A stretch of DNA of 51,560 bases from Chitinophaga pinensis (lineage in GTDB: Bacteria; Bacteroidota; Bacteroidia; Chitinophagales; CAMDFR01): positions 1 through 51,560 of the forward strand of contig CAMART010000020.1 of NCBI GenBank assembly GCA_945860705.1, in the 5' to 3' direction. Positions 1 through 51,560 of this stretch are shown one piece after another. The notes beneath the pieces are model-generated. The model saw nothing but the letters and a program-made list of their open reading frames with translations. It ran no database searches and was not told the DNA's origin. The position numbers were made by a program, and so were the translations under genes. The stretch's first letter is position 1. Every line of letters starts with the position of its first letter.

Positions 1-2
1 CA

Positions 3-593
3 GACTCTACGATTCAATATATAGTGAATGTGTCTAATGACTGTTTTTCTGATACAGCTATAGTAAACATAAACATAAACCCTTTACCACTAGCAAATGC
101 TGGACCTGACCAAACAATTTATAGAAATACGAGCGCTACACTCGATGCCTCAGGTACAGGAGATTTTATATGGTATCCAGCTACTAATTTGAGTAATCCA
201 TATAGCGAAATCACCGTAGCGAGTCCGCTCGAAACTACCAGTTATTTACTCATTGTAACTGATGCTAATGGCTGTATAAACTATGATACCGTGAAAGTAG
301 AAGTAATCGGAAACACACTTTTATTGCTCCCAACAGCTTTTTCACCCAATGGTGATGGTGTAAATGATGTATTTAGAATCAGTAAATGGCTCAATATAGA
401 GAAATTAGAATCATTCAATATCTACAATAGATGGGGCGAATTGGTATTCAATACCCTCGATATCGATGCTGGATGGGATGGCACCTATAAGAACTATCCA
501 CAACCTACCAGTAGTTTTGATTGGGTAGTGAAAGCAAAAGACTATGATGGAAATATCATCATAAAAAGTGGAATTGTTACCCTTATTCGTTAG
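3..593 (+). CDS. C-terminal part of a gliding-motility-associated (CHU_C) surface protein, 5' end outside window
   Basis: The open frame is already running at the window's left edge, so only the last 196 residues are visible. The final 90 or so form a gliding-motility-associated C-terminal domain (CHU_C/TIGR04131): the TAFSPNGDGVND signature, then FNIYNRWGELVF, GWDGTY and a closing GIVTLIR. In this family the domain directs export through the type IX secretion system. Before it lies one Ig/PKD-like repeat of the kind ending in NADPxx...YxLxVTDxxGCxNxDTVxV. The tail closely resembles that of the giant protein at 24309-27890 (both contain NTLLLLPTAFSPNGDG), so the two are paralogues. The first ATG, at base 24, is internal and is not the true start. 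The whole protein is probably a long secreted adhesin or matrix protein; its ligand cannot be told. Confidence 0.9.
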   Translation, partial: DSTIQYIVNVSNDCFSDTAIVNININPLPLANAGPDQTIYRNTSATLDASGTGDFIWYPATNLSNPYSEITVASPLETTSYLLIVTDANGCINYDTVKVEVIGNTLLLLPTAFSPNGDGVNDVFRISKWLNIEKLESFNIYNRWGELVFNTLDIDAGWDGTYKNYPQPTSSFDWVVKAKDYDGNIIIKSGIVTLIR

Positions 594-625
594 TAAATTA
601 TTACTGTAAAAAAACTATTTTTTTG

Positions 626-633
626 TAATTTTG
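626..633 (+). promoter_or_regulatory. Bacteroidota-type -7 box upstream of pckA
   Basis: TAATTTTG fits the Bacteroidota sigma-A -7 consensus TAnnTTTG and lies 39 bases before the pckA ATG. No clear -33 TTTG was found at the ideal spacing, so the call rests on the -7 box and its position. Confidence 0.5.
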
Positions 634-672
634 CCGTCTGAATTTTTTATTATTAACTAAAACAAAATAAGA

Positions 673-2286
673 ATGAATATTCAAGGTAAAAAAGGTGCAA
701 ATGCGAGCATTGAATCATTGGGAATCAATAATACAGGTACACAATATTGGAACCTTAGTCCAGAAGAACTTACACAACATGCTTTAGACAAAAAACAAGG
801 TGTATTGAACGATACAGGAGCTTTAGCTATCAATACAGGTGAGTTTACAGGTAGATCACCTAAAGATAAATTTATTGTAAAAGATGCTAATACAGAGAAT
901 TCTGTAAACTGGAATAACTTTAATATTCCTTTTGAGCCAGCTAAATTTGATGCTTTATATGACAAAATAACTAAATACTTTGAAGGTAAAGAAGTGTATG
1001 TTCGTGATGCATACGCATGTGCAGATCCAGAATTTAAATTGAACTTAAGAGTAGTAACTGAACTACCAGCAAGCAATATGTTTGCATATAATATGTTTTT
1101 GAGACCAACAGCTACTGAAATAGAAAACTTCTCTCCAGAATGGACTATCATCTGTGCTCCAGGTTTTAGAGCAGATGCAGCTATAGATGGTACTCGTCAG
1201 CATAATTTTGCTATCTTGAATTTTACAAAAAAATGTGCTATCATAGGTGGAACAGGATATACCGGTGAAATCAAAAAAGGAATTTTCACAGTATTGAACT
1301 ATGTACTTCCACACGAAAAGAATGTACTGAGCATGCACTGCTCTGCTAATATCGGTAAAGATGGCGATACTGCTTTATTCTTTGGATTGTCTGGTACTGG
1401 TAAAACAACATTAAGTGCTGATCCAAATAGAGGATTGATTGGTGATGATGAACATGGATGGACAGATAAAGGTACATTCAACTTTGAAGGTGGATGTTAT
1501 GCAAAATGTATTGATTTAACAGAAGAAAAAGAACCAGATATCTATAGAGCTATCAAACCAGGTGCAATACTTGAAAACGTAGAATTTATAGCAGGAACTA
1601 ATAAAGTAGATTATACAAGCTCAAAAATCACTGAAAATACTAGAGTTTCATACCCATTAAACTATATTTCTAATTCAGTTGAACCATCAGTTGGTGGTAT
1701 TCCAAAAAATATATTTTTCCTTACATATGATGCATACGGTGTATTGCCTCCTATCTCTAAGCTTTCTACAGGACAAGCTATGTACAACTTCTTAAGTGGT
1801 TTTACATCAAAAGTAGCTGGTACAGAAGCAGGAGTAACAGAGCCTACACTTACTTTTTCTACTTGTTTTGGAGCACCATTTTTGCCACTTCACCCTACTA
1901 AATACGCTACACTTCTTGGTAAAAAACTAGAAGAAAGTGGTGCAAAAGTATGGATGATCAATACAGGTATGAGTGGCGGATCGTATGGTAAAGGAGGAAG
2001 TAGAATGAAACTACCTGCTACAAGAGCTATGATCACAGCAGCATTAAATGGCGAATTGGAAAAATCAACTTTTACTACTCATCCAGTATTTGGGATAGAA
2101 ATACCTACCTCATGCCCTGGAGTAGATGCATCAATACTTGACCCTAGAAACACTTGGGTTAGCAAAGAAGAGTATGATGCTAAAGCCAACCAACTGGCGA
2201 GCGAATTTATCAAAAACTTTGAAAAATATGCTGATGTAGCTAGTGATGAAATAAAAGCAGCTGCACCAAAAGTATTAGTTTCATAA
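673..2286 (+). CDS. pckA: Phosphoenolpyruvate carboxykinase (ATP)
   Basis: Converts oxaloacetate and ATP to phosphoenolpyruvate, CO2 and ADP in the cytoplasm, the entry step of gluconeogenesis. At 537 residues it has the usual length for the ATP-dependent family. Visible motifs are the substrate-binding TGRSPKDKF (residues 59-67), the P-loop GLSGTGKTTLS (238-248) and the metal-binding kinase-2 segment LIGDDEHGW (255-263). The ATG at 673 follows a TAATTTTG -7 box. The gene appears monocistronic: the CHU_C gene ends 79 bases upstream and a strong hairpin terminator follows. Nothing suggests inactivation. Confidence 0.97.
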   Translation: MNIQGKKGANASIESLGINNTGTQYWNLSPEELTQHALDKKQGVLNDTGALAINTGEFTGRSPKDKFIVKDANTENSVNWNNFNIPFEPAKFDALYDKITKYFEGKEVYVRDAYACADPEFKLNLRVVTELPASNMFAYNMFLRPTATEIENFSPEWTIICAPGFRADAAIDGTRQHNFAILNFTKKCAIIGGTGYTGEIKKGIFTVLNYVLPHEKNVLSMHCSANIGKDGDTALFFGLSGTGKTTLSADPNRGLIGDDEHGWTDKGTFNFEGGCYAKCIDLTEEKEPDIYRAIKPGAILENVEFIAGTNKVDYTSSKITENTRVSYPLNYISNSVEPSVGGIPKNIFFLTYDAYGVLPPISKLSTGQAMYNFLSGFTSKVAGTEAGVTEPTLTFSTCFGAPFLPLHPTKYATLLGKKLEESGAKVWMINTGMSGGSYGKGGSRMKLPATRAMITAALNGELEKSTFTTHPVFGIEIPTSCPGVDASILDPRNTWVSKEEYDAKANQLASEFIKNFEKYADVASDEIKAAAPKVLVS

Positions 2287-2310
2287 TAATATACAATGTA
2301 CCTATTTATA

Positions 2311-2341
2311 AAACCTCTGCGATCTTGCAGAGGTTTTTTTG
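2311..2341 (+). terminator. Rho-independent terminator of pckA
   Basis: A 9-bp perfect stem AACCTCTGC / GCAGAGGTT with loop GATCTT is followed by a run of T residues. It starts 25 bases after the pckA stop and separates pckA from the cassette locus downstream. Confidence 0.9.
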
Positions 2342-2371
2342 TTATATAGAAAATATCATATAAAACTATAG

Positions 2372-2384
2372 TGATGATTTGTAA
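2372..2384 (+). pseudogene. Possible remnant of the 3' end of a cassette recombinase gene
   Basis: TGATGATTTGTAA here is identical to the last 13 bases of the recombinase gene ending at 48385 (codons Asp-Asp-Leu-stop). The following ~87 bases also align with the sequence after that stop codon, ending in a 19-of-20 match (2452-2471 against 48451-48470). The simplest reading is that this locus once had a recombinase gene in the same position, since deleted to its last four codons. The alternative is that these bases belong to the recombination site itself. Thirteen bases alone would be weak; the collinear homology after them strengthens the case. Confidence 0.5.
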
Positions 2385-2496
2385 TCAAAAATTATATATA
2401 TTTGAAAGTATATGCGAAACTCTATAAGCAAAAACATGCGCCAATCTACCCAAAAAATGGTGTGATTGGCGCAACAGAGTTGCGCCAATATATAAG
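2385..2496 (+). repeat. attI-like leader repeat, copy A, at the recombinase-less locus
   Basis: This is one of three related copies in the window; the others follow the recombinase at 48386-48491 and 48557-48640. It contains a TATATTTG box (2397-2404) resembling a Bacteroidota -7 promoter, shared in position with copy C. Next comes GCGCCAAT (2438-2445) paired with ATTGGCGC (2465-2472). A second hairpin follows with an 11-bp stem, ATTGGCGCAAC, loop AGA, GTTGCGCCAAT (2465-2489). It ends TATATAAG, exactly where cassette 0 begins. By comparison with copy B it should be the recombination site into which cassettes were inserted, and possibly also their promoter. Function is inferred; repeat and hairpins are seen directly. 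Confidence 0.7.
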
Positions 2497-2685
2497 ATGG
2501 CAAAAATAAAAATACCGCAATTCAATCTTTCTTTGAAAGATTTATGACTTGCAATTTTTGCCATTGGATTTTGCATTAATCCAAGTATTTTTACTTCTGC
2601 CATCAGGCACATTTGTAAAATACTAGGCTTATTTGTTATCATACTTTTTGAAAATAAAAAGTACTTCACAAATCTGCAAAATCCA
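2497..2685 (+). mobile_element. Cassette 0: 189-bp geneless or microORF integron-like cassette with divergent attC
   Basis: The unit starts with ATGGCAAAAAT (2497-2507), whose exact reverse complement ATTTTTGCCAT lies at 2554-2564 as the left box of its closing palindrome. The palindrome arms are TGGATTTTGCA (2565-2575) and TGCAAAATCCA (2675-2685), 11 bp perfect, and weaker pairing continues inward. The right end TCTGCAAAATCCA resembles the right ends of the two long attC-like sites (TAGCTGCAAAACG). The conserved AAC/GTT triplet is replaced by TGG/CCA, so this is a divergent site. The only forward frame is 16 codons (2497-2547) starting at the first base; whether it is translated is unknown. 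A 94-codon minus-strand frame crosses the hairpins and is not credible. Confidence 0.6.
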
Positions 2686-4601
2686 TTAAGGGCAAGCTTG
2701 AACGAAAATTGCCCAATTGGTTAAACAATTAAAAACAAAACATGAAAAAGAAAAACTTACTAATGGCAGCAATTGCAATCTTTGGATTTGCAACAATTAG
2801 CATGGCTCAAAATGTTCGAGCTTGGGGTACTTATTACACAGGTACCGGACAAGTATGGCCGAACGGAGAAGATAGAGGACAGGCCTGTATTACCGATGCC
2901 GCTGGCAATGTTTACATGGTTGGGACCACCAATTCAAATTCAGATATAGCAACAGTAGGAGCGCATCAAACTATTTGTGCCGGGGGGGACACGATTGGTG
3001 GTTTCAGTGGTACTGATGCCTTTTTAGTAAAGTTTAATTCAAGTGGAGTTCGACAATGGGCTACTTATTACGGAGGGAGCGAATGGGATTATGGAATATC
3101 TTGCGCTATTGACGCTTCCGGCAATGTTTATATGATTGGATCTACAAGTTCCACATCAGGTATAGCCACGGCAGGAGCCCATGAAACTACAGTTAATGAC
3201 GGCTTTTTAGTAAAGTTTAATTCAAGTGGAGTAAGGCAATGGGGCACTTATTTCGAAGGTAATGGTAATGCCTGCGCTACAGATGCTTCCGGCAATGTTT
3301 ACATAGTTGGATTAACAAATTCTACTTCAGGCATAGCCACAGCAGGGGCGCATCAAACTGTGATGTCGGGCAGTGGTGACGCTTTTTTAGTAAAGTTTAA
3401 TTCAAGCGGAGTAAGGCAATGGGGGACTTATTTTGGAGGGCCTTTCAATGGTGGCAGCGCTAACGAAACGGGAATATCCTGCGCCACCGATGCTTCAGGC
3501 AATATTTATATGGTGGGAAAAACACCGTCTACTTCAGGTATAGCCACTGTAGGAGCGCATCAAACAGCTGGTGGAACTCAATTTTTTGACGCTTTTTTAG
3601 TAAGGTTTAATTCAACTGGAGTAATACAATGGGGAACTTATTACGATGGTTTGGGAGATACACAACCAAATTCATGTGCTACCGATGCATCTGGCAATGT
3701 ATATATGGCGGGACAAGTATTCCAGGAGCTACTTCCTGATTCAGGCATATCCACACCTGGGGCTCATCAAACCACTTATGGTGGGGGTTTCACTGACGCT
3801 TTCTTAGTAAAGTTTGATCCAAATGGAGTAAGGCAATGGGGAACTTATTACGGAGGTAGCTCAGTAGAAGAGGGGACTTCCTGCGCTATTGATCCCTCTG
3901 GCAATGTATACATTGCTGGACATACAGGTTCAACTACTGGTATAGCTACAGCAGGAGCGCATCAAACTGTCTTTGGAGGTGGTGGTTTAGACGGCTTTTT
4001 AGTCTGTTTTAACTCAAGCGGAGTAAGACAAAGCGGCACCTATTATGGCGAAGGTTTTGTAAGCGGATGCGCTTCAGATGCTTCAGGCAATGTTTACATG
4101 GCGGGGATTACACAATCTAGTTCGGGCATAGCCACAGCAGGAGCGCATCAAACCGCAAATGGGAATAGTGGTTACAACGATGCTTTCTTAGTAAAATTTA
4201 GTGGCATAAGTGTGGGTATTAATGAAACTATAAATGATAAATTATTTACAATTTACCCTAACCCTACCCAAAGTATAGTCAATGTACAAGCTGATGTCAA
4301 ACTTATTGGTTCTGCATACTCTATTCATGACAACACAGGCAAAGTAGTTTTATCGGGAACAATAAATTCTGAAAACATTAGCGTGGATTTAGGGAATTTA
4401 GCGGCAGGTATTTATTTATTCAATGTAGGAGAAAACGTGAAACAGACATTTAAAGTGATTAAGGAATAAGCCAGCCCTTAACAGCACCTACCCAAAAGGC
4501 GGGGTTTGGTGTTCCAAAGACAGTTTTGTGGTTAATCAAACATTAGTTTTTCAAATCAAATTTTGTGGAAAAAGTCCCGCCCTTCGGGTAGCTGCAAAAC
4601 G
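2686..4601 (+). mobile_element. Integron-like gene cassette carrying the SBBP surface protein
   Basis: The unit begins with TTAAGGGC (2686-2693). Its reverse complement GCCCTTAA is the left box of the attC-like palindrome at 4474, five bases after the stop codon of the only gene. Complementarity extends further with two mismatches (TTAAGGGCaaGCTT against TTAAGGGCtgGCTT). Start box, single gene and terminal palindrome whose R'' complements the start is the geometry of an integron cassette with crossover at G/TT. Base composition is visibly more GC-rich than the flanks. The base before the start is A, not G, because it comes from the divergent attC of cassette 0. Confidence 0.75.
2742..4469 (+). 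CDS. Secreted SBBP-repeat beta-propeller protein with T9SS type A sorting domain
   Basis: A 575-residue exported protein. Residues 1-22 are a signal peptide (KK, hydrophobic core, SMAQ). Residues ~25-490 hold about seven to eight repeats of the SBBP type, each with DASGNVYMVG, TSGIATAGAHQT, DAFLVKFNSSGVRQW and GTYYGG; such repeats fold as propeller blades. The last 75 residues are a T9SS type A sorting domain (TIYPNPTQS, then NLAAGIYLFNVGENVKQTFKVIKE), predicting export across the outer membrane and surface attachment or release. It is the only gene of its cassette. The DNA repeats are close enough for blade number to vary by recombination. Ligand or enzymatic role is unknown. Confidence 0.9.
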   Translation: MKKKNLLMAAIAIFGFATISMAQNVRAWGTYYTGTGQVWPNGEDRGQACITDAAGNVYMVGTTNSNSDIATVGAHQTICAGGDTIGGFSGTDAFLVKFNSSGVRQWATYYGGSEWDYGISCAIDASGNVYMIGSTSSTSGIATAGAHETTVNDGFLVKFNSSGVRQWGTYFEGNGNACATDASGNVYIVGLTNSTSGIATAGAHQTVMSGSGDAFLVKFNSSGVRQWGTYFGGPFNGGSANETGISCATDASGNIYMVGKTPSTSGIATVGAHQTAGGTQFFDAFLVRFNSTGVIQWGTYYDGLGDTQPNSCATDASGNVYMAGQVFQELLPDSGISTPGAHQTTYGGGFTDAFLVKFDPNGVRQWGTYYGGSSVEEGTSCAIDPSGNVYIAGHTGSTTGIATAGAHQTVFGGGGLDGFLVCFNSSGVRQSGTYYGEGFVSGCASDASGNVYMAGITQSSSGIATAGAHQTANGNSGYNDAFLVKFSGISVGINETINDKLFTIYPNPTQSIVNVQADVKLIGSAYSIHDNTGKVVLSGTINSENISVDLGNLAAGIYLFNVGENVKQTFKVIKE

Positions 4602-4607
4602 TTCTAG
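4474..4607 (+). repeat. attC-like site closing the SBBP cassette
   Basis: About 134 bases long. The left arm GCCCTTAAC AGCACCTACCC with GGCGGGG (4474-4505) pairs with the right arm CCCGCCC ... GGGTAGCTGCAAAACGTT (4577-4603). Arms pair imperfectly: AAC-A-GCACCTACCC against AACGTTTTGCAGCTACCC leaves extra unpaired bases on one side, as in true attC sites where extrahelical bases set strand choice. AACAGCACCTA and TAGCTGCAAAACGTT are identical in the attC at 48816-48950. Expected crossover is after G4601. From 4608 to 4828 I see no gene, hairpin or further cassette, so this is the last cassette at the locus. Confidence 0.8.
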
Positions 4608-4828
4608 ATATTAGCGAAGCACATACGAACCATAGATAAACTGGCATTTTTAATACCTATTCATACAAGTTGCTGTCACCTTGAACCCTAACTGATATTT
4701 CTAAGTGATTTTATAAAATTATTCATTATTTAAATGAATGGTTAAGCAATAATGTTGAACTAACTATATTAATATTGGATAATGAGTTATATTTTATTGA
4801 ATTGAAATGGTATATAGAAATAATAAAT

Positions 4829-5449
4829 TTAATCTCTCTTTGGTCTATTCTCAAATTTCACTTCTACGTGTTTGCCTGTAGGCGCAAAATAGTTTTGCAT
4901 CAATTTTACCAATTGCTCTTCGCTCTTTTTGATAAACTCAGGATTGGTTTCTAGCATTTTTCTATTTTCAGCATAAAGTTTTCTTGAAGCTCTTATAAAG
5001 TCATCGTCATTTTCAAAAATAAGTAAACCTCTTTTGCTACTAGCATCTGATTGATCTAGTCGTAATTCATAACTCAATAACTGAACCATTGGTAAAACTA
5101 TTTGTATACTATTATCTTTTGTATTTTCTCTCACAGCTACATCCTGATTGTTCATAGATACACCATATTTTGCTACATAAGGTATTTCTATTTTTATCAT
5201 TTTCTCAAAAAATGTTTTTTCAAAAACGTCTACAATGGTGTTGTCTTCCGTATTTGATTTGGTTTCAGATTTTGATACTCCTCTCACTTCGAGTGAGCCA
5301 AGCTCTGCTATGTTTTTTACAGATTCATAGTTTTGTATAAACTTCTGCTCTGTTTTATTTTTCGAACTAATATATCCTACATAAAAACCTGCACCACCCA
5401 GTAATAATGCAAAAAGTGAAGTAAAAATTAGTATTGATTTAATATTCAT
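4829..5449 (-). CDS. DUF4230 family membrane-anchored protein
   Basis: A 206-residue protein with one N-terminal transmembrane segment (about residues 5-29) and an outward-facing remainder. It matches the DUF4230 pattern: an AELGSLEVRG segment after the anchor, a KIEIPYVAKYGVSM stretch, a strand-rich IQIVLPMVQLLSYEL core and a C-terminal helix with ANRKML-type residues ending in YFAPTGKHVEVKF. The function of this family is unknown to me; members are common in Bacteroidota and Firmicutes as single anchored proteins. It lies 108 bases downstream of the aspartic protease gene on the same strand and may be its own unit. Start: the ATG at 5449 gives a clean signal anchor. Confidence 0.75.
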   Translation of the reverse strand: MNIKSILIFTSLFALLLGGAGFYVGYISSKNKTEQKFIQNYESVKNIAELGSLEVRGVSKSETKSNTEDNTIVDVFEKTFFEKMIKIEIPYVAKYGVSMNNQDVAVRENTKDNSIQIVLPMVQLLSYELRLDQSDASSKRGLLIFENDDDFIRASRKLYAENRKMLETNPEFIKKSEEQLVKLMQNYFAPTGKHVEVKFENRPKRD

Positions 5450-5557
5450 CGTTTATGGTTTTTAGTGTATTTATATGTTCTTTATTATCAACAATAGTAC
5501 CAATATTAATTAATTTTAAATTTTTAATTTTTAATTTTTAATGATAAATGGAAATAT

Positions 5558-6010
5558 TTAACTTTTTAGTTTCATGGTTTTTTTTGAGTAATCAATCACA
5601 GCATTTTTATCTACCAAAATATCACTTCCCAATATTCCTTGAATAGGCTTGCATTTCACTGAATCGTATGTTTGATTTACATGTGTGAGATCCAATACTG
5701 CTACAACGTAGTTTTCAATTTTAACAGTTCCTATTTCAATACTTTTAGCAGTCATGATACTACTTGTAGATACTGTGGCATGAAGGCTACTCGTTGGGTT
5801 ATTTGAGTCTTTTACTTTTGAAGTTTTTAGTTTAGTTTCTACAAATGTTTTATCTACTACTGTTTTTGAAGCGCCTGTATCTAATAACATACGCATCACT
5901 TTGCCATTAATTTTTGCTTTCAAAAACACATGGTAACTATCCTCTTGTAATTCTCTTATTTCTAAAGGAATTTCTTTTTTAGTAAGTATCTTTTTTACTT
6001 TTTTTATCAT
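5558..6010 (-). CDS. Retropepsin-like (clan AA) aspartic protease-fold protein
   Basis: A 150-residue protein with the single-lobe aspartic protease signature: the active-site triplet in MLLDTGASKTVVD (DTG at residues 44-46) and, near the end, the structural ILGSDIL (126-132). Retropepsin-like proteins of this size act as homodimers, each subunit giving one aspartate. No signal peptide is seen, so it is probably cytoplasmic. It starts 6 bases after galK on the same strand and is probably co-transcribed with galT-galK, without any clear functional link. Substrate unknown. Confidence 0.75.
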   Translation of the reverse strand: MIKKVKKILTKKEIPLEIRELQEDSYHVFLKAKINGKVMRMLLDTGASKTVVDKTFVETKLKTSKVKDSNNPTSSLHATVSTSSIMTAKSIEIGTVKIENYVVAVLDLTHVNQTYDSVKCKPIQGILGSDILVDKNAVIDYSKKTMKLKS

Positions 6011-6016
6011 AGAATA

Positions 6017-7183
6017 CTAATATTTAATTTCATGTGCTCCGTCTGAAATAGCACATTTATAAAAACTTGGCTCTAAGTTAGTGGTTAATTTATATTTTTC
6101 ACTAATTTCTAGTTTGAAATTGGGATACTGATGCGTGGCCACGAGTGCAATAGCGCAACCTCCAAATCCTGCACCTGTCATACGTGACCCTATACAGGCA
6201 GGATGATTTTGTGCTAAATCTACAATAGTATCTAACTCTATACAAGACACTTCAAAATCTACTTTCAATGATTGGTGAGACTCATTCAGTTGCTCCCCTA
6301 CTTTTACTAAATCACCTTGTTCAAAATATTTTTTAGTAGCCAAAACTCTTTGTTTTTCACTGATTACATGTTTGGCTCTTTTTTTAATAAGTTCGTCTTT
6401 TATTATATCTATATCTTCTAAATCTGCATCACAAAGATATTTATATTGATGCGCTTCGTTGATTATTTGTAGAGCAAGCTCACATTCCTCTCTCCTTTTA
6501 TTGAATTCAGAACCTGCCAAGCTTCTTTGTTTATTGGTATTCATAATCACTAGAGAATATTCTCTCAAGTTCATAGGTATATATTCATATGCTAATGTAT
6601 CACACTGCAGTACTATTGCATGATCTTTTTTTGCCATAGCACTAGCAAACTGATCCATGATGCCACAGTTTACTCCTACAAATTTATTTTCTACTTGTTG
6701 GCACAATACTGCTAATTTTTCTAGTGGCATTGTTTTATCTGAATTAAATAATTGCATCATGGTATACGCAAAAGCTAGCTCTACTGCTGCACTTGATGAA
6801 AGCCCTGCACCACCTGGCAAATCGCTATATACTAATAAATCTACACCACCTATTTTGTATCCTGCATTTTTTAAAAACTGAAAAACACCTTTTGGATAAT
6901 TGGTCCATCCATCGTAATTATAAAATGTAAAAGTATCTTCCGTTTTTAGTATTATTTCTTTTTTATGCAACGAAGATTTTAAATGTATTTCATTATCTGA
7001 GCGCAAACGAGCTATCACATATATACCCATAGAAATTCCCGCAGGCATTACAGGTCCTCCATTATAGTCTATATGTTCACCGATGATATTGACTCTACCT
7101 GGAGCAAAAAATATTCGAAGTGGAGTATCATTAGTTTTGTACTTCGTATAAAATTCATTGATTAGAAAAGGATAAATATTCAT
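6017..7183 (-). CDS. galK: Galactokinase
   Basis: Phosphorylates galactose to galactose 1-phosphate with ATP, first committed step of the Leloir pathway, in the cytoplasm. The 388-residue GHMP kinase has the galactokinase signature APGRVNIIGEHIDYNGG (27-43), the phosphate-binding loop LPGGAGLSSSAA (122-133) and the C-terminal MTGAGFGGCAIAL motif (335-347). The start codon is one base after the galT stop, so the two genes form an operon with galT first. The galactose 1-phosphate made here is the substrate of the GalT next door. Confidence 0.96.
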   Translation of the reverse strand: MNIYPFLINEFYTKYKTNDTPLRIFFAPGRVNIIGEHIDYNGGPVMPAGISMGIYVIARLRSDNEIHLKSSLHKKEIILKTEDTFTFYNYDGWTNYPKGVFQFLKNAGYKIGGVDLLVYSDLPGGAGLSSSAAVELAFAYTMMQLFNSDKTMPLEKLAVLCQQVENKFVGVNCGIMDQFASAMAKKDHAIVLQCDTLAYEYIPMNLREYSLVIMNTNKQRSLAGSEFNKRREECELALQIINEAHQYKYLCDADLEDIDIIKDELIKKRAKHVISEKQRVLATKKYFEQGDLVKVGEQLNESHQSLKVDFEVSCIELDTIVDLAQNHPACIGSRMTGAGFGGCAIALVATHQYPNFKLEISEKYKLTTNLEPSFYKCAISDGAHEIKY

Positions 7184-7184
7184 A

Positions 7185-8150
7185 TTATTTTTCTAATATT
7201 TTTCTTAAAACAGATGCACATTCATCTACATCTAGTGGATTGGCAGCTACGCCTGCACCCATCTCACTTCCTGCATACCATTTTATTTTGTCTTTGGCTC
7301 TCAGTGGTGTATAAAATTGAATATGAAATCTATAGTAATCAGATGCATCATCATATTCTATAGTATTTATAGGAGTTTGGTGCATACTCATCATATATGG
7401 AAAAGGCTTATCAAATATTTGATCAAATGCATAAGTAATATCTTTGAGTATCGATGCTAAATTGGATTTATCATCTGATGTAAAATCAAGTATGCTCCCA
7501 TGATGCTTTTTAGTAGCAATAAAAACTCCATAAGGATAATCTGAAAAATAAGGAATGTACGCTATAAAACTATCATTTTGAGTGATTATTCTTTTACCAT
7601 AATTGAGCTCTTCTTTTGTGATTTCATCTAGTAGTACTTTATCATTTTCTTCAAAAAATAATTTACTATTGATGAGTTCATTTTCTATTTTTGGTGGTAC
7701 CCAGCTATGGGCATATATCTGTCCGTGTGCATGGTGTATGGTCACTCCTACTTCTTCGCCTTTATTTTCAAATATATGAATATACTGTATTTTCTCATCT
7801 TTACAGAGTTCGCTATATCTATCTTGCCAAAGTTGAATCAATTCTACAAGATGATTTTGCTCTAACTCATAAAATTTTTGATTATGATTTTTTGTATATA
7901 AGATCACTTCGCATTTACCGTATGCTTTGGCATTGAGATAGGTGTCGCTTATGATTCGCTCGATATTTTCTGGCGTAGTAGACAATACAGGATAATCATT
8001 GTCATACTTAAGTACCGTAAAATCTGCTGGTACTAATCCAGAACTAGGACAAAAAGGGCACCAATCTGCAGGAAGATGTGGTCGACCTTGTCTATTTGGT
8101 GCGTGCATCACCCATGTATCTTGTAGTGGATTATACCTTAATTCTGCCAT
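7185..8150 (-). CDS. galT: Galactose-1-phosphate uridylyltransferase
   Basis: Exchanges UMP between UDP-glucose and galactose 1-phosphate, the second Leloir step. The 321-residue protein begins with the family's RYNPLQDTWVMHAPNRQGRP segment. Zinc-site CPFC is at residues 31-34 and the catalytic HAHGQ at 140-144, with His142 the expected uridylylated residue; the family usually has HPHGQ, so the Ala is a mild variant. It is first gene of galT-galK and probably of the transcript running on to 5558. No galE or sugar transporter is present in the window. Confidence 0.95.
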   Translation of the reverse strand: MAELRYNPLQDTWVMHAPNRQGRPHLPADWCPFCPSSGLVPADFTVLKYDNDYPVLSTTPENIERIISDTYLNAKAYGKCEVILYTKNHNQKFYELEQNHLVELIQLWQDRYSELCKDEKIQYIHIFENKGEEVGVTIHHAHGQIYAHSWVPPKIENELINSKLFFEENDKVLLDEITKEELNYGKRIITQNDSFIAYIPYFSDYPYGVFIATKKHHGSILDFTSDDKSNLASILKDITYAFDQIFDKPFPYMMSMHQTPINTIEYDDASDYYRFHIQFYTPLRAKDKIKWYAGSEMGAGVAANPLDVDECASVLRKILEK

Positions 8151-8205
8151 ATATTTGTAGTATTAATTTTATAAATTTACGATTAAATATAAATACATTT
8201 AAATT

Positions 8206-8523
8206 ATGAAAAACATAATAATTTCAACGATTCTTTTTGTGGTTTTATTTTCAATAGCATCATGCAAAAACTGCTACACTTGTAAGCCTATATGTTATGA
8301 ATGCAAATATCTAAGTAGTACAGAAAACGTGTGTAGAGAAGATTTTGATAATGTAGATGATTTTAATACCAATAAAAATACCTATGTAAATTCTGGATAT
8401 GTATGTACAGAAAAAATATCAACGAGCTCAAAATCTGAAATTTGTGGCAATAGTAGTAGTGTAGCAGCTGCTAATGCCTCTACAAAAGCTAATGATGGAT
8501 ATAGATGCGAGATAAATAAATAA
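8206..8523 (+). CDS. Small cysteine-rich lipoprotein, unknown function
   Basis: A 105-residue protein. The signal peptide ends in a lipobox SIASC with Cys20 as the lipid-modified residue. The mature part opens with closely spaced cysteines (KNCYTCKPICYECKY), with further cysteines around residues 43, 68 and 79 and near the C-terminus. This suggests a small disulfide-bonded or metal-binding domain in the periplasm or on the outer membrane. It is divergent from galT and its end lies 3 bases from the pyrB end. I recognise no family beyond the lipoprotein architecture. Confidence 0.7.
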   Translation: MKNIIISTILFVVLFSIASCKNCYTCKPICYECKYLSSTENVCREDFDNVDDFNTNKNTYVNSGYVCTEKISTSSKSEICGNSSSVAAANASTKANDGYRCEINK

Positions 8524-8526
8524 AAC

Positions 8527-9453
8527 TTAAAAACTCCTACCAGCCAATAAAAACATAATAGCCATGCGCACGGCCACTCCGTTTTCTACTTGATCTAATA
8601 TGATAGATTGTTTGCTGTCTGCTACATCACTATTGATCTCTACTCCCCTATTGATAGGTCCTGGATGCATAATCACAATTTCTTTATTGAGCGAATCGAG
8701 TAGCTCTTTATTGATTCCATAGTACAATGAATACTCTCTCAGTGTAGGGAAATATTTGATATCTTGTCGCTCGAGTTGAATCCTCAGCACATTGGCTACA
8801 TCACACCATTGAAGAGCTTCTTTGATATTGTAAGTAGTTTTCACACCAAGACTTTCTATATGTTTTGGTATCAATGTTGGTGGACCAGCAAGCATCACAT
8901 TTGCACCCAATTTTTGCAAACAAAATATATTAGATAATGCTACTCTTGAGTGACGAATATCACCACATATTGCTACATTGAGTCCTTTGAAATCTCCCAT
9001 TTTCTCTTTGATAGAATAGGCATCTAATAATGCTTGTGTGGGATGTTCATGAGTTCCATCTCCCGCATTGATAATATTTGCATCGATTTTGTCTGCCAAA
9101 AACATAGGCGCACCAACACTACTATGACGCATCACTATCATATCTACTTTCATTGCCAAAATATTATTGACAGTATCTAGTAGCGTTTCTCCTTTTTTTA
9201 CGGATGAAGCCGATGCTGAAAAATTGATGGTATCTGCACTCAATCTTTTTTGAGCCAACTCAAAAGATATACGAGTACGTGTAGAATTTTCGAAAAACAA
9301 ATTGGCTATGGTCACATCTCTAAGTGAGGGAACTTTTTTGATAGGTCTATTGATTACTTCTTTAAATTCTTTGGCTGTCTGCAATATTAAATGAATATCT
9401 TCTGTATTGATATACTTGATTCCTAAAAGATGTTTGGTACTTAAAGCACTCAT
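8527..9453 (-). CDS. pyrB: Aspartate carbamoyltransferase catalytic subunit
   Basis: Joins carbamoyl phosphate and aspartate to N-carbamoylaspartate, the committed step of pyrimidine synthesis. The 308-residue length is normal. Motifs: carbamoyl phosphate-binding FFENSTRTR (53-61), HPTQALLD (137-144), and the aspartate-side HPGPINRGVEI near residue 263. It follows pyrR on the same strand, 17 bases after the pyrR stop, giving an operon pyrR-pyrB. No pyrI regulatory subunit is present nearby, so control is probably through PyrR or is simply transcriptional. Confidence 0.97.
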   Translation of the reverse strand: MSALSTKHLLGIKYINTEDIHLILQTAKEFKEVINRPIKKVPSLRDVTIANLFFENSTRTRISFELAQKRLSADTINFSASASSVKKGETLLDTVNNILAMKVDMIVMRHSSVGAPMFLADKIDANIINAGDGTHEHPTQALLDAYSIKEKMGDFKGLNVAICGDIRHSRVALSNIFCLQKLGANVMLAGPPTLIPKHIESLGVKTTYNIKEALQWCDVANVLRIQLERQDIKYFPTLREYSLYYGINKELLDSLNKEIVIMHPGPINRGVEINSDVADSKQSIILDQVENGVAVRMAIMFLLAGRSF

Positions 9454-9470
9454 TTAATATGTTGTTTTTT

Positions 9471-10022
9471 TTAAGGTTTATCTATATTGGCAATTAATTC
9501 TACTTTATCTTCTCCATGAGATTCGCTCCAATATACTTTTACTTTTTCGGAGTTGATACTATCAATAGTTTTACCAATATATTTTGCTTGTATTGGCACG
9601 TGACGTTGTAATCTTCTATCTATCAGCACTACAAGCTCTACATCATTGGGTCTACCAAAATCCATTAAAGCATCTAATGCACTACGAATAGTTCTACCAG
9701 TATACAGTACATCATCAATCAGTATTACATTTTTATTTTCTAGACTGAAATTAATATCCGTCACACTTGGTGAGAAAGCTTTGTCGGCTCGCCTAAAATC
9801 ATCTCTATAAAAAGTAATGTCTAGTTTACCGTAAGGAATTTTATAATCTGGAAAAAGAATGTTGAGTCTTTTTACTAATCTATCTGCAAAAAATACACCT
9901 CTAGGTTGAACGCCTATGATGCAAGCATCTTTAAAATCTTTGTGAGTTTCAGCTATTTGATAGCAAAGCCTATCTATGGTGAGTTGTAGTTTGTTATTAT
10001 CTAATATCACTCTGCTTTGCAT
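9471..10022 (-). CDS. pyrR: PyrR: pyrimidine regulatory protein / uracil phosphoribosyltransferase
   Basis: A 183-residue type I phosphoribosyltransferase-fold protein. The PRPP loop is VILIDDVLYTGRTIRSA (99-115), and an arginine-rich QPRGVFFADRL segment (39-49) is typical of PyrR. In Firmicutes PyrR binds pyr mRNA and attenuates transcription; in Bacteroidota it may serve mainly as a uracil phosphoribosyltransferase. Here it precedes pyrB in an operon, which supports a pyrimidine role. No attenuator structure is visible upstream. A -7 box ends only 4 bases before the ATG, so the mRNA may be nearly leaderless, leaving no room for leader attenuation. Confidence 0.93.
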   Translation of the reverse strand: MQSRVILDNNKLQLTIDRLCYQIAETHKDFKDACIIGVQPRGVFFADRLVKRLNILFPDYKIPYGKLDITFYRDDFRRADKAFSPSVTDINFSLENKNVILIDDVLYTGRTIRSALDALMDFGRPNDVELVVLIDRRLQRHVPIQAKYIGKTIDSINSEKVKVYWSESHGEDKVELIANIDKP

Positions 10023-10026
10023 GGCA

Positions 10027-10034
10027 CAAAGATA
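10027..10034 (-). promoter_or_regulatory. -7 promoter box immediately before pyrR
   Basis: On the minus strand the sequence reads TATCTTTG TGCC ATG. TATCTTTG fits TAnnTTTG exactly and is the same 8-mer used before rplU. With transcription starting about 7 bases downstream, the transcript would begin at or next to the start codon. Confidence 0.5.
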
Positions 10035-10077
10035 TAATTTTTGATGAATAAAAAAGTAAGTAATATGACTTGGTCAA

Positions 10078-10689
10078 TTACTTGATTTCACATGTGAACA
10101 TTTTTTGTCCTTCTAAATACCCTTCGTACACTTCACCTATAGCTATTTTACCTACTCCAGCAGGCGTGCCGGTATATATGAGGTCGCCAGTACTAAGTGT
10201 AAAATAAGTGGATAAAAAATGAATTAAATAATCAAATGAAAACAATACATCTTGAGTATTGCCCGCTTGTATCAATTCTTTATTTTTTGTCATTTCAAAA
10301 GAAATAGCCTCTAAATTATTCAAGGTATTTTTATCTACAAAATTTCCTAAAACTGCACTATTATCAAATGCTTTGGCAAGTTCCCAAGGTAAGCCTTTTT
10401 CTTTTAGTTGGCTTTGTAAGTCTCTTGCTGTAAAATCAATGCCTAAGCCTATTTCTTGATAATAATCTTTAGCAAATTTTTCAGCAATATGCTTTCCGTT
10501 TTTACATATTTTCAATACTACTTCACATTCAAATTCGATTCCTTTTGAAAACTCTGGATAGTAAAAAGGTTTATCATCTTTAAGCAAAGCTGTTGAAGGT
10601 TTCATAAAAATAACTGGTGCTTCAGGCACTGCATTTCCTAGTTCTTTGGCATGTAAAGCATAGTTTCTACCAACACAAAATATTTTCAT
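10078..10689 (-). CDS. Fumarylacetoacetate hydrolase (FAH) family protein
   Basis: A 203-residue FAH-fold protein starting MKIFCVGRNYALHAKELGN, then PEAPVIFMKPSTALL, the metal-ligand stretch GIEFECEVVLKI (acidic residues near 52, 54 and 56), GLGIDFTARDLQ and the closing LIYTGTPAGVG. The length matches the short bacterial subgroup related to acylpyruvate hydrolases and oxaloacetate tautomerases. It probably acts on a 2,4-dioxo acid with Mg2+ in the cytoplasm; the exact substrate cannot be told. It stands alone between YciI-like and pyrR genes of the same strand. Confidence 0.85.
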   Translation of the reverse strand: MKIFCVGRNYALHAKELGNAVPEAPVIFMKPSTALLKDDKPFYYPEFSKGIEFECEVVLKICKNGKHIAEKFAKDYYQEIGLGIDFTARDLQSQLKEKGLPWELAKAFDNSAVLGNFVDKNTLNNLEAISFEMTKNKELIQAGNTQDVLFSFDYLIHFLSTYFTLSTGDLIYTGTPAGVGKIAIGEVYEGYLEGQKMFTCEIK

Positions 10690-10821
10690 ACGTTTAAAAA
10701 GTTAAAAGTTAAAATCAATTAGCAAATTTATAAATTAGCAAATGGAAAATATTGTATTTCTTATAGTATCTAACATCTAGCGTCTAATATCTAGCATCTT
10801 GCTTCTTGCTACTCAAAAAAA

Positions 10822-11154
10822 CTACATCAAAGGTCTTACTTCTATCACATCCCCTTCATCAAAAGTTGGGCATTGTTTTGCTATGACTAATGCTTCATTC
10901 ATATCTTCCACTTCTAGTATATAAAACCCTCCAATGCCTTCTTTTACATCTCTTAATGGAGATTCTATCACATGATTATTTACTTTTTCTACTAATTTCC
11001 CTTCAGGTGGAATTCCATTTCCATCTATAAATTTTCCTTGTTTAGAAAGCTCTCTAGCCCAATTGCTATGAGCTTGAATGATTGCATTAAGTTTTTCATC
11101 AGCTATAGGATATTTACTTAGGTCTTCCCGAATTATGAGTATAAATTTTGGCAT
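10822..11154 (-). CDS. YciI-like (YCII-related) small protein
   Basis: A 110-residue protein with the YCII-related/DGPF fold pattern: MPKFILIIREDL at the start, HSNWARELSKQGKFIDGNGIPPEGK in the middle and GIGGFYILEVEDMNEALVIAKQCP with EVRPLM at the end. This ferredoxin-like fold is usually dimeric and of uncertain function. No signal peptide. The spacer before the FAH gene (10690-10821) holds only AT-rich sequence with repeats of a TCTAGC-type word. Confidence 0.75.
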   Translation of the reverse strand: MPKFILIIREDLSKYPIADEKLNAIIQAHSNWARELSKQGKFIDGNGIPPEGKLVEKVNNHVIESPLRDVKEGIGGFYILEVEDMNEALVIAKQCPTFDEGDVIEVRPLM

Positions 11155-11296
11155 TTGAGTATAATTTAATACATAAAAATATGTAAAAAATGAATAAAAA
11201 ATTGAATAAAAAATATTTGTCCACTTATATAAATAAATGTGGAAAAGTAATGCGTATTAAATACGGCTCAAAGCGAATAAATAAAGGTATTTTTAG

Positions 11297-11304
11297 TATA
11301 TTTG
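11297..11304 (+). promoter_or_regulatory. -7 promoter box of gyrB
   Basis: TATATTTG matches TAnnTTTG exactly and lies 77 bases before the gyrB ATG. The leader between holds a small hairpin TGCTT-TTAT-AAGCA (11322-11335) that is too weak to call regulatory. No other signal is visible in the 227-base gap upstream of gyrB. Confidence 0.45.
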
Positions 11305-11360
11305 CTTACCCAAAAATTAATATGCTTTTATAAGCAATTTTTATAATTATTTTAAAGTAA

Positions 11361-13352
<1,992 letters not shown>

Positions 13353-13370
13353 ACTGAATAATACATAAAT

Positions 13371-13403
13371 AAAAAAGGAGCATGAAATCATGCTCCTTTT
13401 TTT
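13371..13403 (+). terminator. Terminator after gyrB, probably bidirectional
   Basis: Perfect 9-bp stem GGAGCATGA / TCATGCTCC with a two-base loop, preceded by six A residues and followed by seven T residues, so it can work on both strands. It lies between gyrB and the convergent surface-protein gene. Confidence 0.9.
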
Positions 13404-13456
13404 ATTAACTCAAATTGATATACAAATAAAACTTAATTTATAGTGTAGTAAAATAA

Positions 13457-15259
13457 TTAATATTTTACAAATCGTTTTACTGCTACTCCTTCATCAGTTT
13501 CTATTTCTATAAAATACATACCAGTAGAAAGTGTACTTACATCTATTTGATTATTATAAATTTCTAGATTATTTATTTTATTACCAGTTATATCACTTAT
13601 AGTATATTTCTTTATCTTTTTTTCTGAATAGATATTGATATAATTAGATGTAGGGTTGGGGTAAATTAAAAGATTATTTTCGTTTTTCGAATCATTATTA
13701 TATTGGTTTATATTATTAAATAATCCTAAATAATTATCAATTGTAAAAATATTATTTCGATTAACAATACCTCCACTAGTACTACAACTTAAAAAATCAC
13801 CGCAAATAAATAATCGATCATCAGTATAGGAAACACTCTTTGAATTCCCAATAATATTGATTACATAAGGTAAAACTGATAATCCAGAATCACCATCTTT
13901 AAATTCATATACACTATTAGTAATTGAAAGCATTGGATAATATATAGAGCCAGAAGTGATTAATATACTATCTTCTATATTTATTAAATTATTTATTTCA
14001 TTTCCATATAAATTTATATTAATTTCAAATTTTGCAGTACTATAAATAAATCCATCATACATATAAAGTAAACTATCTGTAATTGATGAACTATTGACAC
14101 CTATATATAACTTATTTTTAAAACGACATAAACTTGCGATTTTTTTAGGAAATGCCTGTGTAGAATATATATAGTTTAAGCCATTGTGTTTAACTATGTT
14201 CTGATGTTCTCCTCTTATAGTAGTAAAATCTCCACCAATATATAAAATATTTGAAAACACCTCTAGAGATTTAAAAACACCAAAAAATAGACCTGGTAAA
14301 GGTTCAATATATCCATTATTTAATCTTGCTAACTTTGAACTAAATTTACCACATAAATATATATTGTTATGCATCTCTTCTATATCATATACTTCATCAT
14401 CTACACCATCTGTTACCTCATAAGTAATATTATTTAAATCTTGTATGTTTAATATTGCAAAATTATTACAAGCTAGTCCATTTATACTTGTGAATTTTCC
14501 GCCTACATATAATTTATTATCTACTAATTTAAGAATATTTACAACTCCATTGGTTCCATTTCCAAGGGCACGCCAAGAATCATCTGTTAGACTTTCACCA
14601 TTATAGTAAGCTAGATTACTACATGTTTTATCTCCAGCCCGATTAAATAAACCTCCTATAATAATTGGGTATCTATGATTTAAATCTACAATTGAATTTA
14701 TTACTCCATTAACCCCACTACCAATACTATAAGTAGGTGTAGATGGTGCATATGCAGGCTGTATCAGTTCCAATTCTTCAAAACTAAAACCACACTGAGC
14801 TAACCACTCACTCACTCCTTTTGTTTTTATATTTTTTAGATAATCAAAATGATGTGCTGTATTTATTTGCTTTGCTAACTCATCGTAACCTGTTTCTTTT
14901 ATAATATGCCCTACTGCGCAATAATTGTTTTGCTTAGCATCTATGAATATTGGTACATAGTTTTTACTATAGGTATTTACAGGATATTTTTCTGCCTGTA
15001 TATACTTATATAGAATAGCTAAGTTTTTTGTTCGTTGTTCATTTACTATATGTCTAGATTGCAAGTAAGCATATACATTGAGCAGATGATTTTTAGTTGG
15101 ATTTGCATCGTAGTATGTATAACTAGTAGTTAAATACGTATTTGCATCCTTATTGCTCATCCATGTTCTATTGCTTTCTAGTATATGGTTATAGTTAGTT
15201 GCATTGCATAATATACTTACAAAAAGTAGTAGTATTATTAGTTTATTAATTTTTTTCAT
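13457..15259 (-). CDS. Secreted propeller-like surface protein with T9SS type A sorting domain
   Basis: I place the start at 15259, an internal ATG giving a clean signal peptide MKKINKLIILLLFVSILCNA; an in-frame ATG at 15313 would add 18 polar residues before it. The mature protein opens with a helical region of about 150 residues containing YCAVGHIIKETGYDELAKQI and WLAQCGFSFEELELIQPAY. Then come repeated blades with LYVGGKFTSINGLACNNFAI and similar GGxFxxxxxxxxNxxAxxN segments, probably a beta-propeller. It ends in a T9SS type A domain (LLIYPNPTSNYINI ... GMYFIEIETDEGVAVKRFVKY). Exported and surface-linked; function unknown. No gene is seen between it and the next (15260-15486). Confidence 0.85.
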   Translation of the reverse strand: MKKINKLIILLLFVSILCNATNYNHILESNRTWMSNKDANTYLTTSYTYYDANPTKNHLLNVYAYLQSRHIVNEQRTKNLAILYKYIQAEKYPVNTYSKNYVPIFIDAKQNNYCAVGHIIKETGYDELAKQINTAHHFDYLKNIKTKGVSEWLAQCGFSFEELELIQPAYAPSTPTYSIGSGVNGVINSIVDLNHRYPIIIGGLFNRAGDKTCSNLAYYNGESLTDDSWRALGNGTNGVVNILKLVDNKLYVGGKFTSINGLACNNFAILNIQDLNNITYEVTDGVDDEVYDIEEMHNNIYLCGKFSSKLARLNNGYIEPLPGLFFGVFKSLEVFSNILYIGGDFTTIRGEHQNIVKHNGLNYIYSTQAFPKKIASLCRFKNKLYIGVNSSSITDSLLYMYDGFIYSTAKFEININLYGNEINNLINIEDSILITSGSIYYPMLSITNSVYEFKDGDSGLSVLPYVINIIGNSKSVSYTDDRLFICGDFLSCSTSGGIVNRNNIFTIDNYLGLFNNINQYNNDSKNENNLLIYPNPTSNYINIYSEKKIKKYTISDITGNKINNLEIYNNQIDVSTLSTGMYFIEIETDEGVAVKRFVKY

Positions 15260-15486
15260 TGTATTACTGTTTTGAAGTTCTATAAATGAATATTGCAAAT
15301 ATGATTTTTTCAATTTTAATAAACAACAGCCAATGTAATATTTTTACAATACTATGACTCTAGTTTTACTTTTCCGTGATTGATTGGATTGTTTTGGATT
15401 TTGTAAAATAAAATACATCATAGAATTTTAATAAACATTTTTCGTTCTTATTTATAATAAATAGATATATGAATTATTTCTAATTT

Positions 15487-16149
15487 CTAATAACTTTTAT
15501 CATTAAAATCAATATGTTTACCTCTAGTACCAGCCCATCTTTTAAAGAAACTTTCCTTATCTTTTAATGAAATAAAATCTTTTACAAAAGCTTTTGAAGC
15601 ATTTATTTTCGGTATAGGTAATATTCTATTTTTTGTAGGATCGAGTTGTATAAAAACTATTGGAATAAAGGGCATATTCTCACATCTTTTTACTAAAAAT
15701 CTTTTTAGCATTTTAGTTTGAAATGGGTCTGTAGCCAAAGCAATATTTTTAAAACCTAGTTTTTTGGCAAGTAAATAACTATACCAAATATTTTCAGTAC
15801 TGTGTTCGGCAAGAGTTTCGGCAAAAGTATGTGATGGCGGTATTCCCATAGAATCTGCAATAGTTTTCATAGCAATACCTTCTATATAGGGAGTAGCAAC
15901 TGCTGCACCTGAATAAATAATATTTTTAGTAATTCCATCATCAAATAGTTTTTTTGACCAGAGCATGCGAGCAGATAGAATTACATTCAAATTGGATGAA
16001 TCGTCATATGGTAATCCTGGAACAATAACAGCATCATATGGAGCATGTACTTTCGCTTTTTCATAGGCTTTTAGGGCAAACTTCGTTGATGTACAAGCGC
16101 TTAATAAAGCCAATAATATAAGCGTAGTAAAAATAAATGTATACTTCAT
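15487..16149 (-). CDS. YdcF/SanA/ElyC-like (DUF218) lipoprotein
   Basis: A 220-residue protein with a lipoprotein signal (LLALLSAC, lipidated Cys19) and a DUF218 domain: YDAVIVPGLPYDD at the start, then IIYSGAAVATPYIEGIAM, ETLAEHSTENIWYSYLLAKKLGFKNIALATDPFQTKML. DUF218 proteins such as SanA, ElyC and YdcF are linked to envelope integrity and vancomycin resistance, but their chemistry is poorly defined. The lipobox puts this one outside the inner membrane. Single gene, divergent from pcm. Confidence 0.8.
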   Translation of the reverse strand: MKYTFIFTTLILLALLSACTSTKFALKAYEKAKVHAPYDAVIVPGLPYDDSSNLNVILSARMLWSKKLFDDGITKNIIYSGAAVATPYIEGIAMKTIADSMGIPPSHTFAETLAEHSTENIWYSYLLAKKLGFKNIALATDPFQTKMLKRFLVKRCENMPFIPIVFIQLDPTKNRILPIPKINASKAFVKDFISLKDKESFFKRWAGTRGKHIDFNDKSY

Positions 16150-16228
16150 AGTATAGTAAAACTACTAATAAATATTTAATGTTAGTAATATCATTTAAAG
16201 ATTCAATGAGAGCATTTAGTTTTACGCT

Positions 16229-16891
16229 ATGAATTTGGCAGATACATACAGACAGAAAGGATTAAGAAAAAAACTGATACAATCTCTAAGAGAAAAAGGT
16301 AAATTTGATGAAGAAGTATTACTTGCTATGGAGCGTGTACCTCGTCATCTATTTTTACCTAATAGTAATGCTTTTGACTCCTTGATGTATGAAGATAGAG
16401 CATTCAGAATAGCAGGAGGACAGACTATATCACACCCATCTACAGTAGCCTGCCAATCTACCCTGCTCGAAATAAAACCAATGGATAAAATATTGGAAAT
16501 AGGAACTGGTAGTGGGTATCAAGCAGCAGTATTGAGTGAACTTGGAGCTAGAGTATATAGTATAGAAAGACAAAAAGTACTTTTTGATACTACTCCTGGA
16601 TTATTAAAACAGCTTGGTTATACAAAGATTAAAACATTTTTTGGGGATGGTTTTGCAGGTGTTGCTGCATTTGAACCGTATGATAAAATCCTTATTACAT
16701 GTGCTGCTCCCGAAATACCAATGGCACTTTTAAAGCAATTAAAAACAGGTGGATATTTTGTATTGCCACTTACAAACGAGGAAGATAATCAGACAATGAT
16801 TCGTCTTACTAAAATAAATGATACCGAAATGAAAAAAGAGGAATTTGGTACATTTTCATTTGTGCCTATGCTCAAAGGTAAATCATACTAA
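16229..16891 (+). CDS. pcm: Protein-L-isoaspartate O-methyltransferase
   Basis: Repairs damaged proteins by methylating L-isoaspartyl residues with S-adenosylmethionine. The 220-residue protein has the family hallmark GGQTISHPSTVA (63-74) and the SAM-binding LEIGTGSGYQAAVLSELGA (89-107), followed by YSIERQ and the DGFAGVAAFEPYDKILITCAAPEIP stretch. The family normally binds isoaspartate through the ISxP motif, present here. Single gene between a divergent lipoprotein and the convergent rsmE. Confidence 0.94.
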   Translation: MNLADTYRQKGLRKKLIQSLREKGKFDEEVLLAMERVPRHLFLPNSNAFDSLMYEDRAFRIAGGQTISHPSTVACQSTLLEIKPMDKILEIGTGSGYQAAVLSELGARVYSIERQKVLFDTTPGLLKQLGYTKIKTFFGDGFAGVAAFEPYDKILITCAAPEIPMALLKQLKTGGYFVLPLTNEEDNQTMIRLTKINDTEMKKEEFGTFSFVPMLKGKSY

Positions 16892-16904
16892 AAAAAATCT
16901 ATAT

Positions 16905-16970
16905 ATACTAAAAAAAGAAAAAGTCCGCTCATGAAATGAACGGACTTTAAAACAACCCCATGAAAAAATA
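16905..16970 (-). ncRNA. Candidate small RNA or rsmE terminator, minus strand
   Basis: On the minus strand a consensus -7 box TATATTTG (16978-16985) with a TTG 17 bases upstream (17003-17005) is followed within 30 bases by a strong hairpin. That hairpin is AAGTCCGTTCAT / ATGAGCGGACTT (16921-16947), with loop TTC and then TTTTTCTTTTTTT. Promoter, about 60 bases without an ORF, and intrinsic terminator fit a small RNA. The same hairpin must also end the rsmE transcript and may end pcm on the other strand, though its T-run is strong only on the minus strand. A relation to a known Bacteroidota RNA motif such as Flavo-1 is possible but unverified. Confidence 0.4.
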
Positions 16971-17070
16971 ACCATGGCAAATATAAGTATATTTTATAAA
17001 TACAAAAAAATATTTCGATATTTTTTAACAAATTTTAAAATATTTGTTTAAACATATAATAATGAATGCA

Positions 17071-17772
17071 TTATAAATATTTTGCATATAAGTATGCGGA
17101 TATGAAGATACCTGCTGTTTCAGTTCTAAGTCTTTTAGGACCAAGTTCTACTAATTTATTAGAGACATTATTAGAAATTAAAGAAATTTCAGTTGGTGAA
17201 AAATCACCTTCTGGACCAATTAAAAATGTATATGAATTGTTTATAGGATTAATATTTGATATAGGATTTCTCTCCCCTTCACAAGTACAGATGTACATCA
17301 CATCTCTATTTTCAGTAAATTTCTTAAATGAAACCGCTTCATTTAGTTTAGGTAAAAAAAGTGATCCACTCTGTTTCATAGCACTAAGAGCTATCTTTTG
17401 AAGTCTTTCTATTTTTATTTCTTTACGTTCGCTTCTTTCGCATATTATTGGTGTGATTTCATCTATACCCAATTCGCAAGCTTTTTCTACAAAATTTTCA
17501 ATTCTATCCATATTTTTAGTTGGTGCAATAGCTATATGAAGCCTATATGGATGTTGACTTTCTATCTTATTTAATAGCTTAACTATACTTAGTTGTGTAT
17601 ATTTGGCGTGAGCTACAGAAATAGTAGCTTCACTGAGCAATCCATATCCATTACAGATAGAAATAGTGTCTCCTACTTTTTTTCTAAGAACATGGATTAG
17701 GTGTGAACTTTCGTTTTCATCGAGTGTACAAGCTGTATCTAGTTCTTGATATCTTGCATAAAATAGTTGCAT
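17071..17772 (-). CDS. rsmE: 16S rRNA (uracil-1498-N3)-methyltransferase RsmE
   Basis: Methylates N3 of U1498 of 16S rRNA in the assembled 30S subunit using SAM. The 233-residue protein has an N-terminal PUA-like part (SSHLIHVLRKKVGD, 22-35) and a C-terminal SPOUT (trefoil knot) domain with FLIGPEGDFSPTEI (183-196) and LGPKRLRTETA (210-220), the family's SAM-binding knot. KACELGIDEITPI (97-109) is also typical. The next gene in the operon direction is absent; the membrane protein gene upstream ends 9 bases before this start, so co-transcription is likely. Confidence 0.95.
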   Translation of the reverse strand: MQLFYARYQELDTACTLDENESSHLIHVLRKKVGDTISICNGYGLLSEATISVAHAKYTQLSIVKLLNKIESQHPYRLHIAIAPTKNMDRIENFVEKACELGIDEITPIICERSERKEIKIERLQKIALSAMKQSGSLFLPKLNEAVSFKKFTENRDVMYICTCEGERNPISNINPINNSYTFLIGPEGDFSPTEISLISNNVSNKLVELGPKRLRTETAGIFISAYLYAKYL

Positions 17773-17781
17773 TTACTAATA

Positions 17782-19425
17782 TTATTTAAATTTAAATTCT
17801 TTTAATTCTATACCATCTTGATATAAAAAAACATCCCCTTCTTTTATATCATTAAAACTCACTTGTATGAAAAGTCCCCAATTTTTATCGGTTTGCATAT
17901 CAAATAGCTCATTATTATTATCAACAGCTCCAACACTCATATTTTTCCAAAACCAATTTCCATATTGATTTAAACTACATTTAAGTGTGGTATCATTTAT
18001 TTTTTCTATAGATATTTTATCTGTTACTAAATTCATATTATAAAAAGATATAGGGTAAAAATCTATATTTTTTATTTTGTGAGTAAGATACATAGTTCGT
18101 TTTAAATCATCTTCAGTTCCAAATATATAGGCACCGTTAAACATATTTGCTTGAGATATTACAAAGATTCTTTTTGCATTTTGCCAACGAAAAGAATTAA
18201 CTACTTTTTCATGAATATTTTTAGATGCATTCCAATTATAAATATTTTTTTCTAATAGAAAAATAGATGCTATTATATATACTATTAAAATACTTATGGA
18301 TAAATATTTATTAAAAAATATATAGAAGAAGTATACCACTAATGGTATGAGAAAAACTCCTACCATATAGTGAAAACGGTCACCAATGATAGGTGTCATA
18401 TACCAAAAAAATTGTATTGATATAGGAATAAATAGAAACAGTGTGGAAGAAAATAAGAATATAAAACTAGTATACTTATTGTTTTTTGATTTAATAGTAT
18501 ACAAAGTATATAATCCTATACTAATAATTATAAATATAATAAATAAGACAACCAAATGATTATAGCAAAATGTATAAATCAACTCTTTTTGATTGTACTT
18601 TAGAAACGAAGTAATATGTGAATATTCTATAAATTGAATTAAGAATCTACTTAAAATAGATAGATAATCAAAATTGCTTGTATTCAATTTATAGTGACCA
18701 ATCCATACTCCATAGTATACTTTAGTAAATATAAATACTGACAAAGTAATAATAGAAATAGGAAAAATTATGATTTTAAAAAATGATTTAAAACTTTTAT
18801 TGTCTTTACAAAAAAGAATATAATATGCAGAAAGCACTAATGGTATCGAATAGGCGAGCTCAATAGAATATGCTGCTATAGCATATAAGATAAAAGTAGA
18901 TATAAATAATAGTCTATTATTTTTTTGAAAATACAATTCAAATAAAATCAATATACTTAGTAGACAAAATGAAGTGATGAGATAATGCATACATGCCAAC
19001 CACACTATTGCTTCTGTATTTAATGGAGCTATTAAGAATAAAAAACTACTTATAAAAGCAACTATTTTATTTGCATCTTTCTTATAAATGAATTTTTGAA
19101 AAAATATCTTTAAAAAAATATATAATAAATATGCATTGAATACATGAAGAACTAAACAAATAAGATTCCAGTAAAAAACATCCGTGCCAAATAGTTTCCA
19201 AAAACTATATAAAATAAAGTGATAAACGGGACGCACAGCATAGTCATAAGTAGGATGAAAAAGGCTTTTGAAACCATACAACTCATAATTGATGCACCAA
19301 TCCACCATATCAAAAACCAATCCTGCACCAAAACTTTTATAATAAAGCAGTATAGCCATAATCATATAAAATACTAATACGATTTGATGGTCCTGATTTA
19401 GTAAATGACGAATCTTTTCTTTCAT
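17782..19425 (-). CDS. Multi-spanning membrane protein, glycosyltransferase (GT39/PMT)-like
   Basis: A 547-residue protein with about 10-12 hydrophobic segments in its first 400 residues and a soluble C-terminal part of about 130 residues. After the first membrane segment comes a loop with LVFDMVDWCINYELYGFKSLFHPTYDYAVRPVYHF, resembling the acidic first loop of dolichyl- or polyprenyl-phosphate sugar transferases. These use lipid-linked sugar on the outer face of the inner membrane. I cannot identify donor or acceptor. The start codon overlaps the stop of the DMT transporter gene by 4 bases (ATGA), so the two are translationally coupled. Confidence 0.6.
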   Translation of the reverse strand: MKEKIRHLLNQDHQIVLVFYMIMAILLYYKSFGAGLVFDMVDWCINYELYGFKSLFHPTYDYAVRPVYHFILYSFWKLFGTDVFYWNLICLVLHVFNAYLLYIFLKIFFQKFIYKKDANKIVAFISSFLFLIAPLNTEAIVWLACMHYLITSFCLLSILILFELYFQKNNRLLFISTFILYAIAAYSIELAYSIPLVLSAYYILFCKDNKSFKSFFKIIIFPISIITLSVFIFTKVYYGVWIGHYKLNTSNFDYLSILSRFLIQFIEYSHITSFLKYNQKELIYTFCYNHLVVLFIIFIIISIGLYTLYTIKSKNNKYTSFIFLFSSTLFLFIPISIQFFWYMTPIIGDRFHYMVGVFLIPLVVYFFYIFFNKYLSISILIVYIIASIFLLEKNIYNWNASKNIHEKVVNSFRWQNAKRIFVISQANMFNGAYIFGTEDDLKRTMYLTHKIKNIDFYPISFYNMNLVTDKISIEKINDTTLKCSLNQYGNWFWKNMSVGAVDNNNELFDMQTDKNWGLFIQVSFNDIKEGDVFLYQDGIELKEFKFK

Positions 19426-20345
19426 GAAATAGGTCGTTTTATCATTGACGAAAACCTATGACTAAAACTTACTAAATATACTCCAGTGAATATAAAAACA
19501 GAAGCTAGAATATGATAAAAATATAGTGCTTTATGAGTAAAAATAAAAGTAAAAAATGCTGCAAAAATCGGTTGAATATAGATATAAACTCCTACTAATG
19601 AAGCACTACTTTTGCCAATAGCATATATATTTAATAAATATGCAATGAATGTAACAAAGAGCACAATAAAAGCTATACTGAGCCACACACTAGATGTGAA
19701 TGAGGTAAAATCTACATCTTTAAATTTAGGAATTGAATAAAAAAGAACAGGAAACCATCCAAATAAAAATACATACATAATTACTTTAAGTACTTCGTAT
19801 TTGGTCATCAGTTTCTTTACTATAACAAGATAAATACTATACGATATGGCATTGATGAGTATATACATATCTCCTATGAGCCCTACTTTATTCAAGGATA
19901 AATTTAATCCTTTATTAAATAAAATAATCAATGCTCCTATTACACCTAAGCATACTCCTAGAATTTTTATAAATGAATTTTTTTCTTCTCCTGAAATCGT
20001 GGCTATTATCAGCACTAGTATTGGAGATAAAATCATCAATAAAGAAGCATTCATTTCAGAAGTTCTAGAAAGCCCTTCAAAAAAACAAATTTGATTGATC
20101 GAAATACCAAACAAACCACACAAAGCTAGTCGAGGTATATCACTTAAGTCAATTTTATATTTAGATTTTATCAATAGAAAAACTAAAATTGCAAACAAGA
20201 ATAAACTCACAGAAACCCTAATAAAAATGAATACTCCTGGATTGATAAAACCATTGAGAGGAATTTTGGCAATACTGTATCCTGCTCCATATATTGCATT
20301 TACCACAAGTAGTGCTAAATGAGGTTTCCACTTTTCAGCAATCAT
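19422..20345 (-). CDS. EamA/DMT-family transporter
   Basis: A 307-residue protein with ten predicted membrane helices arranged as two EamA halves. Typical landmarks are YGAGYSIAKIPLNGFINPGVFIFIR in helix 1-2, GLFGISINQICFFEGLSRTSEMNASLLMILSPILV in the middle and LVGVYIYIQPIFAAFF in the second half. Drug/metabolite transporters of this type export amino acids, nucleosides or other small metabolites; the substrate is not predictable. The start directly follows the stop of the amidohydrolase gene (no gap), and its end overlaps the next gene. Confidence 0.88.
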   Translation of the reverse strand: MIAEKWKPHLALLVVNAIYGAGYSIAKIPLNGFINPGVFIFIRVSVSLFLFAILVFLLIKSKYKIDLSDIPRLALCGLFGISINQICFFEGLSRTSEMNASLLMILSPILVLIIATISGEEKNSFIKILGVCLGVIGALIILFNKGLNLSLNKVGLIGDMYILINAISYSIYLVIVKKLMTKYEVLKVIMYVFLFGWFPVLFYSIPKFKDVDFTSFTSSVWLSIAFIVLFVTFIAYLLNIYAIGKSSASLVGVYIYIQPIFAAFFTFIFTHKALYFYHILASVFIFTGVYLVSFSHRFSSMIKRPIS

Positions 20346-23300
20346 TTACTCTTCTTCGCTTTCATGGCCCATACATCCATTTCTTTCTTCTACTTTTTTA
20401 GCTGGCTTCTGAACAGCTGCTCCACCTTTTTTTGCGTCCAACATTTTTTGTATCAACCGAGCTCTTTCTTTTTGTATCCAAGCTCTTTTTTCTTCGTCTG
20501 TTTTGATGTCATAATAGCAAACACCATCTACATAGGTTTTTTCTACTATAGCATATATACTCAATGGATTGGCATTCCACATGACTATATCCGCATCTTT
20601 ACCTATTTTGATGCTACCCATTTTATTGTCTAAGTGTAGGGCTATGGCAGGATTTAATGTAACCATTTTCCAAGCATCTTCTTCATTCATACCTCCATAT
20701 TTAATCGACTTTGCCGCTTCTTGATTGAGTCTTCGTCCCATTTCTGCATCGTCACTATTTATACAAGTATTCACTCCTGTTTTTTGAAGTATATATGCAT
20801 TGTAAGGTATCGCATCTATTACCTCATATTTATAAGCCCACCAATCTGCAAATGTAGAAGCAGTGACACCATGTGTTTTCATTTTGTCTGCTACTTTATA
20901 GCCTTCTAAAATATGTGTGAATGTATTTACCTTAAATCCAAAAGTATCTGCTACATGCATGAGCATGTTTATTTCACTTTGTACATAGGAGTGACAGGTT
21001 ATAAATCTTTTTTGATGTAAAATCTCAGATAAACATTCTAATTCTAAATCTCTTCTTTGAACATAAGTAGGAATCGAGAGTTTCATTCTAGATTGAACAT
21101 CATATTCTTTTGCTTTTGTAAAATAATTGTAATAGGTCTGCTCTACTCCCATTCTAGTTTGAGGAAAACGAATAGTATTTCTATCGCCCCAATTACTCTG
21201 TTTTACATTTTCGCCTAATGCAAATTTTATAAAACCATCTGCTCCTTCTATTTTTAATTGCTCAGGTGCAACACCCCATCTAAACTTTATAAGTGCTGAT
21301 TGGCCTCCTATTGGGTTTGCAGAACCATGTAATAACTGTGCTGCTACCACACCACCACTCAATTGTCTATACATATTTATATCATCGCTATTGAGTACAT
21401 CTCCTATTCTCACCTCTGCACTACTCGATTGAGTTCCTTCATTTACACCATTATTGATAGCTATATGAGAATGCTCGTCTATGATACCACAAGTTATATG
21501 TTTGCCTGATGCGTCTATCACTTTTGCACCCATATTATTTATGTTTTTGCCTATACCTACTATTTTACCATTTAAAACTAGTACATCTGTATTTTTTAGA
21601 ATACCATCTTTTTCATTTGTCCAAACAGTCGTATTTTTGAATAGCACATTTTCTTGTTTTGGAATTTCAATGTTTCCATACGAAACATATGGATATAAAA
21701 CTGGGCTATATGTAGGATTTTTTTCATCCACTTTTGGTTTTACTTTCTCTTGAAAATCTTTTACTCTAGTAGCATTCCACTTGTACCATGCACCATCTTT
21801 ATTTTGAAAATTTCCTGACCATGTATTCATATCATTTGATATAGAGCCAGATAATCCATAGAAATTAGAGGTAGTATCTTTGTCATTTGGGAGATTAAAA
21901 TTGATTGAGATTAAATTTCCGTTTCTTGTGAGCTCTACTTTTATTTTTGAAGTATCACTTTTCAATATGATTGCTTCTGGTTTTTCTGGAGTGCCACTTA
22001 TTACTAAAGAATTTATTTTACCATTTATGTTTAAATCATAGGTAGCGCGGATGTCTTTAAAATCAAATTTATTAATGGTATTTTTTTTACCTTGAATCCA
22101 ATTTTGATATATGATACAATCCTTCTCAAAAAGCGAAGAGGAAGTAATAATAAAATTAGCGATTTTACCTCTATCCAATGAACCAAGAATATCTTGTGCT
22201 TTTATAAACAAAGCAGGGTTAAATGTAAGTGCCTTCAATGCTTCTTCTTCTGAAAGTCCATACTGAACAGCTTTTCTAAGATTGCCTAAAAAATCTTCTT
22301 TCTTCTCTAAGCCATCAAGTGTAAAAGAAAAAAGTATACCTTCTTTATTCAAAAGATAGGGATTTGCTGGAGCAGTTTCCCAATGTAGCATATCATCTAA
22401 TGATACATTCATAGCATCATATGGATCTTCTACATCAAATACTTTTGGAAAATTGAGCGATATGATCAAATTTGAATTAGTTGCTTTTATTTCTTTAGCT
22501 CTTTGATATTCATCACCAGTGGTACTTTTGATGATGTATTGGGTAGCAAACTCATCAGCTATTCTATCTGCTCTTAAGATATTGAGCTTCCCATTGGCAT
22601 CAAATATTTGAGGAAGATTTGTATTTTTATTCCAATAATCTAAACTGATATTATATTCTTTTTGCTCTTTAGAATTTTTATACCAGAGTGCATCAAGATA
22701 AGTTTGTCGAAGTAACGCGATACAGCCCATTTGCGAACTAGGATAATCTTGCGTAGAAGTGCCTTTACTAAAAGATAAATGATTGCTTACTTGTGGTCTC
22801 AAAATAGAAAGATTTTCTCTTGAATTATTTAATGATACTAAAACCCCACTTCCTCTAGCTATGCCATCATTTATATGAGAAACTACAGAGCCAAATCCTA
22901 TTTTTTTATATTCATCGGCTTTACCACTTTCATAACTAAATTCTTCGTTTGAAAGGATTTCAGGTTTTATAGCTTCGTTCCATCCATATGCGCCTTTTTT
23001 GTTTGAAATAAATTGTGGGTCATCACTATTTTGTTTTTTAGATGATGAAGGCATGCCATAATTTGAGTATAAATCTATAAATGATGGATAGATATATTTA
23101 CCCTGCAAATCAATAATGATAGCATCTTTAGGAATATTTATAGAAGCACCTACTTGAACTACTTCACCATTTTTTATAAGTAAAGTCGCATTGGTATATT
23201 TAGTTTTATAATCGCTGTATATTGTAGCATTTGTAAATGCATACAATTTATCTTTATAATCATCTACTCCATTTATAGGAAAAGTTGTATTATTTTGAGC

Positions 23301-23357
23301 AAATATATTTACTATGAATATTAGAAATAGAGAAAAAAAGGTAGAAATCTTACGCAT
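20346..23357 (-). CDS. Exported tandem amidohydrolase-family protein, N-terminal half degenerate
   Basis: A 1003-residue protein with an N-terminal signal peptide (FLIFIVNIFAQ). It contains two amidohydrolase (imidazolonepropionase-like) modules. The first (about 25-425) has the YIYPSFIDLYSNYGMP position where metal-binding HxH should be, but no histidines, and ends with a normal IANFIITSSSLF segment. The second (about 570-975) has DEHSHI with HSH at 629-631, CHSYVQSE, FTHILEGY, a Cys-Ile-Asn-Ser-Asp-Asp stretch and KIGKDADIVMWNANPLSIYA, so it should bind metal and hydrolyse a cyclic amide or similar bond in the periplasm. A short glycine-lysine tail contains HESEEE. The TAGCTTTG box upstream fits its promoter. 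Confidence 0.88.
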   Translation of the reverse strand: MRKISTFFSLFLIFIVNIFAQNNTTFPINGVDDYKDKLYAFTNATIYSDYKTKYTNATLLIKNGEVVQVGASINIPKDAIIIDLQGKYIYPSFIDLYSNYGMPSSSKKQNSDDPQFISNKKGAYGWNEAIKPEILSNEEFSYESGKADEYKKIGFGSVVSHINDGIARGSGVLVSLNNSRENLSILRPQVSNHLSFSKGTSTQDYPSSQMGCIALLRQTYLDALWYKNSKEQKEYNISLDYWNKNTNLPQIFDANGKLNILRADRIADEFATQYIIKSTTGDEYQRAKEIKATNSNLIISLNFPKVFDVEDPYDAMNVSLDDMLHWETAPANPYLLNKEGILFSFTLDGLEKKEDFLGNLRKAVQYGLSEEEALKALTFNPALFIKAQDILGSLDRGKIANFIITSSSLFEKDCIIYQNWIQGKKNTINKFDFKDIRATYDLNINGKINSLVISGTPEKPEAIILKSDTSKIKVELTRNGNLISINFNLPNDKDTTSNFYGLSGSISNDMNTWSGNFQNKDGAWYKWNATRVKDFQEKVKPKVDEKNPTYSPVLYPYVSYGNIEIPKQENVLFKNTTVWTNEKDGILKNTDVLVLNGKIVGIGKNINNMGAKVIDASGKHITCGIIDEHSHIAINNGVNEGTQSSSAEVRIGDVLNSDDINMYRQLSGGVVAAQLLHGSANPIGGQSALIKFRWGVAPEQLKIEGADGFIKFALGENVKQSNWGDRNTIRFPQTRMGVEQTYYNYFTKAKEYDVQSRMKLSIPTYVQRRDLELECLSEILHQKRFITCHSYVQSEINMLMHVADTFGFKVNTFTHILEGYKVADKMKTHGVTASTFADWWAYKYEVIDAIPYNAYILQKTGVNTCINSDDAEMGRRLNQEAAKSIKYGGMNEEDAWKMVTLNPAIALHLDNKMGSIKIGKDADIVMWNANPLSIYAIVEKTYVDGVCYYDIKTDEEKRAWIQKERARLIQKMLDAKKGGAAVQKPAKKVEERNGCMGHESEEE

Positions 23358-23373
23358 TTTATAGATAATTTTA

Positions 23374-23381
23374 CAAAGCTA
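23374..23381 (-). promoter_or_regulatory. -7 box of the amidohydrolase gene
   Basis: TAGCTTTG on the minus strand fits TAnnTTTG and lies 16 bases upstream of the ATG at 23357. Confidence 0.4.
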
Positions 23382-23431
23382 AAATAACCTAAATATTATT
23401 ATTGGTGTCGAAATTGTTTTAAACAATATAT

Positions 23432-24238
23432 ATGCAAAAAAAAACAACATATAAAGATGTAGAAGTCTGCTATGAAATCACAGCTACTAAAAGTGCAACT
23501 ATAGTATTGATTCATGGATTTTGTGAAGACAGTTCCATGTGGAAAGGTATATCATATAAGCTAGAACAAGACTTTCAATTAATACTTATAAATTTGCCCG
23601 GATATGGAGGATCTAGTTGCACAAATGAAATATTGAGTATCACCTGGATGGCTGAAATGGTAAATGAGGTTTTAATAACTGAAAATATAACCAACTGTAT
23701 TATAATGGGTCATTCTCTAGGAGGATACGTAAGTATTCATTTTGCAGAATTATACTCTTCAAAATTAAAAGGAATCGGCTTTATTAATTCACATATTTAT
23801 GCAGATGACGAACTAAAAAAAGCTAATAGAAACAAGAGTATTTCGTTTATTGAAAAACATACTGCTAAATTATTTATAAGAGAATTATTTAATAATTTAT
23901 TTACAAAAGAATTTTTAAAAACCAACTCTGATGTAGTAAAAAGCTTGATTGAAAATGCACAAACTACCATAAGTGATAAAGCAATCATAGATACACTTGT
24001 ATCTATGCGAGATAGAGATGATAAATCATATGTACTAAAGAATCTTAAAATACCTGTTTTATTTATAAGTGGTAGAGAAGATGAAACTATACCAGTTCAA
24101 ATGAGTTTAAATCAATCATATTTAGCTAATGTAACTCAATTGCATTTAAGAGATCATATTGCTCATATGAGTGTTTTTGAGGATACTGATTATACTCTAA
24201 ATGCTATGAGCAATTTTGTTAATTTTTGTAATAAATAA
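23432..24238 (+). CDS. Alpha/beta hydrolase
   Basis: A 268-residue alpha/beta-hydrolase-fold protein without a signal peptide. The oxyanion segment LIHGFCEDSSMW is at residues 26-37, the nucleophile elbow GHSLGG at 93-98 (Ser95), the acid in FISGREDETIP and the final histidine in HIAHMSVFED. This is the pattern of small cytoplasmic esterases such as the BioH/MhpC relatives. It probably cleaves an ester or C-C bond, substrate unknown. Single gene, divergent from the amidohydrolase. Confidence 0.88.
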   Translation: MQKKTTYKDVEVCYEITATKSATIVLIHGFCEDSSMWKGISYKLEQDFQLILINLPGYGGSSCTNEILSITWMAEMVNEVLITENITNCIIMGHSLGGYVSIHFAELYSSKLKGIGFINSHIYADDELKKANRNKSISFIEKHTAKLFIRELFNNLFTKEFLKTNSDVVKSLIENAQTTISDKAIIDTLVSMRDRDDKSYVLKNLKIPVLFISGREDETIPVQMSLNQSYLANVTQLHLRDHIAHMSVFEDTDYTLNAMSNFVNFCNK

Positions 24239-24308
24239 ACAAAAAATTCTATAAATTTGTTAAAAAGCATTACTTTAGTATCTAAGCCATAAAACGTACA
24301 TTGAGTAA

Positions 24309-27300
24309 ATGAAAACTCTTAGTAGAATATTTGTCCTTTTATTATTGTTTTTAACAGTAAAAACATATGCCACTCATATTGTAGGAGGTGTGATGTACTA
24401 TAGATACTTAGGTGGTACGTCCTATGAAATCACAATGAAAATATATAGGGATTGCGATCCTGGAGTAAATACAGGTTTTGATGGTGGTCTAAACAGGGAT
24501 GGAACTTTAGCTCCAGAATTATTAATTTCGATTTTTAGAGAAAGTGATAATGCATTAATTGATAACATAGTATCTATAACACCAACAATTACAAGAGTAA
24601 ATCCTGTAATTACAAATCCTTGTTTGATACCTACAGATATTTGTGTAGAAGAGGGTGTATATGTATTTACTATTACATTGCCTAATACTACAGATGGTTA
24701 TTATATATCCTATTTAAGATGCTGTAGAAATAACTCTATAGATAATATAGTTACTCCTGGTGATGTTGGCTCAACTGTTACTGTAAGAATTCCTCCTATT
24801 TCTACTCAACTTAACAATAATGCTATTTTTACAAATTTCCCTCCAATATTTATTTGTCAAAATGCTCCATTATTATTTGACCATTCAGCAACAGATTTAG
24901 ATGGTGATTCATTGTATTATGAACTATGTAATCCTTTAAATGGATTAGATAATGTAACACCAACTGCAAGTGCAGGTGATCCAAGATGTGTTGGTCCTTA
25001 TGTCCCTATTACTTTTTTAGGACCATATACAAGTTCAAACCCACTAGGAACTCCTACTCCTCCTGCTGTTCCTATTACTATAGACCCAAATACAGGATTG
25101 CTTTATGGTACTCCACCAAATATTGGTCAGTTCGTTGTTGGGGTTTGTGTTACCGAATTTAGAGGAGGAGTGCCTATTTGTAGAACTATGAGAGATTTTC
25201 AGTTTAATGTGGTAAATTGTCCAAATCCTACAGCTAGTATACCAAGCTTCAATATTGACCCTAGAACAGGCTATGGCGATTTTGAAATAAATTGTGATGA
25301 TTATAGTATTTCATTTATAAACAGAAGTGCAGGTGCCACTAGATATAAATGGGATTTTGGTGTATTGGGTACTTTTACAGATACATCAATTCTTACCAGC
25401 CCGTCCTATACATATCCTGATACTGGAACATATGCAGTAACTTTAGTTGCATACAATGCTGATGGATGTTTAGATACTACTATTGCATTTGTTCGTATAT
25501 ATCCAGTAACTGTAGATTTTACTTTATCAAATGAATGTAAAGATACTGCAGTACAATTTAGAGATATAACAGGCAATAGTGCAGGAGTAATAGTATCTCG
25601 TAACTGGACTTTTGGAGATGGTGGTACTAGTACATTGGCTAACCCAACTAGATTATATGCTTCACCTGGCACTTATTCTGTAACACTTCGAGTACGAACA
25701 AGCAAAGGATGCGATAAAACTATAACTAAAAATGTTGTTATTCACCCATTACCAGTTCCCGCTTTTAATACAGATTCAGTCTGTGTTGGTTATCCTGCTG
25801 GTATTGTAAATACAAGTACTGGTAATATTGTATCCTACAACTGGATATTTGGTAGTGGATTTCCCAACCAGACTACCAGAACCCCTTTACAAACTTATAC
25901 AAGTAGTGGCACCTTTCCTATCACATTAGAAGTAGTCAGTGATAGTGGATGCAAGCAAAGTATCACTCAAAATATTACCGTAAACCCATTACCAGTTATT
26001 GTTACAAATAATGATACTTCTATTTGTCCAGGTGATAGTGTGCGATTATTTGCAAGTGGCGGGACAACCTATTTATGGACACCTTCACTAGGATTGAGTA
26101 ATGCAAATATTTCTAATCCAGTAGCCAAACCTACTTCAAGTACAAATTATACACTACGAGTAAGCAATGCTAATAGATGCGCAAATTTTGACACTGTAAA
26201 AATAAATTTATTTGTATTGCCTATAGTGGACGCTGGACTTGATACTAGTGTTTGTCTAGCACCTGGTAGTTTTAGAGATAGTGTACAGCTCAACGCTACT
26301 GGTGGTGTAAGCTATAGCTGGACTCCAGCATTTTCATTATCCAATCCAAACATTCCAAACCCATGGTCAAATCCAGATACCAATACTTACTATTATGTTG
26401 TCATCACTGATGCAAATAATTGCAAGCAAAGAGATAGTGTAAGAGTAGTAGTGCTTGACCCACAAATAGATTTAATCACAACAAAAGATACAGGATTATG
26501 TATTTATGATTCTATTCTTATAAATGTAGCAGATCAAGGATTGATCACATCTTATACATGGTCGCCGATAAGTGGACTGAGCAACCCAAACACTAGACTG
26601 CCCATATTTTTCCCATTAGATACCGCTACTTATATACTTTCTATCAGTAATTATTGTTATACAAAAAGTGATAGCGTATTGGTAAATGTATATCCACTTC
26701 CTACAATTACTGCTGGAAAACTTGACTCTATTTGTATAGGAGATTCAATTCAACTATTAGCTACTGGTGGTGTAATTTATTCTTGGAGACCAGATATAAC
26801 TTTAAGTGATTTTGACATACCAAATCCTATTGCATTTCCAATTTCAAATAATAGATATTATGTGAATGTGACAGATACATTGGGATGTAGTAATAATGAT
26901 AGTATTCTTATATTAGTTTATTTATTGCCTAATGCTCAAATAGCAGCTATTCCAAATGTAGTTTGTCAAGGAACAAATCTTCAGCTAAATGCTAGTGGTG
27001 GAATTTCTTATACATGGTATGAAGGCATATTGTTAACCGATAGTACCATATCAAATCCAATAGCAAGTGTACAAGACACAATAATGTATTATGTAACAGT
27101 GCTCAACTCACATGGATGTGATAAAAATGATACAGTTTATATTAATCCTCAGATGCCTGTGGTAGCTCAAGCAGAAACAGATACCTCTATTTGTTTTGGC
27201 AATACAGTTTTACTTCAATCTAGTGGAGGATATTATTACCAATGGAATCCTGCTATATATTTATCAAATGCTATAGTGCAAAATCCTTATGCAAAACCAG

Positions 27301-27890
27301 ATACTACTATCACTTATACTGTGACAGTATCCAATGATTGTTTTAGTGATGATACTACAGTGACTATAACTATATATCCTTTACCTCCAGCAAACGCAGG
27401 TACTGATGTAACTATTTATAGAGGACAAAATACAACGCTTACTGGTTCATTAGGTGAGATATATAGTTGGTTTCCGCTAGATGGACTCAACAATCCTTAT
27501 GATGCCACCACCATAGCATCACCTATCAATACTACAGATTATATATTAAGAGTAGAAGATTATTATGGATGTGTAAACTATGATACAGTGAGGGTAAATG
27601 TAGTAAAAAATACCTTATTACTTTTACCTACAGCTTTTTCACCAAACGGTGATGGAATCAATGATATTTTTAGAATTGTAAAATTCTTAAATCTAAAAAC
27701 TTTAGTTTCGTTTAATATATATAATAGATGGGGCGAATTAGTTTTCTCAACAGATGATGTCAATGAAGGCTGGGACGGAACATTTAGAAGTAGACCACAA
27801 CCTACTAGCTCATTTGTTTGGGTAGTAAAAGGACTGGACTTTGATGATCAAGAATTTATACAAAAAGGAAATGTAACTCTAATTAGGTAG
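24309..27890 (+). CDS. Giant gliding-motility-associated (CHU_C) surface protein with PKD domains
   Basis: A 1193-residue exported protein. The signal peptide ends near KTYA and is followed by THIVGGVMYYRYLGGTSYEITMKIYRDC, the N-terminal motif of a large Bacteroidota surface family. PKD-like domains occupy about 310-560 (YKWDFGVLGTFTDTS, NWTFGDGGTSTLANPTRLY, NWIFGSG). Six or seven Ig-like repeats of about 85 residues follow, each with GGVxYSWxPxxxLSxxxIxNPxA and TYYxVxVTDxxGC. The last 90 residues are CHU_C (TAFSPNGDGINDIF, FNIYNRWGELVF, GWDGTF, GNVTLIR), the type IX export signal. It is the longest gene here and the best-preserved paralogue of the partial one at 3-593. Probably an adhesin. 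Confidence 0.93.
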   Translation: MKTLSRIFVLLLLFLTVKTYATHIVGGVMYYRYLGGTSYEITMKIYRDCDPGVNTGFDGGLNRDGTLAPELLISIFRESDNALIDNIVSITPTITRVNPVITNPCLIPTDICVEEGVYVFTITLPNTTDGYYISYLRCCRNNSIDNIVTPGDVGSTVTVRIPPISTQLNNNAIFTNFPPIFICQNAPLLFDHSATDLDGDSLYYELCNPLNGLDNVTPTASAGDPRCVGPYVPITFLGPYTSSNPLGTPTPPAVPITIDPNTGLLYGTPPNIGQFVVGVCVTEFRGGVPICRTMRDFQFNVVNCPNPTASIPSFNIDPRTGYGDFEINCDDYSISFINRSAGATRYKWDFGVLGTFTDTSILTSPSYTYPDTGTYAVTLVAYNADGCLDTTIAFVRIYPVTVDFTLSNECKDTAVQFRDITGNSAGVIVSRNWTFGDGGTSTLANPTRLYASPGTYSVTLRVRTSKGCDKTITKNVVIHPLPVPAFNTDSVCVGYPAGIVNTSTGNIVSYNWIFGSGFPNQTTRTPLQTYTSSGTFPITLEVVSDSGCKQSITQNITVNPLPVIVTNNDTSICPGDSVRLFASGGTTYLWTPSLGLSNANISNPVAKPTSSTNYTLRVSNANRCANFDTVKINLFVLPIVDAGLDTSVCLAPGSFRDSVQLNATGGVSYSWTPAFSLSNPNIPNPWSNPDTNTYYYVVITDANNCKQRDSVRVVVLDPQIDLITTKDTGLCIYDSILINVADQGLITSYTWSPISGLSNPNTRLPIFFPLDTATYILSISNYCYTKSDSVLVNVYPLPTITAGKLDSICIGDSIQLLATGGVIYSWRPDITLSDFDIPNPIAFPISNNRYYVNVTDTLGCSNNDSILILVYLLPNAQIAAIPNVVCQGTNLQLNASGGISYTWYEGILLTDSTISNPIASVQDTIMYYVTVLNSHGCDKNDTVYINPQMPVVAQAETDTSICFGNTVLLQSSGGYYYQWNPAIYLSNAIVQNPYAKPDTTITYTVTVSNDCFSDDTTVTITIYPLPPANAGTDVTIYRGQNTTLTGSLGEIYSWFPLDGLNNPYDATTIASPINTTDYILRVEDYYGCVNYDTVRVNVVKNTLLLLPTAFSPNGDGINDIFRIVKFLNLKTLVSFNIYNRWGELVFSTDDVNEGWDGTFRSRPQPTSSFVWVVKGLDFDDQEFIQKGNVTLIR

Positions 27891-27923
27891 AAAACTTATA
27901 TTTTCATATTCTGATTTTACGCT

Positions 27924-27931
27924 TATTTTTG
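27924..27931 (+). promoter_or_regulatory. -7 box before the SirB-like gene
   Basis: TATTTTTG fits TAnnTTTG and lies 24 bases upstream of the ATG at 27956. It probably drives the three-gene unit SirB-like, cytochrome c, anmK. Confidence 0.5.
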
Positions 27932-27955
27932 CATCAACCAATCAAAATTTAAATT

Positions 27956-28342
27956 ATGAATACATTATTAATGTCTGCAGGCGCACTTACAGGTATCAAA
28001 CACACACACATGATGTTTGCGTTTATTTTTGTACTATTTTTTTTATTAAAAGCAATATTACTATTGACAGATAAAAACGAAACTTTAGATAAGCTTAGAA
28101 ATAATAAAGCACTAAAAGTTGGATTTGATATGGTATTGCCTACTATCATTATCATATTGGGTTTTACACAGGCATTTCAAATGCCTTTTGAATCTTGGCC
28201 AAAATGGTTATTAATAAAAATACTTTTTGTATTCTCATCTATTCCTATGGGTATCATAGCTATGAGAAATAAAAATAAAATGTTAACTATAGCTACTTGT
28301 ATACTTTTTTTAAGTATTATCGTATTAGCCTATACTAATTAG
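27956..28342 (+). CDS. SirB-like small membrane protein
   Basis: A 128-residue protein with four hydrophobic segments. The KHTHMMFAFIFVLFFLLKAIL opening and FQMPFESWPKWLLIKILFVF resemble the SirB2 family, which is named for an effect on invasion-gene expression but has no defined chemistry. It is 2 bases from the cytochrome c gene, and the same order is what I would expect in other Bacteroidota. Assignment by resemblance only. Confidence 0.55.
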   Translation: MNTLLMSAGALTGIKHTHMMFAFIFVLFFLLKAILLLTDKNETLDKLRNNKALKVGFDMVLPTIIIILGFTQAFQMPFESWPKWLLIKILFVFSSIPMGIIAMRNKNKMLTIATCILFLSIIVLAYTN

Positions 28343-28343
28343 T

Positions 28344-28682
28344 ATGAAATTAAATTTTCTATTCATTTTTATAGTGCTCTTTATTATAGTAATAGCATCA
28401 TGCGAGCCAAATATGCCTTCGAAAGGATCAAGTTCTGTTGACACAAAAGAAACAGCAAAAACTGCAAATGAACTCTATACTACTCATTGTGTGACCTGTC
28501 ATGGTGCAGATGGTGCTATGGGTATGAGTGGGGCAAAAAATCTTCAAGACAGCAAATTAGAAAACTCAGAAATCATCAAACAAATAACACATGGTAAAGG
28601 AATGATGAGTGGATTTGAGGGTAAAATGACTGCTGAAGAGATAGAGAAAGTTGCTACATATATAGTCACTCTAAGAAAATAA
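28344..28682 (+). CDS. Periplasmic c-type cytochrome lipoprotein
   Basis: A 112-residue protein with a lipoprotein signal (VLFIIVIASC, lipidated Cys20) and one class I cytochrome c domain. The haem site CVTCH is at residues 49-53, and a methionine in GKGMMSGFEG (about 87-96) is the likely sixth ligand. It ends in the C-terminal helix ADEIEKVATYIVTLRK-type sequence. It should carry electrons in the periplasm, attached to a membrane. It lies 2 bases after the SirB-like gene and 2 bases before anmK. Confidence 0.92.
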   Translation: MKLNFLFIFIVLFIIVIASCEPNMPSKGSSSVDTKETAKTANELYTTHCVTCHGADGAMGMSGAKNLQDSKLENSEIIKQITHGKGMMSGFEGKMTAEEIEKVATYIVTLRK

Positions 28683-28683
28683 A

Positions 28684-29742
28684 ATGTCTGTAAAAACTTT
28701 TCATGCTATTGGATTAATGTCTGGAAGTTCATTAGATGGATTAGATATTGCTTATGTAAAATTTACTGTAGAAAATAATCAATGGAATTTCAATATTTTA
28801 AAATATGAATGTTTAGAATATCCTCCTCCCCTTTTACAAAAGATAAAAACAGCGAAGCAATTATCAATAGAAGAGTTTTATAAACTGCATACTCAACTTG
28901 GACATTATTATGGAAGTGCGGTAAAAAACTTTTGTAGTACGAATCATATCATTCAAATCGATGTAGTGGCCTCACATGGACATACTATTTTTCATGACCC
29001 TGAAAGTATGGTCACCTGCCAGATAGGTTGTGGAGCTGCTATAGCTGCAAGTAGTGGACTTAAAACAGTTTCAGATTTAAGAGCAATAGATATAGCATAC
29101 AGAGGACAAGGAGCACCTATAGTACCTATTGGAGATAGACTGCTTTTTAGTGAATATGATGCTTGGCTCAACATAGGTGGCATAGCCAATATTACACTCA
29201 AAAATAATGATAACTATATAGCATACGATATAGCTAGTGCCAATCAAATATTGAATCACTATGCTAAAAAGTTAGGAAAAGATTTTGATGATAATGGATT
29301 TATTGCTTCTACAAATAAAGTGCAGGTTGATTGTTTTGAAAAATTGAATCTAAATGATTATTACACTAAATCAGCTCCAAAATCATTGGATAATAGCTTT
29401 TCTAATCATATCATTCAAGTACTAGATGCTTATGATATTTCTACAGAAGAAAAAATAGCTACATATACTGAACATTTGGCGTTTCAAATTGCAAAGCAAA
29501 CTATTGATGCAAAAAGATTATTAGCAACAGGAGGAGGAGCATTCAATAGTTTTTTAATAAATAGAATCAAGCACTATACAAACTGTGAAATCATAGTGCC
29601 TTCTAAAGAAATAATTGCATATAAAGAAGCTTTAGTAATGGCTTTAATAGGTGTTTTAAGAATAGAACATAAAATAAATACATATAGCAGCGTGACTGGT
29701 GCTATAAAAGATAGTATTGGTGGGGCTATATATTTACCCTAA
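28684..29742 (+). CDS. anmK: Anhydro-N-acetylmuramic acid kinase
   Basis: Converts 1,6-anhydro-N-acetylmuramic acid plus ATP to MurNAc 6-phosphate in peptidoglycan recycling, in the cytoplasm. The 352-residue protein opens with GLMSGSSLDGLDIAYVKF (ATP-binding segment, GSSLDG at 14-19), has HGHTIFHDP and SDLRAIDIAYRGQGAPIVPIGD, and ends with the ATGGGAFN nucleotide loop and KEALVMALIG. All fit AnmK. It is third in the operon after the cytochrome c gene. No murQ is in the window. Confidence 0.94.
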   Translation: MSVKTFHAIGLMSGSSLDGLDIAYVKFTVENNQWNFNILKYECLEYPPPLLQKIKTAKQLSIEEFYKLHTQLGHYYGSAVKNFCSTNHIIQIDVVASHGHTIFHDPESMVTCQIGCGAAIAASSGLKTVSDLRAIDIAYRGQGAPIVPIGDRLLFSEYDAWLNIGGIANITLKNNDNYIAYDIASANQILNHYAKKLGKDFDDNGFIASTNKVQVDCFEKLNLNDYYTKSAPKSLDNSFSNHIIQVLDAYDISTEEKIATYTEHLAFQIAKQTIDAKRLLATGGGAFNSFLINRIKHYTNCEIIVPSKEIIAYKEALVMALIGVLRIEHKINTYSSVTGAIKDSIGGAIYLP

Positions 29743-29778
29743 ATTTTTTAAATATTTTTATTTGATAGTCTTATTTTT

Positions 29779-30858
29779 ATGTCTAAATATATTGCTATGA
29801 TTAAGAATAAAATATCTTTTTTTATTATCCTATTATCTATTGAATTGATTTTAGTCTCTTGTTCTAGAGATCCTGAGGTTATTTGTCCTAAAATCAAAGG
29901 TCCTGAACCTATAGGGAATCTAAAAAACATATGTTTTGGTTCTTGTAGTAAAGAAAGTAAAGATCAGCCTATACTTGATACAATTGTAAAAGAAAACACA
30001 GATATCTTTATTTATTTAGGTGATAATATATATGGAGATACGAAGGATATGAATGTATTAAAAGCTAAATATAATAAACTTGGATGTAAGCCAGAATTTC
30101 AAAGATTATATGAATCATGCAAAGTGTTAGCTACTTGGGATGACCATGATTATGGAGTCAATGATGGAGGAAAATACTATAGCAAAAAAGCTGAATCAAA
30201 AGAAATATTTTTAGACTTTTGGGAAGAACCATTATATTCTGAACGTAGAAATCATACTGGCATATATCATAGCGAATATTATGGAGATGCATCACATTTA
30301 GTTCAAATTATATTATTGGATTGTAGGACATTTAGAGACGATTTAAAAGGGAATTTATTTGGAGGATATGATGAATTATTAGATTCAAATGCCACTATGC
30401 TTGGAGTTGAACAATGGAATTGGCTTAGAAATGAACTTTTGAAACCTGCTACTTTTAGAATCATCTGTAGTAGTACGCAGTTTTCTAGAACTCATGTGGG
30501 CTATGAAGCATGGGCAAACATGCCCTATGAAAAAGAAAAAATGAAAAATCTAATAAAAGATACTCGAGCCAATGGAGTGGTATTCATAAGTGGAGATATA
30601 CATCTAGCAGAGCTATCAAAACAAGACAATGATGGTGCATATCCTATATATGATATGACTTCTAGTGGAATAACACAACTAGAGGATTCGAATCCGACTA
30701 ATGGAAATAGAATAGGTCAAATGTATAAAAGCTACAATTACGGAAAACTAGAATTTGATTGGAGCTCATCTGATCCAGAAATCATTTTACAAGCCAAAAA
30801 TATATATGGAAATGCTGTCATTGAGAAGCGACTAAAATTGAGTGAGATTTCTTTTTAA
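29779..30858 (+). CDS. PhoD-like metallophosphatase lipoprotein
   Basis: A 359-residue exported protein. A hydrophobic stretch ends in a lipobox ILVSC (Cys28); an in-frame ATG at 29797 could also be the start. The phosphatase domain follows: FGSCSKES (53-60), IYLGDNIYGD (78-87, Asp82 and Asn83 as metal ligands), TWDDHDYGVND (119-129), a CSSTQFSRTH stretch and SGDIHLAEL near the end. This is the PhoD-like, metal-dependent phosphoesterase pattern. It should act on phosphate esters outside the inner membrane. Single gene, 36 bases after anmK. Confidence 0.88.
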   Translation: MSKYIAMIKNKISFFIILLSIELILVSCSRDPEVICPKIKGPEPIGNLKNICFGSCSKESKDQPILDTIVKENTDIFIYLGDNIYGDTKDMNVLKAKYNKLGCKPEFQRLYESCKVLATWDDHDYGVNDGGKYYSKKAESKEIFLDFWEEPLYSERRNHTGIYHSEYYGDASHLVQIILLDCRTFRDDLKGNLFGGYDELLDSNATMLGVEQWNWLRNELLKPATFRIICSSTQFSRTHVGYEAWANMPYEKEKMKNLIKDTRANGVVFISGDIHLAELSKQDNDGAYPIYDMTSSGITQLEDSNPTNGNRIGQMYKSYNYGKLEFDWSSSDPEIILQAKNIYGNAVIEKRLKLSEISF

Positions 30859-30902
30859 TTATTAAAATTAGTATTAAATTTGTTATAACAAAACAAAACA
30901 AA

Positions 30903-33269
30903 TTGAAACAATTTTACGCTCTATTTCTTGTATTCATATCAATTTCAGTTCATTCACAAGTAGTTTGTGATATTGATATCCGAGATACATTTGTTTGCAG
31001 TGGAAGTACTATAAACTTAAGTGTAGGAAGTGGATATACATCTGTTTTGTGGGATAATACAGCTACTACACCTGCAACTACCATCACTACAGCTGGAACA
31101 CATTGGGTACGTGTTACAAAAATAGATACTACAATAAATTTAGTGGTGAATGGAGATTTCGAAGCAGGACGTACAGGTTTTACTTCTGGATATATTGTAG
31201 GTTTACCTGGTTCATCTACTTGGGGATTACTAGGAAATCCTGGAACATATGAAGTACTTGCAAGCCCTAGAGATGGACACATCAATTTTTATACTTGTAC
31301 GGATATGACTCCAGCACCTGGTACACAAATGTTAGTAGCTAATGGCTCTACTATTCCTACTGATTTTTGGTGTCAAACCATAACAGTAACGCCAAATACT
31401 GATTATTTATTTTCAGCTTGGGTAGCAAGTGTAGAAAACACTACTAATGTGGCACAATTACAATTTAAAATAAATGGTACTGTTATAGGTACACCTGTAT
31501 TCGCTCCAACTACAGGATGTGTATGGAGGCAATTCTTTACAACATGGAATTCTGGATTAAGTACAAGTGCCAACATTTGTATTAGAAACCTAAATGTAAG
31601 TGGCGGTGGAAATGATTTTGCAATAGATGAAATTAGATTTAGTAATGTATGTGTTCATACAGATTCATTTACATTTTCAGTCTTCGCTCCTACTTCTCAA
31701 ACGATATATGATACAATTTGCAGTAATAATCCAATCTTATTTAATGGCAATTCATTAAGTACTAGTGGTCTTTATAGTGATACTTTAATGAATTTTAGAT
31801 CTTGTGATTCTTTTCTTACTTTAAATTTGACTGTACTACCGATTAGTTCTTATACTTATAGTCAAACAATTTGTAGCAATCAAACTGTTATATTCAATGG
31901 TGTATCTATAAATACCAGTGGTATATATTTAGATACTTTTGTCAATTCAGTTGGTTGTGATTCATTTCTCACTCTTAATCTAACTGTGAATCCTACTTCT
32001 ATAGGTACAATAAATCAAGTAATTTGTAGTAATCAAACTTATTTATTTAATGGAGTAAATTTGAATACTTCAGGAGTTTATTTAGACACATTTACAAATT
32101 ATTTATTTTGTGATAGTGTAGTCACATTAAATCTTACCGTAAACCCAACAAGTACAGGAACTATGACACAATCAATTTGTAGCAACCAAACTTTTTTATT
32201 TAATGGCGTAAATTTGAATATTAGTGGCACCTATCTAGATACTTTTACCAATTATATATCATGCGATAGTGTGGTAACATTAAATCTCACAGTAATACCA
32301 ATTAATGGAAGTGTAAAAGATACCGTAATATGTTTTGGTGAATCATACTTATTTAATGGAGTTTTTAGAAATACTACTGGCACTTATTTAGATACATTTA
32401 CAAATATCAGAGGTTGTGACTCTGTAGTAAGATTGAATCTTGTAGCTATGCCATATTTATCTGCGACATTAAATAGATATATGTGCGACAACCAAACTTA
32501 TTTTTTCAATGGAGTAAGCCTTACTAGCACTGGCACCTATCTAGATACTTTATTAAGTATAAATGGATGCGATTCTTTTATTACTTTAAATTTGTTGGTA
32601 TATCCTACAAGCACAGTAAATATCTATGATAGTATCTGTGAAGGACAATCTATTATTTTTAATGGGTTATCACTAGATACTGCAGGTATATATGCAGATA
32701 CTCAAAGTACCATATATGGATGTGATAGTATTATTTATATGTATTTAACGGTTCATCCAAATCCTATAGTAGTTATAAATGCTGGCAATGATACCTCAAT
32801 TACTATTGGTCAATCAGTCATCTTAAAAGCATCTGGTGCTACTAGTTATTTATGGGATAATCTATCAAATTCTATATATCAGACTGTGACTCCTACAGCT
32901 ACAAGTATATATTATGTAACAGGAAGTGATACATTCTTATGCGAAAATACGGATACTATCCTCATTACAGTTTATGAATTAGTTGATACTTCTAAACTTG
33001 TCATTCCATCTGCATTCTCACCAAATGGTGATGGAGTTAATGATATTTTCAGAGTGCTTGGATCTATAAACTTAGAATTTAGTAATATGTCTATTTTTAA
33101 TAGATGGGGTGAAAAAGTATTTGAATCTAATTTACTAGAAGATGGATGGGACGGTAACTTCAGAGGCAGAGCTCAACCATCTGGCACCTATGTTTATTAT
33201 ATAACTGGAAAGTCTAAAATAAGTAAAGATACTAGAACATATAATGGGGTAGTGACCTTAATCAGATAA
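30903..33269 (+). CDS. Repeat-rich CHU_C surface protein with TTG start
   Basis: A 788-residue protein starting at TTG (30903); the next residues KQFYALFLVFISISVHSQ form a signal peptide ending before VVCDIDIRD. The N-terminal 250 residues resemble a carbohydrate-binding or discoidin-like sandwich (NLVVNGDFEAG ... FAIDEIRFSNVCVH). Then come about six to seven repeats of 60 residues, each with SICSNQTxLFNGVxLxxSGTYLDTF and CDSVVTLNLTV. One Ig-like repeat follows, then a CHU_C domain (SAFSPNGDGVNDIFRV, NRWGEKVF, GWDGNF, GVVTLIR) for type IX export. The paired cysteines and near-identical repeats suggest a disulfide-linked rod. The last 12 bases overlap the convergent gene. Confidence 0.9.
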   Translation: MKQFYALFLVFISISVHSQVVCDIDIRDTFVCSGSTINLSVGSGYTSVLWDNTATTPATTITTAGTHWVRVTKIDTTINLVVNGDFEAGRTGFTSGYIVGLPGSSTWGLLGNPGTYEVLASPRDGHINFYTCTDMTPAPGTQMLVANGSTIPTDFWCQTITVTPNTDYLFSAWVASVENTTNVAQLQFKINGTVIGTPVFAPTTGCVWRQFFTTWNSGLSTSANICIRNLNVSGGGNDFAIDEIRFSNVCVHTDSFTFSVFAPTSQTIYDTICSNNPILFNGNSLSTSGLYSDTLMNFRSCDSFLTLNLTVLPISSYTYSQTICSNQTVIFNGVSINTSGIYLDTFVNSVGCDSFLTLNLTVNPTSIGTINQVICSNQTYLFNGVNLNTSGVYLDTFTNYLFCDSVVTLNLTVNPTSTGTMTQSICSNQTFLFNGVNLNISGTYLDTFTNYISCDSVVTLNLTVIPINGSVKDTVICFGESYLFNGVFRNTTGTYLDTFTNIRGCDSVVRLNLVAMPYLSATLNRYMCDNQTYFFNGVSLTSTGTYLDTLLSINGCDSFITLNLLVYPTSTVNIYDSICEGQSIIFNGLSLDTAGIYADTQSTIYGCDSIIYMYLTVHPNPIVVINAGNDTSITIGQSVILKASGATSYLWDNLSNSIYQTVTPTATSIYYVTGSDTFLCENTDTILITVYELVDTSKLVIPSAFSPNGDGVNDIFRVLGSINLEFSNMSIFNRWGEKVFESNLLEDGWDGNFRGRAQPSGTYVYYITGKSKISKDTRTYNGVVTLIR

Positions 33270-33632
33270 TTTATTATTATCTCTTATCCATTTTTGATAG
33301 GGTAAAATACCTAAGTAATAACTACAAACTGAAATCAATCCAATTGTAAAAAATACAACTGCATAATTTCGTAATCCATCATCAAAATAAAATTCGCCTA
33401 TCATCCAGATACTATTTGCACAAATCCAACAAGAAACTGCTATATTATGTGTAAGCTCGGTTATATCTTTCCTATTTTTTATAGTCAAATAAATTGCTAC
33501 TATTATTGTAGGAGCTATCATAGCTATACCCAATGGCTTAAAAAGCATCACCCAACACATATCTTTAATCAACCAAAAAAGTATATGTAAATTCTCTTGT
33601 ATTCTGTAGTTATTTGCATCAGACTTTTGCAT
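33258..33632 (-). CDS. Small membrane protein, unknown
   Basis: A 124-residue protein with about four hydrophobic helices: MCWVMLFKPLGIAMIAPTIIVAIYL, a middle HNIAVSCWICANSIWMIGEFYF, and FFTIGLISVCSYYLGI, ending KWIRDNNKLSD. Its 3' end overlaps the convergent CHU_C gene by 12 bases. I recognise no family; the coding quality is judged from codon bias and hydrophobic pattern. Confidence 0.65.
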   Translation of the reverse strand: MQKSDANNYRIQENLHILFWLIKDMCWVMLFKPLGIAMIAPTIIVAIYLTIKNRKDITELTHNIAVSCWICANSIWMIGEFYFDDGLRNYAVVFFTIGLISVCSYYLGILPYQKWIRDNNKLSD

Positions 33633-33694
33633 TTTTTAAATATATATTTATGTGCAAATTAATATATTTTAGCATCATTATTAAAATATTTTTT

Positions 33695-34357
33695 ATGACT
33701 CAATTTATTAAAAATTTATTCGTATTGATAAACATCCTTTCTATATTTTTTATATCATGTAAAAACTCTTCAAATAATGAAGTAAACAACAATAAAAAAG
33801 AGGAAATTAGTCCTCTAAAAGATACAGTTTATGTAATAAACAAAACAGATACTATATTTATAGAAAAACAAGCTAAAAAAGTGAGTGAAAAGGAGGTGAT
33901 AGATAGTAGCCATATAAATAAAAAAAAGACTATAGTAAATCCATTAGAAACAAAGATAAAAATAGAGAGGAATAATAAAAAAGAGGAAATCATATATTAT
34001 AAAAGCACGACCAAGATATCTACAAAAATAACACCATGGGTAGATGGTACAAGATATATTAGATTATATGACAGAAATGGAAATCAGACATATGAAATTG
34101 AAGATGAAAACAAAAGTTACAGTTCAATAACTAATTTAAGATATAATAATGATGGTTCTGTAATCGATGCTACAACCAATTTGAATCCAGGTGCTTCTAT
34201 GAATTGGTATGTGACAACTACAAAATTCAAAGAGGATAACCAACCTACTTTTCAAGAATCAATTGAATATCCTCAAAAACTTAGTGCAATAGTGGAAGGT
34301 AGCAGATTAAAAGTATGGGATTCCCAAAATAAAAAATGGGTACCAAAATCAAATTAA
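33695..34357 (+). CDS. Lipoprotein of unknown function
   Basis: I choose the ATG at 33695, which gives the signal FVLINILSIFFISC with a lipobox cysteine; an ATG 27 codons further up overlaps the minus-strand gene. The mature protein is 200 residues, begins with a Lys/Glu-rich segment (NNKKEEISPLKD), then SHINKKKTIVNP, and ends with a strand-rich domain (PWVDGTRYIRLYDRNGNQTYEIEDE, NWYVTTTKFKEDNQPTF). No catalytic motif is seen. Probably an outer-membrane or periplasmic lipoprotein. Confidence 0.7.
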   Translation: MTQFIKNLFVLINILSIFFISCKNSSNNEVNNNKKEEISPLKDTVYVINKTDTIFIEKQAKKVSEKEVIDSSHINKKKTIVNPLETKIKIERNNKKEEIIYYKSTTKISTKITPWVDGTRYIRLYDRNGNQTYEIEDENKSYSSITNLRYNNDGSVIDATTNLNPGASMNWYVTTTKFKEDNQPTFQESIEYPQKLSAIVEGSRLKVWDSQNKKWVPKSN

Positions 34358-34362
34358 AAAAA

Positions 34363-36975
34363 TTACAATTTAGATTGTATCAATGTAAATACCTCTTTCA
34401 ATTTAGATGTATCTGTTCCTCCAGCTGTTGCAAAAAATGGCTGACCTCCTCCACCGCCTTTGATGAGTGGCGCTATTTCTTTGATTATGGCTGATGCATT
34501 TAAATTTTTAGATTTTATAATATCATCACTCAATGCTACTGACACCATATGCTTCTCTCCTAGCGGATAAGCTAAAACGATACATATATTTGAATATTCT
34601 TGTTTTAATTGAAAACAAATAGTTTTTATTGCATCTGCATTACTCAACGTAATCTCTTCAGCTAAAAAATGGGAATCATTTATCATTTCTATCTTGGACT
34701 TCAATTCGTTTTTTAGTTGAACTGCTTTCTCTGTTTCAAATACTTCCAATTGTTTTTTTAGTTGAGCATTCTCTTCTTTTAGTGATTGCGTAGCTACTAC
34801 TATATCTTTTACATTTCCCAAAGAATCATGTATTCTATTGAGTTTCATCAATTGGTCATTATAATAATTGATTGCACCTGCTCCAGTATAAGCTTCTATT
34901 CTTCGAACTCCTGCAGCTACACTACTTTCGCTAACTATTTTAAGAAGTCCTATTTCTCCTGTACTTTTTACATGAGTTCCTCCACATAATTCTACAGAAG
35001 TATCAAATTTCACAAGTCTCACTGCATCTCCGTATTTTTCTCCAAATAGTGCCATTGCACCCATTGCTTTTGCTTCAGCTATAGGCATTGCTCTGTTTTC
35101 AAATAGTGGAATATTTTTTTGAATATTCGTATTTATCATTGCTTCTATTTCACTTATTTCTTCAGTACTTACTTTTTGAAAATGTGAAAAATCAAATCTT
35201 AAATAATCGCCATTGACTAGTGAGCCTTTTTGCTCAACATGTGTTCCTATAATTTTGCGTAATGCTTCATGAAGCAAATGTGTAGCACTATGATTTTTTT
35301 GAGTAGCAATTCTTTTGTCTGCATTTACTTTTGCTATGAAGATACTTTCAATATTCTCAGGCAATGAATTTGCAAAATGAATGACTAAATTATTTTCTTT
35401 TTTAGTATCAATAATTTCTATTTTTTCATGAATATTTTCAATAGTACCAGTATCACCTACTTGTCCTCCACCCTCAGCATAGAAAGGAGTTTGGTCAAAA
35501 ACTAAATGTACTATTTCTTTATCTTTTGTTTTTACTTTTCTATACTTACTTATTTTTACTTCACAAGTAAGTTCATCATATCCTTTGAATATAGAATCTT
35601 TATTATCAAATATCTCTACCCAATCTCCTTGATCTACTTCGCTTGCTTTTCTACTTCTATCTTTTTGTTTTTGTAGTGCTAGTTTAAAACCTTCCTCATC
35701 GATAGTTAAGTTGTTTTCTTGAGCCATAAGATTAGTAAGGTCATATGGAAAACCAAATGTATCATACATTTCAAATGCTTGCTCACCAGATATTTGATTA
35801 TTTACTATCAGTTTATCTTCTACTAATGAGTTAAATCTTTTTATACCTGTACCAAGCGTTCGTAGAAATGAAGCTTCTTCTTCGTATACAACTTTACTTA
35901 CAAAATTGAGCTGAGCTTTCAACTCTGGAAATACATTAGCAAATTTATCAGCCAAAGCAGGTATCAACTTAAATAAAAATGGTTCATCTTGTTTTAAATA
36001 TGTATAACCATATCTGACTGCACGTCTTAATATACGACGTATCACATATCCAGCTCCATTGTTACTAGGCAATTGTCCGTCTGCTATAGTAAAACAAATA
36101 GCACGAAGATGGTCTACTATTACTCTACAAGCAATATCTATTTTTTCATCTTTACCATAAGTTGTAGATGTATGTGCTGATAAAACGGTAATTAAATCTT
36201 GAAAAATATCTGTATCGTAGTTAGATGCCATGCCATGAATACAACGAACCAATCGTTCAAAACCCATACCAGTATCTACATGTCTTGCTGGTAGTTCTTC
36301 TAAGGAACCATCTTTTTTTCTATTAAACTGAATAAATACATTATTCCATATTTCAATGACTTGAGGGTGGTCATTATTTACAAGCGTTTTGCCATCTACT
36401 AAGGCACGCTCTGCATCAGGTCTCAAATCAAAATGAATTTCTGTACAGGGGCCACATGGACCTGTATCTCCCATTTCCCAAAAATTATCTTTTTTGCTTC
36501 CTGTGATTATCCTAGCAGGATCTATGTTTTTTGCCCAATACCCTTCACTTTCTGTATCTTTTGGCAAACCTTCCGATTCATCTCCTTCAAAAACAGAAAC
36601 ATACAATCTAGTTTTATCAAGTTTATAGACTTCAGTCAAAAGCTCCCAACTCCAATTGATAGCTTCTTCTTTAAAATAATCGCCAAATGACCAGTTGCCC
36701 AACATCTCAAACATGGTATGATGATAAGTGTCAATACCTACCTCTTCGAGGTCATTGTGTTTTCCACTCACACGAAGACATTTTTGAGTATCAGCTATAC
36801 GAGTATATTCTGGTTTTTTATTACCTAAAAAATAATCTTTAAACTGATTCATACCGGCATTTGTAAAAAGTAAGGTAGGATCATCTTTTACTACTATAGG
36901 TGCAGATGGAACAATTTTATGCCCTTTCGACTCAAAAAAATCTAAATATGCCTGACGTATTTCACTGGATGTCAT
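34363..36975 (-). CDS. alaS: Alanyl-tRNA synthetase
   Basis: Charges tRNA-Ala in the cytoplasm. The chosen start at 36975 gives 870 residues beginning MTSSEIRQAYLDFFESKGH, matching the family; an in-frame ATG at 37041 adds 22 unmatched residues. Class II catalytic core: LFTNAGMNQFKDYFLG, QKCLRVSGKHNDLEEVG, GPCGPCTEIHFD and DTGMGFERL. The editing domain has HSATH (562-566) and CGGTHVKSTGE (about 664-674), the zinc site that clears Ser- and Gly-tRNA-Ala. The C-terminal coiled coil and DHHA1-like tail end GGGGGQPFFATAGG. Complete gene. Confidence 0.97.
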   Translation of the reverse strand: MTSSEIRQAYLDFFESKGHKIVPSAPIVVKDDPTLLFTNAGMNQFKDYFLGNKKPEYTRIADTQKCLRVSGKHNDLEEVGIDTYHHTMFEMLGNWSFGDYFKEEAINWSWELLTEVYKLDKTRLYVSVFEGDESEGLPKDTESEGYWAKNIDPARIITGSKKDNFWEMGDTGPCGPCTEIHFDLRPDAERALVDGKTLVNNDHPQVIEIWNNVFIQFNRKKDGSLEELPARHVDTGMGFERLVRCIHGMASNYDTDIFQDLITVLSAHTSTTYGKDEKIDIACRVIVDHLRAICFTIADGQLPSNNGAGYVIRRILRRAVRYGYTYLKQDEPFLFKLIPALADKFANVFPELKAQLNFVSKVVYEEEASFLRTLGTGIKRFNSLVEDKLIVNNQISGEQAFEMYDTFGFPYDLTNLMAQENNLTIDEEGFKLALQKQKDRSRKASEVDQGDWVEIFDNKDSIFKGYDELTCEVKISKYRKVKTKDKEIVHLVFDQTPFYAEGGGQVGDTGTIENIHEKIEIIDTKKENNLVIHFANSLPENIESIFIAKVNADKRIATQKNHSATHLLHEALRKIIGTHVEQKGSLVNGDYLRFDFSHFQKVSTEEISEIEAMINTNIQKNIPLFENRAMPIAEAKAMGAMALFGEKYGDAVRLVKFDTSVELCGGTHVKSTGEIGLLKIVSESSVAAGVRRIEAYTGAGAINYYNDQLMKLNRIHDSLGNVKDIVVATQSLKEENAQLKKQLEVFETEKAVQLKNELKSKIEMINDSHFLAEEITLSNADAIKTICFQLKQEYSNICIVLAYPLGEKHMVSVALSDDIIKSKNLNASAIIKEIAPLIKGGGGGQPFFATAGGTDTSKLKEVFTLIQSKL

Positions 36976-37091
36976 AGTATTATATGTAAACTTGTTAATT
37001 ATAAATTTAAATCTTATTTTTGATAAATAATTTAAGTTCAAAGTTACGAGTATTAGATGTAACTATCAAGTGTCAAGATATAAGTAGTAAG

Positions 37092-37201
37092 TCCCGAAGC
37101 TTCGGGATAAGTATCAAGTATAAAGTATAAAGACATTAGATATTAGACGTTAGATATTAAAAATAACTTGAAACTTTGAACTTTGTCCCGAAGCTTCGGG
37201 A
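37092..37201. repeat. Two copies of the palindrome TCCCGAAGCTTCGGGA
   Basis: Perfect 16-base palindromes at 37092-37107 and 37186-37201, in an AT-rich spacer (36976-37242) that also carries short direct repeats (TATCAAGT, ATTAGA). The spacer has no gene. A related but not identical palindrome, TCCCGAAGTTTCGGGA, forms the stem of attI-like copy C. Function unknown. Confidence 0.6.
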
Positions 37202-37242
37202 TTGAAACTTTTAGTTGTTGAACTATAGAACAAAATTAGAAA

Positions 37243-38214
37243 TTGAAAAAACAAAAATATTACTATAATATATCTTCACTACGCTACGAAAAAGTGAAAA
37301 GAAACTGGGGTTCGTGGGCTATGACTGGCTTTATGATTCTTTGTACTTCCCTTATTTTTGCTGTGGGTATTGTATACTTAATCCAAAAATTTATTCCTTC
37401 TGCCAATGAACAACGCTTGCAGAACGATCTTTCTAAAATGGAAGAGCAATACACCCTCATGCAGCAAGATGCAAATAGAATGCACAATGTACTTGAAAGT
37501 CTTAGAAAAAGAGATGTGAATATATACAGAGTACTTTATGAAAGTGAACCAATAGACGAAGATGTATGGAATGCAGGATATGGAGGAAGCAATAGATATA
37601 AAGACTTAGAAGGATTTAGCAATACAGACCTTATGAAAGATTTGAGAGCCAAACTAGATAAGCTAAAATATCAACTAGTACTCCAATCGAAATCTTATGA
37701 TGAAATTGCAAAACTTTCTATGAGTAAAGAAGCCATGCTGGCATCTATCCCTGCTATTCAACCAGTTTCCAATGAGGATTTGACTCGTATTGCATCGGGT
37801 TTTGGTATGCGTATAGACCCAATATATCGCACTCCACGTATGCATACAGGACTAGATTTTACAGCTCCAGTAGGCACCCCAATTTTTAGTACTGGTAAAG
37901 GGAAAGTAGTAGCAGTAGAATTTAATGGTGGTGGATATGGAAATCATGTAATCATAGATCATGGATATGGATATCAAAGCCACTATGCACACATGAGCAG
38001 ATTTAATTGCAAAGTAGGACAAGAAGTGAATCGTGGAGATATGATAGGCTATGTAGGTAACACGGGTAAATCTACTGGTCCACACTTACACTATGAAATC
38101 ATTTACAATGGGGAAAAAATAGATCCAGTTCACTTTTTCTATAATGACCTTACCAATGCACAATACGAACAAATGCTAGAACTTAGTGCTAATGCTGCTA
38201 AGACTTTAGATTAA
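37243..38214 (+). CDS. M23 family metallopeptidase (peptidoglycan endopeptidase)
   Basis: A 323-residue protein, start TTG at 37243 (KKQKYYYNISSLRYEK). One N-terminal membrane anchor (MTGFMILCTSLIFAVGIVYLI) is followed by a coiled coil (about 55-90, 130-160) and a C-terminal M23/LytM domain. The domain has HTGLDFTAPVGTPIFS (zinc His and Asp), GNHVIIDHGYGYQSHYAHMS and GPHLHYEI, the complete zinc and catalytic set. It should cleave peptidoglycan cross-links in the periplasm; anchored LytM proteins with coiled coils take part in cell division or wall growth. It may share a transcript with the MerR gene 19 bases downstream. Confidence 0.9.
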   Translation: MKKQKYYYNISSLRYEKVKRNWGSWAMTGFMILCTSLIFAVGIVYLIQKFIPSANEQRLQNDLSKMEEQYTLMQQDANRMHNVLESLRKRDVNIYRVLYESEPIDEDVWNAGYGGSNRYKDLEGFSNTDLMKDLRAKLDKLKYQLVLQSKSYDEIAKLSMSKEAMLASIPAIQPVSNEDLTRIASGFGMRIDPIYRTPRMHTGLDFTAPVGTPIFSTGKGKVVAVEFNGGGYGNHVIIDHGYGYQSHYAHMSRFNCKVGQEVNRGDMIGYVGNTGKSTGPHLHYEIIYNGEKIDPVHFFYNDLTNAQYEQMLELSANAAKTLD

Positions 38215-38233
38215 TCTATCTATATATTTAATC

Positions 38234-38569
38234 ATGGCATTCAAAGAATTTGAAATAAAAAAATTATACTACTCCATTGGTGAAATAGCCGAAATGTTTG
38301 GAGTAAATGCTTCTTTGATACGTTTTTGGGAGAAAGAATTTGAAATACTCCAACCAAAAAAAAGCAAATCTGGCACTAGAAGATATACTCAAGAAGATAT
38401 TGATAATTTCCAGCTTGTATATCTTTTAGTAAAAGAAAAAGGATATACTCTAGAAGGTGCCAAACAAAAAATAAAAGAAGAGCGCACAAAAATAATCACT
38501 CAACAAAAGACGATACTTTCACTGAAGAAAATAAAAATCTTACTTCAACAAATAGAAAGTAGTTTGTAA
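38234..38569 (+). CDS. MerR-family transcriptional regulator
   Basis: A 111-residue protein with a MerR winged-helix domain: YYSIGEIAEMFGVNASLIRFWEKEFEIL (12-39), KSKSGTRRYTQEDIDNFQLVYLLVKEKGYTLEGAKQKI (44-81), then a short coiled-coil tail. No effector-binding domain follows, so it is a minimal DNA-binding regulator, a form common in Bacteroidota beside a LytM peptidase gene. Target genes unknown. Confidence 0.85.
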   Translation: MAFKEFEIKKLYYSIGEIAEMFGVNASLIRFWEKEFEILQPKKSKSGTRRYTQEDIDNFQLVYLLVKEKGYTLEGAKQKIKEERTKIITQQKTILSLKKIKILLQQIESSL

Positions 38570-38585
38570 TATTTTTATTTATAAG

Positions 38586-38622
38586 TAATAGTAAAGGCGC
38601 TCTTCGAGCGCCTTTACTATTA
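38586..38622. terminator. Strong hairpin terminator between MerR gene and convergent surface gene
   Basis: A perfect 16-bp stem TAATAGTAAAGGCGCT / AGCGCCTTTACTATTA with loop CTTCG, followed by AT-rich sequence. It can serve both converging genes. It lacks a long T-run, so the exact end is uncertain. Confidence 0.75.
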
Positions 38623-38637
38623 TAATTTCAATTATTT

Positions 38638-41600
38638 TTATTGTCTTATCAATTTACCTTCACTGAGTACTTTATTATTCTGAATTAATTGATATATGTA
38701 TGATGCACCTGTTAGTTGACTTGTTTCTATCTGTATTTTAGTAAACGTATTTTGTGCTACAAAATTTTTCTCTGCTACTTTTTTACCTTCTATATCATAG
38801 ATTACTATTTGTGCATTGCTATTTGATAATCCATCCATACTGAAATTGATATAGCTATCAAAAGGATTTGGATATGCATTGAAATGGATATTATTATCAA
38901 TATTTTCTATTGACAATTTATAAGTAATTGTATTTAATGTTGTATTCGTTCTTACAGGCACATTCAAATCAAAATAGATATCAGCAGTATTATTTATAAC
39001 TGTACCTTCTGTAGAAAATGGAATAGTATTGATACTGTAAGCTACAAATCCATTACTACCTTCAGGGTCACTAGTACTATCTGGCAACATAATATCGTCG
39101 TAGAAAAATTTCAAAGTTCTACCTTCTATTTGAGTTCTTACATCATGTGATGTAGCTCTCAATTCAAATGTTTCTAAATCTAAGTTTGGACTGATAGTAT
39201 CTATTAAAACAATATTTACAGCAGCTGCAGTTCCTGTATTTTGAAATCTGATGGTATAATCCAGTTTTGTATTATCTGATATTTGTCCACCTGCTCCTAC
39301 GCCTATAGGACTTACCGACTTGTCATTTGGATCCCAAGATGCTTCTACTAACTGATGCAGTGTATCCATATTGCAAGCATACTCTATTTCTGTAATACCA
39401 GCAGCTGCATCTACGAATGCCACGTTAAATACTGCATCACCAGCTACTAGAGTTATTGGATTATTAAATCTAATAAAATAAGTTGTAAATGAATGTGCTG
39501 CTAAACCCGAAAAAGTGAAAGTAATGCTATGACCAACTCCGTCATGTACCCCTGCTGGAGATGAACTATTATATACATATCTTGGATCGTAATACATGGT
39601 AGCTGTTCCACTCATCACTGTTGTACCAGTATTATTTACGTATAGTCTATACCATATCGGTCCTAGTGGCGAAACATTTGTAACAGGCACTAAATCAGCA
39701 CATAGATTATTTATTGGAATAGTATCATTGATTCCAAAATTATTATTTGGGTACCCAGTTACTCCTACTATTGGAACTAAATTGATTACTGATGGACTAG
39801 TATGAGTAAAACCAGCCAATGATGAAGGAATAAAATAACTAATCGTATAAGGATTTCTAGGTACTACTATATAATAGAAACCTGATGAAGTAGTCAAAGC
39901 ACTATAAGGTCCGATATAAACTCTCTGCCCACTAAATCCTGGCTCACCAATATCTTTTATACCATTATTATTATTATCTTCATATACATAACCAGATATA
40001 TAAATTCTAAAATAGCTCGAATCTACTACACCAAATCGTAAATCATCGATATGATCACACGAACCTGTTGATGAAACTGTATACCTACTTGGAGATGCCG
40101 GATATGTTTGAAAATGACTAGTACTTGGCAATGGACCTAGTTCTATATCATAGTTGCCAACAGACATATAAAATCTGAATTGACCAAGTGAAGTAGTATT
40201 AAATGTACCTCTAAGTGTAGTAGTACCTGCATCATAAATTCTTACTTGCTGACCTGCTCTAAAAGTTTCTGTTCCATCTTTAAATCCGTTACCATTAATA
40301 TCATTCCAAACAAAACCACTAATGGTATCAAAGTGAGGAATTGTTACAATCTGACGAACACTATCACATACATTGCCCGAAGTATCTAAAGCATATAAAG
40401 TGATAAAGTAAACAAATGTAGATGTATCTGTATAGCTATGAACTGGGTTTGTGATAGAACTAGTACTACCATCTCCAAAATTCCACAAATAAGAACTAGC
40501 TCCTGTAGAAGTATTAAAAAATGTAAGTGTATTACAATTGACTGTATAGTTGAATACTGCATTGCATCCTCCTGGTGGCAAAACACTCACATTTATGCAG
40601 GTATCATCCAAGCAATGGGTCACTGTATCATAAGCCAACATGCATATAGTATGTGTACCGTAAGTATCAATCAGCATAGTAAATACAGGCATGTATGAAA
40701 TATTGGCGTATAAGCTTCCATCTACCAATATTTGATAAATAGTATTTACAGTTCTGCCTGAAGTAGTATTAAACAACTGAATAGCAGTAGGCACTGATGT
40801 AACCACGATAGGCGAACTAGGACTTAGGTAAAATCCTGCTCGTGTGGCACAACCGATGACAACAGTATCATAAGTTGTATCACTAGCACACCACGGGCCA
40901 CTTGTGGCAAAATTGGTTATCCAATGTTTGATGACATAGGTGCCTGGGCTTGTGTATCTATGTCCTTTAGTAGTATCTGGGTACATATCTGCAAAAAAGT
41001 AAGAAGAGCCATCACCAAAATTCCACCAAAGCAAACCAAAAGTAGGAGTACCAAATCCTCCAGAAATTAATCCTCCAGATGTATGTGTACAATCAACAGA
41101 ATCTCCAATTTGTACAGTATTAAATAATGGTACAGGAGGAATATTGATCATTACTGAACTTCTAAATGTATCACTTATACCTGAACATGGTCCAAAAAAC
41201 ATAGGTATAGCCAAAGTAATATTATATATACCTGATGTAGTATATTTATGTGAAAAGTTAGCCGTATTCCATGCTGCTCCCATACCTGTGAAAGTAGAAG
41301 TACCATCACCCCAATATATATTAGCTACAGTAGTCAATCCATGTTGTACTTCTATTCTTATACTATCTCTACAATTATACGTAACTCTAAATGTACCAAA
41401 ACAAGAATCTACTCGCACTAGATTACAGATAGAATCACATACATTGCCTGATGAATCTCTTAATATCAAACAGACATTTTTAGTGCCATAAGTTGAATAG
41501 TTTTTTGAAGGATTGCCAGCACCTGTATATGTAGTAACATCTCCAAATCTCCATAAACTATACGCGGGGTTATATGAGCCTGTACTTGTAGAGGTGAATT

Positions 41601-41718
41601 GTACATTTCTCAAACCTATTTGATCCCATGTAAAAGATGCACTACATGTGGCTTTGAGGCTTATCGATGATATAATCATCAAAATAACAATCGAAAATTT
41701 TAATAATATTGTTTTCAT
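38638..41718 (-). CDS. Large secreted T9SS protein with PKD and SdrD-like domains
   Basis: A 1026-residue protein. Signal peptide 1-22 (VILMIISSISLKA). PKD-like modules fill roughly 25-460 (LWRFGDVTTYTGAG, WWNFGDGSSYF, YLWNFGDGSTSSITNPVHSY). Two SdrD B-type linkers (SGFVWNDINGNGFKDGTET and SGYVYEDNNNNGIKDIGEP) follow at about 467 and 570. Then a DPNDKSVSPIG module with LDYTIRFQNTGTAAAVNIVLIDTI, common in Bacteroidota, and a T9SS type A tail (AYPNPFDSYINF ... SYIYQLIQNNKVLSEGKLIRQ). Likely a long surface or secreted rod protein. Ligand unknown. Confidence 0.9.
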   Translation of the reverse strand: MKTILLKFSIVILMIISSISLKATCSASFTWDQIGLRNVQFTSTSTGSYNPAYSLWRFGDVTTYTGAGNPSKNYSTYGTKNVCLILRDSSGNVCDSICNLVRVDSCFGTFRVTYNCRDSIRIEVQHGLTTVANIYWGDGTSTFTGMGAAWNTANFSHKYTTSGIYNITLAIPMFFGPCSGISDTFRSSVMINIPPVPLFNTVQIGDSVDCTHTSGGLISGGFGTPTFGLLWWNFGDGSSYFFADMYPDTTKGHRYTSPGTYVIKHWITNFATSGPWCASDTTYDTVVIGCATRAGFYLSPSSPIVVTSVPTAIQLFNTTSGRTVNTIYQILVDGSLYANISYMPVFTMLIDTYGTHTICMLAYDTVTHCLDDTCINVSVLPPGGCNAVFNYTVNCNTLTFFNTSTGASSYLWNFGDGSTSSITNPVHSYTDTSTFVYFITLYALDTSGNVCDSVRQIVTIPHFDTISGFVWNDINGNGFKDGTETFRAGQQVRIYDAGTTTLRGTFNTTSLGQFRFYMSVGNYDIELGPLPSTSHFQTYPASPSRYTVSSTGSCDHIDDLRFGVVDSSYFRIYISGYVYEDNNNNGIKDIGEPGFSGQRVYIGPYSALTTSSGFYYIVVPRNPYTISYFIPSSLAGFTHTSPSVINLVPIVGVTGYPNNNFGINDTIPINNLCADLVPVTNVSPLGPIWYRLYVNNTGTTVMSGTATMYYDPRYVYNSSSPAGVHDGVGHSITFTFSGLAAHSFTTYFIRFNNPITLVAGDAVFNVAFVDAAAGITEIEYACNMDTLHQLVEASWDPNDKSVSPIGVGAGGQISDNTKLDYTIRFQNTGTAAAVNIVLIDTISPNLDLETFELRATSHDVRTQIEGRTLKFFYDDIMLPDSTSDPEGSNGFVAYSINTIPFSTEGTVINNTADIYFDLNVPVRTNTTLNTITYKLSIENIDNNIHFNAYPNPFDSYINFSMDGLSNSNAQIVIYDIEGKKVAEKNFVAQNTFTKIQIETSQLTGASYIYQLIQNNKVLSEGKLIRQ

Positions 41719-41783
41719 TTTTATATGATTTTATATGTCAAAGATAATTTTATATTATATAAGTATTTTATCAAATTAATATT

Positions 41784-43272
41784 ATTCTTACGCGCTCAAA
41801 TTTTTAAATTTCTTCAATATCCATTCGTTATAATCTATAAATTCCTCTATCTCTGTCTCTATAGCTATAGTTTCTTTTGCAATTTTTAGTAGCTTTTTAT
41901 TAATAGCAAAATCAGGAGTTTTAGACATTAATAGTAGGAGTTTCAGCATTTCATTTTCTCTTAAAGCTTCTTGACTAGTCAATAATTTTTTAAATTCTCT
42001 TTTTATTTGTTGTATTCTATAGTCGATGATTTCATAATCTGTCATCTCAAAACGGATAATCTGTTCTGCAATATCTATTTTCAATCTCAAATGTTCATCT
42101 GCATTCTTATATACATCAAATGTTTTTACTTTGATTATTTGTTTTATAGCATCATCATATTTATTTTTTTTATAGTAGCAAAGCGATAGATTTATATATG
42201 TAAACACATCATAAAATACCATATGTTTTTTATCTATTGATTCTTGCATTTTTTTCAAAATATCTATAGCCTTATCTATATCTATTACAGAGTAGTTGAT
42301 TACTAAAGTATTATTATAAAAAAACTCATATTTTTGATAATGCAATTTATCATATTCTAGCATAGCTTTTTTGAGAATATCTGCATAAATTAGGCTATTC
42401 TTATAGTCTTTCAGTTTAAAAAGTGCATTGACCAAAAAAGTAAGCATCTGCAACTTACTATCATGATTTGTTCTATTAAATATTTTTTGCTTGAGTGCAT
42501 CTTTATAAGCTTTTTCTGTAAATTCTTTTAATCCTTTATAGTCTTCTTTTTGAAGTAAAATCAGGCTCACTGCTCTACACAATTTGATTGTAAAAAGAGC
42601 ATCTTTTTTCAGTGAAGTATCTTCACTATATTTTTCTATTATTTTTTCTAATAATATAAAAATATCATTCTTTTTTTGCGAATAATTTTGGGAAATTTTT
42701 AGTTGATAAGATATAGCCGCTAGTACTTGATCCATCTCTCTCAATCTATTTAGTTTCTCATAATTTTCAGCTCTTTTATTGATGTATTCTATTGGATTTA
42801 TTTCCGTATCCTTCAGCGAAAAATTGATAGCTTCACTATACAATATATCTAGCCATTGATAATTTTCGGATGCGCTAGCAGTCTTTTCCATCTGCTTCAA
42901 AAAATATGCTGCCACTTCTTTATTTTTTTTAGCATCAAAGAGCTTAAATAATGAGTAATAATATTGAATTTTATACTCATCATCTTCTATATGTTGCAGT
43001 ATCAAACTTTTATTCACTTCTGTGAGGAGTCTATTTTTCAATCTATAATACGAATTCTTATCTTTAGTACCATAGAGTGTTGCCACAACTATATTTTCAT
43101 CAAATTCCTCATTATTTTCTCTGAGCATATCAAATAGTGAAATATCTTTTCTATCTTTGCCATAGTTCATTCTAGATATATAAATTTTGAAGTAGCGTTG
43201 TTCTTCTTTATTTAAAGTATGTATTATCGATTGTAGTATATTCATGATATTTATTTTTGAACGCGTAAGAAT
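41784..43272. repeat. 17-bp inverted repeats flanking one gene
   Basis: ATTCTTACGCGCTCAAA (41784-41800) and TTTGAACGCGTAAGAAT (43256-43272) are reverse complements at 16 of 17 positions and bracket the single gene 41788-43245. The left copy contains the gene's stop codon; the right copy lies 11 bases upstream of its start codon. This resembles the start box / R'' box relation of the cassettes at 2686 and 48641, but no attC-like hairpin or R' end was found beyond the repeat. No target-site duplication is visible. Origin undecided. Confidence 0.6.
41788..43245 (-). CDS. Helical (TPR-like) protein of unknown function
   Basis: A 485-residue, almost wholly helical cytoplasmic protein rich in Lys, Glu, Ile and Tyr. 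Pairs of amphipathic helices such as YYYSLFKLFDAKKNKEVAAYFLKQMEK and YINLSLCYYKKNKYDDAIKQI look like tetratricopeptide repeats. The N-terminal EEQRYFKIYISRM segment followed by YRLKNRLLTEV recalls a family of Bacteroidota proteins of unknown role. No enzyme motif is seen. The gene stands alone inside the 17-bp inverted repeats. It might be part of a mobile unit, but this is not proven. Confidence 0.7.
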   Translation of the reverse strand: MNILQSIIHTLNKEEQRYFKIYISRMNYGKDRKDISLFDMLRENNEEFDENIVVATLYGTKDKNSYYRLKNRLLTEVNKSLILQHIEDDEYKIQYYYSLFKLFDAKKNKEVAAYFLKQMEKTASASENYQWLDILYSEAINFSLKDTEINPIEYINKRAENYEKLNRLREMDQVLAAISYQLKISQNYSQKKNDIFILLEKIIEKYSEDTSLKKDALFTIKLCRAVSLILLQKEDYKGLKEFTEKAYKDALKQKIFNRTNHDSKLQMLTFLVNALFKLKDYKNSLIYADILKKAMLEYDKLHYQKYEFFYNNTLVINYSVIDIDKAIDILKKMQESIDKKHMVFYDVFTYINLSLCYYKKNKYDDAIKQIIKVKTFDVYKNADEHLRLKIDIAEQIIRFEMTDYEIIDYRIQQIKREFKKLLTSQEALRENEMLKLLLLMSKTPDFAINKKLLKIAKETIAIETEIEEFIDYNEWILKKFKNLSA

Positions 43273-43337
43273 TTTAGTAAATTTATATAAAAATATTAAA
43301 TAACAATCGGATATTTATATTACCAAAACAAAATATA

Positions 43338-44015
43338 ATGAAGCCAATTATACGAATTTATCTTTTCATACTTTTATGTATAAGTAGTAATATTCTTATA
43401 GCACAAGACTTACGTATCAATAAAATAGACAATTTACCAGATACTAGTTTATTTTCATCATCTATCAATTCACGTATTTATTTCCAATTTAATACTTCTA
43501 CTTTAGCAACCCCATTTACGGTATATTTCAATTATTCTGTAAATGGTATAGTGCAGTCAAATCCATTGGATTCTTTTATCTACAGCACTCCTATCGGTAC
43601 TGAGTTATTTAAAGATGTGATTATTCAAACCAATGCTCCTATCTATAGAAAAGGGGACAATATAGTAGTAGTATGGCCTATTTGCTATCAAGTTACTCAT
43701 ACTGCCAACTATTTCAAAAAAAATGTTTTCGTTACAGATTCATTAAACACATCCATAAATAATAATGAATGGAACAAACAATCTACATGGCAAGTGGTAT
43801 ACGACAATGAAAATAATATATTCAAGGTATCTGATATCAATACGATAGATTTTCCTGTTCATTTAAAAGTATACGAAAGCTCTGGTAGACTTATCTATAG
43901 CGAAAAAATGAATGAAAATAAAAGCATGAGTTTACCTCAACTAACTCCTGCAATTTATATTTTTGAACTACGAAACAAAAGTAAAAAACAAGCTGGAAGA
44001 TTTTTAGTGTATTAG
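43338..44015 (+). CDS. Small secreted protein with T9SS-like C-terminal region
   Basis: A 225-residue protein with a signal peptide (IYLFILLCISSNILIAQ, cut near residue 22). The body is strand-rich with no motif I recognise. The last 70 residues (VYDNENNIFKVSDI, LKVYESSGRLIYSEKMNE, LTPAIYIFELRNKSKKQAGRFLVY) look like a divergent T9SS type A sorting domain without the usual YPNP. Its 3' end overlaps the convergent prmC by 12 bases. Probably exported; function unknown. Confidence 0.75.
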   Translation: MKPIIRIYLFILLCISSNILIAQDLRINKIDNLPDTSLFSSSINSRIYFQFNTSTLATPFTVYFNYSVNGIVQSNPLDSFIYSTPIGTELFKDVIIQTNAPIYRKGDNIVVVWPICYQVTHTANYFKKNVFVTDSLNTSINNNEWNKQSTWQVVYDNENNIFKVSDINTIDFPVHLKVYESSGRLIYSEKMNENKSMSLPQLTPAIYIFELRNKSKKQAGRFLVY

Positions 44016-44864
44016 ATAGCTTGCACTCACCATCCTGTCTTTGCCTTGTAAGTCTTTATGAATAGTACTTTCTTCAAATCCTTTTTGAGTAAGCAATTCT
44101 ATGACATCTTTACCAAGTTCTTCATTTATTTCAAAATAGATTTGAAACGACTTAGTATTATTTTTAATAGCAAAATCAATAATTTTTCTATAAAACAATA
44201 AAGCATCCTCATCATATACAAATAGCGCCAAATGTGGCTCATGGAGCAACACATTATTTTTCATCTGTTCTTTTTCATCTAGTTTTATATACGGAGGATT
44301 AGAAACTATTATATCAAAATCTGTAATTGATAGAGATGATTTATCACTCAAAATATCCGCTTCAACAAATTCAATTTGAACATTATTTAATATTGCAGAT
44401 TTTTTAGCTATGCTCAAAGCATCTGTACTTATGTCTAATGCTACTACCTGAGCATCTTTGAAATGTTTTTTAAGACTAATAGGTATACATCCACTTCCAG
44501 TACCTATATCTAGTATCTTTAATAGTGTTTTAGTTTTATTATTATTGATTATTAAATCTACCAATTCTTCTGTCTCTGGTCTTGGAATCAGCGTATGCTC
44601 ATTGACTAAAATTTTAGATTCATAAAAATAGGTAAATCCTAAAATCTGCTGAATAGGCTTAAAACTAAGCAATGCTTCTGTATCATTTTTTATTTGATTA
44701 ATAAGTGATTCATCAACATGCTCCTCAGCTTGGGTAAGAAGCTGTATTCTACTTTTATTCAGTCTTTCTTCTAGCAACCAACTTGCTATTTGGCCTGCTT
44801 CATCGCTATCATAGATTGTAGATATAGATTTATTTACAAAAGCTAAAAGTTCTTTTATTGTCAT
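44004..44864 (-). CDS. prmC: Peptide chain release factor N5-glutamine methyltransferase
   Basis: Methylates the GGQ glutamine of release factors RF1 and RF2 with SAM. The 286-residue protein has the helical N-terminal domain (ASWLLEERLNKSRIQLL), the QQILGFTYFYESKILV and LIPRPETEELVD segments, the SAM loop ILDIGTGSGCIPISLKK (about 118-134) and the catalytic NPPYIKLDEKEQM. All match PrmC. The start at 44864 gives the usual length. Overlaps the convergent small secreted protein gene by 12 bases. Confidence 0.95.
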   Translation of the reverse strand: MTIKELLAFVNKSISTIYDSDEAGQIASWLLEERLNKSRIQLLTQAEEHVDESLINQIKNDTEALLSFKPIQQILGFTYFYESKILVNEHTLIPRPETEELVDLIINNNKTKTLLKILDIGTGSGCIPISLKKHFKDAQVVALDISTDALSIAKKSAILNNVQIEFVEADILSDKSSLSITDFDIIVSNPPYIKLDEKEQMKNNVLLHEPHLALFVYDEDALLFYRKIIDFAIKNNTKSFQIYFEINEELGKDVIELLTQKGFEESTIHKDLQGKDRMVSASYLIH

Positions 44865-44922
44865 ACTTGTACAAGATTACATATTTTTACTTTTTTATTC
44901 AATATTATATCTTAATATATAC

Positions 44923-46152
44923 ATGGAAAAAATATTATTTATCGCTATCATCGTTTTCATCATTGTGGAGTTTTTGTTGAGTACCTGGCTTGAGTATCTA
45001 AACAATACTACTTGGAGCAAGCCACTGCCAGCCAATGTAGCCAATTTATATGATGCAGAAAAATATAAAAAAGCAGCAGAATACGATCAAGAAAAATATA
45101 AAATATCCCTTTTTTCGTCTATACTTTCTGTCATTATTACTTTGAGTTTTATACTTGCTGGTGGTTTTGCTTGGCTCGATACTTTGCTCAGACAATACAC
45201 CCAAAACGAAATAATTTTATCTTTATTATTTTTTGGTAGTATGATGTTTGTTTCCTATTTGATATCGCTACCTTTCAGTATCTACAGCACTTTTGTGATA
45301 GAAGAAAAATATGGCTTTAACAAAACTACCCCTAAAACTTTTGTACTCGACACCATAAAAAGCACGGTGCTTATTTGCATCATTGGTGGCGCATTACTCT
45401 CTTTCATAGTTTGGCTTCAAGGCATATCGGGCTCGTACTTTTGGCTACTAGCTTGGGCTACAGTATCTGGTTTTTCTATATTTATGGCTATGTTTTATAC
45501 TTCATTTTTATTGCCACTTTTCAATAAACTTACTCCACTGGAAGATGGCCCACTCAAAGAGAGTATCATGGCTTATGCAAATAAAGTTGCCTTTCCGGTG
45601 AGCAATATACAGGTGATGGACGGCTCCAAACGCTCTAGCAAAGCCAATGCATTTTTTAGTGGACTTGGTCCTAAAAAAAGTATCGTGCTTTTTGATACAC
45701 TCATCAACGAAATGACTCAAGAAGAAATACTAGCAGTGTTGGCTCACGAAGTAGGACACTACAAGCACAAACATATCTACAAAAGCATGCTTATTTCGAT
45801 AGTGAGCACTGGAATTATCTTTTTTATTTTTGGTCAAATCATGAATAGTGATATTTTAGGTGCTGTACTCGGCACACCGAAGAGTTTTCATATAGCCTTG
45901 GTGGTTTTTAGTATGCTGTATAGTCCTATATCGCTCATCACTACACCACTTATGAATCTATTTTCGCGCAAAAATGAATACGAAGCAGATGCCTATGCAA
46001 AACAAAGCTACGATGCCGAGCCACTTATCTCTGGACTTAAAAAAATGAGCATCAATCATCTGAGCAATTTACAGCCTCATCCTTATTATGTTTTCTTTCA
46101 TTATTCACATCCGCCGCTCAGCGCACGGGTAGAGGCTTTGAGTGCAAAATAA
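44923..46152 (+). CDS. M48-family (Ste24/CAAX protease-like) membrane metallopeptidase
   Basis: A 409-residue integral membrane protease with about seven hydrophobic segments. The N-terminal region contains WSKPLPANVANLYDAEKYKKAAEYDQEKYK, typical of Ste24-like members, and YGFNKTTPKTFVLDTIKS. The zinc motif HEVGH is at 275-279 (LAVLAHEVGHYKHKH), and the third ligand glutamate is in RKNEYEADAYAKQSYDAEPL. The end has HPYYVFFHYSHPPLSARVEAL, a conserved substrate-gate segment. It probably degrades damaged membrane proteins. Base composition is slightly more GC-rich than the neighbours. Confidence 0.92.
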   Translation: MEKILFIAIIVFIIVEFLLSTWLEYLNNTTWSKPLPANVANLYDAEKYKKAAEYDQEKYKISLFSSILSVIITLSFILAGGFAWLDTLLRQYTQNEIILSLLFFGSMMFVSYLISLPFSIYSTFVIEEKYGFNKTTPKTFVLDTIKSTVLICIIGGALLSFIVWLQGISGSYFWLLAWATVSGFSIFMAMFYTSFLLPLFNKLTPLEDGPLKESIMAYANKVAFPVSNIQVMDGSKRSSKANAFFSGLGPKKSIVLFDTLINEMTQEEILAVLAHEVGHYKHKHIYKSMLISIVSTGIIFFIFGQIMNSDILGAVLGTPKSFHIALVVFSMLYSPISLITTPLMNLFSRKNEYEADAYAKQSYDAEPLISGLKKMSINHLSNLQPHPYYVFFHYSHPPLSARVEALSAK

Positions 46153-46181
46153 GGAAATTTATGCATAGAGTAGAAAAGCTA

Positions 46182-46211
46182 TTGTATTTTAAAGTAAATG
46201 TAGTATCTTTG
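46182..46211 (+). promoter_or_regulatory. Consensus promoter of rplU-rpmA
   Basis: TTG (46182-46184), 19 bases, TATCTTTG (46204-46211): an exact fit to the Bacteroidota -33/-7 promoter layout, 20 bases before the rplU ATG. It is the clearest promoter in the window. Confidence 0.8.
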
Positions 46212-46231
46212 CACACTCAAAAATTAAGAAC

Positions 46232-46537
46232 ATGTACGCAATAGTAAAAATAGGTGGACACCAATACAAAGTAGAAAAAGGCGATAACGTAACAGTATAC
46301 AGGCTAGAAGGCAATGCTGGTGATGCAGTTGAGTTTTCTGAAGTATTGATGGTATCTGACAATGGTAGCATTGAAATAGGAGCTCCTACAGTGAGCAAAA
46401 AAGTATCTGCTAAGATAGTAGAGCATTTAAGAGGCGATAAAGTAATCGTTTTCAAAAAGAAAAGAAGAAAAGGATATAAAGTAAAAAATGGTCACAGACA
46501 AGACCTTACTACTATATCTATTGAAGCTATAGCTTAA
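46232..46537 (+). CDS. rplU: Ribosomal protein L21
   Basis: A 101-residue large-subunit protein binding 23S rRNA. It begins MYAIVKIGGHQYKVEKGDNVTVYRLEG and contains the C-terminal HLRGDKVIVFKKKRRKGYKVKNGHRQ motif that fits the family. First gene of the rplU-rpmA operon; the gap to rpmA is 44 bases. Some Bacteroidota L21 proteins carry a C-terminal HhH extension; this one does not, while L27 beside it does. Confidence 0.97.
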   Translation: MYAIVKIGGHQYKVEKGDNVTVYRLEGNAGDAVEFSEVLMVSDNGSIEIGAPTVSKKVSAKIVEHLRGDKVIVFKKKRRKGYKVKNGHRQDLTTISIEAIA

Positions 46538-46581
46538 GACTTAAGTAAAACAATTATTAAAAAATATAAATAAGATAAACA

Positions 46582-47253
46582 ATGGCTCACAAAAAAGGGC
46601 AAGGTAGCTCAAAAAACGGTAGAGAATCACATAGCAAGAGACTTGGTGTAAAACTATTTGGTGGTCAAACTTGCATAGCAGGAAACATCATAGTTCGTCA
46701 GAGAGGAACAAAATATAAATTAGGTACTGGTGTAGGATTAGGAAAAGACCATACTATCTATGCATTAATAGATGGTGTAGTTACTTTCAAAACTAAAGCA
46801 GACGAAAGATCTTGGGTATATGTATTGCCTGCAGGTGAGGCTAATGCTCCAAAAGCTAGCACTCCTGTAAAATCTGCAGCTAAAGCTGTAAAAGTAGCTA
46901 CTCCAAAAGTAGAAAAAACTGCTGATGCAACTGCAGCTCCTAAAGCAAAAGCAACTGATGCATTATCAGAAGCAAAAGCTATCATGGGCAAAAAAATAAC
47001 TCAAGATGACTTGAAAATAGTAGAAGGAATCGGTCCTAAAATTGAGGAATTATTCCACAATGAAGGTATCAAAACTTGGGAAGCTCTTGCAGGACTTACA
47101 TTTGAAAGATGCAAAGAAATAGTAATGACAGGTGGTGATAGATATGCTATGCATGACCCAACTACTTGGCCAAACCAATGCCAACTAGCACACGAAGGCA
47201 AATGGGCTGAGCTAAAAGAACTACAAGAAAAATTAGACGGAGGTAAAGAATAA
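46582..47253 (+). CDS. rpmA: Ribosomal protein L27 with extra C-terminal helix-hairpin-helix domain
   Basis: Residues 1-85 are a normal L27 ([36 protein letters not shown]), a large-subunit protein near the peptidyl transferase centre. An Ala/Lys/Pro-rich linker follows (86-135), then an extra domain (138-223). It starts [19 protein letters not shown] (140-158), a helix-hairpin-helix, and ends [31 protein letters not shown]. Such HhH tails occur on ribosomal and other proteins in Bacteroidota; here the fusion makes L27 more than twice its usual length. The tail's role is unknown; nucleic-acid binding is inferred. Second gene of the operon, then a terminator. Confidence 0.95.
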
Positions 47254-47278
47254 TCACATCTCTCCTATTTAATATAGA

Positions 47279-47311
47279 AAAACCATCAAGTTTACTTGGT
47301 GGTTTTTTTTG
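47279..47311 (+). terminator. Terminator of rplU-rpmA
   Basis: Stem AAACCATCAAG / CTTGGTGGTTT with loop TTTA, followed by a run of eight T residues. It isolates the ribosomal operon from the recombinase gene that starts 37 bases later. Confidence 0.9.
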
Positions 47312-47347
47312 TGTTTTATTAAAAAAATAATTAGCAATTTTACATAT

Positions 47348-48385
47348 ATGAAGTGGGAAGCAAAAGCAATAAAACATAATAAAGAGAAAAGAATAGCCAT
47401 CTATTTTGAAAAGGATGCAACTCTCATAGCTCGTGTAAAAAAACTCACAGGTGTTCGCTGGAGTGCAACACTGAAGGCTTGGCACGTACCAGATAATCCT
47501 GAAAATAGAGAACGGTTTAAAATAGCACCCGAATTAATATTGAACGACAATCATACAGCACATATCAAAAAATTTGAACAATGGCTCTATTCAAAAAGAT
47601 ATAGTGCCAGTACTATAAAAACATATAGTGAAGCATTAAAATCATTTCTACTATTTTATAATGATATAAGTATCGAAGCTATAACAAATGAAGCTGTAAT
47701 CAAATATAATAATGAATTTATACTCAAAAATGAACTTTCCTCCTCGTACCAAAATCAAATAGTAAATGCAATAAAGCTATTTTTCAGTAGCATAAAAGCA
47801 AAAACTATAAATCCTGAACTGATTCACAGACCTAAACGAGAAAAACTACTGCCCAATGTACTTAGTAAAGAGGAAGTAAAACAAATACTCGAAGCACATA
47901 ATAATATAAAACACAAAGCAATGCTCTCGCTCATATATAGTTGTGGACTCAGGTGTGGTGAATTATTGAACCTAAAACCTATACATATAGATAGCAAACG
48001 AGGAATAGTACTGATAAAACAAGCTAAGGGTAAAAAGGATAGAATAGCCCCATTAAGTATTAAAATACTTGATTTATTGAGAGTTTATTTTAAAGAGTAT
48101 AAACCTGAAAAATATCTTTTTGAAGGGCAAAATGTAGGCACACCATATGATGCAAGAAGTTTACAATTGGTGTTGAAACAAGCATTAGAAAAAACTAAAA
48201 TCACTAAACCTGTGACACTACATTGGCTCAGGCATAGCTATGCTACACATTTGCTCGAATCTGGCACCGATCTTAGGTATATACAAGAGCTACTTGGTCA
48301 TAAAAGCAGTAAAACTACCGAAATATATACTCATGTAAGTACCAATAGTATAAAACAAATAAAAAGTCCTTTTGATGATTTGTAA
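47348..48385 (+). CDS. Tyrosine recombinase with extra N-terminal domain, putative cassette integrase
   Basis: A 345-residue tyrosine recombinase; start ATG at 47348. Residues 1-60 form an extra domain (RIAIYFEKDATLIARVKK, GVRWSATLKAWHVPD) absent from XerC/XerD. A SAM-like core-binding domain spans about 68-150 and the catalytic domain 165-345. All catalytic residues are present: Arg202 (SCGLRCGELL), a Lys in AKGKKDR (227-232), His292 and Arg295 (HWLRHSYATHLL), His318 (LLGH) and Tyr327 (EIYTHV). The tail SPFDDL resembles the SPLDxL end of integron integrases. There is no insertion of the IntI type between the Lys region and HxxR. It is followed directly, same direction, by attI-like repeats and cassettes, so it is the likely cassette recombinase. 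Confidence 0.9.
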   Translation: MKWEAKAIKHNKEKRIAIYFEKDATLIARVKKLTGVRWSATLKAWHVPDNPENRERFKIAPELILNDNHTAHIKKFEQWLYSKRYSASTIKTYSEALKSFLLFYNDISIEAITNEAVIKYNNEFILKNELSSSYQNQIVNAIKLFFSSIKAKTINPELIHRPKREKLLPNVLSKEEVKQILEAHNNIKHKAMLSLIYSCGLRCGELLNLKPIHIDSKRGIVLIKQAKGKKDRIAPLSIKILDLLRVYFKEYKPEKYLFEGQNVGTPYDARSLQLVLKQALEKTKITKPVTLHWLRHSYATHLLESGTDLRYIQELLGHKSSKTTEIYTHVSTNSIKQIKSPFDDL

Positions 48386-48491
48386 GATAATATATATATT
48401 TGAAAAGTAAAATTGAAACAAAAATTACTAAAATCATCGACAATCTATTTAAAAAAAGGTGTGATTGGCGTCCCGAAGTTTCGGGACGTAG
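48386..48491 (+). repeat. attI-like leader repeat, copy C, directly after the recombinase gene
   Basis: Homologous to copy A from the recombinase stop codon onward. TATATTTG box at 48395-48402; degenerate first arm CAATCTATTT (48441-48450); conserved AAAGGTGTGATTGGCG (48455-48470). A second hairpin CGTCCCGAA / TTCGGGACG (48470-48489) has a different stem sequence from copies A and B but the same position. It ends TAG/TTATTG, so a G precedes TT exactly as at a cassette junction. No cassette can be shown between copies C and B; the 150 bases there are purine-rich and hold no gene. Confidence 0.65.
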
Positions 48492-48556
48492 TTATTGAAA
48501 ATAAAGAGATAAAGATGAGAAAGATAAAGATAGAATATAGAAAAAATGAAATGTAA

Positions 48557-48640
48557 TACGAAACAAAATACAATAAAAACCTTCGCCAATCTACCCAATA
48601 TTGGGTGGATTGGCGAAACTCAGTTTCGCCTATATACAAG
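48557..48640 (+). repeat. attI-like leader repeat, copy B, abutting cassette 1
   Basis: TTCGCCAAT (48582-48590) pairs with ATTGGCGAA (48609-48617) around the inner palindrome ACCCAATATTGGGT (48593-48606). A second hairpin GGCGAAACT, C, AGTTTCGCC follows (48612-48630). Then TATATACAAG ends in the G that precedes cassette 1. Its upstream part (GAAACAAAATAC...AAAAAC) aligns with copy A. Repeats A, B and C keep the second hairpin while its bases change on both sides, which points to a structure under selection. Confidence 0.75.
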
Positions 48641-48944
48641 TTATGTGCTATGCTAAAAGAATCGCACGTATTTTATCAATTTTATATTTTGGTATTGGTT
48701 CTGAAAACCATTTTCCCCCAAAGAAATCATTACCGCAATTAGGGCAGTGTTCATTGTCGTGGTATGCTCTACGTTTAAAGTGGTTTTCAGGTATCTCTTT
48801 AAAACAAGAAGCACAGCACATAACAGCACCTAAACTAGATGGCTGGATTTGTTCTTCTTTTGAAGGTTTATCTTTTAAATTATCCATTGTGTTTTTAATT
48901 AAATTTAGAGGTGTTAATCAGCCACCTCGTTTAGCTGCAAAACG
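48641..48944 (+). mobile_element. Cassette 1: integron-like cassette with a zinc-ribbon microprotein
   Basis: Starts TTATGTGC after G48640; its exact reverse complement GCACATAAC with that G is the left box of the attC-like site at 48816-48824 (match 14 of 15 when extended: GTTATGTGCTaTGCT). Unit length 304 bp. The only gene is on the minus strand, so no leader promoter can express it. Crossover sites at both ends read G/TT. Confidence 0.8.
48648..48821 (-). CDS. 57-residue zinc-ribbon microprotein
   Basis: With the start at 48821 the protein is 57 residues. CxxC knuckles (CCASC at 2-6; CPNC at about 26-29) form a putative zinc ribbon, followed by GNDFFGGKWFSEPIPKYKIDKIRAIL. The start ATG lies in the reverse complement of the left box (GTTATGTGC), and the stop codon TAG overlaps the cassette's start box. 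A start 22 codons upstream at 48887 is also open, but those codons would lie inside the attC arm. Such small zinc-ribbon proteins are common cassette cargo; function unknown. Which start is used cannot be settled here. Confidence 0.55.
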   Translation of the reverse strand: MCCASCFKEIPENHFKRRAYHDNEHCPNCGNDFFGGKWFSEPIPKYKIDKIRAILLA

Positions 48945-48950
48945 TTATCG
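48816..48950 (+). repeat. attC-like site closing cassette 1
   Basis: 135 bases. The left arm GCACATAAC AGCACCTAAAC with GATGGCTGGATT (48816-48847) pairs with the right arm AATCAGCCACCTCGTTTAGCTGCAAAAC (48916-48943) before GTTATCG. AACAGCACCTA and TAGCTGCAAAACGTT are identical to the site at 4474-4607, 44 kb away. Unequal arm bases (A versus GTTTT) recall extrahelical bases and unpaired spacer of true attC sites. Confidence 0.85.
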
Positions 48951-48980
48951 GCAACCCTAAAAGACCACACTAACAACAAG

Positions 48981-49568
48981 ATGACAAGCAAATATTTTGA
49001 TAAATTATTAGCGGAAATTTCAAAAACGGGCAAACCTAATATTGAAGACAACGAATATATTAGTCAGTTTTTTATACCTATAAATTCGACAAGAAATTCA
49101 ATTTTAGAAGAACAAGATAAAATTCCAGAATACTTGTATTTCATAAATTCGGGTTTTATGCGACTATTTTACTATGACCAAAACGGAGAAGAACAAACAA
49201 CTTTTTTGTGTTCGCAAAATGGTTTCATTGCATCATTCTCATCATTGATAAATCAGACCAAAGCGACAGAAAATGTAGAGTGTATTACGGATTGTGAATT
49301 ATTGAAAATTTCTTTCGTAAATGCAAAACAACTTGTAGACAAAAGCGTAATTTTCAAAAACTTTTTTTTATTAATGTTTGAAAAGTCTATTTCATTAGCA
49401 ACATTAAGAGCCAATGACTTAGCATCATTAAATGCTGACCAACGCTACCAAAAAATGATAGACCAACAAGCACACTTTATTCAAAATATTCCACTACAAT
49501 ACATTGCTTCATATTTAGGAATAAAACCACAAAGTCTGAGTAGAATTAGAAAACAGGCCATTAAGTAA
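48981..49568 (+). CDS. Crp/Fnr-family transcriptional regulator
   Basis: A 195-residue protein with an N-terminal cyclic-nucleotide-binding-like domain (roughly 25-120: FFIPINSTRNSILEEQDKIPEYLYFINSGFMRLFYYDQNGEEQTTFL) and a C-terminal winged helix (ASYLGIKPQSLSRIRKQ, about 175-191). It lacks the conserved phosphate-binding RxAT pattern, so it may bind no cyclic nucleotide; its ligand is unknown. It is 65 bases before the hydroxylase-family gene and probably controls it. Base composition matches neither flank closely. It is first gene of cassette 2. Confidence 0.88.
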   Translation: MTSKYFDKLLAEISKTGKPNIEDNEYISQFFIPINSTRNSILEEQDKIPEYLYFINSGFMRLFYYDQNGEEQTTFLCSQNGFIASFSSLINQTKATENVECITDCELLKISFVNAKQLVDKSVIFKNFFLLMFEKSISLATLRANDLASLNADQRYQKMIDQQAHFIQNIPLQYIASYLGIKPQSLSRIRKQAIK

Positions 49569-49633
49569 CATTTGTGAAGTAGAATAAAATTTTGTTTTTT
49601 GACATTTGCATTTCATTTAGCAACATTAATAAA

Positions 49634-50410
49634 ATGGAAACATTGCAAGAAATCTTAAAACAACTCCCCACAGCATTTGGACAGTCCTTAATGAATTACG
49701 GGATTATCGTAATTATTTATTTAGTAGTGTGGAAACTATTAAAAAAACGACTTAAAAATTGGAGAATACAATTGAAAGAACGTGTTGATGCAAATCAAAT
49801 CAAGTCAGAATTGTTAAACAGTCTCTTTACTTTAATGGTAAGTACCATATTTGTACTTATAATTTATTCTTTAAAATCACTTGGTTACACGAAAATCTAT
49901 ACAGACATAAATGAGTATCCTAAATTCTTTGCTTATGGTGGTTTTTTTATTTTTTTGCTATTTGACGACACTTGGTTTTATTGGATACACCGACTTTTGC
50001 ACCACCCAAAAATTTTCAAGTACATACACAAAGTACACCATAAAAGTATTGACGTTAATCCGTTTACATCGTTATCCTTTCATTGGGCAGAAGCTTTATT
50101 ACTCACATTTTGGATTGTACCAGTCAGTATGATTTTTCCAATGTACGTTCCTGCACTTGGACTATTACAGATTTGGGGTTTTTTAGACAATATAAAATCA
50201 CATCTTGGATATGAATTTTTTCCAAGTTGGTGGAACAAAAGTTTCGGAAAACTAATGACATCAAGTACACATCATAATATGCACCACAGTAAATTTAATG
50301 GAAATTATGGCGTTCATTTTCGTATTTGGGACAAACTTTTTGGAACAGAATTTAAAGACTACGAAAAAACATTTGACGAAATACAAGACCGAAAAAAGGG
50401 CAGCCGATAA
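49634..50410 (+). CDS. Fatty-acid hydroxylase/sterol desaturase-family membrane protein
   Basis: A 258-residue membrane protein starting METLQEILKQLP at 49634. Three to four membrane segments carry the histidine clusters of the family: HRLLHHPK, HKVHHKSIDVNP, HWAEALLL and HHNMHHSKFNGNYGVHFRIWD. They bind a di-iron centre that hydroxylates or desaturates lipids. Such proteins often act on sphingolipids, carotenoids or sterol-like lipids; the substrate is unknown. The final codon CGA is followed by TAA, which is part of the left attC box GCCGATAAC. With the upstream regulator it may form a self-contained lipid-modifying cassette. Confidence 0.88.
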   Translation: METLQEILKQLPTAFGQSLMNYGIIVIIYLVVWKLLKKRLKNWRIQLKERVDANQIKSELLNSLFTLMVSTIFVLIIYSLKSLGYTKIYTDINEYPKFFAYGGFFIFLLFDDTWFYWIHRLLHHPKIFKYIHKVHHKSIDVNPFTSLSFHWAEALLLTFWIVPVSMIFPMYVPALGLLQIWGFLDNIKSHLGYEFFPSWWNKSFGKLMTSSTHHNMHHSKFNGNYGVHFRIWDKLFGTEFKDYEKTFDEIQDRKKGSR

Positions 50411-50443
50411 CACGGGTTCCTATGTAAAGCACCTCTGTTAGTC
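50403..50443 (+). repeat. Short attC-like site closing cassette 2
   Basis: 41 bases: GCCGATAACACGGGT, a 13-base centre, then ACCTCTGTTAGTC. TAACA pairs with TGTTA and GGGT with ACCT (one G-T pair), with a C-C mismatch between. GTTAGTC fits the R' consensus GTTRRRY except for T at position 6. It is much shorter than the 135-base sites, like the short attC class. The following 100 bases (50444-50543) hold no gene; the IS starts at 50544. Confidence 0.7.
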
Positions 50444-50543
50444 AATTAATTTTATTTCATATTTTCTTTGAAGAAAGAGCTGAAAAATCAGCCCTTGCTT
50501 CGCAGATTTTTTTTTGTTTGCATTACGAAAATAATCATATTTT

Positions 50544-51560
50544 ATTGAATTAACCATTTAGGTCGCAAATATTAATATAACTGATAGTTGAATGCAAATA
50601 GGTTGCGTTTTGGTCTATTATACTTGTAAAAAAATACAAGAATATGTTTGAAGGAATCAATAGTATCGATTTTTATGCTCAATTTCATAATGATGAAACC
50701 TGTTATAAATATTTAGCAGATTTAAAATGGAAAGATGGTTACATCTGTAAAAAATGTAAACATACTTCATATAGTAAAGGGAATTTACCCTACTATAGAA
50801 GGTGTAAGAACTGTGGCTATGATGAAAGTGTAACAGCCCATACTATGTTTCATAAATGCAAAATGGGCATACAAAAAGCATTTGTATCTATGTATGAAAT
50901 CATATCAAGCAAAAAAGGAATAGCCAGTACAACCTTATCCGAAAAAGTATCTGTCAATATAAAAACAGCATGGCTTATAAGAAGAAAGGTACAAGAAAGC
51001 ATGAAGCCTTCATGTAAAAAAAACTCCAAGAATATGTAGAGGTAGATGAGACCAGTGTAGGAGGCTATAGTGCGGGAATGCCAGGCAGAACTTTGGAAGG
51101 AAAGAAACATGCCATTGTTGCACTAGGATATGATGAACAAGGAAACTCTACTAGAGCATATGCAATGCCTATAGAAGATTTTACAAATAAGAGTTTACGA
51201 ACTATATTTGATAAACATATAGATAAAGACGCATTTGTAATGACCGATGGATTTAGAGGATATAATGCACTACATAAGGAATATAAAAATATGGATTATA
51301 AACTTTCAGAGAAAGGAAGCAATTTTGAAAAACTTCATTATCATATATTTAATATTAAAAACTGGATAAGAGGAATACATCATCAATGCTCTCAGAATCA
51401 TTTTTGTGCCTATTTAGATGAGTTCAATTTTAGATTTAACAATAGAGGTGGAGAACTACGAAAAAACATTTTCAATCACCTACTGACCCATTGTATTTAC
51501 GCAAAACCATCTACTTATTCAATGTTAATCAATAAATGCGACTTAAGTGGTTAATCCAAT
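50544..51560 (+). mobile_element. IS1595-family insertion sequence
   Basis: Inverted repeats of 24 bp match at 21 positions: ATTGAATTAACCATTTAGGT-type end at 50544-50567 and its counterpart at 51537-51560, which coincides with the window's right edge. They enclose one transposase gene. The element may continue a few bases beyond the window, and the target duplication cannot be seen. It sits 100 bases after the last cassette, outside the array. Confidence 0.8.
50644..51554 (+). CDS. IS1595-family transposase, two frames joined at an A8 run
   Basis: The first frame (50644-51039) encodes an N-terminal zinc ribbon (CKKCKHTSYSKGNLPYYRRCKNC) and helical part (GIQKAFVSMYEIISSKKGIASTTLSEKV). The second reads on at a -1 offset from the A8 run at 51016-51023 and opens LQEYVEVDETSVGGY, the first catalytic acid of ISXO2-like transposases; later DGFRGYNALHKEYK and NNRGGEL segments complete the DDE domain. 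Joined, it is about 300 residues. Either programmed -1 slippage at the A run makes the full enzyme, or one base was gained and the copy is dead. The residue after DET is Ser where Tyr is usual. Confidence 0.8.

Follow-up and report, generated by a model that had tools for sequence, protein, structure and literature searches.

A probable recombinase-less satellite of an integron-like system behind pckA in a Bacteroidota genome

Similar leader sequences followed by gene cassettes lie in two regions of the window, i.e., the whole 51,560-nt stretch of DNA that was analysed (Table 1). Behind pckA, leader A precedes a short segment, the gene of an SBBP-repeat protein and an attC-like site. At the other locus, the gene of a tyrosine recombinase is followed by two tandem leaders, the first of which (B) has a degenerate core and the second (C) an intact one, and by an attC-like site and cassette genes for a Crp-like regulator and a fatty acid hydroxylase. 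A similar counterpart of this gene pair is present behind another leader of the genome (C15). Close to the contig end (50400-51554), only the left half of a shortened attC-like site remains (ATAACACGGGTT), followed by an IS1595-family transposase gene which is split into two frames. An Rfam search of the window gave no match. An earlier note on this DNA had described the same cassette order at both loci. This is correct for the succession of leader, short segment, gene and attC-like site, but the cassettes carry different genes, and at the recombinase locus the leaders stand in tandem.

Table 1. Coordinates of the features in the window.
Feature	Position	Strand	Evidence or remark
Leader A, attI-like docking site with inverted-repeat arms	2370-2504	+	Model R1, E-value 1.4e-12; model R3, 46 bits at 2366-2502
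Recombinase tail without the gene (last codons, ..DDL stop), AGTGATGATTTGTAA	2370-2384	+	13-base match, PSSM and spacing
Putative cassette promoter in leader A, -7 box of Bacteroidota type, TATATTTG	2397-2404	+	Conserved in 32 recombinase-adjacent leaders
Core of leader A, CAATATATAAG	2486-2496		
Two back-to-back hairpins, 189 nt ("short cassette" of the earlier note)	2497-2685	+	Sequence, fold, comparison with the G001 junction
Gene cassette, TTAAGGGC...attC	2686-4609	+	Same start behind the leader in G001 and at C1b
SBBP-repeat beta-propeller protein with T9SS sorting tail, 575 aa	2742-4469	+	PF06739, PF18962, TIGR04183
attC-like site of the SBBP cassette	4476-4609	+	148.8 bits (in training set); covariation
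Tyrosine recombinase, 345 aa, sole gene of its type in the genome	47348-48385	+	NF040815 213.6 bits, PF00589
Leader B, directly behind the recombinase, degenerate core	48368-48493	+	
Leader C, tandem copy, intact core ACAAGTTATG	48505-48648	+	
attC-like site, first cassette at the recombinase locus	48818-48952	+	119.2 bits (in training set)
Crp-like regulator and fatty acid hydroxylase, cassette genes	48981-50410	+	PF00027, PF04116

Leader A was aligned with the sequence at the 3′ end of the recombinase gene, and the similarity proposed earlier proved significant: the blastn-type score was 75, compared to 40 for the best of 2000 dinucleotide-shuffle pairs. The match spans TGATGATTTGTAA, TATATATTTG and the hairpin segment GGTGTGATTGGCG. 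As had been noticed before, the 13 bases of TGATGATTTGTAA (2372-2384) are identical to the last codons of the recombinase gene (48373-48385). Both the spacing and a PSSM support this exact match. TGATGATTTGTAA ends 12 nt before the TATATTTG box and the recombinase stop lies 9 nt before its own box, while the PSSM, derived from 32 other species, gave the tail of leader A a single-position P of 5.8e-5 (about 1e-3 after 20 offsets). Further, two models built with A excluded were applied. Model R1, comprising leaders B, C and three other leaders of the genome, recovered leader A with an E-value of 1.4e-12 in the whole genome. Model R3 was built from 32 leaders of other species, each directly behind a recombinase gene, with the own genome excluded; it matched A (46 bits), B, C and nine more leaders in the tested loci, and its whole-genome search added a thirteenth leader at C10. 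The homology claimed to continue through the leader is, thus, also seen by a cross-species model. Chance similarity of AT-rich sequence is ruled out for leader A by the shuffles and by the models which exclude it.

The alignment of the 32 recombinase-adjacent leaders covers species of Flavobacterium and, in addition, MAGs of Bacteroidota with assignments to many groups. In these relatives, the recombinase typically ends with SPFDDL-stop, and the leader comes at a fixed distance behind this stop, with a TAnnTTTG box, modules of inverted repeats and the core TATAWACNAGTT, which begins approx. 85–98 nt after the stop and whose GTT is the start of the first cassette. Leader and AGTT core are conserved behind the 32 recombinases. 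The leader resembles the attI of integrons, with a putative cassette promoter, and the TATATTTG box would drive cassette expression as a promoter. Since the four inverted-repeat arms covary between species in the 32 leaders, and since two arm types, GCGAAAC and GCGCAAC, are both present among the leaders of the own genome, the arms are suggested to be putative species-specific binding sites of the recombinase.

Longer pieces of the recombinase 3′ end were found in other members of the order, before leaders which have no full recombinase gene beside them. In G047 (121-kb contig), 75 codons are left, and an intact FAD monooxygenase-like gene lies a short distance before them. G019 has a remnant of 68 codons (110-kb contig), and no recombinase gene of this type was detected in this genome at an E-value of 1e-40. 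The remnant of G045 comprises about 51 codons with a stop and lies near a contig end, that of G049 comprises 29+16 codons with an internal deletion, shortly after serS, and 20–30 codons precede the leader in G018, G033 (two loci) and G050. At other loci of G049 (C12, C1 with 159 kb, and C22), fewer than 12 codons are kept, as judged by eye. In the own genome, approx. 14 decayed codons are present at C13 (score 34, shuffle maximum 27) and approx. 10 codons at C1a (score 35, shuffle maximum 33, z 6). Leader A has the shortest remnant, i.e., the last few codons and the stop, at normal spacing. Like A after pckA, the remnants in relatives several times come right after an unrelated intact gene. 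A remnant beside the attI-like site at the ancestral place is short at A and longer at comparable loci of relatives. Because relatives show such graded 3′ remnants, the reading of the 13 bases as a recombinase tail is well founded. The earlier proposal of a locus with a deleted recombinase gains from these remnants, but the part of it which places the deletion behind pckA finds less support.

Locus A had been regarded as a second locus of its kind, yet it is one of about a dozen, since 13 leaders were counted in the genome (2.94 Mb, completeness 100) using covariance-model searches. A restriction of the leader to the two loci of the window is ruled out by these 13 copies. One leader lies directly behind a recombinase gene, and this gene is the single one of the leader-linked type, besides two distant Xer-like genes. 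Eleven strong attC sites were detected, each 0.17–5.8 kb 3′ of a leader and on the same strand; eight of them had served to train the attC model. Arrays C13 and C15 have three attC sites each and locus A has one, and the attC-like sites at the ends of two more arrays, C27 and C1b, are of a shorter kind, were missed by the model and were recognized by eye.

The attC-like sites, which terminate the cassettes, begin with AAC and end with AAAMCGTT, and between these lie two stems separated by an AAAA/CTTC internal loop. In the eight own-genome sites, 98.4% of the cells are paired and 14 of the 20 pairs are changed on both sides. The covariation amounts to 0.592, compared to 0.154 when shuffled and at most 0.096 when slid. 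The sites are foldable, have AAC-GTT as R″/R′ and show L arms which pair on either side of a variable loop, as is required of integron attC sites. The model matched 38 of 60 relatives with up to 37 sites per genome, and 90 sites were found at E-values up to 0.05 in their loci. Recombinase, leader and downstream attC sites co-occur across genera. The attC of the SBBP cassette (4476-4609) is 95% identical to a site in a MAG labelled Chryseobacterium gleum (L134, 4792-4925); attC types are, therefore, common to distant Bacteroidota.

The best profile of the recombinase is the XerA/integron-integrase model NF040815, with 213.6 bits versus a cut-off of 220. The score with the integron-integrase model TIGR02249 is 192.3 bits and below the cut-off of 265, and the XerC and XerD equivalog cut-offs are not reached either. 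In the alignment with the IntI4 structure, two separate parts match (chain 10-175 and 246-317), and about 40 residues are absent from the recombinase. According to both the profile score and this structure alignment, the IntI-specific insertion is missing. The closest solved and curated matches are to tyrosine recombinases of the XerA/XerC/XerD kind (XerA 134 bits, besides NF040815), and the alignment with them has no IntI insertion. Unlike these proteins, the recombinase is extended at the N-terminus by approx. 70 residues, for which Pfam gives no match, and it is linked to cassette arrays and not known to act at dif. Without the IntI insertion, it falls outside the integrase family described so far, and the system would be integron-like in its working. 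To our knowledge, described integron integrases carry the IntI-specific domain, and few complete integrons have been reported from Bacteroidetes.

The segment which had been called a short cassette consists of two hairpins inserted between the G and the TT of the attI/cassette junction. It separates the leader core TATATAAG (ending at 2496) from the cassette TTAAGGGC (from 2686). In G001, the same cassette start is found directly behind the leader and reads GTTAAGGGC; since this junction is uninterrupted, the segment lies exactly at G^TT. The attC model gave no match in the segment and no copy was found in the 1.46 Mb of loci compared, and a reading as an attC cassette was rejected. The ends of the segment, if joined, would be the reverse complement of its middle. 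The segment may be a small element using the site or, alternatively, a damaged cassette. Because the insert interrupts the attI crossover point, locus A has probably lost its function as a docking site. With the insert present, cassettes would not be expected to integrate normally at attI, and normal excision of the SBBP cassette would not be expected either; locus A itself may be inert.

Altogether, we consider it likely that locus A is a recombinase-less satellite of a Bacteroidota integron-like system, probably having lost the gene before the unit was copied, and that it would be served in trans. The ancestral arrangement would be a docking site directly behind the recombinase gene. In the lineage of A, the gene would have been lost, and the last few codons and the stop would have been kept at the 5′ edge of the leader. 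Afterward, copies of the unit without its recombinase probably reached new sites, from which A, C15 and C1a with their common flanks would derive. The single recombinase (47348-48385) would move cassettes into and out of the satellites in trans, joining the attI core (AG^TT) to folded attC sites. Such action in trans is plausible, since there is one recombinase and one attC family. The SBBP gene of locus A is probably still expressed, while the 189-nt hairpin segment would prevent normal uptake or release of cassettes. On the other hand, the remnant of A is only about 15 nt long and its retention could reflect a function of the leader itself, which counts against this explanation. It is possible that the TTTG in the recombinase tail is a -33 promoter box, which alone would account for the retention of the tail, although its spacing is irregular.

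Upstream of leader A, approx. 60–90 nt are common to the recombinase-less loci C15 (z 13) and C1a (z 10); the A-C15 similarity is largely made up of a terminator hairpin with a T-run and could be convergent. The upstream flanks of C1b and C27 are similar, too (z 11). Because leaders share upstream flanks which are not recombinase sequence, recombinase-less units were probably copied to other sites, and as A has its flank in common with C15 and C1a, the gene was probably lost before the unit came to lie behind pckA. Common non-recombinase upstream sequence was also observed at leaders of G059 (L179, L188, L194), a genome with six leaders and without any recombinase of this type, and of G045 (L189, L195). 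The alternative that a complete recombinase-leader-array unit was once present behind pckA and that the gene was deleted there appears rather unlikely. The tail of A at the right spacing would fit such a loss in place, and relatives do carry truncated genes directly behind intact genes, e.g., behind serS in G049. However, this reading leaves the flank shared with C15 and C1a unaccounted for and needs about a dozen independent deletions genome-wide. Further, the intact recombinase gene which the earlier note had hoped to see after pckA in related genomes was not found: in two congeners, G002 and G003, neither leader nor recombinase is present behind pckA, and consequently no intact precursor of A is known. 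G001 has no pckA match. In G003, pckA is 95% identical, collinearity with the window extends to the stop of pckA, and next comes a glutamate dehydrogenase-like gene (C39, L233; by eye), whose counterpart in the own genome adjoins the C13 array (L005; by eye). We infer that a recombinase-less unit arrived behind pckA, with a rearrangement between arrays; cassette arrays may be breakpoints of rearrangements.

If the leader were a promoter and docking unit which never carried a recombinase, TGATGATTTGTAA would have been kept as part of the promoter or of a recombinase binding site overlapping the gene end. Several leaders of the own genome (C25, C12, C26, C27, C23) indeed have no recognizable recombinase tail. 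Nevertheless, this is improbable, as it is weakened by the coding remnants of relatives, which are up to 75 codons long and in some cases have deletions and stops, and as C13 and C1a retain more than the terminal codons. It is more improbable still that leaders and attC-like sites are regulatory or dispersed repeats unrelated to the recombinase, with incidental linkage. The hairpins do come after a promoter-like box, recombination is predicted here from sequence, and two other Xer-like genes exist in the genome; yet the same combination of recombinase, leader and attC sites downstream recurs in different genera, and the attC sites fold with covariation and have common AAC/GTT ends.

Compared with known systems, the putative satellites resemble the integrase-less parts of chromosomal integrons. 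In Xanthomonas, intI has been deleted or truncated with cassette arrays left behind, integrase-less arrays (CALINs) lie elsewhere in the genome, and attI-like site, attC hairpins with AAC/GTT ends and tandem cassettes are present as here (PMC12444791). In contrast, the Bacteroidota integrase has no IntI-specific insertion, the array follows the 3′ end of its gene and has the same orientation, and there are many satellites, each with its own attI-like site and promoter-like box. The suggested likeness to CALINs holds for the integrase-less array; however, both the attI-like site and the promoter-like box are retained at locus A, whose single attC is below the CALIN threshold of two. Archaeal integrons likewise combine a Xer/IntI-related tyrosine recombinase, an adjacent attI and attC arrays, many of them integrase-less, but the archaeal IntIs reportedly carry the IntI additional domain (PMC9668308), which is missing here. 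A survey lists one complete integron in Bacteroidetes proper, in Salinibacter ruber (PMC9024848). No description of the present system was found in the open-access literature (preprints and subscription papers were outside the scope).

The anatomy of an integron is present, with a predicted integrase, a putative attI with a promoter-like box and attC cassettes; the unusual part is the many promoter- and attI-bearing satellites per genome. We tentatively suggest a widespread, undescribed Bacteroidota integron-like system, in which a Xer-type integrase without IntI domain serves a distributed multi-platform integron, its docking sites (promoter and attI) having been multiplied as recombinase-less satellites. 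If the system works, gene-cassette exchange would be common in a major environmental phylum via a different integrase, and cassettes could be expressed from many promoters across one genome. Moreover, the graded remnants show a route by which recombinase-less arrays originate.

Regarding the cargo, the own-genome satellites C1a (L033, 10387-14740) and C13 (L030, 9783-14175) carry cassette genes of defence type, namely a complete type III restriction-modification pair, a GmrSD-type restriction gene, and HNH and Fic proteins. Movement of cassettes with such restriction systems would bear on the movement of phage defence. Three cassettes (window 2686-4475; C1b of the own genome, L042; G001, L022) have the common 5′ UTR start TTAAGGGCAAGCTTG and the common T9SS tail QTFKVIKE-stop-GCCAGCCC. 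Their middles differ and encode an SBBP propeller, another propeller-like protein and a LamG-like protein, respectively, and we interpret this as domain shuffling inside cassettes which share start and tail.

Follow-up and report, generated by a model that had tools for sequence, protein, structure and literature searches.

The core-box consensus of integrons is RYYYAAC and GTTRRRY, and the repeats of the Vibrio superintegron (VCR) are sites of about 120-130 nt with a long variable terminal part. Published work holds the I2 helix to be necessary for single-strand recombination by integrons (PMC7790495), regards the additional domain as a defining or indispensable trait of integrons (PMC9668308, PMC8138268), and calls the selection of I2 before attC sites existed a chicken-egg paradox (PMC4792948). 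Integrons were considered rare in Bacteroidetes; the article on IntegronFinder 2.0 gives for them only cassette-less integrases at first and then one complete integron, that of Salinibacter ruber (PMC9024848). Analysis of a 51,560-nt stretch of Chitinophaga pinensis DNA (the window) and of related genomes suggests that a large Bacteroidota gene-sharing system may have been overlooked; we found no description of such a system in the open-licence literature, preprints excluded.

Judged by sequence, attC-like sites, at which recombination would take place, lie at 4480-4603 and 48822-48946, each of them closing a gene cassette. The first-pass annotation had described them as a pair with common ends, and exact copies of AACAGCACCTA and TAGCTGCAAAACGTT are indeed present at 4480-4490 and 4589-4603 and again at 48822-48832 and 48932-48946; as it had also noted, the inner arms differ in sequence and keep their pairing. 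Of the attC-type arm asymmetry that it proposed, the unpaired spacer is present (A against AAAAC), whereas fixed mismatches stand in place of bulged extrahelical bases. Folding of the bottom strands, which it had suggested, gave z values of -3.26 and -3.25 relative to shuffled sequence, with poorer folding of the top strands (-2.49 and -0.69), and the search for more sites, also its suggestion, yielded 12 in this genome with a covariance model (R1), such that the window sites are no isolated pair. A composite AACAGCACCTA/TAGCTGCAAAACGTT pattern has three copies in the 2.94-Mb genome, all forward and the third on contig C13 (21255-21377), with no matches for the reversed control; this pattern occurs in seven of the 99 genomes of the order, this genome included.

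Many further sites, about 124 nt long and arrayed in one direction, came from a generic search that asked for AAC, arms able to pair and GTT, and R1, whose E-values are rough, was built from 32 of them. The consensus fold of these 32 has 17 pairs, 15 of which show compensatory changes, with both sides altered in at least one sequence. A fixed A.C mismatch on the top strand, equivalent to a G.T wobble on the bottom strand, was found in 30 of the 32 (columns 20:111). When the sites were modelled as rebuilt on a circle, 61 of 62 had the more stable fold on the bottom strand, with a mean difference of 4.75 kcal/mol; for bare single sites, which lack the rebuilt R arm, it was better in just 97 of 134. 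In silico, these sites are thus imperfect palindromes that fold as single strands and prefer the bottom strand, as attC sites are. Sites were present in 66 of the 99 genomes of the order (R1, E<=0.001) and in 141, or about half, of 296 genomes of the phylum (E<=1e-5), the latter sample being evenly drawn, at least 90% complete and scored for few candidates per genome. Sites also have inner sequence in common. Two short sites of 52-70 nt (L072:4511-4580 and L075:3903-3954) share a similar core and are without the long terminal part.

Each window site belongs to its own cassette array (Table 1). In the first array, the leader is followed by a decayed cassette, a cassette and its site, and in the second, the recombinase is followed by a degenerate leader, the leader, cassette 1 and cassette 2.

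Table 1. Coordinates of the features of both arrays in the window.
Position	Strand	Feature	Support
2387..2496	+	second leader copy of the window; promoter-like box TATATATATTTG	
2607..2681	+	degenerate attC (24.1 bits) closing a short decayed cassette	
2686..4601	+	single-gene cassette; gene at 2742-4469 with SBBP repeats and a T9SS sorting tail	
4480..4603	+	putative attC-like site (first site) closing cassette 2686..4601	fold, covariation, R1
47348..48385	+	345-aa tyrosine recombinase; N-terminal domain of ~65 aa; C-terminal SPFD as in IntI; I2 insert absent	PF00589
48393..48470	+	degenerate leader copy just past the recombinase stop codon	
48547..48640	+	attI-like leader, dyads ending CTATATACAAG, junction G/TT at 48640/48641	
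48641..48944	+	cassette 1, start GTTATGTGC matching R'' of site 48822	read from sequence
48648..48887	-	ORF (about 79 aa) in cassette 1, containing cysteine pairs and overlapping the site	by eye
48822..48946	+	putative attC-like site (second site) of cassette 1	fold, covariation, R1
48945..50411	+	cassette 2, to R'' AAC; starts GTTATCGGCAACCC, ends GGGCAGCCGATAAC	
50409..50418	+	left attC end of cassette 2, AACACGGGTT	compared with L033 site

From exactly position 2686 on, 129 bases of the cassette show 88% identity to the first cassette that follows the recombinase in a congener (G001), a match that we count toward probable cassette exchange; first cassettes differ in three congeners. Insertion of 2686-4601 at a secondary site outside arrays, considered from a G-to-A change at 2685, was rejected given the degenerate attC and the leader just upstream. 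Cassette 2 encodes a Crp/Fnr-like regulator (48981-49568) and a fatty-acid hydroxylase (49637-50410), and its attC is apparently broken by an IS1595-family element that reaches the contig end. The transposase of this element lies in two frames (50644-51039 and 51078-51554) within 50419-51560, and its left-end stretch (50416-50450) recurs at L072:3382-3416. Other cassettes of this genome encode a GmrSD-type enzyme, HNH proteins, a Fic protein and a type III restriction-modification pair; the latter lies between a leader and a site (L073:3386-7739, G000:C1), and the GmrSD-type, HNH and Fic genes are in the C13 array. In front of the recombinase gene, 46582-47253 encodes a ribosomal protein L27 with a long C-terminal extension (223 aa in total) resembling extensions in models of L21 and NuoE.

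Movement of modules as circles predicts that the left arm of a site is complementary to the arm with which its own module begins, and in arrays this arm is part of the previous site. Consistent with this, in 62 of 77 neighbours at least 8 of 12 bases of R'' matched the R' of the previous site, with which its own cassette starts, and 48 of these 62 agreed at 10 or 11 bases. The corresponding figures were 5/132 for the site's own R', 2/56 for the next site and 3% for any other, random pair. For this comparison, 12 of 144 sites without an exact AAC or GTT core or with incomplete arms were dropped, and R1 itself covers only about 3 of the 12 positions compared. One position matched in none of the 62, an A of R' standing opposite mostly C in R''. 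The rule was repeated in six loci from five closed genomes (14/19, versus 1/30 for the own arm), where six of 37 matches were dropped for a missing core and one opposite-strand duplicate was left out. This cross-cassette match is, in our interpretation, the mark of circular cassette intermediates. Within 62 cassettes examined, the longest ORF was forward in 56 and the stop codon lay a median of 17 nt before the AAC of the site, with a median site spacing of about 740 bases.

An attI-like junction was also found. The leader behind the recombinase has dyads ending TATATACAAG and a G/TT junction, the first cassette beginning at TT, and it recurs in this genome: ten copies align to one common end point and then diverge, with one more weak and one degenerate copy beyond these. 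TT comes next in nine of the ten, followed by differing cassette starts, and the exception is the copy in the first array, where ATGGC and the decayed cassette come next. Nine of the ten also contain TATATTTG, which we take to be the Bacteroidota promoter box. By eye, R'' of the first downstream site matches the cassette start at several copies (C27, C15, C13 and C12). Another genome (G096) has six copies of its own, different leader, five of which are extra ones behind decayed recombinase C-termini of about 24-82 residues, suggesting that platforms multiply and then lose the recombinase.

The window recombinase matches NF040815 at 213.6 bits, just below the cut-off of that model, and retains the conserved residues R202, K227, H292, R295, H318 and Y327. 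It lacks the I2 insert specific to IntI: the KxKDR-to-LRHS spacing is 102 residues in five canonical IntIs, 58-69 in 102 other readable rows and 61 in the window recombinase, and TIGR02249 matches it in two pieces, skipping 179-238. Its nearest relatives by both sequence and fold are XerA and IntI; the XerA-type enzymes 5hxy and 4a8e are the closest solved ones by sequence and stand at the top of the fold lists (5hxy, Z 23.2 and rmsd 13.3 over 262 residues; IntI 2a3v, Z 21.6 and rmsd 5.3 over 263). Unlike XerA-type recombinases, however, it has an extra N-terminal domain, an IntI-like SP(L/F)D tail and linkage to a cassette array. Xer controls from six genomes formed a separate clade (SH-aLRT 100), the recombinase did not fall within the XerC/XerD clade, and a dedicated profile parts this family (about 230 bits or more, in 52 of the 99 genomes) from Xer enzymes. 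A first tree set IntI apart from the Bacteroidota recombinases, whose clade is weak (SH-aLRT 83); holding the two together was not rejected (AU p 0.277, with 72 of 104 rows).

Recombinase and sites are physically linked. By hand count, 47 of 50 site matches (E<=0.01) among 80 named relatives lie on the recombinase strand behind its 3' end, the other three being opposite and upstream, and the relatives include Flavobacterium, Algoriphagus, Cyclobacterium, Aquiflexum, Algibacter, Winogradskyella and Seonamhaeicola. Of 14 closed-genome recombinases that carry the N-terminal domain, ten are followed by a site on their own strand no more than 10 kb past the 3' end, where 0.10 was expected, and the other four have no site within 60 kb; in G151, an array of about 37 kb begins 1.7 kb behind the recombinase gene. 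The junction is next to the recombinase, as attI is in integrons, and lies behind the gene in most cases; for related recombinases without the N-terminal domain, in G100 and G322, the layout is divergent as in canonical integrons, and the junction precedes the gene. Co-occurrence at the genome level was moderate, with sites in 41 of 52 recombinase-positive versus 25 of 47 recombinase-negative genomes (p 0.010, dedicated profile), leaving 11 positive genomes without an R1 site; the dedicated profile separated better than TIGR02249 thresholds, which gave p 0.03-0.07. Contigs tend to end behind the recombinase, within 1.5 kb in 15 of 36 named loci (two of 36 in front) and in 13 of 26 loci of the order set (one of 26 in front; other recombinases, 7 versus 4 of 26), although this set was picked partly from contig starts. 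These breaks are suggestive of repeats and serve as side evidence. A conserved chromosomal place was considered and rejected, as rplU-rpmA beside the recombinase is not shared, with no match in loci L024-L063 and L124-L165.

Comparison with the described systems revealed both likenesses and differences. As in integrons, the sites are folding palindromes with an in silico bottom-strand bias, R'' pairs with the start of the same cassette, a leader provides a fixed G/TT junction, and cassettes of mostly one gene form same-direction arrays, those of closed genomes included. In contrast to integrons, the recombinase has no I2 insert, the R boxes are not GTTRRRY/RYYYAAC, mismatches or wobbles in the site replace bulged bases, the array lies mostly behind the recombinase 3' end and in its direction, and there are many leaders per genome. 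Site length and the long variable terminal part resemble VCR, whereas sequence, R boxes and recombinase differ. From these data, the system appears to work like an integron and yet to stand apart from the known family in two defining respects, I2 and the core boxes.

Could these nevertheless be ordinary attC sites of canonical integrons, spread as integrase-less clusters near an unrelated recombinase? The 25 of 47 recombinase-negative genomes with sites agree with such a reading, as do near-identical sites (91-97%) in other families, which travelling cassettes would give, and, of the 99 genomes of the order that were searched, one encodes a canonical IntI (G020:C40:3592-4530). We nonetheless consider it unlikely. 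No R1 site was found in that lone genome, and R1 gave no match at E<=0.01 on a canonical-IntI locus or on a class 1 integron (one chance-like match at 0.18); the I2-less recombinase has sites behind it in ten of 14 closed-genome cases, compared with 0.10 expected; and canonical core boxes are rare, GTTRRRY being present in 11 of 134 sites and RYYYAAC in nine, in a script that already demanded AAC and GTT. Weak R1 matches of 24-27 bits do occur at a Calditrichia locus (L203) that carries canonical IntI.

That XerC/XerD or another host recombinase moves the cassettes, the linked recombinase only resolving or inverting DNA elsewhere, would fit the occurrence of recombinases in the XerC/D score range in nearly all genomes, with or without sites. 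It seems very improbable because the leader is physically joined to a dedicated recombinase in several families and its copies carry recombinase 3' remnants along. Least probable, to the point that we give it hardly any weight, is that the hairpins are other dispersed repeats (REP, IS200/IS605-type single-strand ends or structured RNA) that follow genes by chance: stable strand-asymmetric hairpins behind genes and the inner sequence common between sites would suit such repeats, but they do not predict agreement of R'' with the previous R' at 10-11 of 12 bases or a common leader junction, and a search of Rfam with L077 and the window matched no family.

The reading as attC, already advanced in the first-pass annotation, is supported by the arrays, the one-gene cassettes, the cross-cassette R''/R' complementarity, the attI-like junction and the linked recombinase, and we think it very likely that an integron-like system of Bacteroidota, working still or until recently, has these sites as its attC. 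In the mechanism that we propose, the recombinase would join two GTT cores and in this way excise a circular module, and the circle would rebuild a complete R''-L''...L'-R' site, whose bottom strand would fold with the aid of the fixed G.T wobbles (top-strand A.C mismatches) and be recombined with the leader at G/TT. Genes would thereby come to lie downstream of the leader promoter in a single orientation. The unit of leader and recombinase appears to have multiplied; in extra copies the leader would persist and the recombinase decay, and these leaders may be served in trans by an intact recombinase.

A broader proposal, to which we give about even credence, is that this is a second integron class, widespread in Bacteroidota, whose recombinase never had I2, having arisen from XerA-like enzymes independently of IntI or representing a pre-I2 state. 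Folded single strands would then be handled otherwise, perhaps by an N-terminal DNA-binding domain together with the G.T wobbles, and because platforms multiply, a single recombinase may act for a large number of attI sites and of small, defence-rich arrays. The combination of folded attC-like sites with an I2-less recombinase makes the question of I2 before attC testable. In addition, the presence of sites in about half of the phylum genomes and of restriction systems in cassettes raises the possibility that a large gene-sharing and defence reservoir escapes current tools.

Finally, since the fold list of the whole model is hardly a test of the N-terminal domain, this domain was predicted alone. 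The top Foldseek rows were SMARCAL1 HARP (4o66; E 0.68, TM 0.34), the best VIA-align Z was 4.3, and a HARP profile gave E 0.15 for one homologue, none of 26 members being listed with HARP. This domain of about 65 residues has no secure relative, HARP of SMARCAL1 being no more than a lead and weak in every test. A 534-aa recombinase (L037, G005:C12, 239-1843) has apparently three tandem copies of the domain. Two closed genomes (G284 and G195) each contain several similar short recombinases of about 298 aa, some of them close together, for which the usual site placement is absent, and a MAG labelled Undinarchaeales has two recombinases of the kind described here side by side (L147:8484-11056).
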